From Ignavibacteriota bacterium (GTDB taxonomy: Bacteria > Bacteroidota > Ignavibacteria > UBA10030), in contig PMML01000032.1 of NCBI GenBank assembly GCA_003162695.1, positions 1 to 38,616 on the forward strand: a DNA stretch of 38,616 nucleotides, given 5' to 3'. Every line of letters starts with the position of its first letter. The stretch's first letter is position 1. Shown in pieces: positions 1-38,616 of this stretch. The notes beneath the pieces are model-generated. The model was given only the letters and a program-made list of their open reading frames with translations, was not told the DNA's origin and did not search any database. A program made the position numbers and the translations under genes.

Positions 1-139
1 GCCTGCGTGACTGTTTACCCGCTGCGCATTTTGGCGGGCGTCAGCAGTCCGGCAGGCCTCCGGTTTCTTTTCAAGATTTCGCATTTGTTGAGCGATTTTA
101 GATTGGCAATTGACAATTCGCAATATCTCCTCATTTCCC
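1..139. repeat. Hairpin-forming intergenic repeat, copy 1, upstream of the TRAP operon
   Basis: The segment can fold: GCCTGC at 1-6 pairs with GCAGGC at 52-57, GACT at 9-12 with AGTC at 46-49, and CCCGC with GCGGG inside. The 3' arm (41-63, TCAGCAGTC..GGCAGGCCTCCGG) recurs at 5031-5053 with one base changed, and GCCTGCGTGACT recurs at 5016-5027. A second module, ATTGGCAATTGACAATTC at 102-119 followed by TCTCCTCATTTC at 126-137, recurs at about 4345-4391. No gene is visible before 234. The repeat lies directly upstream of the first gene, so it may be inert intergenic filler or contribute to transcript ends of the gene to the left. Confidence 0.6.
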
Positions 140-233
140 TTTTTTAAATATTGGAAGGAGGATCATTTTTCGCTATATTTTTCATCATAAAAAGTGCTTT
201 TTCCATTCTTTCTTCAAGAAGGAATTGATATCG

Positions 234-1091
234 ATGAAAAAATATATTTTCCCTCTCATAACGGTTTTCTTTTTTCAAGGCTGTATTCAACAAATTGCTT
301 TACGGTCTATGGGCGGCATACTTGATAACGGCATGGCGGCTTTTAATGAAGAATCGGATTTTCAACTGGCGCACGAAGCGCTTGGAAGCAATCTAAAACT
401 GATCGAAGCGCTGATTAAAAGCGACACGGAAAATACGCAATTTCTGGTTTTTGCAGCGGAGGGATATCAGGGCTACGGTTTGGCCTTTTGCGAGGACGAC
501 AGCCTGGAACGCGCGCGTGTTTTTTATCTGCGCGGCAAGGATTACGGCCTGCGTGCATTGAAGGAAAATAAAAAATTCAAAGAAGCGCTGAATGGAAATC
601 TCGATGAATTTCAGGCGGCTCTTCAAACGTTCTCAAAAGACGATGTGCCTGCTCTGTTCTGGACGGCATTCAGCTGGGGGAGCTATATCAATATCACTCG
701 CACGGATGTGGAAGCGCTTTCCGAGATCAGCAAAGTGACCGCATTGGTTCAGCGGGCTGCGGAATTGGATTCGGCGTATTATTACGGCGGAGCATACCTT
801 TTCCTGGCGGCCATGGAAGGAAGTGTTCCAAAAGTACTGGGCGGGCATCCGGAAAAAGCAAAAGAGCTGTTCGAAAAATGTCTTGCCGTCAACGGCGGAA
901 AATTCCTGATGACGCAATTGTATTATGCCAAAACAGTTGCCGTGCAGATGCAGGATCAGCAGCTGTTTGAATCGCTTTTGAAACAAATAGAAGATGCATC
1001 GATCGATATACTGCCTGAAGCGCGTTTTGCAAACGTTATGGCAAAGCAAAAAGCGCGCAGGCTTCTGGCGCATGAAAGCGATTTATTTTAG
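234..1091 (+). CDS. TRAP transporter TatT-like lipoprotein
   Basis: This is an 285-residue lipoprotein resembling the TatT component of TRAP transporters, a TPR-rich periplasmic protein thought to associate with the DctP substrate-binding protein. The N-terminus is a lipoprotein signal peptide with the lipobox QG-C, Cys17. The body is alpha-helical with TPR-like spacing (for example around residues 50-110, and the YYYGGAYLFLAAMEG and HPEKAKELFEK stretches). An upstream TTG at 225 is in frame, but ATG at 234 is preferred because AGAAGGA at 218-224 is well spaced from it and it starts MKK. It is followed 190 bp later by dctP, dctQ and dctM, which supports the assignment. The family call comes from remembered similarity and context; the substrate is unknown. 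Confidence 0.8.
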   Translation: MKKYIFPLITVFFFQGCIQQIALRSMGGILDNGMAAFNEESDFQLAHEALGSNLKLIEALIKSDTENTQFLVFAAEGYQGYGLAFCEDDSLERARVFYLRGKDYGLRALKENKKFKEALNGNLDEFQAALQTFSKDDVPALFWTAFSWGSYINITRTDVEALSEISKVTALVQRAAELDSAYYYGGAYLFLAAMEGSVPKVLGGHPEKAKELFEKCLAVNGGKFLMTQLYYAKTVAVQMQDQQLFESLLKQIEDASIDILPEARFANVMAKQKARRLLAHESDLF

Positions 1092-1160
1092 GTTGTTTTT
1101 TATAACCCTGAAATGGCAAAACCGGCGTCGGTTTACTCGCTTTGTGATATCTGATGTCTC

Positions 1161-1212
1161 CCGCGACCATCCCGAAAATATCTTCGATATTTCCGGGACA
1201 GGCCGGTCGCGG
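1161..1212. repeat. Long nested hairpin between tatT-like gene and dctP
   Basis: Outer arms CCGCGACC (1161-1168) and GGTCGCGG (1205-1212) enclose a second stem of CCCG/CGGG and AAATATC/GATATTT around a TTC loop (1171-1197), with one mismatch. The same outer stem CCGCGACC/GGTCGCGG recurs at 4233-4251 in another intergenic gap, so it is a repeated element. There is no T-run after it, so it is not a standard terminator. It lies inside the presumed TRAP operon and could act as a processing or partial attenuation site. Confidence 0.65.
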
Positions 1213-1281
1213 CTACAGGGGGCTTAACATGCAGAGAATGAATTATAAGTTCGAAACGATAATAAAGGAATAAGAATCATC

Positions 1282-2283
1282 ATGAAACATCTAACATCTG
1301 CAATACTGTTCGTAACAATCTGGTTTGCCTGTGCTTCCGCGCAGCAATATACCATTAAATTCGCAACGCTGGCTCCCGAAGGCAGCACATGGATCAACAT
1401 TATGAGAGAATACGATGCCGCCGTGCGTAAAGAAAGCAACGGCCGGCTCGGATTTAAAATTTATCCCGGCGGCGTTGCCGGGGACGAGAAAGATGTAATT
1501 CGCAAAATCCGGCTGGGGCAATTCCAAAGCGCCGGTGTAACAGGGACCGGCATCGGCGAAGTCGCAAAGTCGGTTCGTATATTAGATTCCCCGTTCTTAT
1601 TTAAAAACACAGCTGAAGTCGATCATATACTGAATCAGTTCGACGCAGAGTTTCGCAAGGAATTCGAATCGAACGGTTTTGTTCTGCTCGGCTGGGCGGA
1701 GGTTGGCTCGGTCTATGTCATCTCCAAAACGCCCGTTGCTAAAATCAATGATTTAAAAAACGTGAAAATGTGGGAGTGGGAAGGGGATCCGGTCGCAGAT
1801 GCGCTGTTCAAAACGGTCGGCATCAATCCGATTCCGCTTTCGATCACCGATGCATTAACCTCTCTGCAGACAGGATTGGTTACAGGTGCGTATTCCTCGC
1901 CACTGGCCATTGTTTCGCTGCAATGGTATGCTGCTACAAAATATCTGATGGATTATCCCATTACCAATTCGTCGGGAGCTGTTTTAATCTCAAAAAAGGA
2001 ATTCGACAAGCTTCCGGCAGATCTCCAGGAGGTTCTTCTGAGAAACGGGGCATTGTGCCTGCGCAAGCTGACGGAACAAAGCCGTATGGATAATCTGAAA
2101 TCGCTGGAAGTTCTCAGAAAGAATAAAATGACATTCGTCAAACCGGATGCCAACGAAGTCAAAACATACGATGCTGTGGGAGAAAAGACACGTCGAGCGT
2201 TGGCCGGGCGGTTGTTCTCGGAGGACTTGCTGAACCGTGTTGAAAAATCTCTTGCGGACTTCCGGGCGAAAGGCGGCAAATGA
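1282..2283 (+). CDS. dctP: TRAP transporter substrate-binding protein DctP
   Basis: Periplasmic solute receptor of a tripartite ATP-independent transporter, which captures a substrate (usually a small carboxylate) and delivers it to the DctQM permease. It has a signal peptide with likely cleavage after ASA (residue 20). The mature N-terminus IKFATLAPEGSTW is the typical DctP opening, followed by a GGVAGDEKDVIRKIRLGQ segment and the LDSPFLF motif. At 333 residues the length is normal. The start is the ATG at 1282, with AAAGGAA at 1264-1270. Its stop overlaps the dctQ start (ATGA), showing translational coupling. The ligand cannot be read from the sequence. Confidence 0.93.
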   Translation: MKHLTSAILFVTIWFACASAQQYTIKFATLAPEGSTWINIMREYDAAVRKESNGRLGFKIYPGGVAGDEKDVIRKIRLGQFQSAGVTGTGIGEVAKSVRILDSPFLFKNTAEVDHILNQFDAEFRKEFESNGFVLLGWAEVGSVYVISKTPVAKINDLKNVKMWEWEGDPVADALFKTVGINPIPLSITDALTSLQTGLVTGAYSSPLAIVSLQWYAATKYLMDYPITNSSGAVLISKKEFDKLPADLQEVLLRNGALCLRKLTEQSRMDNLKSLEVLRKNKMTFVKPDANEVKTYDAVGEKTRRALAGRLFSEDLLNRVEKSLADFRAKGGK

Positions 2284-2795
2284 AAATTCTGAAATTTATC
2301 GACCGCGCGCTCGACGTCGCGGCCGGATGGCTGATTGTCGGCTTTCTTGGCGTCATGATTCTTATGGCGTTCAGTCAGGTCGTTCTACGCGATTTTTTCC
2401 ACAGCGGCATCGAATGGGGAGATATTTTTCTTCGTCACATGGTGCTCTGGATCGGTTTTCTGGGAGCCGTCATTGCGGCTGGAGAACGCCGCCACTTGAA
2501 GATAGAATTCATCTCCAAGCTCGTGTCAAAAAAACCGCATAAACTGTTTTTGATCATCACAAATCTCTTTGCTGCGGTGGTCTGCCTTTTCCTCATGCAG
2601 GCGGCTGCCGGCTTTGTTCAGTCGGAAATTGAATCGGCCTCGGTGCTCATTCTGAACCTTCCGATATGGTACTTTATCGTCATACTTCCCATCGGTTATG
2701 CAGTGCTTTCCTTCCGGTTTGCGGCGCATTCGATTCTATGGATCGCAGAAATATTGAAAGGAAATTGGGAAGTAGCGGAGGTGCAGCAAATATGA
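2280..2795 (+). CDS. dctQ: TRAP transporter small permease DctQ
   Basis: Small membrane subunit of the TRAP transporter (171 residues). It has four hydrophobic segments, at about residues 14-34, 48-66, 88-108 and 126-148. The family signature is visible as VVLRDFF followed by EWGDIFLRHMVLWIGFLGA and an ERRHLKIE stretch. It overlaps dctP upstream and dctM downstream, each by ATGA, so the three are one coupled transcription unit. In the complex it sits beside DctM in the inner membrane. Confidence 0.92.
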   Translation: MKILKFIDRALDVAAGWLIVGFLGVMILMAFSQVVLRDFFHSGIEWGDIFLRHMVLWIGFLGAVIAAGERRHLKIEFISKLVSKKPHKLFLIITNLFAAVVCLFLMQAAAGFVQSEIESASVLILNLPIWYFIVILPIGYAVLSFRFAAHSILWIAEILKGNWEVAEVQQI

Positions 2796-4057
2796 GTTTA
2801 ATTCTTGTAGCGTTGGTGCTCATCGCACTGGTATTTATCGGCGCACCTCTCTTTACGATCATCGGAACTATCGCCCTCTACGGTTTTTATGTAGAAGGTG
2901 TCGACACCGCAGCGATTATGGTGGAACTTTACCGGCTTGCAAGCCAGCCGGTACTGCTGGCGATTCCTCTTTTTACCGTAGCTGGATATTTTTTGGCGGA
3001 AAGCAAAGCTCCCAAACGTATTATTGCATTTGCACAGGCGGTTATTGGATGGATGCCGGGCGGCCTTGCAATTGTGGTGCTGGGCAGTTGTGCGGTCTTT
3101 ACAGCGTTTACCGGCGGGTCAGGAGTAACCATTGTGGCTCTCGGCGGGCTTGTTTATCCGATTCTTATTCAAGAAGGCTACAAGGAAAAATTCGCTCTCG
3201 GTCTTGTTACGACATCCGGAAGTCTCGGATTGCTGTTCCCGCCAAGCCTGCCGATTATTCTCTACGGCACATTTGCAGAAGTTTCCATCGATAATTTATT
3301 CCGTGCGGGAATTGTCCCGGGCACTATTCTGGTTCTCGTCATTGCCGTTTATAGCATTTACCATGGCCGTAAAGCGAAAGTGCCGCGTCATGTATTTGAA
3401 TGGAAAAAATTACGGACGGCGCTCAAAGGCATTGCATGGGAAATACCGCTTCCGTTTTTTATCGTCGGGGGCATATACGGCGGCTATTTTACGGCCACCG
3501 AAGCTGCCGCAGTAACGGCATTTTATGTTTTTGTTGTGGAAGTCTTTATATATAAAGACTTAAAATTAACCACCGATGTGCCGCGCGTAATGAAGGAAAG
3601 CATGGTCCTTGTAGGTGCGATACTCATGATACTCGGCTGCGCAATGGGGTTATCCAGCTACCTGATAGATCAGCAGGTTCCGCAGCATTTATTCGAATTC
3701 ATCAGTCAGGTCGTAACGAGCAAGATCGTATTCCTTATGCTGCTGAACGTCTTTTTGCTGGTGATCGGAATGATGATGGAAATATTCTCCGCCATTGTCG
3801 TCGTGCCCCTTATTGTACCGGTTGCAATGCAATACGGTATCAATCCGGTGCATCTCGGCATTATCTTCCTGGCAAATCTGGAAATTGCGTATCTTATGCC
3901 GCCGGTCGGACTGAATTTATTCATGGCAAGTTTCCGGTTCAACAAACCTATTGGCAAAATAGCTATAGCGACGCTCCCGTTTATTTTCGTTTTGTTTATA
4001 GCGTTGATACTGATAACATACGTGCCGGAGCTGAGTTTATGGCTCGTGAAGAATTAA
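2792..4057 (+). CDS. dctM: TRAP transporter large permease DctM
   Basis: Large inner-membrane subunit that forms the ion-coupled transport path of the TRAP system. The open frame extends upstream to 2666, but ATG at 2792 is the real start: it overlaps the dctQ stop (ATGA), gives the usual DctM opening MSLILVALVLIALVF and a normal length of 421 residues. Family motifs are visible: QPVLLAIPLFTVAGYFLAES, AVFTAFTGGSGVTIVALG, LLFPPSLPIILYG, GGYFTATEAAAVTAFY and, near the C-terminus, LEIAYLMPPVGLNLF. About a dozen hydrophobic helices are present. Last gene of the operon, followed by hairpins and a terminator. Confidence 0.95.
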   Translation: MSLILVALVLIALVFIGAPLFTIIGTIALYGFYVEGVDTAAIMVELYRLASQPVLLAIPLFTVAGYFLAESKAPKRIIAFAQAVIGWMPGGLAIVVLGSCAVFTAFTGGSGVTIVALGGLVYPILIQEGYKEKFALGLVTTSGSLGLLFPPSLPIILYGTFAEVSIDNLFRAGIVPGTILVLVIAVYSIYHGRKAKVPRHVFEWKKLRTALKGIAWEIPLPFFIVGGIYGGYFTATEAAAVTAFYVFVVEVFIYKDLKLTTDVPRVMKESMVLVGAILMILGCAMGLSSYLIDQQVPQHLFEFISQVVTSKIVFLMLLNVFLLVIGMMMEIFSAIVVVPLIVPVAMQYGINPVHLGIIFLANLEIAYLMPPVGLNLFMASFRFNKPIGKIAIATLPFIFVLFIALILITYVPELSLWLVKN

Positions 4058-4062
4058 AGTGC

Positions 4063-4139
4063 CATTCCGACCAGACTTAGCGAAAGTGGCGCTGCTAAGT
4101 CTGCTGACGGAATGAGCATCCCGATGTTTTGTATCGGGA
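4063..4139. repeat. Two adjacent hairpins downstream of dctM
   Basis: The first is a nested inverted repeat: CATTCCG (4063-4069) with CGGAATG (4108-4114), and inside it AGACTTAGC (4073-4081) with GCTAAGTCT (4094-4102). The second is TCCCGAT (4119-4125) with ATCGGGA (4133-4139). They lie between the dctM stop and the terminator at 4177 and are probably mobile intergenic hairpin repeats; neither is followed by a T-run. Confidence 0.6.
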
Positions 4140-4176
4140 ACTAGAATTCAGAATGACGATTGGTCGTTATATCATC

Positions 4177-4209
4177 AAAAAAGCCGGACAATTGATCCGG
4201 CTTTTTTTT
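4177..4209 (+). terminator. Rho-independent terminator of the TRAP operon
   Basis: AAAAAAGCCGGA (4177-4188), a seven-base loop, then TCCGGC followed by eight T (4196-4209). The A-run and T-run extend the stem, so the signal could act on both strands. It closes the TRAP transcription unit. Confidence 0.9.
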
Positions 4210-4232
4210 GAAGTCTCAAATCTTCTCTGCAG

Positions 4233-4391
4233 CCGCGACCGTTGGTCGCGGAAAGCTCCTGACAGCAATCAGCAATTGGCGTTTCTCCCAATTCACAATT
4301 GACAAATCGCGATTTCTTCAGTCCTCCGGTTACCGTTTGCAGTTCACAATTGACAATTCGCGATTGTAAATTGGCAATTCTCCTCATTTCA
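4233..4391. repeat. Composite intergenic repeat upstream of hicBA
   Basis: It begins with the hairpin CCGCGACC-GTT-GGTCGCGG (4233-4251), whose arms match those at 1161-1212. Several near-identical AT-rich units follow, based on CACAATTGACAA(T)TCGCGATT (about 4301-4372) and AATTGGCAATTC, ending in TCTCCTCATTTC (4379-4390), which matches 126-137. No coding signal is seen on either strand; a 70-residue minus-strand frame at 4175-4387 is made of repeat and is not credible. Confidence 0.6.
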
Positions 4392-4408
4392 CAGTTTTCG
4401 CAGAAAAA

Positions 4409-4437
4409 TTGACAAAGGCATTTCGTCTGAGTATATT
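4409..4437 (+). promoter_or_regulatory. Sigma-70-like promoter of hicBA
   Basis: TTGACA at 4409-4414, a 17-base spacer and TATATT at 4432-4437 lie 26 bases before the hicB start. The -35 box is a perfect match and the -10 box has one mismatch. HicB-type antitoxins usually repress their own promoter, so autoregulation here is expected but not shown. Confidence 0.75.
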
Positions 4438-4463
4438 AATACAATGATAACAGGAGGAAGTAG

Positions 4464-4685
4464 ATGGAACGAATTGTAAAATTACATATTGAAAAACTTC
4501 CGGAAGGTGTTTTTCTCGCAACGTCCGATGAAATAGAAGGGTTGGTTGCACAAGGACGAACAATTAGTGAGACATTAGAAATTGCGCGTGATGTTGCGAA
4601 AAAAATCCTTGAATTGCGAGAGGAATATTCGAATAAGAACGCAATGGAAGTACCGTTCGACTATCCACTTGTTGTAGAAATGTAA
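4464..4685 (+). CDS. hicB: HicB-like antitoxin
   Basis: A 73-residue protein with the partial RNase-H-like fold seen in HicB/DUF1902 antitoxins: KLHIEKLPEGVFLATSDEIEGLVAQGRTISETLEIARDVAKKIL matches the pattern strand, 'ATS.E..GLV..G.T..E....A'. It would bind and neutralise the HicA toxin encoded next. AGGAGG at 4452-4457 is well spaced from the ATG. Its stop overlaps the hicA start by one base (TAATG). The order antitoxin-then-toxin occurs in this family. It lacks an obvious added HTH/RHH DNA-binding domain, so its operator binding is uncertain. Confidence 0.85.
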   Translation: MERIVKLHIEKLPEGVFLATSDEIEGLVAQGRTISETLEIARDVAKKILELREEYSNKNAMEVPFDYPLVVEM

Positions 4686-4909
4686 TGGGACGGCTGTCGG
4701 GGTTTGCCTATAGAGAAGTTGTAAAAAGGCTAAAGTTGTTTGGATTTACATTTTACCGTCAAGCTGCCGGCAGCCATGAAATCTGGTTTAATGAAACAAC
4801 GAAGAAAGTTACTACAATTCCTCACCATTCGGGTGATATCCCCGAGGGAACATTGCGGGTGATTATAAAGCAAGCCGGAATTTCCCCGGAAGATTTTCTA
4901 AATAGCTGA
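4685..4909 (+). CDS. hicA: HicA-like toxin (mRNA interferase)
   Basis: A 74-residue member of the HicA/YcfA family, small double-stranded-RNA-binding-fold toxins that cleave mRNA. Seen directly: the RLSGFAYREVVKRLKLFGF opening, the catalytic GSH motif with His31 in AAGSHEIWFN, and a TIPHHSGDIPEGTLRVIIKQAGIS C-terminus typical of HicA. Translation is coupled to hicB through the TAATG overlap. The gene seems intact. It converges on the integrase gene, with repeat-bearing DNA in between. Confidence 0.88.
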   Translation: MGRLSGFAYREVVKRLKLFGFTFYRQAAGSHEIWFNETTKKVTTIPHHSGDIPEGTLRVIIKQAGISPEDFLNS

Positions 4910-4990
4910 ATTATAAACCGTTTCTCGAATAACCTTTTCCCAATCTCATTCAACTGACTCAGGACATCATCCTCAAGTATCGAAGGCTCG

Positions 4991-5087
4991 GCGTCGCCGC
5001 AATGCAGGCATGCCTGCCTGCGTGACTACTTCAGCAGTCGGGCAGGCCTCCGGCTGCAATTGGCAATTCACCATTCACAGTTTACCA
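4991..5087. repeat. Hairpin-forming intergenic repeat, copy 2, between hicA and the integrase gene
   Basis: It contains the perfect 14-base palindrome GCAGGCATGCCTGC (5004-5017). The hairpin GCCTGC..GACT / AGTC..GCAGGC (5016-5047) shares both arms with the repeat at 1-63. It ends with a short AATTGGCAATTC unit (5058-5069). No terminator is visible for either of the two converging genes. The element abuts the integrase stop codon. Confidence 0.6.
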
Positions 5088-6050
5088 TTATGTATCCAGC
5101 GGGCTGCGGACGGCAAGATTCCCGCGATCCATAACATGAGTATAAATTTGTGTCGTTCTTATATCTGAATGGCCGAGCAATTCCTGGAGTGTCCGGATAT
5201 CATAACCACTTTCTAAAAGATGAGTAGCAAAAGAATGGCGTAGTGAGTGAATTGTTCCTGTTTTCATAACCTTTGATTTTTGGAGGGCAATCTTAAATGC
5301 ACGCTGAATAACGCTTTCATCGAGATGGTGCCTGCGAATGACTCCTGTTGCAGGATCGGAAGAGCGTTTTGAAGCAGGGAAGAGATATTGCCAAAGGAAT
5401 TCTTTTGAACCATGGGGGAATTTAGAAGCAAGTGCATCCGGAAGGCAGGCATCGCCATATCCTGCTGCTTTATCTTCTTGGTGGAGGATGTTAACTTTTG
5501 TGATTTGTCGTTCGAGGTGAGGAATAAGTGAAATGGGAAGAAGAGTAATACGGTCCTTTTCTCCTTTTCCTTCCCGTAAGATAATTTGTTTTCTTTGAAA
5601 GTCGACATCTTTTATACGCAAGTGAAGACATTCGAGCAGACGCATGCCGCCGCCATAGAGCAAGGCGCAGACTAACCATGGTGTTCCCTCAAGATGATGT
5701 AAGATGGATTCAATCTCCGGTTTTGCAAAGACAACTGGAATGCGGTTAGTTCTTTTTGCACGCACAATATACTGTATAGCGTCAATATGAATCTGGAGCA
5801 CTTCACGATAGAGAAACAATATTGCATTGAGCGCCTGATTTTGAGTAGAAGCGGATACTTGTTCATCAACTGCGAGGAAGGTAAGGTATTGCTCGATATG
5901 GGGAGCGCTCATAAGGCGTGGATGTTTTTTATCATGAAAAAGAATATAGCGTTTTATCCAGGAAAGGTAGGCTTCTTCAGTACGAGCACTGAGATGCTTG
6001 GTGCGGATGCAGTTGCTGACCTGATCCAATAATTTTGGTTCACCCATCAT
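5088..6050 (-). CDS. intI: Integron-type tyrosine recombinase (IntI-like)
   Basis: Site-specific tyrosine recombinase of the integron integrase family. The N-terminal SAM-like core-binding domain ([25 protein letters not shown]) is followed by a catalytic domain with [16 protein letters not shown] (Arg), EGKGEKDR (Lys), [10 protein letters not shown] (His-x-x-Arg), LLGHSD (His) and the nucleophile Tyr in TQIYTHV. The extra region [26 protein letters not shown] is the segment that sets integron integrases apart from XerC/D. The frame is open to 6158, but AAGGGGGAA directly precedes two adjacent ATGs (6050 and 6047), so the protein has about 320 residues; 6047 has the better spacing. All catalytic residues are present. 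No attI or attC site could be identified nearby. Confidence 0.88.
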
Positions 6051-6236
6051 TTCCCCCTTGTGCTTTGTTGATGAAATTGGTAGATTCCAAAACACAAAAC
6101 TAAGATACGATGTAAAATTGTCTAAAGAAAGAGGCAGGTCATGGGGAAATGCCGGCATCAGACGCTATGCATGGTATTTTAATCCAATCTTGGCTTTTTC
6201 AAAGGACTTGTCATAATTCCATGGAATTATGCTGCA

Positions 6237-6839
6237 CTATACGTCGCTGACCAGAACGTTTATTATTTTTTCTATTTCATCCGATGTCAATGTACGGAAT
6301 TCACCGGGTTTGAGTCCGTTGAGTTTCAGGAAACTGATGGCGACGCGAAGAAGACGCAATGTCGGGAAACCGATGGCGGCGGTCATTTTGCGAACCTGAC
6401 GGTTTCGTCCTTCCCGAATGGTCAATTCAATCCAGGCTGCTGGAATGTTCTTTCGGAAGCGGATCGGCTTCGACCGCGGCGGGATATCAGGAGCCGGCAT
6501 CATGATCATTGCTTCGGCCGGTTTTGTTCGTACGGTTTCGATTATTACACCATTCCGCAGTTTTCTCATCGCTTCTTCGGTCGGAACTCCTTCCACCTGT
6601 ACCCAATAGGTTCTGGGATGTTCAAAGGACGGATCGATAAGTCGGTGCTTAACCCGGTTGTCATTTGTAAGCAGCAGTAAACCCTCACTGTCTGCGTCGA
6701 GCCTTCCAACCGGATAAACATCTATGGGAAAAGGTCCGAATTCCCGTAAGGAACGATATCCAGCTTGATTCGTGAACTGCGACAATACTCCGAAAGGTTT
6801 ATTGAACAAGATATATGCTTTTGCAGGAGGAAGTGTCAT
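6237..6839 (-). CDS. rluE: 23S rRNA pseudouridine synthase, RluE type
   Basis: Converts a uridine of 23S rRNA (U2457 in E. coli for RluE) to pseudouridine. The catalytic motif GRLDADSEGLLLLTND contains the Asp nucleophile. The C-terminal half carries KPIRFRKNIPAAW, EGRNRQVRKMTAAIGFPTLRLLR, diagnostic for the RluE branch of the RsuA/RluB/RluE/RluF family. There is no N-terminal S4 domain, as in RluE. The frame extends to an ATG at 6896, but that codon lies inside the presumed clpC terminator hairpin and has no RBS, so the ATG at 6839 (MTLPPAKAYILF) is preferred. It also lacks a clear Shine-Dalgarno, so the start is uncertain. Confidence 0.85.
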   Translation of the reverse strand: MTLPPAKAYILFNKPFGVLSQFTNQAGYRSLREFGPFPIDVYPVGRLDADSEGLLLLTNDNRVKHRLIDPSFEHPRTYWVQVEGVPTEEAMRKLRNGVIIETVRTKPAEAMIMMPAPDIPPRSKPIRFRKNIPAAWIELTIREGRNRQVRKMTAAIGFPTLRLLRVAISFLKLNGLKPGEFRTLTSDEIEKIINVLVSDV

Positions 6840-6880
6840 GGTATGACGCCGGTTCTGAAGAAATGACGTAATTTGCCGTA

Positions 6881-6921
6881 AAAGGAAATCCCTCATGAAC
6901 TCATATTGATGAGGGATTTCC
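6881..6921 (-). terminator. Probable clpC terminator hairpin
   Basis: Perfect 13-base arms (6884-6896 and 6909-6921, GGAAATCCCTCAT and its complement) around a 12-base loop. On the minus strand the hairpin is followed by TTTT only, so termination may be partial. It begins 24 bases after the clpC stop and precedes rluE on the same strand. Confidence 0.65.
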
Positions 6922-6944
6922 AGTACAAAAATGAATCTGATTTT

Positions 6945-9461
6945 TTAGTTCACACCGTTGACTTCGCTGGTCGGTTCAATAAGCGGTTCGTCATGATGTT
7001 CCTGCAAAGCATTGACAAAGTAAATCTCTTCTTTTTCCTTGTTAAAATATGCGACGACAACGGAACCGCTGATAAATGTGCCTTTGAGTATCTCTTCGGC
7101 GAGAGGATCTTCGATATACTTCATAACCGCGCGGCGCAGGGGTCGGGCTCCGAAGGACGGATCGAATCCTTTGTCTGCCAGGAATTCTTTTACGTCGTGC
7201 GTAAGTTCGATCGAAATGCCCATCGAATTCATCCGTTTGAAAAGCTCCTTAGCGGTGATCTCTATGATCTTAATAATGTGATCCCGGTCGAGCTGATGGA
7301 AAATGAGCGTATCGTCTACGCGGTTCAAAAATTCCGGATTGAAAACACGCTTGAGCGCATCTTCGATGCCGGATTTCATTGTTTTGTATTTATCGCCATG
7401 CGTCTCCGTCACGAACCCCAGCCCGCCGCCTGTTTTAATATCTCTGGAACCGACATTCGATGTCATTATGAGAATGGTATTTTTGAAGTCTACACGGCGT
7501 CCGTTGCTGTCGGTTAGAAGTCCGTCATCAAGCACCTGGAGCAGAATATTGAAAACATCCGGATGCGCTTTTTCGATTTCATCCAGGAGAACGACGGAGT
7601 ACGGTTTCCGCCGGACTTTTTCCGTTAATTGTCCCCCTTCTTCGTAGCCGACGTAGCCCGGAGGCGCTCCAACGAGGCGGGAAACCGAGAATTTTTCCAT
7701 GTACTCGCTCATATCGATGCGCACGAGCGCATCTTCGGAATCGAAAAGATACCGTGCCAGGGCTTTTGCCATTTCCGTTTTTCCAACTCCTGTGGGACCG
7801 AGAAAAATAAACGAACCGATAGGGCGTTTCGGATCCTTCAATCCGGCTCGGGCGCGGCGTATTGCCTTGGTTAGTTTGGAAATCGCTTCGTCCTGTCCGA
7901 TAATGACCGTCTTCAAAACCTCTTCCATTTTGAGCAGTTTTTCCGACTCACTTTGCGCAACCTTTTGCACGGGAATATTGGTCATCATCGAAACGACCGC
8001 TGCGCAATCATCTTCCGTTACATCGTAAATTGTGTGCGCTTCCTTGAGATCCCACTCGCGTTTTGCGATCTCCAGATCGCTGAGGAGTTTTTTCTCAAGA
8101 TCTCTCAAGCGTGCCGCTTCTTCGAAATTTTGATTTTTGACGACTTGATTTTTTGATTGACGTATTTTTTCTATTTCCTCTTCGAGTTGCAGCACTTCTT
8201 TCGGCACTTTGATATTGGCCAGATGAACCCGCGAACCGGCTTCATCCATAACATCGATCGCCTTATCGGGCAGAAATCGGTCCGTGATATAACGATCGCT
8301 TAACCGGACTGCCGCATCAAGCGCCTGGTCGGCGTAGAGAACGCTGTGATGCTCTTCATACTTCGATTTTATATTTTGCAGAATTTTTATCGTTTCATCG
8401 ACCGATGTGGCATCTACCATAATCTTCTGGAACCGCCGGTCGAGCGCCCCGTCTTTTTCGATATACTGACGGTATTCGTCCAGCGTCGTTGCACCGATGC
8501 ATTGCAAATCTCCGCGCGCAAGTGCGGGCTTGAACATATTCGAAGCGTCGAGAGAGCCGCTTGCTCCGCCGGCGCCGACGATCGTATGCAGTTCATCGAT
8601 AAACAAAATAACGTCTTTCGCTTTTTCCAGTTCGTTCATGACGGCTTTCATGCGCTCTTCAAATTGGCCGCGGTATTTTGTTCCCGCAACAAGCGCCGCC
8701 AAATCGAGAGTGACAACACGTTTTTCATGGAGAACACGCGAAACTTTCTTTTGTACGATCCGGATGGCAAGTCCCTCTGCAATGGCGGATTTGCCGACGC
8801 CCGGTTCGCCGATGAGAACAGGATTGTTCTTTTTTCTCCGGCTGAGGACCTGTGCGACACGCTCGATTTCTTTCTCACGTCCCACGATAGGATCCAGTTT
8901 GTCTTCCATCGCAAGTTTGGTCAAATCGCGCCCGAAATTGTCAAGGACGGGAGTTTTTGACCGGTCCTGCTTCTTTTCCTGCTGCGAATGTGCAGCGGGC
9001 TGCGGGGCAGCAGCGCCTGAAGGTTTTCCGGAGATAATGTTATCCAGTTCGTTCCGCACGATATCATAATGGACATTGAATTGATGCAGGATTTGGGCTG
9101 CAATATTGTCGTCATCCCGTAAAAGAGAAAGGAGCAAATGTTCTGTTCCGATTACATCGGATTTGTATAATTTTGCTTCCAGGTATGTAATTTTCAGCAC
9201 CTTTTCCGCTTGTTTTGTCAATGGGATATTGCCGATAGTTAATGTGCCGCCTGAAGTCCGGACGGTATCTTCGATTGCTTTTTTAAGTTTATAAAGGTCG
9301 ACATTGAGATTCCGGAGAATCTTTACCGCTATACCTTCGCCTTCGCGAATAATTCCAAGGAGGAGATGTTCTGTTCCGATATAATCGTGGCCGAGCCGCA
9401 GAGCTTCCTCCCGGCTTAATCGAATGACGTCTTGAACCCTATTTGAGAAATTGCCTTCCAT
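6945..9461 (-). CDS. clpC: ATP-dependent Clp protease ATP-binding subunit ClpC
   Basis: AAA+ unfoldase of the HSP100 family that unfolds proteins for ClpP or acts as a disaggregase. Domains in order: two Clp N repeats (about 1-145, starting NRVQDVIRLSREEA), AAA D1 with Walker A GEPGVGKS (218-225) and Walker B ILFIDELHT, a middle region with a UVR motif (NFEEAARLRDLEKKL), AAA D2 with GPTGVGKT, Walker B VVLLDEIEKAH and the ClpB-type C-terminal subdomain. The 838 residues are normal for ClpC. Start: ATG at 9461 with AAGGAA five bases upstream. Substrate adaptors and clpP are not in the window. Two near-palindromic repeats upstream (9488-9545) may be operators. Confidence 0.95.
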   Translation of the reverse strand: MEGNFSNRVQDVIRLSREEALRLGHDYIGTEHLLLGIIREGEGIAVKILRNLNVDLYKLKKAIEDTVRTSGGTLTIGNIPLTKQAEKVLKITYLEAKLYKSDVIGTEHLLLSLLRDDDNIAAQILHQFNVHYDIVRNELDNIISGKPSGAAAPQPAAHSQQEKKQDRSKTPVLDNFGRDLTKLAMEDKLDPIVGREKEIERVAQVLSRRKKNNPVLIGEPGVGKSAIAEGLAIRIVQKKVSRVLHEKRVVTLDLAALVAGTKYRGQFEERMKAVMNELEKAKDVILFIDELHTIVGAGGASGSLDASNMFKPALARGDLQCIGATTLDEYRQYIEKDGALDRRFQKIMVDATSVDETIKILQNIKSKYEEHHSVLYADQALDAAVRLSDRYITDRFLPDKAIDVMDEAGSRVHLANIKVPKEVLQLEEEIEKIRQSKNQVVKNQNFEEAARLRDLEKKLLSDLEIAKREWDLKEAHTIYDVTEDDCAAVVSMMTNIPVQKVAQSESEKLLKMEEVLKTVIIGQDEAISKLTKAIRRARAGLKDPKRPIGSFIFLGPTGVGKTEMAKALARYLFDSEDALVRIDMSEYMEKFSVSRLVGAPPGYVGYEEGGQLTEKVRRKPYSVVLLDEIEKAHPDVFNILLQVLDDGLLTDSNGRRVDFKNTILIMTSNVGSRDIKTGGGLGFVTETHGDKYKTMKSGIEDALKRVFNPEFLNRVDDTLIFHQLDRDHIIKIIEITAKELFKRMNSMGISIELTHDVKEFLADKGFDPSFGARPLRRAVMKYIEDPLAEEILKGTFISGSVVVAYFNKEKEEIYFVNALQEHHDEPLIEPTSEVNGVN

Positions 9462-9487
9462 TGTATTCCTTAACTAATATAGAATTT

Positions 9488-9545
9488 GAAAGTTTCCACT
9501 TTAATATTGAACGGATACTGTTCCGTGAAAGTTTCTCTTTAATAT
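9488..9545. promoter_or_regulatory. Duplicated near-palindromic motif in the clpC / lipoprotein divergent promoter region
   Basis: GAAAGTTTC-CAC-TTTAATAT at 9488-9507 and GAAAGTTTC-TC-TTTAATAT at 9527-9545 are almost identical and 39 bases apart. Each begins with the palindrome GAAA-G-TTTC. Between them lies ACGGA..TCCGT (9511-9526). This arrangement suits a dimeric repressor acting on clpC (stress control is usual for clpC) or on the divergent gene. The motif is not the CtsR or HrcA consensus I know, so the regulator is unnamed. Confidence 0.5.
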
Positions 9546-9725
9546 AACCTTTTTTAAAAGGGGTGTCAAGAAACGTATGTTTCGTCGATTTTTGATTAAA
9601 AACATGAGGAATCGACAAATAAAATATGATTTCACTGATCGGCGCTTGAATCAGATTCGTTTCTTTTCTACATTAAGGCATCTGATTCACCGCAATCATG
9701 TGCCAATCCAGAATTCGGAGGTTCT

Positions 9726-10184
9726 ATGAAAAACGTTTTGACAGCGATTCTTGCCCTTTTTGCAGTTCTTACAGCGGGATGCAATAGTTTGATCCTCAAA
9801 CCGGGAGATTTTTCATGGCCGGTAGAATCCGCGCTTAAAGTGAACGAAAAGGAAATTATTCAGGATGCCCGGCACTGTTTTTCCGTAAACGTAAAAGCTC
9901 TTTCTTTTGCTGAGTTCAAAGATTCGAGCGCTATCAAGTCATTGGTGCGGGTAATTCGGGATGCGGAAGGATATTATTATATTACGGCTGCGAAATTTAA
10001 AAATGTATATATTTTTGAAGATGCGGAAGGAAGTTTCCAATTGAAGAAGCTCGTTCCGGTAAAGGAACAGGGACTTGAATCGCCCGCTTTCAACCAGCGA
10101 GCGCCGTATATTCAGCTGGTTAATGCAAATGATCCTGTGCTGATGTTGAATAAAGAGGGCATACACGAAGGAGAAAAAAAATGA
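9726..10184 (+). CDS. Lipoprotein of unknown function
   Basis: A 152-residue protein with a lipoprotein signal peptide and lipobox LTAGC (Cys19). I do not recognise the family. The mature part holds a beta-rich stretch, AEGYYYITAAKFKNVYIFEDAEGSFQLKKLVPV (about residues 78-110), like a small surface or periplasmic domain. RBS GGAGG at 9718-9722 supports the ATG. The gene's stop overlaps the start of the next gene by ATGA, so the two proteins are probably made together and may work together at the cell envelope. The name 'lipoprotein' rests only on the lipobox. Confidence 0.75.
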   Translation: MKNVLTAILALFAVLTAGCNSLILKPGDFSWPVESALKVNEKEIIQDARHCFSVNVKALSFAEFKDSSAIKSLVRVIRDAEGYYYITAAKFKNVYIFEDAEGSFQLKKLVPVKEQGLESPAFNQRAPYIQLVNANDPVLMLNKEGIHEGEKK

Positions 10185-11470
10185 AGACCGTTCTTTCGAT
10201 GATCGTTGTTTTTCTTATCATTCTGCCGCTGAACGCCCAGCAGAAATCCGACTATGCTACAGTTGAGAAATTTCAGAATACAGTTAAATCTATTACAAAA
10301 TCGATCGAGACTGCAACGACAGCACAGGAGTGTGCAGAGATCAGCAGTGTACTCGATGCTACGGACAAAGAATTCAAAGAGTATAAAGAATTGCTGGATA
10401 ATTCCCTGTATCCGGACAACTACCTCACCACGATATCCGATTTACATGGGAGGCTGCTCGTGCGCCAGCGGGATCTTGGAATTATTGAAACACAAGTGAC
10501 GCATATTGCGGAATTGGAAGCGAAGATAAAGGAACTCTCCGAGCAGATCGGAAAGCTGAACGAACAGAATGACAAAATATTGGCCGATGTCCAGCGCCTT
10601 TCCGAGAACGTAAAAAAACTGACTGGCGATGCCTTTTCATCTTTGACGCCGATCGATTCTCTCCGCCGCCAAATTGTCCAATTGCGTGCCGGGCTTGCGG
10701 AACGCGATGCGCTTATTTTCTCTCTTGTCGACAGCTTGTTCCTACAGTACGATAAAAATGTTACGGATATGAAAGATGTGGAGCGGCAGGGTCTTCTCGG
10801 AAAAGTCGAACACCACGGAATATTTGCCAATATTAAACGCTCACTGCAGGACAATCTGTCGTTTATAGAAGCAACAACTTTAAAGCAAAGCGATATGGCA
10901 TCCATTTTAAAGCAGCAGCAGCAGTTCCGAATGCAGTGGTCCGGTATCGGTCCGAAACTTGCCGGATTGTACCCGGGCAAACAAAAAAAGAACGATGTTG
11001 CTCTTGTGGATTCCATGCTCAAGCAATGGTCGAGCAAGGTGGACGCCGCTACGTGGCGTTCACTCAATACGCTTTTTAAAGAAAAAGAAGTATGGATTAA
11101 GGAGTTTACAAACGGAAACGAGTTCTCTGAAAACTTCATCGCTTTTGTCGACGCACAAATTAAAAATACAGAAGGGCAGTCTCAAGATGCGCGTTATACA
11201 TTCTTTAAAAACTTTGACGAGAATGTCTGGACCCCCGAGTTGAGCCCTTGGCTGGTTTCTCTTGTGGATGCTCAAAAAATAACTCCTGATCAAAAGAAAA
11301 ACATCGACGAGAAAATTCTGGAGTGGAGATCCGCCGTCAAACCGGGATCGTTTCTGTGGATCTATATCGGTGCAGCGCTGGTTCTCCTCGTTCTCGGGGG
11401 ATTGGCTCTCTTCGTTCGAAAAAAGAAACTCATGCGGCAAAAACCTGCCTTGCCCGATCAAACTAAATAA
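10181..11470 (+). CDS. Envelope coiled-coil protein with C-terminal membrane anchor, unknown function
   Basis: A 429-residue protein not assigned to a known family. It begins with a signal peptide (MKTVLSMIVVFLIILPLNAQ, cut before QKSDYA) and has a long heptad-like coiled coil at about residues 100-145 (IAELEAKIKELSEQ...). A helical central domain rich in Trp and charged residues follows, then one transmembrane helix at about 392-412 and a short basic tail (RKKKLMRQK). The layout predicts an extracytoplasmic body held in the inner membrane by the C-terminus. It is translationally coupled (ATGA) to the preceding lipoprotein gene and followed by a strong terminator, so the pair forms a two-gene operon. 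Confidence 0.75.
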   Translation: MKTVLSMIVVFLIILPLNAQQKSDYATVEKFQNTVKSITKSIETATTAQECAEISSVLDATDKEFKEYKELLDNSLYPDNYLTTISDLHGRLLVRQRDLGIIETQVTHIAELEAKIKELSEQIGKLNEQNDKILADVQRLSENVKKLTGDAFSSLTPIDSLRRQIVQLRAGLAERDALIFSLVDSLFLQYDKNVTDMKDVERQGLLGKVEHHGIFANIKRSLQDNLSFIEATTLKQSDMASILKQQQQFRMQWSGIGPKLAGLYPGKQKKNDVALVDSMLKQWSSKVDAATWRSLNTLFKEKEVWIKEFTNGNEFSENFIAFVDAQIKNTEGQSQDARYTFFKNFDENVWTPELSPWLVSLVDAQKITPDQKKNIDEKILEWRSAVKPGSFLWIYIGAALVLLVLGGLALFVRKKKLMRQKPALPDQTK

Positions 11471-11497
11471 CGCGTTTCTCTTTGGAAGGCTGCACAA

Positions 11498-11531
11498 ATG
11501 CCCCGCCAACGAATTGGCGGGGCATTTTTTT
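11498..11531 (+). terminator. Rho-independent terminator of the lipoprotein operon
   Basis: ATGCCCCGCCAA, loop CGAA, TTGGCGGGGCAT, then a run of T. The stem is 12 bp, GC-rich and perfect. It starts 27 bases after the stop of the coiled-coil protein gene. Confidence 0.92.
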
Positions 11532-11654
11532 GGTTCTTCGCCGATCAATGAGTCTGATTGATGAGCCTGTCTTGAAAGGAAAAATTGCAAAAAGTGTAAT
11601 CTTGAAAGAAAATACGATTTGTACTATATGAAGAAAAGCCCAAATATGACCCTT

Positions 11655-11682
11655 TTGCCGTGGTACAATTGTTGTTTATAAT
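11655..11682 (+). promoter_or_regulatory. Sigma-70-like promoter of the 47-residue membrane peptide gene
   Basis: TTGCCG at 11655-11660, a 16-base spacer and a perfect TATAAT at 11677-11682. The start codon lies 27 bases downstream, leaving room for a short leader with the RBS AAAGGAAA. Confidence 0.65.
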
Positions 11683-11708
11683 AACGGAGTGACTGAAAGG
11701 AAAAAAAC

Positions 11709-11852
11709 ATGGTCTATCTTGCGATTGTCATCGGTTATTGTCTCTTACTATTCTTGATGGTTCGCCTCTTTCATGCTCTTCATGGTTGGGATGAAGATGT
11801 AAGAGCGATGACGGGTGAAATGAGGACGGGGATAACGAAGAGAGCAGCCTAA
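11709..11852 (+). CDS. Small single-span membrane peptide (47 aa), unknown function
   Basis: A short open frame from ATG 11709 to TAA 11852. Translation gives MVYLAIVIGYCLLLFLMV and then RLFHALHGWDEDVRAM, ending GITKRAA. The first 18 or so residues form one hydrophobic helix and the remainder is a charged tail. AAAGGAAA at 11697-11704 is well placed as RBS, and a near-consensus promoter lies at 11655-11682. The gene sits alone between the terminator at 11498 and the end of the convergent lptG, with only 13 bases between the two stop codons. No family is recognised. The expression signals make chance less likely, but there is no conservation evidence. Confidence 0.6.
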   Translation: MVYLAIVIGYCLLLFLMVRLFHALHGWDEDVRAMTGEMRTGITKRAA

Positions 11853-11865
11853 GCCTGCAGCGAAA

Positions 11866-12963
11866 TTATTTTTGCACCCGGAAGAGGTTAATCATTCCGG
11901 CTAAAAAGAAAATAAAATTTGCCATCCATGCGGTAATGAATGGGTCGAGGTCGCCGTTGTAACCGAAGACTTGACTTGCCTTCATAAAGCCGAGATAGAG
12001 AAACGTTACAGCCGTGGCAATACCGAAGCCGAGTGCGGCTCCCGTGCGGGGGCGCCCTGAGGCAAATGGAACCGCAAAAAGGACCATAATGACGCTCGCA
12101 AAGGGGAATGCGATTTTCATATGGTACTCCACCTGCCAGCGCGAAATATCCTGTCCTGCTTTTGATTGGTTTTGAATAAACTCTCCCAGTTCCGTGTAAT
12201 TCATCTCATCGGGCGTTCGCTGTTTTTTTTCAATGTCTTCCGGTGTAAGGGAAAGTTCGTTGAACGGAAGATCGATGAATGATGTTAATGTTTGTGCTGT
12301 ATCCGTAAACTGGCGCAGCGTGCCTCGCAGGAGAACCCATCCGCCTTTCTGATTTTGTGCATCTGTTCTCCAGCGCATTTGCATTGCGTCATAGCGCCGA
12401 ACAAGCTTTGTCTCATCCTTCGGGGAAAAATCCTGTATGCTTATTCTGTTGGCGATCTGCGTTTGTGTATCGTAGTAATTGACAGAAACAACTTCTGTTG
12501 CACCGACTTGAAAAAACAGATTGAATTTTACGGAGGGCTGGAACCCCCGATTGAGATGCACCCGTTCGATGTAGGATTTTTTCTGATTGGCATACGGCAC
12601 AAGCCATCCATTGACATAAATTGAGAGAAGACTGATCACCAAGGCGACGATCATAAAAGGCGCAAGAATTCGATACATGCTGACGCCGCTTGCTTTCAGA
12701 GCGGCTAATTCGCTTTGCGATGAAAGCCGTCCCACGACAAACAAAGCAGCGAGAAGCACTGCAACAGGAATCATAAGTTTGATGATCTCGGGAGAATATG
12801 CCAGATAATATTGAAAGATTACGGTAGACGGGGCATTTGCTACAATAAAATCATCCAGCTTTTCCATCATATCGATGATGATAAAAATAATCAGGAAAGC
12901 GAGGATCCCGAACAGCCACGAAATAAGAAATTGGCGGATGATATACCGGTCGATAATTTTCAT
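11866..12963 (-). CDS. lptG: LPS export permease LptG (YjgP/YjgQ family)
   Basis: Inner-membrane half of the LptB2FG ABC transporter, which extracts lipopolysaccharide from the inner membrane and passes it to the LptC/LptA bridge. The frame is open to 13170, but ATG at 12963 is preferred: it overlaps the lptF stop (ATGA) and gives MKIIDRYIIRQFLISW, the standard opening. The 365 residues contain the usual six-helix plan: three N-terminal helices with the coupling region LSSQSELAALKASGVSMYRI, a periplasmic beta-jellyroll-like middle, and three C-terminal helices (PFASVIMVLFAVPFASG..). It is the second gene of the minus-strand lptF-lptG pair. Confidence 0.9.
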   Translation of the reverse strand: MKIIDRYIIRQFLISWLFGILAFLIIFIIIDMMEKLDDFIVANAPSTVIFQYYLAYSPEIIKLMIPVAVLLAALFVVGRLSSQSELAALKASGVSMYRILAPFMIVALVISLLSIYVNGWLVPYANQKKSYIERVHLNRGFQPSVKFNLFFQVGATEVVSVNYYDTQTQIANRISIQDFSPKDETKLVRRYDAMQMRWRTDAQNQKGGWVLLRGTLRQFTDTAQTLTSFIDLPFNELSLTPEDIEKKQRTPDEMNYTELGEFIQNQSKAGQDISRWQVEYHMKIAFPFASVIMVLFAVPFASGRPRTGAALGFGIATAVTFLYLGFMKASQVFGYNGDLDPFITAWMANFIFFLAGMINLFRVQK

Positions 12964-14294
12964 GAATCCTGCTCCGGATCTTGCGCATCGGTACGCCACG
13001 ACTTCGGAAGCAGTTTTGAAAACCGGGACCAATCGATATGGAGATTTTCGTTCGCCATTTTGTATGTCAGGTATATTCCGACAATACCCAGAAAAATGTC
13101 TGCCATCCACATGCTCAGCCATGGAGCGATCAGTCCGTGATCGGCAAGGGTTTCTCCGCCGCGCAGGCATGCCCAGTACAGCGTAAAAAAACCAAGGCTG
13201 AGGCTCGCGCCCACTCCGAACGTTCCGCGGCGTGCCATGATTCCGAGCGGAGCGCCGATTAAAACAAAAACGATGCAGGCAAACGGGATGGAGTATTTTT
13301 TGTGAATCTCCACCAGATATTTTCCGGCTTCAAGTTCATACAAATGTGCGACGAATTTTTTGTTTTCAATCGTCTGCCTGATTATTGCCGATGATGTTGC
13401 GCGGCCGGAAGGATGAGAAGATCCCGCTCTGAGAATCGAATCCGCTTGCTGCATTGCCTGCTCTTCGTTGTGCTGCCTGCTCTGCAGACTATCGACTTTG
13501 ACTCGCATATCGCTCGCGCTGAGCTCACGGTCGCCGCGCTGGGTAAAATTTTGATTTGTCCTTTGAAAATTAAAGCCTTCTGCTTCCATCACGATGCGAT
13601 GTTTTTCAAAGCGAATGATCCGATATTGTCCATTGATGCTGGTGTTGACTTGATGAATTTCCCCGTTCCAGAGGTCCATGATAAGTTTCCGATAATCCGG
13701 TGAAAAGGAGATAGTTCCTCTCTGTGCGGTAATCGTCGTTGAATAGGAAGGTTTGGAATAATCGAAAATAAAAACGCCTTCGAGATCATTCGAATGCTCG
13801 AAAGTCTTATGCACAAGAATTGTATGCCCCTGTATGAGCTGGGTGAACATGCCGGGAACGAGTGTCAATGTCGGCTTTTTCCTGGAGATATCGTTCATGA
13901 GCGTTCTTGTTCGGTGGTTCGCGTTCGGCAGAACGTCGTTGTTAAAAAGAATCATCGCATAACAGACCAGCACGGAAGCGATTGCAACGGGGGCCATCAT
14001 TTTGTAGAGGCTGACTCCGCTGGCGCGAATGGCGGTTATTTCATTTGTCGAAGCCAGATTTCCAAATGCCATGAGCGTGGCTACAAGAACCCCCATGGGT
14101 ACGGCAAGGACGAGCATCCATGCAAGATTCAAAACAACGAGCTCGGTTATAATTGCTGCGCTAAGCCCTTTCCCGGCCAGCTGATCCAAATATTTCATTA
14201 AAAACTGGAGGAGAAATACACACATCATAAGCAAAATGGAAAAAAAGAAGGGAAGTATGTGTGCTCGCAAAATATGTCGCCAGAGTATAATCAT
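12960..14294 (-). CDS. lptF: LPS export permease LptF (YjgP/YjgQ family)
   Basis: Partner of LptG in the LPS-extracting ABC transporter. The 444 residues start MIILWRHILRAHILPFF, followed by membrane helices and the coupling segment NLASTNEITAIRASGVSLYKMMAP. The periplasmic domain is longer than in E. coli LptF and contains a charged, Gln-rich insert (about residues 250-295, DSLQSRQHNEEQAMQQADS). The C-terminal helices carry FACIVFVLIGAPLGIMARRG, a family motif. No clear Shine-Dalgarno precedes the ATG, and a promoter-like pair lies only 10 bases upstream, so the mRNA may be nearly leaderless. F and G are told apart by gene order and general similarity. Confidence 0.88.
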   Translation of the reverse strand: MIILWRHILRAHILPFFFSILLMMCVFLLQFLMKYLDQLAGKGLSAAIITELVVLNLAWMLVLAVPMGVLVATLMAFGNLASTNEITAIRASGVSLYKMMAPVAIASVLVCYAMILFNNDVLPNANHRTRTLMNDISRKKPTLTLVPGMFTQLIQGHTILVHKTFEHSNDLEGVFIFDYSKPSYSTTITAQRGTISFSPDYRKLIMDLWNGEIHQVNTSINGQYRIIRFEKHRIVMEAEGFNFQRTNQNFTQRGDRELSASDMRVKVDSLQSRQHNEEQAMQQADSILRAGSSHPSGRATSSAIIRQTIENKKFVAHLYELEAGKYLVEIHKKYSIPFACIVFVLIGAPLGIMARRGTFGVGASLSLGFFTLYWACLRGGETLADHGLIAPWLSMWMADIFLGIVGIYLTYKMANENLHIDWSRFSKLLPKSWRTDAQDPEQDS

Positions 14295-14303
14295 AGACTC
14301 TTG

Positions 14304-14332
14304 AATATAACGAGAATGTTGTGCGTTTACAA
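14304..14332 (-). promoter_or_regulatory. Candidate lptF promoter
   Basis: On the minus strand TTGTAA (14332-14327), a 17-base spacer and TATATT (14309-14304). The -10 box ends only nine bases from the lptF ATG, which implies a very short leader. The signal may also be chance. Confidence 0.4.
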
Positions 14333-14336
14333 GATG

Positions 14337-14365
14337 TTGCCTTTACGCCATGCACTCGCTATATT
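14337..14365 (+). promoter_or_regulatory. Candidate promoter of the sensor kinase operon
   Basis: TTGCCT (14337-14342), 17 bases, TATATT (14360-14365), about 176 bases before the kinase ATG. It is back to back with the candidate lptF promoter. The leader in between contains no obvious gene or strong hairpin. Confidence 0.45.
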
Positions 14366-14541
14366 AAGCGTGGTGACGTGGACGAAAAGCCGGTTCGTGG
14401 AAGTTCGTATCTCATTCCAAGACGGATTTGCAGCATCCTTTTTCAACTCATGAGTTATTATCCTTATCTCTCATGACTTTTACGATACGGATGTTGCCAG
14501 GAACATAAACAGTTTCCTAACTGTATTGTCTTCATGAGGCT

Positions 14542-16137
14542 ATGGTGGTTTCGCAGCAAGAGAAAAGGACAGCTGTCGATAAAATTGTCGAGCCGGATTC
14601 AAGCGGACAGCTCCAGCTTATTCAATTGCTGCAGCGTCATCTTCTGTTGTCTCCGGACATAGAATCTGTTGTACGAAAAATCAAGGAGCTGTTCCCGCGG
14701 TATTTCGGCGTCGACTCCGTTACCATCTTATTATATGATCCCACACATGACGTCCTTCTCGACAAGGGATATGCGGGGATTTTCCATGCCAATGAAAAAT
14801 CGCTCTCGAATCCGCAATCGACAACGTTAAACATTTTCAAAAAATCGTTCCGTGAATGCCTTCCTCTTGCCGTAGAAGATTGCCTCTCATCCGATCTTCT
14901 TCCAAAGCAATATTGCATGGATCGCGGTCTGCAGTCGCTGCTTGCAGTTCCTATCGTGATGAAAGACCGGACTTTTGGCGTCCTGAGCCTCGAGTACACA
15001 TCGTACCAGCACCAATTTGTCAGGCCGGAAATTTCATTCTACATGGTCGTTGCGGAGCTGATTGCGCTTGTCCTTGAAAATATCCGGCAGTTAAACGAGC
15101 AAAAGCACTCCCGGGAATTTCTCCATGAGTCGGAAGACAGCTATTTTCGGCTTTTCGAAGCTGTACCGATCGGCCTTTTCCGGGGAACTCCCGACGGCAA
15201 GCTTCTTCGCATCAATCCTGCATTGGTTCAAATCCTGGGATATCCGGACAGAGATGCTCTGCTTGCAACCAATGCATTCGATCTCTATCCTAAAAAAGAA
15301 GAACTGGAACGCTGGAAAGGAGAAGTTCTCAAGGGTGCGCGCGAGTACGATCTGGAATTGCAGCTTCAGCGTCTGGATGGGACCATAATTTGGGTCCGGC
15401 TTAGCTGCAATGCACTGCGCGCTGCCGACGGTACTATTCTCCATTACGATGGAGCCATTGCGGATGTGTCCGAAGAAAAGATTGCAGATTCCCGGATCAA
15501 AGAAGCATACCAGGAAAAGGAACTGCTTTTAAAGGAAATTCACCACCGGGTAAAGAACAATTTGCAAATTATTTCGAGCCTTTTAAATCTTCAATCGGAT
15601 TACCTCCGCGATCCGTACGATGCGGAATTGTTCAAGCAAAGCCAGGCACGCGTTAAAGCGATGGCCCTGCTGCACGAAAAGTTGTACCAGTCCCCCGATT
15701 TAGCGAGAATCGATTTTGGGGCATACCTCCATTCACTCGTGGCGCATTTATTCCAGTCGTACCAGACTTCGGCCGTTTCGATCGGATATTCCATCGATGC
15801 CGACAATGTTCACTTCGACATCGATACGGCCATTCCCTGCGGATTGATCGTCGGGGAGTTGGTTTCCAACTGCTTGAAACACGCATTTCACGGGCGGACG
15901 GAAGGGCATGTGTGGATTTCCGTCGGACATTTTGACGCCCGGACGATTCGCATGAGCGTGGCCGATAACGGCATCGGTATGAAAGAGGCTAACGAAAATG
16001 TGAAAAGCGCCGCCCTTGGTTTGGAGCTTGTAAAAACATTATCAGATCAAATTTCTGCAGTGCTCGATATTCAGCGGCAAGAGGGCACTCGAGTAACGTT
16101 ATTGTTTAAAGGCCGCATCAGGAGGGAAGGTACATAA
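14542..16137 (+). CDS. Sensor histidine kinase, GAF-PAS-HisKA_2-HATPase
   Basis: Cytoplasmic sensor kinase of 531 residues without membrane segments. Order: GAF domain (about 35-180), PAS domain (about 197-312, SEDSYFRLFEAVPIGLFRGTPDG), HisKA_2 dimerisation domain with the H-box KEIHHRVKNNLQIISSLLNLQ (phosphoacceptor His334 or His335), and HATPase_c with N-box ELVSNCLKHAF (Asn443) and DNGIGM (475-480). The HisKA_2 type usually signals to receiver proteins rather than DNA-binding regulators encoded elsewhere. The next gene, three bases downstream, starts with a receiver domain, so that protein is the likely phosphotransfer partner. ATG 14542 has only a weak GAGG upstream. Confidence 0.9.
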   Translation: MVVSQQEKRTAVDKIVEPDSSGQLQLIQLLQRHLLLSPDIESVVRKIKELFPRYFGVDSVTILLYDPTHDVLLDKGYAGIFHANEKSLSNPQSTTLNIFKKSFRECLPLAVEDCLSSDLLPKQYCMDRGLQSLLAVPIVMKDRTFGVLSLEYTSYQHQFVRPEISFYMVVAELIALVLENIRQLNEQKHSREFLHESEDSYFRLFEAVPIGLFRGTPDGKLLRINPALVQILGYPDRDALLATNAFDLYPKKEELERWKGEVLKGAREYDLELQLQRLDGTIIWVRLSCNALRAADGTILHYDGAIADVSEEKIADSRIKEAYQEKELLLKEIHHRVKNNLQIISSLLNLQSDYLRDPYDAELFKQSQARVKAMALLHEKLYQSPDLARIDFGAYLHSLVAHLFQSYQTSAVSIGYSIDADNVHFDIDTAIPCGLIVGELVSNCLKHAFHGRTEGHVWISVGHFDARTIRMSVADNGIGMKEANENVKSAALGLELVKTLSDQISAVLDIQRQEGTRVTLLFKGRIRREGT

Positions 16138-16140
16138 GAT

Positions 16141-19100
16141 ATGGCACAAGCGAAAATATTAATTGTTGAAGATGAAAGCATCGTGGCGCGGGACCTGCAG
16201 CGCCGGCTTATTCATTTGGGCTACGATGTTGTCGGAGCCGTACCAAGCGGAGATGAAGCGATAAAAAAAGCCTCGATCCTGCTGCCGGATTTAATCCTAA
16301 TGGACGTTCGGCTCAAAGGCGACATCGACGGCATTGAAGCGGCAACGGAAATTCGGTTTCGTTACGGTATCCCCTCCATTTACCTGAGCGCTTATGCCGA
16401 TAACGATACATTGAAACGCGCCAGCGTGACCGAACCCTTCGGTTATATCTTGAAACCGTTCGAGGAGCGTGAACTGCACACGACGATCGAAATGGCATTG
16501 TACCGCAACGAGCTCGAACATAAAATAAGGGAAAACGAAACATGGTATGGTACGACTCTCCGCAGTCTCGGTGAGGCCGTCATTGCAACGAATACGAGCG
16601 GCATTATAAAATTTATGAATGCCGCTGCCGAGTCTTTGACGGGATGGAGACTGAACGAGGCGCAGGGACAGGATCTCTTTAAAGTTTTTCGAACCCTGGA
16701 AGAGTCGGTAAAGGGGAAAATCGTCAATCCTGTCGAGCAGATACTGAAAAGCAAAGTGACGGCAGTTCTTAAAAATCATGCGGTTCTCGTCTCTCGCGAC
16801 GGAAAGGAATTTCCAATTGATGAAAGTGCCTCGCCGATCAAGGATGAACGGGGAAGCACGGTCGGTGTCGTGCTGGTGTTCCAGGATGTATCGGAGCGCA
16901 AACGAACCCAGGAAGCTCTTCGATCATCGCAGGAATATGCGCAAAATATTATCGGCAGTTCGCTGGATATGATCGTTGCGGTGGATCTTGACCGCAACAT
17001 CATCGAATTCAATAAGGCTGCGGAACTTACGTTCGGGTATAAAAAGGAAGAAGTGCTCGGCAGGCATATCGACATCCTCTATGCCGATCATGAAGTAAGC
17101 AGTTCCGTCAACAAAGACACCGAAGTCAATGGACAGGCCATGATGGAGATTTATAATCGGAGGAAAAACGGAGAAGTGTTTCCCGCTCTCCTCTCGTCTG
17201 CGGTACTTAAGAACTCCCGCGGTGAAAAAATCGGATTCATGGGAGTTTCACGAGACATCACGGAACTGCGGAGAGCGGAAGCGACTTTAAGAACGGCGCA
17301 GGAATATGCTCAGAATATTGTGAACAGTTCGCTTGACATGATTGTTGCCGTCGACAAGGATCAGCGTATTGTCGAATTCAATCGTGCGGCGGAAGAGACG
17401 TTCGGCTACACGGCAAAGGAAATCCTCGGCAAATCTATCAGCGTCCTGTATAGCGATCCAAGCGAAGCCGATCGCATTCACACGGCGACAATCAGCAATG
17501 GAAAATGCGTCCAGGAGGTGGACAGCTGCCGGAAAAATGGAGAAGTCTTCCCCAGTCTTCTCTCCGCTTCGGTGTTAAAAAATGCCGACGGCAAGGCAAT
17601 CGGCATGATGGGAGTTTCAAGGGATATTACGGAGGTGAAGCGGGCTCAAGAAGCTTTGCGTGAAAGCGAGGAACGTTATCGTGCTATTGTCGAGCTTATG
17701 CCCGATCCCATTGCGATACATATCGCCGGCAAAATCACGTTTGTCAATTCCGCCGCCGTTAAAGCTTTTGCGGCTGAATCCCCCGATGAATTGATCGGCA
17801 AAGAACTGGTCGATCTTGTACACCCAGACTACCGGATTACGGTTGCAGAACAAGTGCGGAAGATGCAGGCCTATGAGAAAGTCCCGGTTGTTGAAGAGAA
17901 ATTCCTGCGGCTGGACGGTACGATCCTTGAAGCCGAGGTTTCCGCCGTTATGTTCGTCTGGCAGGGATCAAAGGCTATACAGGTTATGATGCGCGATCTT
18001 GCCGAACGAAAACGGGCGGATCAGGCTGTTCGTGCGTCTGAAACGAAGTATCGCACACTGTTCGAGAATGTTCTCGACGGCATATACCAGACCACCCCGG
18101 AAGGGGAAATCCTGACGACCAATCCCGCATTTGCGCAAATGCTCGGGTACGAGTCCGAAGCGGATCTCCTGCTGATTAACGTCGATGAAATTTATGCCGA
18201 CAGGAACGATCGAAAGTTATTTCTCGAAACCCTTCAAAAAGAAGAACAGATGATCAATGCCGAACTTACGTTGAAACGGAAAGACGGGAAATGCATAACT
18301 GCGCTGGAAAATTCCCGCGTTGTCCGCGATAAGTTCGGAGAAGTATTGTTCTATGAAGGAACGATTCGCGATATTACCGAGTTGAAGCTGGCGCAGGTTG
18401 CACTGAAGAAGAGCGAAGAGCGTTTCCGGGCGTTTGCCAAATACAGCGTCGAATCGATTTGGGCGATGGAATGTAATCCGCCTCTCGATGTTGACTTGCC
18501 GATCGACGCTGCCGTCAAGCAGTTCGTCGACACGGCTTTTATCTCCGAATGCAACGATCTTCTTGCGCGCAATCACGGTTTCCGCGCTGCCGATGAAATG
18601 ATCGGCACATTGCTTAAAAATATTGCCGGGCATTCGGAAGTACTCGGCATTCGGATGATTAAAGCAATGATCGCTTCCGGATATCGGGTGGAAAATTTAG
18701 AGACACATGAGCTGGATAAAGAGGGAAACGACAAATTTTATTTGAACAACATTGCGGGAATTTTTGAGCAGGGAAAAGTAGTCCGTGTGTGGGGTTCGCA
18801 GCTGGATATTACGGAACAAAAAAGAAATAAACTGATGAGCAGTGTGGCATACCGGATATCGCTGATCACGGAAACCTCGAAATCCCTGGAGGAGCTCTCG
18901 GAAACGGTTCACACGCTTCTGCGTGAAGTGATGCCGGCTAAAAATTTCTCGGTTGCATTGATAGATTCCAAAAATAAAACGACATATCCCTATTACGTCG
19001 ACGAACTTCATACACCGGAACAATCGTTGAAAATGAATAACAAAGCGCTGGAATATGTCATTCAAGAAGGTCAGGCTCTTTTACTGAATCCGGAACTGAT

Positions 19101-19668
19101 CCTCCGCTGCCAGCAGGAAGAAAAGAAAGATTTTTCAGGGACGGAGTCTCCTCTGTGGCTGGGCGTACCGCTCAAACTTGGAAAAAAAGTCTATGGCGCT
19201 CTGGTTGTTCATAATTATTCCACAACGCCGAGTTATAATAATGCCCACCGAATGATTCTGGAATTTATTGCCGGTCAAATTACACGATTTATACATTACC
19301 AGCGCTCGATCGAAGATTTGAAGGAAAAAGAAGAATGGTATGAAGACTTCTTTGAAAAAAATACGCTGTCGTCCTTTATTGCCGATAAAGAAGGCTTCCT
19401 CTTAAAATGCAATACTGCCTTTGAAGAAAGTTTGCGCGCCGAGATGAAACGAAATATGCCCCCTCCGGCAGGGAAATCGCTCTTTGAATCGGCAAAAGAA
19501 CGAAAACATTTTTTAGCGCGGTTGGAGCAGGAGAAAAAATTGGAAAATTATGAAATGGATCTCGGTCCCGTAACCGGTACGGCAAAAAAAGAGAAAATGA
19601 ATATCGTTGGACATTTTAATGATGAAGGAAAGCTCGTAAATTTTTATGGTATCTACTCTCGAAAATAA
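16141..19668 (+). CDS. Response regulator receiver with multiple PAS and GAF domains, no output domain
   Basis: A 1175-residue signalling protein. A canonical receiver domain (1-125) has acidic residues Glu10/Asp11, phosphoacceptor Asp55 (LILMDVRL), Ser83 and Lys105 (LKPF). It is followed by PAS domains at about 131-255, 262-385, 388-510, 508-630, 633-755 and 757-895, a GAF domain at about 903-1050 and a final PAS-like domain to the C-terminus. PAS 2 and 3 are near copies (period 123 residues). I see no histidine kinase, GGDEF/EAL, PP2C or DNA-binding domain. Its own N-terminal receiver is probably phosphorylated by the preceding HisKA_2 kinase. It may act as a scaffold or as a sensor arm that modulates that kinase; the function is inferred only. 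Confidence 0.85.
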   Translation: MAQAKILIVEDESIVARDLQRRLIHLGYDVVGAVPSGDEAIKKASILLPDLILMDVRLKGDIDGIEAATEIRFRYGIPSIYLSAYADNDTLKRASVTEPFGYILKPFEERELHTTIEMALYRNELEHKIRENETWYGTTLRSLGEAVIATNTSGIIKFMNAAAESLTGWRLNEAQGQDLFKVFRTLEESVKGKIVNPVEQILKSKVTAVLKNHAVLVSRDGKEFPIDESASPIKDERGSTVGVVLVFQDVSERKRTQEALRSSQEYAQNIIGSSLDMIVAVDLDRNIIEFNKAAELTFGYKKEEVLGRHIDILYADHEVSSSVNKDTEVNGQAMMEIYNRRKNGEVFPALLSSAVLKNSRGEKIGFMGVSRDITELRRAEATLRTAQEYAQNIVNSSLDMIVAVDKDQRIVEFNRAAEETFGYTAKEILGKSISVLYSDPSEADRIHTATISNGKCVQEVDSCRKNGEVFPSLLSASVLKNADGKAIGMMGVSRDITEVKRAQEALRESEERYRAIVELMPDPIAIHIAGKITFVNSAAVKAFAAESPDELIGKELVDLVHPDYRITVAEQVRKMQAYEKVPVVEEKFLRLDGTILEAEVSAVMFVWQGSKAIQVMMRDLAERKRADQAVRASETKYRTLFENVLDGIYQTTPEGEILTTNPAFAQMLGYESEADLLLINVDEIYADRNDRKLFLETLQKEEQMINAELTLKRKDGKCITALENSRVVRDKFGEVLFYEGTIRDITELKLAQVALKKSEERFRAFAKYSVESIWAMECNPPLDVDLPIDAAVKQFVDTAFISECNDLLARNHGFRAADEMIGTLLKNIAGHSEVLGIRMIKAMIASGYRVENLETHELDKEGNDKFYLNNIAGIFEQGKVVRVWGSQLDITEQKRNKLMSSVAYRISLITETSKSLEELSETVHTLLREVMPAKNFSVALIDSKNKTTYPYYVDELHTPEQSLKMNNKALEYVIQEGQALLLNPELILRCQQEEKKDFSGTESPLWLGVPLKLGKKVYGALVVHNYSTTPSYNNAHRMILEFIAGQITRFIHYQRSIEDLKEKEEWYEDFFEKNTLSSFIADKEGFLLKCNTAFEESLRAEMKRNMPPPAGKSLFESAKERKHFLARLEQEKKLENYEMDLGPVTGTAKKEKMNIVGHFNDEGKLVNFYGIYSRK
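16930..17667 (+). repeat. Intragenic tandem duplication of a PAS-coding unit
   Basis: Unit 1 (16930-17298) and unit 2 (17299-17667) encode PAS domains that share EYAQNI..SSLDMIVAVD, RKNGEVFP.LLS..VLKN and MGVSRDITE, with a period of 369 bases (123 codons). The two units differ at many third positions, so the duplication is not very recent. Confidence 0.75.
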
Positions 19669-19695
19669 CCGAACAGCATCCTCTCACATATTTCT

Positions 19696-20319
19696 ATGAA
19701 CATAAATGATAGAAGGAAGCAGCCGCTTGATATCACGATTATGCCGGTCGATCCGTTTCAGCAGTTCAATCTCTGGTATGACGATGTCCGGAGTGCCGAC
19801 ATTCCGAATTCGAATGCAATGGTCATAGCAACTGCCGACGGAGACGGCCGTCCATCGGCACGTATGGTTCTCTTAAAAGAATTCGACCGCAGCGGTTTTG
19901 TCTTCTATACGAATTATGAAAGCCGAAAAGCGGCGGAATTGGAACTAAACCCGCACGGATCGATTCTATTCCTCTGGAATGCGCTCGAGCGGCAGGTGCG
20001 CATCGAGGGGCGGGTGCAGAAGACGTCGCGCGAAGAGTCCCGGCAATATTTTGCAAAGCGTCCCCGCGAAAGTCAAATCGGTGCCTGGATCTCCCGTCAA
20101 AGTTCTATCCTGCCGGACGGCTGCAGCCTTGAAGCCTCCGCTGCCGCTTTAGAAAAAAAGTTCTCCGGCCGGGAAATCCAGTGTCCGGATTTTTGGGGCG
20201 GGTACAGGCTTGTTCCTGAAAGCTTTGAATTCTGGCAGGAAAGACCTTACCGTCTTCATGACAGGGTCAAGTACAAAAAGAACGGGGAAACATGGATTAT
20301 AAACCGGCTGTTTCCGTGA
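19696..20319 (+). CDS. pdxH: Pyridoxamine 5'-phosphate oxidase
   Basis: FMN enzyme that oxidises pyridoxamine or pyridoxine 5'-phosphate to pyridoxal 5'-phosphate. The 207 residues show the family pattern: DPFQQFNLWYDDV, NAMVIATADGDGRPSARMVLLKEFD, GFVFYTNYESRKAAELELNP, FLWNALERQVRIEGRV, RPRESQIGAWISRQSS, and the C-terminal FWQERPYRLHDR..W.INRLFP with PLP/FMN-contacting Arg residues. No good RBS is seen at ATG 19696. It lies 27 bases after the PAS protein gene and just before the hybrid kinase gene, and is a metabolic gene within a signalling block, possibly only read through. Confidence 0.95.
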   Translation: MNINDRRKQPLDITIMPVDPFQQFNLWYDDVRSADIPNSNAMVIATADGDGRPSARMVLLKEFDRSGFVFYTNYESRKAAELELNPHGSILFLWNALERQVRIEGRVQKTSREESRQYFAKRPRESQIGAWISRQSSILPDGCSLEASAAALEKKFSGREIQCPDFWGGYRLVPESFEFWQERPYRLHDRVKYKKNGETWIINRLFP

Positions 20320-20332
20320 AAGAATTACGTGT

Positions 20333-23300
20333 ATGAATACTTCCGGAAAAAATTTACGTTTTATTCCGCATATCGGCGATTCCCTGGATTCACCGATTCA
20401 AGATTTTGAAGATATCACGGCGATGGCGGCGCATGCATGCGGTGTTTCGAGTGCAGTGCTTGTTTTGAAACGGGAAGAAAAATTATTCATGGAAGCACGC
20501 TGTCATGCCGATGCCTGCGAAATCGATTCCGGCGATCCGCTCTGGCTTCAGACGATTCAGAACGAACAGGTGTATGACGTCGACGACATAAACGGCGGAA
20601 CCTGCTCTCGCCCTGGACTATTTACTTCCGGAGGCAAACCTCTTTGCTCCTATGCGGGCTCTTCCCTCAAAGATTCTCAAGGGCGTATCCTCGGAATTCT
20701 TGCCGTCTTCGATACCGTTCCGCATTCCTTCTCGGATGATCACAAACAAGTTTTGCTGTGTTTAACCCGGCTGGCTGCTGCACAAATGGAATTGCGCTCC
20801 ACCCTGTCTCAGGCGCAGAGCATACAGGCACGGATTATGATGCATCAGGGTCCATTGCAAGACCAATCCGATTCTGCCGGCATCATTCACTATGAAACCT
20901 CCGCAGAGGGAAACATTACGCTTTGCAATACACCGTGCCTTCAGCTGCTCGGTTATGAAGAAACAGAACTTATCGGTCATCCGTATCTCGATTTTGTCCA
21001 TCCTGATTTTCGCCGGACTGTGCAGCGCTTCTATTACGGCCAGTTCCTCCGGAGAACTTCGTCGACCTATTACGAACTGCCTCTGATCGCGAAAAACGGC
21101 GGCGTTCAATGGCTGGGGCAGAATACCCGCCTGATCGAGGAGGACGGCCGGATCAAAGGATTTTCGATTGCCGGACGCAATATTACGGAAAGGAAAAAAT
21201 TCGAAACCGCATTACGGGAAGGGCAGCAGCGATTTCAAACGATCGTTGAGAATGCTGCCGAAGGAATTTATATGACCGATCCCGCGACCCGGCGTGTTTT
21301 GGATGCCAATACTGCATTTGCCGGGATGCTCGATTACAGCTTGAACGAAATGCAAGGTTTGTCGATTTATGACCTCATGGTCGATTCCCGGGAAAATATC
21401 GATCAACATCTGGAAAATATTCATCGGCTGCACATGCCGGTACGCGCTGAGCGGCAATATCGCACGCGCGGAGGCAGAACCGTCGATGTTGAAGCGGCTG
21501 TGAGCGTTGTTTTTCTCGACGGCAAGGAAACATTGGTGACCATCGTCCACGATGTCACAGCCCGGAAAAAAGTTGAAGCTGAGCTGCTCGCAAGCGAACA
21601 ACGATTCCGCGATTTGTTTCGAAAAATTCCTTTGCCCGCATGGGTTTGCGATCTGGTGACTCTTAAATTTATGGAAGTGAACGACCAGGCGTTAAAACAT
21701 TACGGCTATACGCGCGAAGAATTTTTGAACATGCGCATTACGGATATCCGGCCTCACGATGCAATGTCGCACATGAGGGTCGCAATTGAATTGATTCAGG
21801 CGCGCCAATCGACGGAAATGGAGTCGCAGCATCGATGTAAGGATGGACAGATCATTGAAGTAGAAACCTCATGGCATGAATTTCATTTTGGCGGCCGAAA
21901 AGCCCTGCTGGTTGTTGCCCGCGATATCACCGATATCAAGCGGACTCAACAGGATGCCCAGAAAGCCAAAGATGCAGCCGAAAAAGCAAATACTGCAAAG
22001 AGCGAGTTCCTTTCCAATATGAGCCATGAAATCAGGACGCCCATGAATGGAATCTTAGGAACGATTCAATTGCTTGCCCAGTCCAATTTAACGGCGGATC
22101 AGCGGGAGTATCTGGAGACGATCAAAGTAAGCGGTGATGCGCTTTTAAAAATCATCAATGCGATCCTTGATCTCTCACGGCTCGAATCCGGCGCTGTGGA
22201 GGCGGAAGTATCGAGTTTGGTTTTTGATCCTTTTATAGAAGAGACATACGAAATCGTCGCTCTGCAGGCTGAGGAAAAAAACCTTGAACTTCATTATTGG
22301 ATCGATGACGATGTTCCGTCCGTAATACTGACCGATGCAACCAGGCTGCGTCAGGTACTTTTAAATCTAGTAAGCAATGCGGTTAAATTTACAAAAAATG
22401 GAGGAGTCCTCGTTGCGGTTACGCGAGGTGCAGAAAAGTCCGGCAAAATGGAACTGTTGTTCTCGGTTAAGGACTCGGGTATAGGAATCGCAGCGGATCA
22501 AGTCGACCGGTTGTTCAAACCGTTTTCCCAGGCAGATTCGTCGTCATCCAGAAGATACGGCGGTGCTGGATTGGGACTTGCATTGTCTGCGCGAAGCGTC
22601 GAATTGCTTGGCGGAAAAATCTGGCTTGAAAGCAAAGAAGGAACAGGTTCCACATTCCGGTTCAGTGTTCGGACGGGAAATCCTGTCAATATACCCGGCG
22701 CACCGTCGAGTGCAGATGAGTTTCTTGGCCGGCGCGTGTTGTTTGCCTCGAATAATCAACTGCAGATTCAAATTATAAAGAGACTGATGGCTTCGTGGGG
22801 ATGCAGAGTCGATTGTGCCGAGACCGTTCAAAGAGTGCTGGAATGTGCAGCGAAGGAGCCGGTGTATGACTGCTTTGTTCTCGACAATACCGTAGACGGC
22901 GTCTCCAGTGAAGCTGTTTTGGAGGATCTGCGGAAAAAAGAAAAACTCAAACAGGCCAAAGCTGTTCTCCTTGTTCCTCATGGCAAGCACACAAATGGCA
23001 GCGATGCGGAAACCACGATTTTATTGACCAAACCGCTCCGTCATGCGGAACTTTTTAACGCTCTGAAAAAGCATTTTTCCGCTCCCGCGGACAAGGATAT
23101 CCAGATGGTTCAAACTCAAGAAGCGCAGAAGCAGCAGGCAGTCGTATCGGATCGCAGGGTGCTCGTTGCAGAAGACAATGTCATTAACCAAAAATTGATA
23201 TCGCGCATCTTAAAGTCGCTCGGCTATGCATCGGAAATTGCTTCCAACGGCAAGGAGGCGCTTTCCAAAGTGCAAACCGAGCGTTACGACATCGTTTTTA

Positions 23301-23536
23301 TGGATGTCCAGATGCCGGAGATGGACGGATACGAGGCATCCCGGCAAATCCTGCATACGGTTCCAAAAGACCGGAGACCCGTCATTATCGCGATGACTGC
23401 ATATGCCCTTCAGGGAGACCGCGAACGATGTCTGGAGGCAGGGATGGATGATTATCTGAGCAAACCGATTCTTATCAATGATGTGCGCCGCTGTCTTGAG
23501 AAATGGATCGAAATTTTGAATGGAGAAAAGCGATGA
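20333..23536 (+). CDS. Hybrid sensor histidine kinase GAF-PAS-PAS-PAS-HisKA-HATPase-REC-REC
   Basis: A 1067-residue hybrid kinase with no transmembrane helix. Order: GAF-like domain (about 20-155), three PAS domains (about 180-290, 295-415, 420-540), a short coiled linker, HisKA with H-box EFLSNMSHEIRTPMNG (His565), HATPase_c with NLVSNAVKFT, DSGIGI and GGAGLGLAL, then two receivers. The first (about 797-915) is degenerate: Asp851 is present, but the acidic pair is replaced (FASNNQ). The second (about 940-1060) is canonical, with EDN and Asp991 in VFMDVQMPEMDG. Its stop overlaps the HPt gene by ATGA, indicating a phosphorelay His565 to Asp991 to HPt. It sits upstream of sprA and porX. Confidence 0.93.
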   Translation: MNTSGKNLRFIPHIGDSLDSPIQDFEDITAMAAHACGVSSAVLVLKREEKLFMEARCHADACEIDSGDPLWLQTIQNEQVYDVDDINGGTCSRPGLFTSGGKPLCSYAGSSLKDSQGRILGILAVFDTVPHSFSDDHKQVLLCLTRLAAAQMELRSTLSQAQSIQARIMMHQGPLQDQSDSAGIIHYETSAEGNITLCNTPCLQLLGYEETELIGHPYLDFVHPDFRRTVQRFYYGQFLRRTSSTYYELPLIAKNGGVQWLGQNTRLIEEDGRIKGFSIAGRNITERKKFETALREGQQRFQTIVENAAEGIYMTDPATRRVLDANTAFAGMLDYSLNEMQGLSIYDLMVDSRENIDQHLENIHRLHMPVRAERQYRTRGGRTVDVEAAVSVVFLDGKETLVTIVHDVTARKKVEAELLASEQRFRDLFRKIPLPAWVCDLVTLKFMEVNDQALKHYGYTREEFLNMRITDIRPHDAMSHMRVAIELIQARQSTEMESQHRCKDGQIIEVETSWHEFHFGGRKALLVVARDITDIKRTQQDAQKAKDAAEKANTAKSEFLSNMSHEIRTPMNGILGTIQLLAQSNLTADQREYLETIKVSGDALLKIINAILDLSRLESGAVEAEVSSLVFDPFIEETYEIVALQAEEKNLELHYWIDDDVPSVILTDATRLRQVLLNLVSNAVKFTKNGGVLVAVTRGAEKSGKMELLFSVKDSGIGIAADQVDRLFKPFSQADSSSSRRYGGAGLGLALSARSVELLGGKIWLESKEGTGSTFRFSVRTGNPVNIPGAPSSADEFLGRRVLFASNNQLQIQIIKRLMASWGCRVDCAETVQRVLECAAKEPVYDCFVLDNTVDGVSSEAVLEDLRKKEKLKQAKAVLLVPHGKHTNGSDAETTILLTKPLRHAELFNALKKHFSAPADKDIQMVQTQEAQKQQAVVSDRRVLVAEDNVINQKLISRILKSLGYASEIASNGKEALSKVQTERYDIVFMDVQMPEMDGYEASRQILHTVPKDRRPVIIAMTAYALQGDRERCLEAGMDDYLSKPILINDVRRCLEKWIEILNGEKR

Positions 23537-23907
23537 GCACGAACGGACAAAATTTTACAACGGAAGAAAATCTTTATAAGCGTTTGGATGAACTTGCATC
23601 TGAACTCGATCATGACTTTACAGTGGAAATCTCCCAACTCTACATCCAGGATGCTCCGCTGCAGATCGAAGCAATTGCCGAGGCTCTGAAGGGAAAAAAC
23701 ACAAATGCTTTAATACAATCTGCTCACAAGCTAAAAGGAAGCAGCCTTAATATCGGGGCAGCCTGCCTGGGATCGATATGCCTCCGGCTCGAACAGATGG
23801 GCAGATCCGGATTGCCGTATGAAGAAGCCGGCGCTGTTCAGGATCTTAGAACAGAGTTTGATGTTGTCAAGACTCTTTTAGAAGAATATATAAAAAAGGG
23901 GAGTTGA
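23533..23907 (+). CDS. Histidine phosphotransfer (HPt) protein
   Basis: A 124-residue single HPt domain. The four-helix-bundle signature is SAHKLKGSSLNIGAACLG, with phosphorylatable His65, followed by LGSICLRLEQMGRSG. The frame is open from 23503, but ATG 23533 overlaps the hybrid kinase stop (ATGA) and is the coupled start. It should accept phosphate from the second receiver of that kinase and pass it to a separate response regulator. The nearest downstream response regulator in the window is the porX homologue at 31303; no receiver/DNA-binding regulator is encoded nearby. Confidence 0.9.
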   Translation: MSTNGQNFTTEENLYKRLDELASELDHDFTVEISQLYIQDAPLQIEAIAEALKGKNTNALIQSAHKLKGSSLNIGAACLGSICLRLEQMGRSGLPYEEAGAVQDLRTEFDVVKTLLEEYIKKGS

Positions 23908-24291
23908 TTATTGTCTATAACCGCAGCATTTTGCTGAGGAGGTACGAAAAAATAATTCCTCGGCATATGCCTGCCGGTACCTGAGATTGTTCGAAAAATA
24001 AAACTGAGTTGATTCTTCCGCATGTGCCGCTTTGCTGCGATTCCGTACAGCGCGATTTTTAGCATTTTGTCTGTTGTCGATTATCGGTCATTTTCCGCCG
24101 TTTACCGTTCAAATATTCTCCTTTTTCTTGCTAATCAGGTTTATTTTTTCTACTTTACACGCGTTGTGAATACACGCATAAACATAGCATCTTGCCACAA
24201 TCCTTCCTTCTCTGGAGTTCCCTATCGGTCCTGTTGATACCAATCGATAAGTAAGCTTTCGCTTTTTTTTGCAGCAGGTGGAAAAGTTTCT
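23908..24291. other. 384-bp intergenic region upstream of sprA
   Basis: No credible gene was found. It has an inverted repeat AGGTAC (23940-23945) / GTACCT (23977-23982) enclosing the palindrome GGCATATGCC (23962-23971), which is a possible structured transcript end of the HPt gene but has no T-run. A 71-residue plus-strand frame (24022-24237) lacks an RBS and resembles no protein I know. The AT-rich stretch at about 24110-24190 is the probable location of the sprA promoter, though no clear -35/-10 pair stands out. Confidence 0.5.
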
Positions 24292-27200
24292 GTGAAGCTT
24301 AGAAACACAGAATATATTTCTCTTTTGGTGAAAAGAAGGGCATTGTTTTGTGCCGCCGTGTTTTTGCTGACGGTACTCTATGCTCGCAATGTACGGCCGG
24401 AAAATCTTCCTGCTGCGGAAGAGAACTATCTGTTCGCGAGCGGCGATACGACATCTAAGGAATCGTCTTTCTCCGGTGTCTTTTCCGCAAGGCATGCGCG
24501 TGCTGCGCAGGAACGAGCCTCTTTTTTCAATGCTTTGCGCTCCGCGCAAAACGCATCGGCTGCCCACTTTGACAGCTTGCTCCTGGCCCATCGGGACTCT
24601 TCTGCGAGAGTGGCACAATTTATATACGTGCGAAAAGATGAACCGGCCGTTGATCCTTCCTATCATAAAAATATACCGCTCTTCCTCAATGAACCGCTGG
24701 CCGTCTATTATAAAGATGAATTGGACTCGACGCGATGGGTCTATCGAATTCGCCGCGTCGTTGACGATATTGATACGCGTATTCCGCTCGATATCCCTCT
24801 TGAAGAGTATACCGACCTGCGGATGAAGAAAGCAATTAAAAAAAATTGGGAATCGATTGAGCAATCGTCTGAATCCACGCTGCTAAAACAGGATGCTCTG
24901 GCGGGTCTTCTCAGTAAGATGACAAACATAGAAATTCCCATCCCGCAAACCCCCCTCTTCAGTATTTTTGGAAAAAACTATGTACGATTCCAAATTTCAG
25001 GCGGAATCGACCTGCATGCAGCTTTTCAAAATGTTAAAAGCGACCTGTATACGACGACGGCCAATCAATCGACGAGTACTCCCGAATTCTCTCAACAGCT
25101 GCAGTTCAACTTAAGCGGAGAAGTAGGCGATAAGTTAAAAGTGACCGCGGACTGGAATACGCAGCGTACCTTCGATTACGAGAACCAGATGCACATCAAT
25201 TATAAGGGTTACGATGACGAAATTATTCAAAGCGTCGAAGCTGGAAACGTTTCGCTGCAGACCAATTCATCTTTTATATCGAGCAGTCAGGCATTGTTCG
25301 GTATTAAAATGGGGATGCAGTTCGGACCTTTGAAATTGACGGCCATAGCGAGTCAGAAGAAGGGACAGGTTAAGGAATTGTCGGTCAACAATGGCTCCAC
25401 TTCGGCAGTGTTCAGTATCCGCCCCAGTGCATATTCTCAGAATCACTATTTTATCGATACAAGTTATATCCGCTTCTATGGCGATTATTATCTTCGTCAT
25501 CCGCACTTCTCCCATGCGGAAAGACAGGTACAAAACATCGAAGTATGGGTCTCGCGTATAGGGACGGTTTCTACAAAAGAAAGAAAAGTCATTGCGTACA
25601 TGAGTCAGGACAGTGTCCAACATTATATGGTCAACCGCCCTCCGGCCTCGATGAATTTCAGCGGGAACGGGGACGGAGAAATGGAAGCAGGACCGTTTGT
25701 AATGCTGATCAATGGAACGGATTATACGGTCAATTCGGCTCTCGGAATAATATCCTTAAAAACCGCATTACAGACGAGTCAGGCGATAGCAGTAGCATAT
25801 AACTATGGGCCGGCTGCGTCGTCGACATTGGTCGGCAATTTCGGCTCTACAACAACAGGCGATTCAAGCTGGCTTGTTATGAAACTTGTCCGGCCTAAAA
25901 ATCTGGCTTCCAACCCGTTTTTAAAAACTGGATGGAAAATGATGCTGAAAAGTCATTATCCGGTCGGCGGAGGCGGCATCACCCAGAACAGTTTTTCTAT
26001 GACGATTCAATATCAGGCATCGGGGCAAACTCCGACCGAGAATGTTCTTCCGCAAAATATTGGCGTTATGACGATGCTCGGTATGGATCAGTTTACGGGC
26101 ACGATCAACAGCCCCACCGGACCCGACAAAGTTTTTGATTACGACCATGACTATACCGTCGATGAAGCCCGCGGGGAAATCATTTTCCCGACCGTTCAGC
26201 CGTTCGACAGGTCTTCAATAAAAACATTTTTAGTGTCTCCCGGCGGAATAACTGACACGATAGTCGCTGGTCAATATGCTGATTCTCTAAATTTCAATAA
26301 TCTTTACGATACGACTTCTTCCGCAGCCGATGTAGACCCGCGAAGCCGTTATACTATTACGGGAACGGCTACATCAAGCGTTCAATCGCAGTACAGCATC
26401 GGCACAAACATTATCGAGGGCAGTGTTGTTGTGACGGTCGACGGCCAGCCTGCTGTTTTAAATACCGATTATACGGTCGATTATGTCTCCGGCACGGTTA
26501 CAATTAGGAACTCGGCTTTTCTCGTAGGGGGACGAAATGTTCAAATCAAATATGAAGCAAACGACCTTTTCCAGCTTGCATCGAAAACTCTTCTCGGCGT
26601 ACGCGGAGAATTTGCCGTCGACCGCAATACGACGCTTGGCTTTACCGTTATGAACTTGAATGAACAGTCGCTGACTGATAAAGTGCGTCTGGGGGATGAA
26701 CCGACAAATAATACGATTTACGGTTTGAATGCAAGCACGAATTTTGATGCCCCCTTTTTAACAAAAGCGCTGAACTGGCTCCCGGGAATCCATACGATCG
26801 AAAAATCACAGATCTCGCTAAGGGGAGAATACGCCTACATGTCTCCCGATCCGAATACCCGGACAAGTCCCCTCCCTGAAGACGGCGGAAAGAGCGTTGC
26901 CTATATCGACGATTTTGAAGGAACTCTTCAAACAATGCCGATCAGCCTTGCTTACACTTCGTGGAAAGAAGCTGCCCCGCCGTTTTATAGCTCAATGATC
27001 GATACGGCTTTTGTCGTAGATCCGGTCACTAAAATTATCCCCACAGCTCCGTCAAATACAATAATGGGGGATTCGGCAAAAATGGAATATAAGGCTCATA
27101 CGACCTGGTTCACTATAGCTACAAGTGATGTTCAGTCTACGGATATTTGGGGACAAAGAAAAAGCGTTATATCCGGCCAAAGTCAGGTCACGGTTCTCAA

Positions 27201-30200
27201 TATGTATTTCGATCCGAGCAGACGCGGAACATATAATTATTCGGAGAATTTGTATACCAAATTATTCCCGAATCCGACAAAAGCATGGGGCGGAGCGCAG
27301 CTTGTTCTGGGATCGTCAACGACGAACCTCTCCGATCAAAATATCAATTACATCCAAATGTGGGTGAAAATAGTCGGGGGGCAGCCCACTGTAAAGCTCA
27401 ATATCGATCTCGGCTATATCAGTGAAAATTCTTTTCCGGACGGCGATTCTTTGAACACGGAAGACGGTCTGTCTAATCACGGGCATCCGACCGGCGTTAT
27501 GCATCCGGAAGAGGATATGGGTATCGATGGAATGTGGGATAAAGATGAAAAAGGAAAATATTTTGCCTTTGTCGATTCTGCTGATGCACATGGCAATCAT
27601 GAATATGATAACGACCCGTCAGGCGACGATTGGAAAGCGCCGCCAACGAGCATAGGTTCGCTTGACACGGGGAATGCAACACAATTTGACGGATGCAATG
27701 GCGTAGAGGGCAATTATGCCAGCGAGCTTGGAGCGCGCTTTCCCGATACGGAAGACTTAAACGGCGATGGTTTCAGCACACTGAATTCATATTTTGAGTA
27801 TGAATTGCCGCTGGATACGAATAATGCCGTCTTCACGAATTATACGACAGGACAGGGGGAAAACGGCTGGCATCAAATCAGCATTCCACTTAAAGATTTT
27901 ACGCGCCAGATCGGGACCCCGTCGCTTACCGATATTCAGGGCATGCGTGTCTGGATGACCGGAGCAAGCGGCAAAGTCCTGGTCCGCATGACGAATTTTT
28001 ATCTTGTCGGCAACCAATGGAGAGCCGAAATATCGGACGATACGACGATGCAGGTGAGCGCGATAAACTATGAAGACAATCCGAACTATAATAATCCCTT
28101 CGTTCCGCGCATACAGGATCCGACGCAAACGACCCAGAAAGTTCTCGAGAACGAACAGTCTCTTGATCTCATTGTAAGTGGACTCAAGCAGAAAGACTCC
28201 AGAAGAGCGGTTAAATTGTTCGGTGCGCGTCCGATCAATCTTCTGAATTATCATACGATGAAAATGCTGCTTCACGGCGATACGGGAGAAGTTTCCAAAG
28301 GGTACAAAGCTTTTATATTCAACGATACCTCGGATTATGATGTACGGATAAGTTTCCGTTTCGGAACGGATTCTGCAAATTATTACGAATACAGCGCTCC
28401 GCTGAGACCGGGTTGGGATCCTGTCAATAACGATATGATCATTCATTTTGCAGATCTTGCCTCGTTAAAGGCATTGCGCGACACTAACGAGGATGTTCAC
28501 AACAATGTACCAAACGGACCTCCAGGCTCGAAATATCTCATCAAAGGATTCCCGACATTGACTGCCATCCAGTATCTGGCTATCGAAGTCAAGAACGCTT
28601 CGGATTCTTTTAAACACCCCGGGAAAACCATTAATGGCGAAGTGTGGGCGGATGAACTGCGCCTGACCGATGTGGACAATACACCGGGTTCGGCCTATAA
28701 GATTGACGCAAGCATCAAGCTTGCAGATGTTGCAACAATCGGTTTTTCGCTTTCGCATATAGGCCCGACGTTCCATGCGCTGGAAGACCAATTCGGCAAC
28801 CATACGGACATGCTCACCTGGAGTCTTTCTTCGACGATCAACTTTGATAAATTTTTACCTGAGAGCTGGACAGGCACGCAGCTTGCCCTGACGTATTCGC
28901 ATTCGGAAGATTATCAAAGGCCGCAGTATGTTCCGGGATCAGATGTTTTGGTAGACCAGGCAGCGCAGCAGGTTGCCGCTGCGATTGCAAGGGGAGATTC
29001 CGTGACCAGCAAACCGGACGATATTCGTCTTGCTGCGCAGACACTGACCGTAAGGGATAGTTATGCTCTTCCTTCGCTCCGGTTCAATATCCCGTTGGAT
29101 ACGTGGCTTATCACAAAGACGATCAATCAAATGGTGTTCGGATATTCGTACAGCTCCACGTTTCAGAGGTCGCCGACCGTTGAATGGTCGAAGTCCTGGA
29201 CATGGGAAGCGCACATGTCGTATGTCATCCAGTTTTCCCAAACGAATTATTTTAAGCCGTTCCACTGGCTCGGAAAATTTTTCATAACAAGTATCTGGCA
29301 GGATCTCACGATTTATTTCACACCGAGGGAAATAAACACGTCGGTATCATTCAACCGGAGCCAATCGCAAAGCCAGACCCGTTATCAGACTTTACCTAAC
29401 CCGCTTAATTTTAATCTCACGGCATCGCGGTCTTTGAATTTTACGTGGCAATGGTTTGAAGGCAGGTATCTTGATCTGGGCACGAATTATCAGGTCAATA
29501 TCGGCAGTAATCTCATTGATCTTGAGTCGGATCGGTTCGGGAATCCGCGGTCATTCTATGATATCTTAAAAGATATGTTCCTGACCGATCGGCTTGTCGA
29601 TTTCGGCGTTGATCAAAATTATTCTCAGAGCATAACATTCAATCCTCAGATTAAAATTCCCAATACTTCGTTTCTGGGAAAGCTTATCCGGCCTTCTCTG
29701 CAGTACACAACTCAGTACAGCTGGTCCGACAATATCAGTTCCGGCGCACTGGGGAAAAGTGCGTCTACGAACAGTTCGTTTCGTTTTTCTCTGGATGTCG
29801 ACTTGCACACTATCAGCGAAGCTCTCTGGTCGCCGGACGCAACGCCGTCTTCCATGCCGAAAGATACGACCCGCAGCCGCGGATTGAAGAAGGCTTCGCA
29901 GCAGCTTTCATCGCTGACCAAATTTCTTTTTAAAGACATACTCTTCGATTTCGACAAGGTTTCGATCAGCTTTACCGATGGGAACAATATTCAAAATACT
30001 GGTGTCACGGGAGGAACCGGATTTTCAAATATTTTTGCGCGTGTCCCGATTTTCCAATCATCTTTGCCGGAGAACGGTCCATCGCTTCTCTATCAGCTCG
30101 GTTTGTCTTCGGATCCCAACGGGAGAGTTGTGCTCGGTACAAAAAATACATTCCCGTTCTTTGCCGGATACACTATTCCTGGATTGCGAGCGGGATCGGA

Positions 30201-31245
30201 TTCCACCGGACAGGTGCAATTCTCGGACGTCTTTTCTCAGAACAATACGATTTCGATGGCTACGGGCAGGACTCTCTGGGAAGGAGCCCGGGTCGATTTG
30301 AATTGGAATTACAGCTGGTCGTACAACGCAAATCAAATAGTGATGCCCGATTCATTTGGACGGATCCAGGACGCGTTTACCAGCAGGACGATCAGCGGAA
30401 CCTTTCAGCGCTCGTTCCTCTTTTTTCCCGATGTGTTTATATTTAAAATTTTCAATACAAACATAGGAAATGTCGATAAAAAATTTGAAGCGTTAAAAAG
30501 CGATGCGACATTCACAGATGATTATAAACGGCTTTCGACGGCATTCCAGCAGGGATTTGAAGCTTTTCCGTTTCTGACACAGCTCCTCGGGTCGATGCTG
30601 CCGCGTGTGAATTGGTCGTTTCATTGGAGCGGCCTGGAAAAATTTTCTCTGTTTAAGTCGTTTGCATCCAGCATCTCGCTGGAACATGCGTATACTTCGA
30701 ATTACAGGGAACAATGGAATACGCAAACAACGGGACCTGAAGTCGTATCAAGTGAGGGCGTTTCCTATGCGTTCTCTCCGCTCATCGGAGTGAATATCGA
30801 TTTTAAAGGTTTGGGCAAGGGTACGATGAGCGCAAATTGCCGTTACAGCACCGGTACCACATTCGATCTGACACCATCGAGTTTGAACGCGACTGAAACC
30901 GATCAATCGGATATTACCGCGATCATTTCGTACCGCCAGCAGGGATTCAATCTTCCGCTTTTCGGAATATCACTTTCGAATGATGTGGAGGGAAGCATGT
31001 CATACTCCGTAAGCAATAGCTCCAGCGTTTTATACAGCTTCCAACCCTTTACTGCCGGCGGGACTCCGTTAAGCGGCATGATCCGGACGACTGTTGTACC
31101 GAGTATCAAATATACGCTCAGTTCGCGCATCACCGCCAAAATCTATTACAGCTATACACGGATTGCACCGACATCGAGCGGATCGAACGTGACGGGCAGT
31201 ACGTCCAACGAGGGGGGGCTTGATGTGCATATCGCCATCCAGTGA
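24292..31245 (+). CDS. sprA: Type IX secretion translocon outer-membrane protein SprA
   Basis: A 2317-residue outer-membrane beta-barrel. SprA (Sov in Porphyromonas) is the giant pore through which the type IX system exports proteins carrying C-terminal secretion signals. The length fits the family (about 2300-2500). Visible marks are an N-terminal signal sequence (RRALFCAAVFLLTVLYA), repeated alternating-hydrophobic strands, the conserved AYIDDFEGTLQTMPISLAYTSWKEA motif at about residues 868-892, SSGVGDKLKVTADWNTQRTFDYEN-like N-terminal strands, and a C-terminus ending in strands (YYSYTRIAP..). The start is GTG 24292, with AGGTGGAAAAG upstream. The sprA-porX adjacency and the hybrid kinase upstream point to one secretion-related neighbourhood. 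Other T9SS genes (porK, L, M, N, V) are not in the window. Confidence 0.93.
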   Translation: MKLRNTEYISLLVKRRALFCAAVFLLTVLYARNVRPENLPAAEENYLFASGDTTSKESSFSGVFSARHARAAQERASFFNALRSAQNASAAHFDSLLLAHRDSSARVAQFIYVRKDEPAVDPSYHKNIPLFLNEPLAVYYKDELDSTRWVYRIRRVVDDIDTRIPLDIPLEEYTDLRMKKAIKKNWESIEQSSESTLLKQDALAGLLSKMTNIEIPIPQTPLFSIFGKNYVRFQISGGIDLHAAFQNVKSDLYTTTANQSTSTPEFSQQLQFNLSGEVGDKLKVTADWNTQRTFDYENQMHINYKGYDDEIIQSVEAGNVSLQTNSSFISSSQALFGIKMGMQFGPLKLTAIASQKKGQVKELSVNNGSTSAVFSIRPSAYSQNHYFIDTSYIRFYGDYYLRHPHFSHAERQVQNIEVWVSRIGTVSTKERKVIAYMSQDSVQHYMVNRPPASMNFSGNGDGEMEAGPFVMLINGTDYTVNSALGIISLKTALQTSQAIAVAYNYGPAASSTLVGNFGSTTTGDSSWLVMKLVRPKNLASNPFLKTGWKMMLKSHYPVGGGGITQNSFSMTIQYQASGQTPTENVLPQNIGVMTMLGMDQFTGTINSPTGPDKVFDYDHDYTVDEARGEIIFPTVQPFDRSSIKTFLVSPGGITDTIVAGQYADSLNFNNLYDTTSSAADVDPRSRYTITGTATSSVQSQYSIGTNIIEGSVVVTVDGQPAVLNTDYTVDYVSGTVTIRNSAFLVGGRNVQIKYEANDLFQLASKTLLGVRGEFAVDRNTTLGFTVMNLNEQSLTDKVRLGDEPTNNTIYGLNASTNFDAPFLTKALNWLPGIHTIEKSQISLRGEYAYMSPDPNTRTSPLPEDGGKSVAYIDDFEGTLQTMPISLAYTSWKEAAPPFYSSMIDTAFVVDPVTKIIPTAPSNTIMGDSAKMEYKAHTTWFTIATSDVQSTDIWGQRKSVISGQSQVTVLNMYFDPSRRGTYNYSENLYTKLFPNPTKAWGGAQLVLGSSTTNLSDQNINYIQMWVKIVGGQPTVKLNIDLGYISENSFPDGDSLNTEDGLSNHGHPTGVMHPEEDMGIDGMWDKDEKGKYFAFVDSADAHGNHEYDNDPSGDDWKAPPTSIGSLDTGNATQFDGCNGVEGNYASELGARFPDTEDLNGDGFSTLNSYFEYELPLDTNNAVFTNYTTGQGENGWHQISIPLKDFTRQIGTPSLTDIQGMRVWMTGASGKVLVRMTNFYLVGNQWRAEISDDTTMQVSAINYEDNPNYNNPFVPRIQDPTQTTQKVLENEQSLDLIVSGLKQKDSRRAVKLFGARPINLLNYHTMKMLLHGDTGEVSKGYKAFIFNDTSDYDVRISFRFGTDSANYYEYSAPLRPGWDPVNNDMIIHFADLASLKALRDTNEDVHNNVPNGPPGSKYLIKGFPTLTAIQYLAIEVKNASDSFKHPGKTINGEVWADELRLTDVDNTPGSAYKIDASIKLADVATIGFSLSHIGPTFHALEDQFGNHTDMLTWSLSSTINFDKFLPESWTGTQLALTYSHSEDYQRPQYVPGSDVLVDQAAQQVAAAIARGDSVTSKPDDIRLAAQTLTVRDSYALPSLRFNIPLDTWLITKTINQMVFGYSYSSTFQRSPTVEWSKSWTWEAHMSYVIQFSQTNYFKPFHWLGKFFITSIWQDLTIYFTPREINTSVSFNRSQSQSQTRYQTLPNPLNFNLTASRSLNFTWQWFEGRYLDLGTNYQVNIGSNLIDLESDRFGNPRSFYDILKDMFLTDRLVDFGVDQNYSQSITFNPQIKIPNTSFLGKLIRPSLQYTTQYSWSDNISSGALGKSASTNSSFRFSLDVDLHTISEALWSPDATPSSMPKDTTRSRGLKKASQQLSSLTKFLFKDILFDFDKVSISFTDGNNIQNTGVTGGTGFSNIFARVPIFQSSLPENGPSLLYQLGLSSDPNGRVVLGTKNTFPFFAGYTIPGLRAGSDSTGQVQFSDVFSQNNTISMATGRTLWEGARVDLNWNYSWSYNANQIVMPDSFGRIQDAFTSRTISGTFQRSFLFFPDVFIFKIFNTNIGNVDKKFEALKSDATFTDDYKRLSTAFQQGFEAFPFLTQLLGSMLPRVNWSFHWSGLEKFSLFKSFASSISLEHAYTSNYREQWNTQTTGPEVVSSEGVSYAFSPLIGVNIDFKGLGKGTMSANCRYSTGTTFDLTPSSLNATETDQSDITAIISYRQQGFNLPLFGISLSNDVEGSMSYSVSNSSSVLYSFQPFTAGGTPLSGMIRTTVVPSIKYTLSSRITAKIYYSYTRIAPTSSGSNVTGSTSNEGGLDVHIAIQ

Positions 31246-31256
31246 GGAACATGGAC

Positions 31257-31276
31257 GGAGAAGAGTTTGCTTCTCC
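31257..31276 (+). promoter_or_regulatory. Hairpin between sprA and porX
   Basis: GGAGAAG-AGTTTG-CTTCTCC forms a 7-bp stem with a 6-base loop, 11 bases after the sprA stop. It is followed by TTCCTTT rather than a true T-run, so it may be a weak terminator or attenuator that lowers porX expression relative to sprA, or an mRNA end-processing structure. Confidence 0.4.
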
Positions 31277-31302
31277 TTCCTTTAATCGATACTTTAAAAA
31301 TT

Positions 31303-32865
31303 ATGGAAAAAACAAAAAGAATATTATGGGTGGACGATGAAATCGACATGCTTCGTCCGCACATTCGAATTCTGGAACAAAAGGGATACGAAGTCGAAAC
31401 GGCGACCAACGGCGACGACGCAATAGAACTCGTCCGGGTGAAACATTTCGATCTTGTCTTTCTCGATGAAATGATGCCCGGAATCGGAGGACTGCAGACG
31501 CTCGGCGCCCTGAAGGACCTGAAACCCTCGCTTCCGATCGTTATGGTGACCAAGAATGAAGCGGAGAGCTTGATGGAAGAAGCCATCGGCGGAAAGATCA
31601 CGGACTACCTGACAAAGCCAGTTAATCCGAGTCAGATTCTTCTTGCATGCAAAAAAATATTCGAATCGAAACAAATCGGCGATAAGCATGTTTCTCGAAA
31701 TTATGTCGAAGAATTTCAGGCGATCAGCAGCGTGCTGTATAATCCCTTAAATCAGAAAGAATGGATCGACATCTATAAAAAAATGACGGAATGGGACATG
31801 GAACTCGATGCACATGCAGATCTTGGCTTGCGCCAGACGCTGCTTGATCAGAGGCGCGAGGCCAATGCGAAATTTGCAAAATATGTAGAGAGTTCCTATA
31901 GGAAATGGATCGAACAGCCCAATCGTGAGATCGCTCTCTCACCCGATGTTGCCGGGCGATTTGTATTTCCGGAAATAAACGCTTCCACATCGCTCTTTTT
32001 TATCGTTGTCGATTGTCTTCGGTACGACCAGTGGCTGGTGATGGAGCAAATGCTCTCCGAATATTTTACGTTCGAGAAAAATTTCTATTTCAGCATCCTT
32101 CCGACGGCAACGCCGTATTCGCGAAATGCTATTTTCAGCGGATTGTTCCCTTCGGAACTTCAAAAACGATTTCCCGAGATCTGGCAGGACGGGGAAGACG
32201 ATGAAAGCAGCCGCAACAGGAATGAGCATGAATTGCTGAACCGGCTTCTTGAACGAAAATATACAAAATCCAAAGTGGAAGCACGATATGTTAAAATTCT
32301 GGATGCGGAATTCGGGAAACAGATTGAATCGAATATCCTTTCGTACCTTCCCAACCGGTTAACCGCCATCGTCGTCAATTTTATCGATATGCTGGCGCAT
32401 GGACGGTCCGATTCTCCTCTTCTCAAAGAAATTGCTCCGGATGAAGCCGCCTATCGAACGCTCACCCGGTCGTGGTTTCAACATTCGTCGCTTTTCGGCA
32501 TGTTGAAAACGCTGAGCCGGCAAAGAAATGTCAAAATCATTCTGACAACCGATCACGGCAGTGTGCGCTGTCTGCGCGGTGCAAAAGTTCTGGGTGACCG
32601 CGAAGCCTCGGCAAATCTGCGGTTCAAGTACGGACGCAATCTGAAGGTAGACGAAAAGAATGCCTTCATTATGAAAAATCCTTCAGAGTATAACCTTCCA
32701 AAGGACAGCGTGACGACAAACTATATCATTGCGAAAGAAGATTATTATTTCGTTTACCCGACGGAGTATCATAAGTATTTGAATTACTACCGGGATAGTT
32801 TTCAGCACGGGGGAATCTCTCTGGAAGAGATGATTCTGCCGATCGTAAAGATGGAACCCAAGTGA
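31303..32865 (+). CDS. porX: PorX-like response regulator with PglZ/alkaline phosphatase-like domain
   Basis: Regulator of the type IX secretion system. The receiver domain (1-125) begins KRILWVDDEIDMLRPHI and has Asp11/Asp12, phosphoacceptor Asp55 (LVFLDEMMPG), Thr83 and Lys105. The C-terminal PglZ domain (about 220-520) shows FFIVVDCLRYDQW, PTATPYSRNAIFSGLFPSE (Thr270 as likely nucleophile), NFIDMLAHGR and TTDHGS, the metal-binding motifs of the family. In known PorX this domain cleaves oligonucleotides. An in-frame TTG at 31267 would add 12 residues, but ATG 31303 gives the conserved N-terminus. The stop overlaps the GTG of tsaE, and porX next to tsaE is an arrangement I know from Bacteroidota. 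Confidence 0.93.
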   Translation: MEKTKRILWVDDEIDMLRPHIRILEQKGYEVETATNGDDAIELVRVKHFDLVFLDEMMPGIGGLQTLGALKDLKPSLPIVMVTKNEAESLMEEAIGGKITDYLTKPVNPSQILLACKKIFESKQIGDKHVSRNYVEEFQAISSVLYNPLNQKEWIDIYKKMTEWDMELDAHADLGLRQTLLDQRREANAKFAKYVESSYRKWIEQPNREIALSPDVAGRFVFPEINASTSLFFIVVDCLRYDQWLVMEQMLSEYFTFEKNFYFSILPTATPYSRNAIFSGLFPSELQKRFPEIWQDGEDDESSRNRNEHELLNRLLERKYTKSKVEARYVKILDAEFGKQIESNILSYLPNRLTAIVVNFIDMLAHGRSDSPLLKEIAPDEAAYRTLTRSWFQHSSLFGMLKTLSRQRNVKIILTTDHGSVRCLRGAKVLGDREASANLRFKYGRNLKVDEKNAFIMKNPSEYNLPKDSVTTNYIIAKEDYYFVYPTEYHKYLNYYRDSFQHGGISLEEMILPIVKMEPK

Positions 32866-33308
32866 TCGTCGAGGAAGCGACCCAATCGGTGCAGGAGACG
32901 ATTGCAGTTGCACAAACGTTTGCGCGTCTGTTGCGACGCGGCGATATCGTCGCTCTTTACGGCGACCTGGGAAGCGGTAAAACACAGTTTGTCAAAGGAG
33001 CCTGCAAAGCGCTGCATGCAGCAGCCTCTGTTGTTAGTCCGACGTTCGTGATCCTCCATCGGTACGAAGGCCGTGACTCTGCGGGTAAGGAATTGCTGAT
33101 TTACCATGTGGACCTGTACCGTATTCAATCACCGAACGAGATCTACGACCTTGGATATGAAGAATTTTTCGGTGGTGAAGGCATCACCTTTGTCGAATGG
33201 GCGGATAAGCTGGGAGCGCTTCTGCCGAAACGCCGTTATGAAGTGCATTGTGCGTACGGCGAAAAGGAAAACGATCGCACAATCAGGATCGAGTTGATTG
33301 AGGAATAA
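32862..33308 (+). CDS. tsaE: tRNA threonylcarbamoyladenosine biosynthesis ATPase TsaE
   Basis: ATPase that supports TsaB/TsaD in making N6-threonylcarbamoyladenosine at position 37 of ANN-decoding tRNAs. The 148 residues carry Walker A GDLGSGKT (34-41), the SPTFVILHRYEG motif, the HVDLYRI and DLGYEEFF segments and VEWADKLGALLP, all typical. It begins with GTG overlapping the porX stop (GTGA), so it is coupled to porX. TsaB follows three bases after its stop. Confidence 0.96.
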   Translation: MIVEEATQSVQETIAVAQTFARLLRRGDIVALYGDLGSGKTQFVKGACKALHAAASVVSPTFVILHRYEGRDSAGKELLIYHVDLYRIQSPNEIYDLGYEEFFGGEGITFVEWADKLGALLPKRRYEVHCAYGEKENDRTIRIELIEE

Positions 33309-33311
33309 TTT

Positions 33312-33974
33312 GTGGCGATATTAGGTATTGAAACGTCTACAGCAGTTTGTTCGGTGGGTATAGTCGATGACGATGGCGGCATAAAAGAGCGTTCACTCAT
33401 CGAATCGCATATTCATTCGGAAAAGCTTTTAACTCTCATCGATGAAGTTTGCGGCGGCTCCTTCAAATCGCTGCAGGGTGTTGCAGTGTCAATCGGGCCC
33501 GGTTCCTTTACAGGCCTGCGGATCGGACTGAGTACGGCAAAAGGGCTGTGCTGCGGCCTGGGTATACCGCTTGCGGCGGTTCCTACATTTCAGGCAATTG
33601 CCCGGTGTGCCGCACGGAAAAAGGGACTTCATTCTCTTGTAATTTGTCTCGATGCCAAGCAGGGCGAATATTATGCGGCATCCTGGCGCGAAGAAGCAGG
33701 AGGAAAAGAACAGGAGTGTGCTGTGCAGATTCTTGCAATGCCGGATGTCGTGCGGATGATCTACGATGCTGATTTGCTCGTGACTGATTGTACGGATGCG
33801 GTGCAAAAGGCCGATGCGTCTCTTCAAGGCGAAGATGTGCATCAATTCTGCAGCGGTGCAATGGTTGCCGAGCTGGGCAGGGACATGCTGGAGAGCGGCC
33901 GGGGCGCCGATTCGGCTTCATGTGAACCGCTGTACTTAAAAGATTTTATCGTTCGGGTGCAGCCGAAAATATAA
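33312..33974 (+). CDS. tsaB: tRNA threonylcarbamoyladenosine biosynthesis protein TsaB
   Basis: ASKHA-fold partner that dimerises with TsaD in t6A synthesis. Visible: ILGIETSTAVCSVGI, ESHIHSEKLLTLIDE, VAVSIGPGSFTGLRIGLSTAKGLCCGLGIPLAAVPTF and LDAKQGEYYAA, all standard for TsaB. The 220 residues are normal. GTG start at 33312, three bases after tsaE. The usual rimI is absent, and accD follows instead. TsaD is not in the window. Confidence 0.96.
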   Translation: MAILGIETSTAVCSVGIVDDDGGIKERSLIESHIHSEKLLTLIDEVCGGSFKSLQGVAVSIGPGSFTGLRIGLSTAKGLCCGLGIPLAAVPTFQAIARCAARKKGLHSLVICLDAKQGEYYAASWREEAGGKEQECAVQILAMPDVVRMIYDADLLVTDCTDAVQKADASLQGEDVHQFCSGAMVAELGRDMLESGRGADSASCEPLYLKDFIVRVQPKI

Positions 33975-34000
33975 AGGAAAAACTCTCTCCGCGCGAGGGG

Positions 34001-34015
34001 GGGGTGATTCACCCC
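34001..34015 (+). promoter_or_regulatory. Short perfect hairpin in the accD leader, next to a run of eight G
   Basis: GGGGTGA-T-TCACCCC; the G-run spans 33997-34004. The single-base loop means that the real stem would be shorter. It lies 26 bases after tsaB, without a T-run, so it is not a terminator; it may be a leader structure of accD. Confidence 0.3.
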
Positions 34016-34057
34016 GCCCGGCAGGGGAAACGGTTTGAAGAATGTGAGGAGATTCTT

Positions 34058-34900
34058 ATGGCGTGGTTTAAACGGTCAAAAGAAAATATTTCTTCCGACG
34101 GTCAAAAGAAAGATATCCCGGACGGCATGTGGACGAAATGTGACGGCTGCGGAGAAATTATACATAAAAAGCAGCTGGAGCAGAATTATTTTACGTGCGC
34201 CAAATGCAGCTATCATTTTCGGATCGGAAGCAAAGAGTATTTTGAAATTCTTTTGGATCACGGGACATTCAAAGAGACGGAGAAAAGAATGCGATCCCTG
34301 GATCCTCTCAAATTCGTAGATACGAAGCCGTATGCAAAGCGTATCGACGAGTCGATAAAGAAAACAGGTTTGCATGACGCTGTTCGAACGGGAGAGGGAG
34401 AAATGAACGGTCTTCCTCTTGTCATTGCGTGTATGGATTTTTCCTTTATCGGCGGGAGTATGGGATCGGTCGTCGGTGAAAAAATTTCCCGTGCGGCCGA
34501 TCTGGCGCGAAAAAAGAAAAAACCGCTGCTCGTGATTTCCTCGAGCGGAGGCGCGAGGATGCAGGAAGCGGCTCTTTCACTCATGCAGATGGCGAAGACA
34601 AGCGCAAAAATTGCGCAGTTATCCGATGCCGGAATACCGTATATCGCCGTTCTTGCCGATCCCACTGCGGGCGGTGTCACGGCAAGTTTTGCCATGCTGG
34701 GGGATGTTCAAATCGCAGAGCCATCGGCATTTATCGGTTTTGCGGGCCCGCGCGTCATTAAGCAGACGATCGGCAAGGACCTGCCGAAAGGATTTCAACG
34801 ATCGGAATTTCTGCTGGAAAAGGGATTCCTTGATATGGTGGTGCATCGAAAAGAATTGAAACAGACTATAACAAAAGTTTTACAGCATCTGAATCCGTAA
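34058..34900 (+). CDS. accD: Acetyl-CoA carboxylase carboxyltransferase subunit beta
   Basis: Beta subunit of the carboxyltransferase that makes malonyl-CoA for fatty acid synthesis. The zinc ribbon is seen as Cys28, Cys31, Cys47 and Cys50 (CDGC...CAKC), followed by the crotonase-like fold with MDFSFIGGSMGSVVGEK, SSSGGARMQEAALSLMQMAKT and DPTAGGVTASFAMLGD. The frame is open from 34004; ATG 34058 (MAWFKRSKEN, RBS GAGGAGA at 34046-34052) is the expected start and gives 280 residues. AccA is not in the window. Confidence 0.96.
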   Translation: MAWFKRSKENISSDGQKKDIPDGMWTKCDGCGEIIHKKQLEQNYFTCAKCSYHFRIGSKEYFEILLDHGTFKETEKRMRSLDPLKFVDTKPYAKRIDESIKKTGLHDAVRTGEGEMNGLPLVIACMDFSFIGGSMGSVVGEKISRAADLARKKKKPLLVISSSGGARMQEAALSLMQMAKTSAKIAQLSDAGIPYIAVLADPTAGGVTASFAMLGDVQIAEPSAFIGFAGPRVIKQTIGKDLPKGFQRSEFLLEKGFLDMVVHRKELKQTITKVLQHLNP

Positions 34901-34910
34901 GGTTCCTATT

Positions 34911-35765
34911 GTGGCTCTTCAAGTTTTTCGCTCAACTCTGGACATGCATAAGGCATGCGAACAATTACACATGTCACGCAAGCGGATCGGGCTTGTACCG
35001 ACCATGGGATATCTGCATGCGGGACACGTCAGCCTTTTCAGGTATGCACGTGCGCATGCCGATATCGCTGCAGCGACAATTTTTGTCAATCCTGCCCAAT
35101 TCGGTCCTAACGAAGATTTCAAGCGCTATCCGCGCGACTTTGAGCATGACTGTTCTCTTGCCGAAGAAGCGGGCGTCGACATTGTTTTTGCCCCGGCCGA
35201 TGAGGAAATGTATGCTCCGGGGTACGCCAGTTATGTCGAAGTAGAACATGTCTCGAAAATCTTCGAAGGCGCCTTCCGTCCGACCCATTTCCGCGGCGTT
35301 ACGACCATTGTAGCAAAATTATTTAATATCGTAAGGCCGCAGACGGCTGTCTTCGGCCAAAAAGATGCGCAGCAGGTTTTTCTTTTAAAAAAAATGGCGC
35401 TCGATTTAAACTTCAACATAGAAATTCTGGTCGTCCCTATTGTCAGGGAAACCGACGGCCTGGCAATGAGTTCGCGCAATGTCTATCTGTCAAACACGGA
35501 ACGGCAGCAGGCGCTTGTTCTTTCGCAGGCGCTTTTTCAGGCACAAAAGCGTGTACAGGAAGGCGAGCGGCGCTGCGGTGTGATTTTGGATGAAATGAAA
35601 AATATCGTTCTCTCCGGCCGGCCTGCGCAGATAGATTATATAGCATGCGTCGATCCTGCAACGTTTGAAATTCTAGAGAATGCGTTAAAACCGCAGATTC
35701 TTTTTCTCCTTGCGGTGCGTTTCGGGCCGACGCGCCTTATCGATAACATCCTTATCTCACTCTAA
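34911..35765 (+). CDS. panC: Pantothenate synthetase
   Basis: Joins pantoate and beta-alanine with ATP to make pantothenate for coenzyme A. The nucleotidyltransferase signatures are PTMGYLHAGHVSL (HxGH, His36-His39), TIFVNPAQFGPNEDF, FRPTHFRGVTTIVAKLFNIV, FGQKDAQQ and REtDGLAMSSRNVYLS. The 284 residues fit. GTG start at 34911, ten bases after accD, with AAGG upstream. It lies in the same run of closely spaced genes as accD. Confidence 0.96.
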   Translation: MALQVFRSTLDMHKACEQLHMSRKRIGLVPTMGYLHAGHVSLFRYARAHADIAAATIFVNPAQFGPNEDFKRYPRDFEHDCSLAEEAGVDIVFAPADEEMYAPGYASYVEVEHVSKIFEGAFRPTHFRGVTTIVAKLFNIVRPQTAVFGQKDAQQVFLLKKMALDLNFNIEILVVPIVRETDGLAMSSRNVYLSNTERQQALVLSQALFQAQKRVQEGERRCGVILDEMKNIVLSGRPAQIDYIACVDPATFEILENALKPQILFLLAVRFGPTRLIDNILISL

Positions 35766-35773
35766 GAATAAAA

Positions 35774-36538
35774 ATGACATCTCATCCTGCGAACAATAAG
35801 CTCTACACAATTATTATGGCTGCGGGAAAGGGAACCCGCATGAAAGATCCCGGCAAGGCAAAAGTAATGTATGAAGTTTTGGGAAAGCCTATGATTCACT
35901 ATGTGCTGGATGTCGCATTTGCCGTACAATCGCACCGTGTTCTTGCCGTCGTTGGCTACCAGCGCGACGTTGTTTCTGCATACATTGGACGTTCCCATCC
36001 CAAAACGGAAATTGTCGTTCAGGCGGAACAGCTTGGCACAGGGCATGCAATTATGCAAACGCAGGACGTTCTGTCCGGGCATGACGGCAGCGTCGTTATT
36101 CTTTCCGGCGATGTGCCGCTCCTGACAGCACACACGATACAGGGTTTGATCGACAATCATCGGGAGTCTCAAGCTTTAGCTACGATCTTGAGCGCGCGAT
36201 ACGACGACCCGGCGGGGTACGGCAGAATTATCAGGAATCCCGATGGCTCCGTAAAAAAAATTGTCGAGCATAAGGATGCAACGGCAGAAGAAAAAGCCGT
36301 CCATGAGATCAATTCCGGCATTTACATTTTTGATTGCCGGAAATTGTTCGAGGCGCTCAAGACTCTTCGGCCCAATAATATACAGAAGGAATATTACCTG
36401 ACCGATGTCTTTGAATATTTTTGGAAAAAGCATTGGATTGTAAACGCTCTTCCGGCGGAACATCCGGATGAAATTCAGGGTGTCAATACGGTCGAGCAGC
36501 TGGAAGAAGTCCGTAAGGTTCTGCTTTCCAGATTATAA
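35774..36538 (+). CDS. GlmU-like UDP-GlcNAc pyrophosphorylase domain protein (single-domain)
   Basis: A 254-residue sugar nucleotidyltransferase matching the N-terminal uridylyltransferase half of GlmU: IIMAAGKGTRMKDPGKAKVMYEVLGKPMIHYVLD, AEQLGTGHAI, VVILSGDVPLLT, AGYGRIIRN, EINSGIYIFD and NNIQKEYYLTDVFEYF. It would make UDP-N-acetylglucosamine from UTP and GlcNAc-1-phosphate. The left-handed beta-helix acetyltransferase half is missing; the protein stops right after the first domain, with no sign of a frameshift remnant downstream. It could be a stand-alone uridylyltransferase or act on another hexose-1-phosphate. Starts eight bases after panC. Confidence 0.85.
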   Translation: MTSHPANNKLYTIIMAAGKGTRMKDPGKAKVMYEVLGKPMIHYVLDVAFAVQSHRVLAVVGYQRDVVSAYIGRSHPKTEIVVQAEQLGTGHAIMQTQDVLSGHDGSVVILSGDVPLLTAHTIQGLIDNHRESQALATILSARYDDPAGYGRIIRNPDGSVKKIVEHKDATAEEKAVHEINSGIYIFDCRKLFEALKTLRPNNIQKEYYLTDVFEYFWKKHWIVNALPAEHPDEIQGVNTVEQLEEVRKVLLSRL

Positions 36539-36565
36539 CGTCTCTCCGGCAGAAAGGATACAACA

Positions 36566-38053
36566 ATGTCAGCCATTCTTCGACACTTTTGGGAAAAGCA
36601 TCCGATCGTATCGATTCTACTCATTGCTCTGCTGCCGAGGCTTATTGCCGCATTCTTTTCCAAAGGATACGGTATGCACGACGATCATTTCGGGCCTATC
36701 GAACAGCCGTTCATCATCATGCATGACCACTCTTATTGGGACGACCGGTCAGGCGTACACGGGCACAGCATCGTCTATCCCGCTCTGCATTTTGTTCTTT
36801 TCAAGGGAATGCAGGCGGTGGGCATGCAGGACCCGCAGGACAAAATGCTGGTCGTGCGCCTGCTTCATGCATTGTATTCGCTGCTGGTTGTTTACTTCGG
36901 TTTTCGCACAGCTGAACAACTCTCATCGCGCGAAACGGCAAAAAAAGCGGGATTGCTGCTCGCCCTTTTTTGGCCTCTGCCGTTTATCAGCGTACATAAT
37001 CTCATCGAAGTTGTTTGTATTCCGCCGATGATGGCTGGATTATATTACACTCTGCGCTCGGAAGAAAAAAGAAAATTCGCATTCTACGCAGGGCTTTGTT
37101 TCGGTCTTGCGTTCGTGTTTCGGTACCAGACATTAATCGTTGCCGGCACTGCCGGATTGATTTTACTTTTCCGAAAACAGTGGAAGGAAGCGCTGCTGGT
37201 AGCGGCGGGATCTATACTCTGTGCTTCTGTGATTCAGGGTTCCGCAGATATCTTTGCCTGGGGCTATCCTTTTGCATCAGTCATCGAATATTTCAGGTAT
37301 AATTCGATGCATAGCATGGATTATACGGTCGGTCCCTGGTACAATTATACACTGCTGCTTCTGGGAGCCTTTATTCCTCCGATGAGTTTTTTCCTTTTCT
37401 ACGGATGGCTGAAAAACTGGAGAAAGACATCGATTGTTTTCTTTTCCACTATGGCATTCTTTGTTTTTCTCTCATCGTTTCCGAATAAACAGGAACGGTT
37501 TGTTTTTTCGGTCGTGCCGCCGATTTTTCTTCTCAGTGTTATCGGATGGATGGAGTACACTGCGGTTTCGGATTTCTGGAGGAAGCACCGCACTGCGGTA
37601 CGGTCGTTGTGGATATGGTTCTGGATTATGAATTTTATCCTCTTGATACCGTTTTCTCTTTATTATTCAAAGAGGTCGCGCTGTGAATCGATGTATTATT
37701 TTTATGGAAAAAAAATTACGGGACTTGTGCTGGTTGGAGGCAGTGTCGGAACCATTCAGCCGCCGCAGTTCTATTCAGATCAGTATATGGAAAATCTTTT
37801 TCAGATCGAAAGCGAGACGGACATTCAGCGGGTTGCACAGCAATTACGGTCCGCAGCGGTGCAGCCCAATTATGCGATATTCTTCGGGATCGAAGATATC
37901 GATGCGCGTCATTCCCGATTAGAAAACGCTCTGGGCAGAAAGCTTGCTTTTGAAAAGCAGATCGATCCGAGCTTTCTGGACGAAGTTTTTTACCGGTTAA
38001 ATCCGAAACACAATAAAAATCAATCGGCTTTCATTTACAGAATGGAACGATAG
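36566..38053 (+). CDS. Integral-membrane glycosyltransferase, GT22/mannosyltransferase-like
   Basis: A 495-residue polytopic membrane protein resembling GT-C glycosyltransferases of the GT22 (Alg9/PIG-B-like) type. Support: an acidic loop after the first helix (GYGMHDDHF, with the Asp pair typical of GT-C active sites), many hydrophobic helices to about residue 360, and SSFPNKQERFVFSVVPPIFLLS, like the H/NKEeRF motif of GT22. A soluble C-terminal domain of about 130 residues follows. The donor would be a lipid-linked sugar and the acceptor an envelope glycan or lipid; neither can be named. AAAGGA upstream of ATG 36566 is a good RBS. It is preceded by the UDP-sugar pyrophosphorylase gene. Confidence 0.72.
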   Translation: MSAILRHFWEKHPIVSILLIALLPRLIAAFFSKGYGMHDDHFGPIEQPFIIMHDHSYWDDRSGVHGHSIVYPALHFVLFKGMQAVGMQDPQDKMLVVRLLHALYSLLVVYFGFRTAEQLSSRETAKKAGLLLALFWPLPFISVHNLIEVVCIPPMMAGLYYTLRSEEKRKFAFYAGLCFGLAFVFRYQTLIVAGTAGLILLFRKQWKEALLVAAGSILCASVIQGSADIFAWGYPFASVIEYFRYNSMHSMDYTVGPWYNYTLLLLGAFIPPMSFFLFYGWLKNWRKTSIVFFSTMAFFVFLSSFPNKQERFVFSVVPPIFLLSVIGWMEYTAVSDFWRKHRTAVRSLWIWFWIMNFILLIPFSLYYSKRSRCESMYYFYGKKITGLVLVGGSVGTIQPPQFYSDQYMENLFQIESETDIQRVAQQLRSAAVQPNYAIFFGIEDIDARHSRLENALGRKLAFEKQIDPSFLDEVFYRLNPKHNKNQSAFIYRMER

Positions 38054-38100
38054 TCCTGCATCTTCATGATATGCAGCCAGCCGGTGTGAGACATACGGCT

Positions 38101-38157
38101 CTATGACATAAAAAGACAGCCCGGAACGGGCATTGATAACGGGAAATTGTTTTTTTA
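38101..38157 (+). terminator. Possible weak terminator after the glycosyltransferase gene
   Basis: GCCCG-GAA-CGGGC (about 38120-38132) forms a tight hairpin, but the T-run lies some 20 bases further on (TTGTTTTTTT). Upstream, TGCAT/ATGCA at 38058-38076 is another small inverted repeat. The evidence for termination is modest. Confidence 0.3.
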
Positions 38158-38178
38158 TCTTTAATAAGAATGAAATTC

Positions 38179-38300
38179 GGAGAGCTGGCAGAGCGGTCGC
38201 CGCATACTTTCCGAGGGAATCCCTGCGGGACGGGATGTCCCGTTGGGAGAATCGGCGGTCTTATCTTGACGGCTTTACCTGTGTTCAAATTCTAACAGTG
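38179..38300 (+). pseudogene. Degenerate or interrupted tRNA-Ser fragment
   Basis: The first 21 bases (38179-38199) are identical to the start of the tRNA-Ser at 38558. A roughly 53-base insert with hairpins (AGGGA/TCCCT; CGGGAC/GTCCCG at 38226-38242) follows, then CGGCGGTCTT (38253-38262), which also matches the tRNA. The anticodon arm that should follow is altered, and a T-loop-like TTCAAAT (38284-38290) appears later, without a 3' arm complementary to GGAGAGC. A functional tRNA is therefore unlikely. Confidence 0.6.
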
Positions 38301-38307
38301 GAAGCAG

Positions 38308-38550
38308 ATGCCATTCGTCTATATCTTAAAAAGTATAAAAGATGGCAGATATTACTATGGAAGCACGAAGGATCTTATCCGGCGTTTAAAAGCACATAAC
38401 GCGGGCAAGGTGAAATCGACGAAAAGCAGAAGACCGCTTGTTTTACATTACTTTGAAGAGTATGAGGTTATGAATGGCGCGAGGAAGCGAGAGATCTCTT
38501 TCAAGAAGATAGGCGGTTATAACTGGTTGAAGAAGGAAGGAATTATTTAG
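38308..38550 (+). CDS. GIY-YIG nuclease family protein
   Basis: An 80-residue protein with the GIY-YIG fold of UvrC-N/YhbQ-like nucleases: the motif appears as FVYILKSIKDGRYYYGSTKDLIRRLKAHNAGKVKSTKSRRPL, with Tyr-(Ile/Val) and Tyr-Tyr-Gly in place of GIY and YIG, the conserved Arg (LIRRL) and the HNxGKVxSTK segment; KKEG lies near the end. It starts at ATG 38308 with GGAAG just upstream and stops seven bases before the tRNA-Ser. Small proteins of this family are common in several copies in Bacteroidota-like genomes. The 27-base direct repeats on both sides suggest a mobile or target-duplicating origin. Confidence 0.85.
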   Translation: MPFVYILKSIKDGRYYYGSTKDLIRRLKAHNAGKVKSTKSRRPLVLHYFEEYEVMNGARKREISFKKIGGYNWLKKEGII

Positions 38551-38557
38551 AAAATTC

Positions 38558-38616
38558 GGAGAGCTGGCAGAGCGGTCGAATGCGGCGGTCTTGAAAACCG
38601 TTGTAGCCTTATGGCT
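38558..38616 (+). tRNA. tRNA-Ser (UGA), cut by the window end
   Basis: GGAGAGCTGGCAGAGCGGTCG at the 5' end is the acceptor and D arm of a bacterial tRNA-Ser. The anticodon arm is GCGGT-CTTGAAA-ACCGT, with anticodon TGA in a seven-base loop. The long variable arm begins TGTAGCC...GGCT, as expected for a class II tRNA. The T arm and 3' end lie beyond the window. Confidence 0.92.

Follow-up and report, generated by a model that had tools for sequence, protein, structure and literature searches.

Small GIY-YIG nuclease genes beside split and rebuilt tRNA genes: a probable homing-type element of bacterial chromosomes

A small GIY-YIG gene lying between two copies of the beginning of a tRNA-Ser gene raises the question of how it came to be there, and whether it belongs to an element that enters tRNA genes and leaves them intact. 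Small GIY-YIG open reading frames (ORFs) are common in bacterial genomes, are annotated by domain only, and have hitherto spread without a described mechanism. The gene in question sits at the right end of the window, the whole stretch of 38,616 nucleotides analysed here, in an Ignavibacteriota bacterium. A preliminary description proposed that an element had arrived at a tRNA gene, or had copied one, and that the tRNA remained functional. This proposal is supported by recurrent linkage to tRNA genes, by partial tRNA repeats and by empty sites. The analysis also goes beyond it, with hairpin inserts, two mirror layouts, isotype specificity of the ORF clades, tandem arrays, and a gap in the assembly that conceals where the right tRNA ends.

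The tRNA-Ser locus at the end of the window

A repeat search of the window confirms an exact 27-base direct repeat on the two sides of the gene, with the left copy at 38173–38199 and the right copy at 38552–38578, both on the plus strand and spaced 379 bp apart. Each copy is made of AAATTC, six bases of upstream flank, followed by bases 1–21 of tRNA-Ser(TGA). The chance of a 27-base repeat within 1 kb is negligible, and length together with recurrence rules out a chance repeat as the explanation of the two copies. Between them, at 38308–38550 on the plus strand, the ORF list and a Pfam match (GIY-YIG, E=3.3e-14) place a single-domain nuclease gene of 80 amino acids.

The left copy does not end at tRNA base 21. 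The plus-strand remnant at 38179–38262 comprises the 5' half of the tRNA-Ser(TGA) gene up to the anticodon loop, with its D-loop broken by two hairpins that stand back to back at 38209–38219 and 38220–38248. In the DNA fold, this double hairpin (38209–38248, plus strand) reads TTCCGAGGGAA and then TCCC(TGCGGGACGGGATGTCCCGTT)GGGA, the second containing a nested hairpin; its folding z-score is -3.55, and none of 200 shuffles was as good. It is of the same type as the inserts found in relatives, for example TTCCAAAGGAATCCCGTTGGGA at L016, and a search of the window's own genome for further copies of this hairpin block found none. After the hairpins the remnant resumes as CGGCGGTCTT, the next tRNA segment, and ends in the anticodon loop at 38262. 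By itself the match of CGGCGGTCTT to the tRNA is weak (63 of 1000 shuffles were as good), and its end point is backed by a homologous array elsewhere, in which a tRNA-Ser(TGA) fragment stops at the same GGTCTT (L211).

The right copy had been described as an apparently normal tRNA. This holds for the 59 nt of its 5' end that lie within the window (38558–38616, plus strand), and its completeness is inferred rather than demonstrated. The right edge of the window is not a contig end; it is an assembly gap of 53 Ns (about 1638–1690 of L034) that splits the presumed intact tRNA-Ser(TGA). ARAGORN calls no tRNA inside the window, and the Rfam tRNA model gives only a truncated match of 20.7 bits, below the gathering score. 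When the 59 nt before the gap are joined to the 3' end after it, ARAGORN calls tRNA-Ser(TGA), but the two sides of the gap overlap with a mismatch (GTAGCC and GCAGCC), which means that a further tRNA copy or unit could be hidden there. Since an N gap falls within the repeat at the window's end, a chance repeat or an assembly artefact at a scaffold gap has to be considered. It keeps next to no credence, being already refuted by recurrence: the left copy, the ORF and the right repeat all lie on one contiguous stretch, and the same architecture is found in a single-contig genome (L211) and at another copy in the host itself.

That other copy is the only further match to the ORF protein in the host genome (E 4.3e-6), and it too is at a tRNA gene. 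At L038 5022–5520 (G000:C45), a tRNA-Val(TAC) remnant with its anticodon loop replaced by a hairpin is followed by the ORF and then by an intact tRNA-Val(TAC), with one more hairpin-marked fragment downstream. With this example the case for the earlier reading is much better than the window could make it by itself.

Recurrence beside tRNA genes and two mirror layouts

The preliminary description left it to be seen whether small GIY-YIG genes repeatedly adjoin tRNA genes with direct repeats. They do, with partial tRNA repeats, in related and distant genomes alike. ORF relatives were collected irrespective of any tRNA nearby. Among genomes of the same family and order, a tRNA lies within 300 bp in 22 of 30 loci, always on the strand of the ORF. 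A scan of one genome per species across many phyla, including Ignavibacteriota, Bacteroidota, Patescibacteria lineages, Cloacimonadota, Omnitrophota, Planctomycetota and Chloroflexota, gave 59 of 80 loci at the same distance and the same strand in 59 of 59; a few contigs, such as L003 and L039, are common to these two sets. A fresh sample of the window's phylum found the family in about half of the genomes (78 of 148), with tRNA linkage in 26 of 28 loci, again all on the same strand. As a baseline, a same-strand tRNA is equally near in about 1.4% of positions lying over 1 kb away from the ORFs. The outcome that would have counted against the proposal, flanks of other copies without tRNA association, was thus not seen.

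About a quarter of the relatives have no tRNA called nearby, and some of these are flanked by remnants only. An Rfam search of the relatives without a called tRNA revealed no general alternative target, the single case being an RNase P RNA gene at L074 (2482–3120), where the ORF relative begins 75 bp past that gene instead of a tRNA. From this neighbour, other non-coding RNA genes may also serve as targets. Two records of Hadarchaeota (L059 and L115) carry ORF relatives, also with no tRNA called nearby.

The flanking sequence follows a consistent pattern. On the far side of the ORF, 71 of 79 testable loci show a damaged copy of that same tRNA, scoring higher than the best of 20 shuffles. A repeat common to the two ORF flanks is present in 62 of 100 loci versus 2 of 126 shifted controls. 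Two mirror layouts are observed. Remnants in first position retain the 5' end of the tRNA (35 of 35 loci), and most of those that follow an intact tRNA retain its 3' end (24 of 26). In other words, the outer half of the tRNA survives in the remnant and the half facing the ORF is lost, as predicted by insertion into a tRNA gene together with the supply of a replacement half. The layout alignments used cheap gap extension, which makes weak inner matches untrustworthy; stricter alignments yield the same rule. Remnants range from about 12 nt to the whole gene, with break points in different loops.

The protein is a single domain of about 80 amino acids without any DNA-binding module. The GIY-YIG catalytic positions are conserved, with Tyr, Tyr-x-Gly, Arg and Glu invariant among 28 relatives. 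Compared with solved structures, the family profile matches the UPF0213 proteins best (1ywl, E=2.3e-14; 1zg2, E=1.7e-13) and then the structure-specific nuclease SLX1; the homing endonuclease family phrog_314 matches only weakly. Two ORFs at the same site in sister species differ with a dN of 0.13 and a dS of 1.46, which indicates purifying selection on the protein. Although its resolution is poor, the ORF tree groups sequences according to tRNA isotype (33 changes versus 53.2 with shuffled labels, and none of 200 shuffles as low), with recurring groups for Gly, Glu(TTC), Cys, Leu(CAA), Gln and Ser. Only distant relatives turned up in phage and plasmid records, with no close one in phage, so no obvious carrier was found there.

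The match to UPF0213 (YazA/YhbQ) invites an explanation in which passive tandem duplication of tRNA genes trapped a housekeeping gene of this type, and the identical tandem units described below show that unequal crossing-over does occur. The family here, unlike UPF0213, is multi-copy, bound to tRNA genes and arranged in tandem arrays. Trapping would have to account for recurrence, invariably same-strand, at many isotypes and across many phyla, for a tree that tracks isotype, and for one tRNA locus in one genus entered independently by two ORF clades; it is accordingly held to be very improbable.

Empty sites, filled sites and tandem arrays

Evidence for insertion comes from a tRNA-Ser(CGA)–tRNA-Ser(GGA) locus in one genus of the window's family. 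It is empty in G007 and G043, which have one tRNA-Ser(GGA) and no fragment. In G024 it is filled in the remnant-first layout: the native upstream flank leads into a remnant, in which TGAGCCTAAGGCTCATGCGCCTCTGGCGCA stands between GTGGGTTC and GAATCC, followed by the ORF, a complete tRNA and the native downstream flank. An ORF of a clade other than that in G024 fills the same tRNA-Ser(GGA) in G041 and G042, in the intact-first layout. Here the full tRNA is followed by the ORF and then by CCGTGGGTTC, hairpins and GAATCCCACTCTCTCCGC, with the native downstream flank next in G041; in G042 the unit is present twice, and the second ORF is truncated. Two different ORF clades have thus inserted independently at one tRNA-Ser locus. 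The native upstream flank stands before one tRNA copy and the native downstream flank after the other, which establishes that the element entered the tRNA gene and restored the tRNA. At the T-loop junction no tRNA base has been lost, and no other target duplication is seen. A separate feature of this locus in G024 is that an extra segment of about 300 bp, containing a short open frame, separates tRNA-Ser(CGA) from the element (about 560–880 of L164); this segment is absent from the empty relatives.

A second pair of alleles, at tRNA-Cys, is empty in G034 and filled in G039. Syntenic relatives with a single tRNA and no fragment, which the preliminary description had named as a check, therefore exist at these two loci, and an upstream fragment persisting without the ORF at an empty site, which would have spoken against it, was not encountered. 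No empty site was found for the window's own locus, because there is no same-genus genome for comparison; the genome with the nearest ORF relative, G008, has only the ORF and the tRNA in common with it.

The single-contig genome G169 (L211) holds three identical 323-bp units followed by an intact tRNA-Ser(TGA), and the tRNA fragment of each unit ends at GGTCTT, exactly like that of the window. A longer array of about eight 364-bp units, each with an ORF and a tRNA 3' fragment with hairpins, occupies L210 629–3524 (G095:C34); no intact tRNA was called in the 4.3 kb examined there.

An altogether different function for these arrangements, in which the protein is a toxin that cleaves tRNA and the adjoining pseudo-tRNA is a decoy antitoxin, would suit the tracking of isotype by ORF clades and the sharing of a tRNA 5' or 3' half by the remnants. 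The phage GIY-YIG enzyme SegB is toxic when overexpressed (PMC13096335). A decoy would call for a conserved RNA, and remnants that vary from a dozen nucleotides to a whole gene and break in different loops offer none; moreover, the empty and filled sites are those of an insertion at the level of DNA. Little plausibility is left to a toxin of this kind.

Proposed mechanism, known relatives and the role of the hairpins

The likely explanation is a cellular single-domain GIY-YIG element of the homing type that targets tRNA loops, a unit of about 350 bp made of the nuclease gene and part of a tRNA gene. Cleavage is inferred, and neither cleavage nor mobility has been measured. The nuclease would cut its chosen tRNA gene in an element-free genome within the stretch encoding a loop, such as TTC^GAA in the T-loop or TCTT^GAAA in the anticodon loop. 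Repair would then be copied from the element-bearing locus, with the two tRNA halves as homology arms, and would leave the ORF between a complete tRNA, joined from a native half and an element-borne half, and the displaced remnant of the other half. Both mirror layouts are expected because either tRNA copy can act as either arm. Hairpins placed in the remnant's loops may remove the target and lower recombination with the intact copy, a protective role that, like the cutting of an empty allele and the copying by repair, is inferred. Repeated rounds or unequal crossing-over could produce the tandem arrays.

Several features sit less easily with this homing-type element. At filled sites the whole presumed target persists in the intact tRNA even though the remnant is interrupted, which leaves the self-immunity of the element unexplained; the tandem arrays suggest that immunity of the donor is incomplete. 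In addition, within a single ORF clade the interruption falls variously in the D, anticodon or T loop. One fixed cut site per clade is not supported, and this variation counts against the explanation. So do the relatives, about a quarter, with no tRNA called nearby, the absence of any DNA-binding module from the ORF and, at the window's own locus, the want of an empty-site relative and a right tRNA that runs into the gap.

Several known systems can be set beside the element. By analogy, phage SegB would be its closest known relative in mode of action and the closest tested precedent. SegB cleaves tRNA genes internally, preferring the motif RAWTSGAAC, and brings about tandem amplification of the tRNA together with the endonuclease gene (PMC13096335). 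In our own reading of the sequence, GATTCGAAC, the bottom strand of the T-loop GTTCGAATC, appears to fit this motif. As with SegB of the T-even phages, a free-standing GIY-YIG gene lies next to tRNA genes (PMC13096335, PMC2988022). Unlike SegB, a phage protein at tRNA clusters with no isotype preference, the element is chromosomal in many phyla and has isotype-tracking clades; its single domain of about 80 amino acids is closer to UPF0213/SLX1, without full-length homology to SegB and its DNA-binding modules; and it inserts into the tRNA gene, leaving a split, hairpin-marked remnant.

The closest architectural precedent is provided by the mobile ORFs of fungal mitochondria, which carry gene tails, as in atp6 of Allomyces and atp6, atp9, cox2 and nad3 of Glomus (PMC3630166). 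There, too, an endonuclease ORF has inserted into a gene, brings a substitute for one end of it and displaces the native end downstream (PMC3630166). Those elements use protein genes and mostly LAGLIDADG enzymes, whereas here the targets are bacterial tRNA genes, replacement occurs at both 5' and 3' ends, and the remnants carry hairpins. Islands inserted by integrases at tRNA 3' ends likewise take a tRNA gene as target, restore it and leave a fragment at the far end; the present element differs in having no tyrosine or serine integrase, only one GIY-YIG ORF in about 350 bp, and in also using tRNA 5' ends and anticodon or T loops. With free-standing homing endonuclease genes it shares the catalytic fold with its conserved residues, as well as filled and empty alleles among relatives, at tRNA-Ser(GGA) and tRNA-Cys. 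It is unlike an endonuclease encoded by a group I intron, as Rfam gives no group I intron match around the window ORF, which lies outside the intact tRNA. No description of a chromosomal tRNA-invading GIY-YIG element was found in the literature searched, which leaves most subscription journals outside its coverage.

These ORFs appear here as a widespread parasite of tRNA genes whose host survives because the split gene is rebuilt. If confirmed, they would be a source of compact nucleases with sequence specificity, sorted by the isotype of the tRNA, and would count as the chromosomal equivalent of phage SegB. They would also account for many tRNA fragments and tandem arrays and give a lead on the movement of dispersed double-hairpin repeats. 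The two natural sets of empty and filled alleles render the homing-type element testable.

The hairpins are the part of the system for which more than one role can be argued. They occur in 39 of 53 remnants, versus 10.3 expected from shuffles and 8 of 97 control stretches, and many are two palindromes back to back in a D, anticodon or T loop from which no tRNA base has been lost. Double hairpins are concentrated near the ORFs, with 43 in 112 kb versus 13 in 380 kb. They are also dispersed without an ORF, in up to 9 exact-pattern copies per genome (the reversed control pattern gave none). These ORF-less copies lie in T-arm fragments (L125, L136, L145 and L147) and at or near the centre of other inverted repeats (at 1501 in L131, L144 and L151, and at 1501 and 2387 in L129), including perfect palindromes with arms of at least 14 bp. 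Insertion usually falls at YYY^RRR in the pattern-based set, with sites counted on both strands.

RAYTs and mitochondrial double-hairpin elements provide a comparison for these double hairpins. REP palindromes and double-hairpin elements are likewise short and dispersed, and the palindromes here are found also in the loops of inverted repeats. They differ in being concentrated in tRNA remnants beside a GIY-YIG gene, the sole ORF of a unit in which no transposase is seen; the single-strand (HUH/Y1) transposase partner of REP/RAYT systems is absent. The hairpins may themselves be the true mobile units, REP-like and entering inverted-repeat loops, with the GIY-YIG protein as mobilising enzyme and the tRNA units as composites. 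The dispersed copies, their position between YYY and RRR or in T-arm fragments, the enrichment near ORFs and the resemblance of the family profile to SLX1 would all be in keeping with this. Double hairpins, however, occur without an ORF match in some genomes (G025), many genomes with the ORF lack this hairpin type, certain remnants have no clean double hairpin, and at L211 the hairpins are in the D-arm and the insertion junction in the anticodon loop. Mobile hairpins as the whole explanation are on this evidence unlikely.

An element of the homing endonuclease kind remains the preferred reading, with a real chance that its hairpin part makes it something more. Tentatively, and with less confidence than doubt, a new bacterial mobile system can be envisaged: a minimal structure-guided GIY-YIG nuclease that recognises the stem-loops of tRNA genes and carries dispersed, non-autonomous double hairpins, as well as the unit that rebuilds the tRNA, into hairpin loops, with separate lineages for different isotypes. 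The hairpins may protect the remnant, may make it more stable against recombination, or may be mobile in their own right. In G025, a genome without a detected ORF relative, five 140-bp tandem repeats at L122 1501–2090 (G025:C9) each consist of a T-arm-like sequence split by a double hairpin, and they stand upstream of tRNA-Val and tRNA-Gly.
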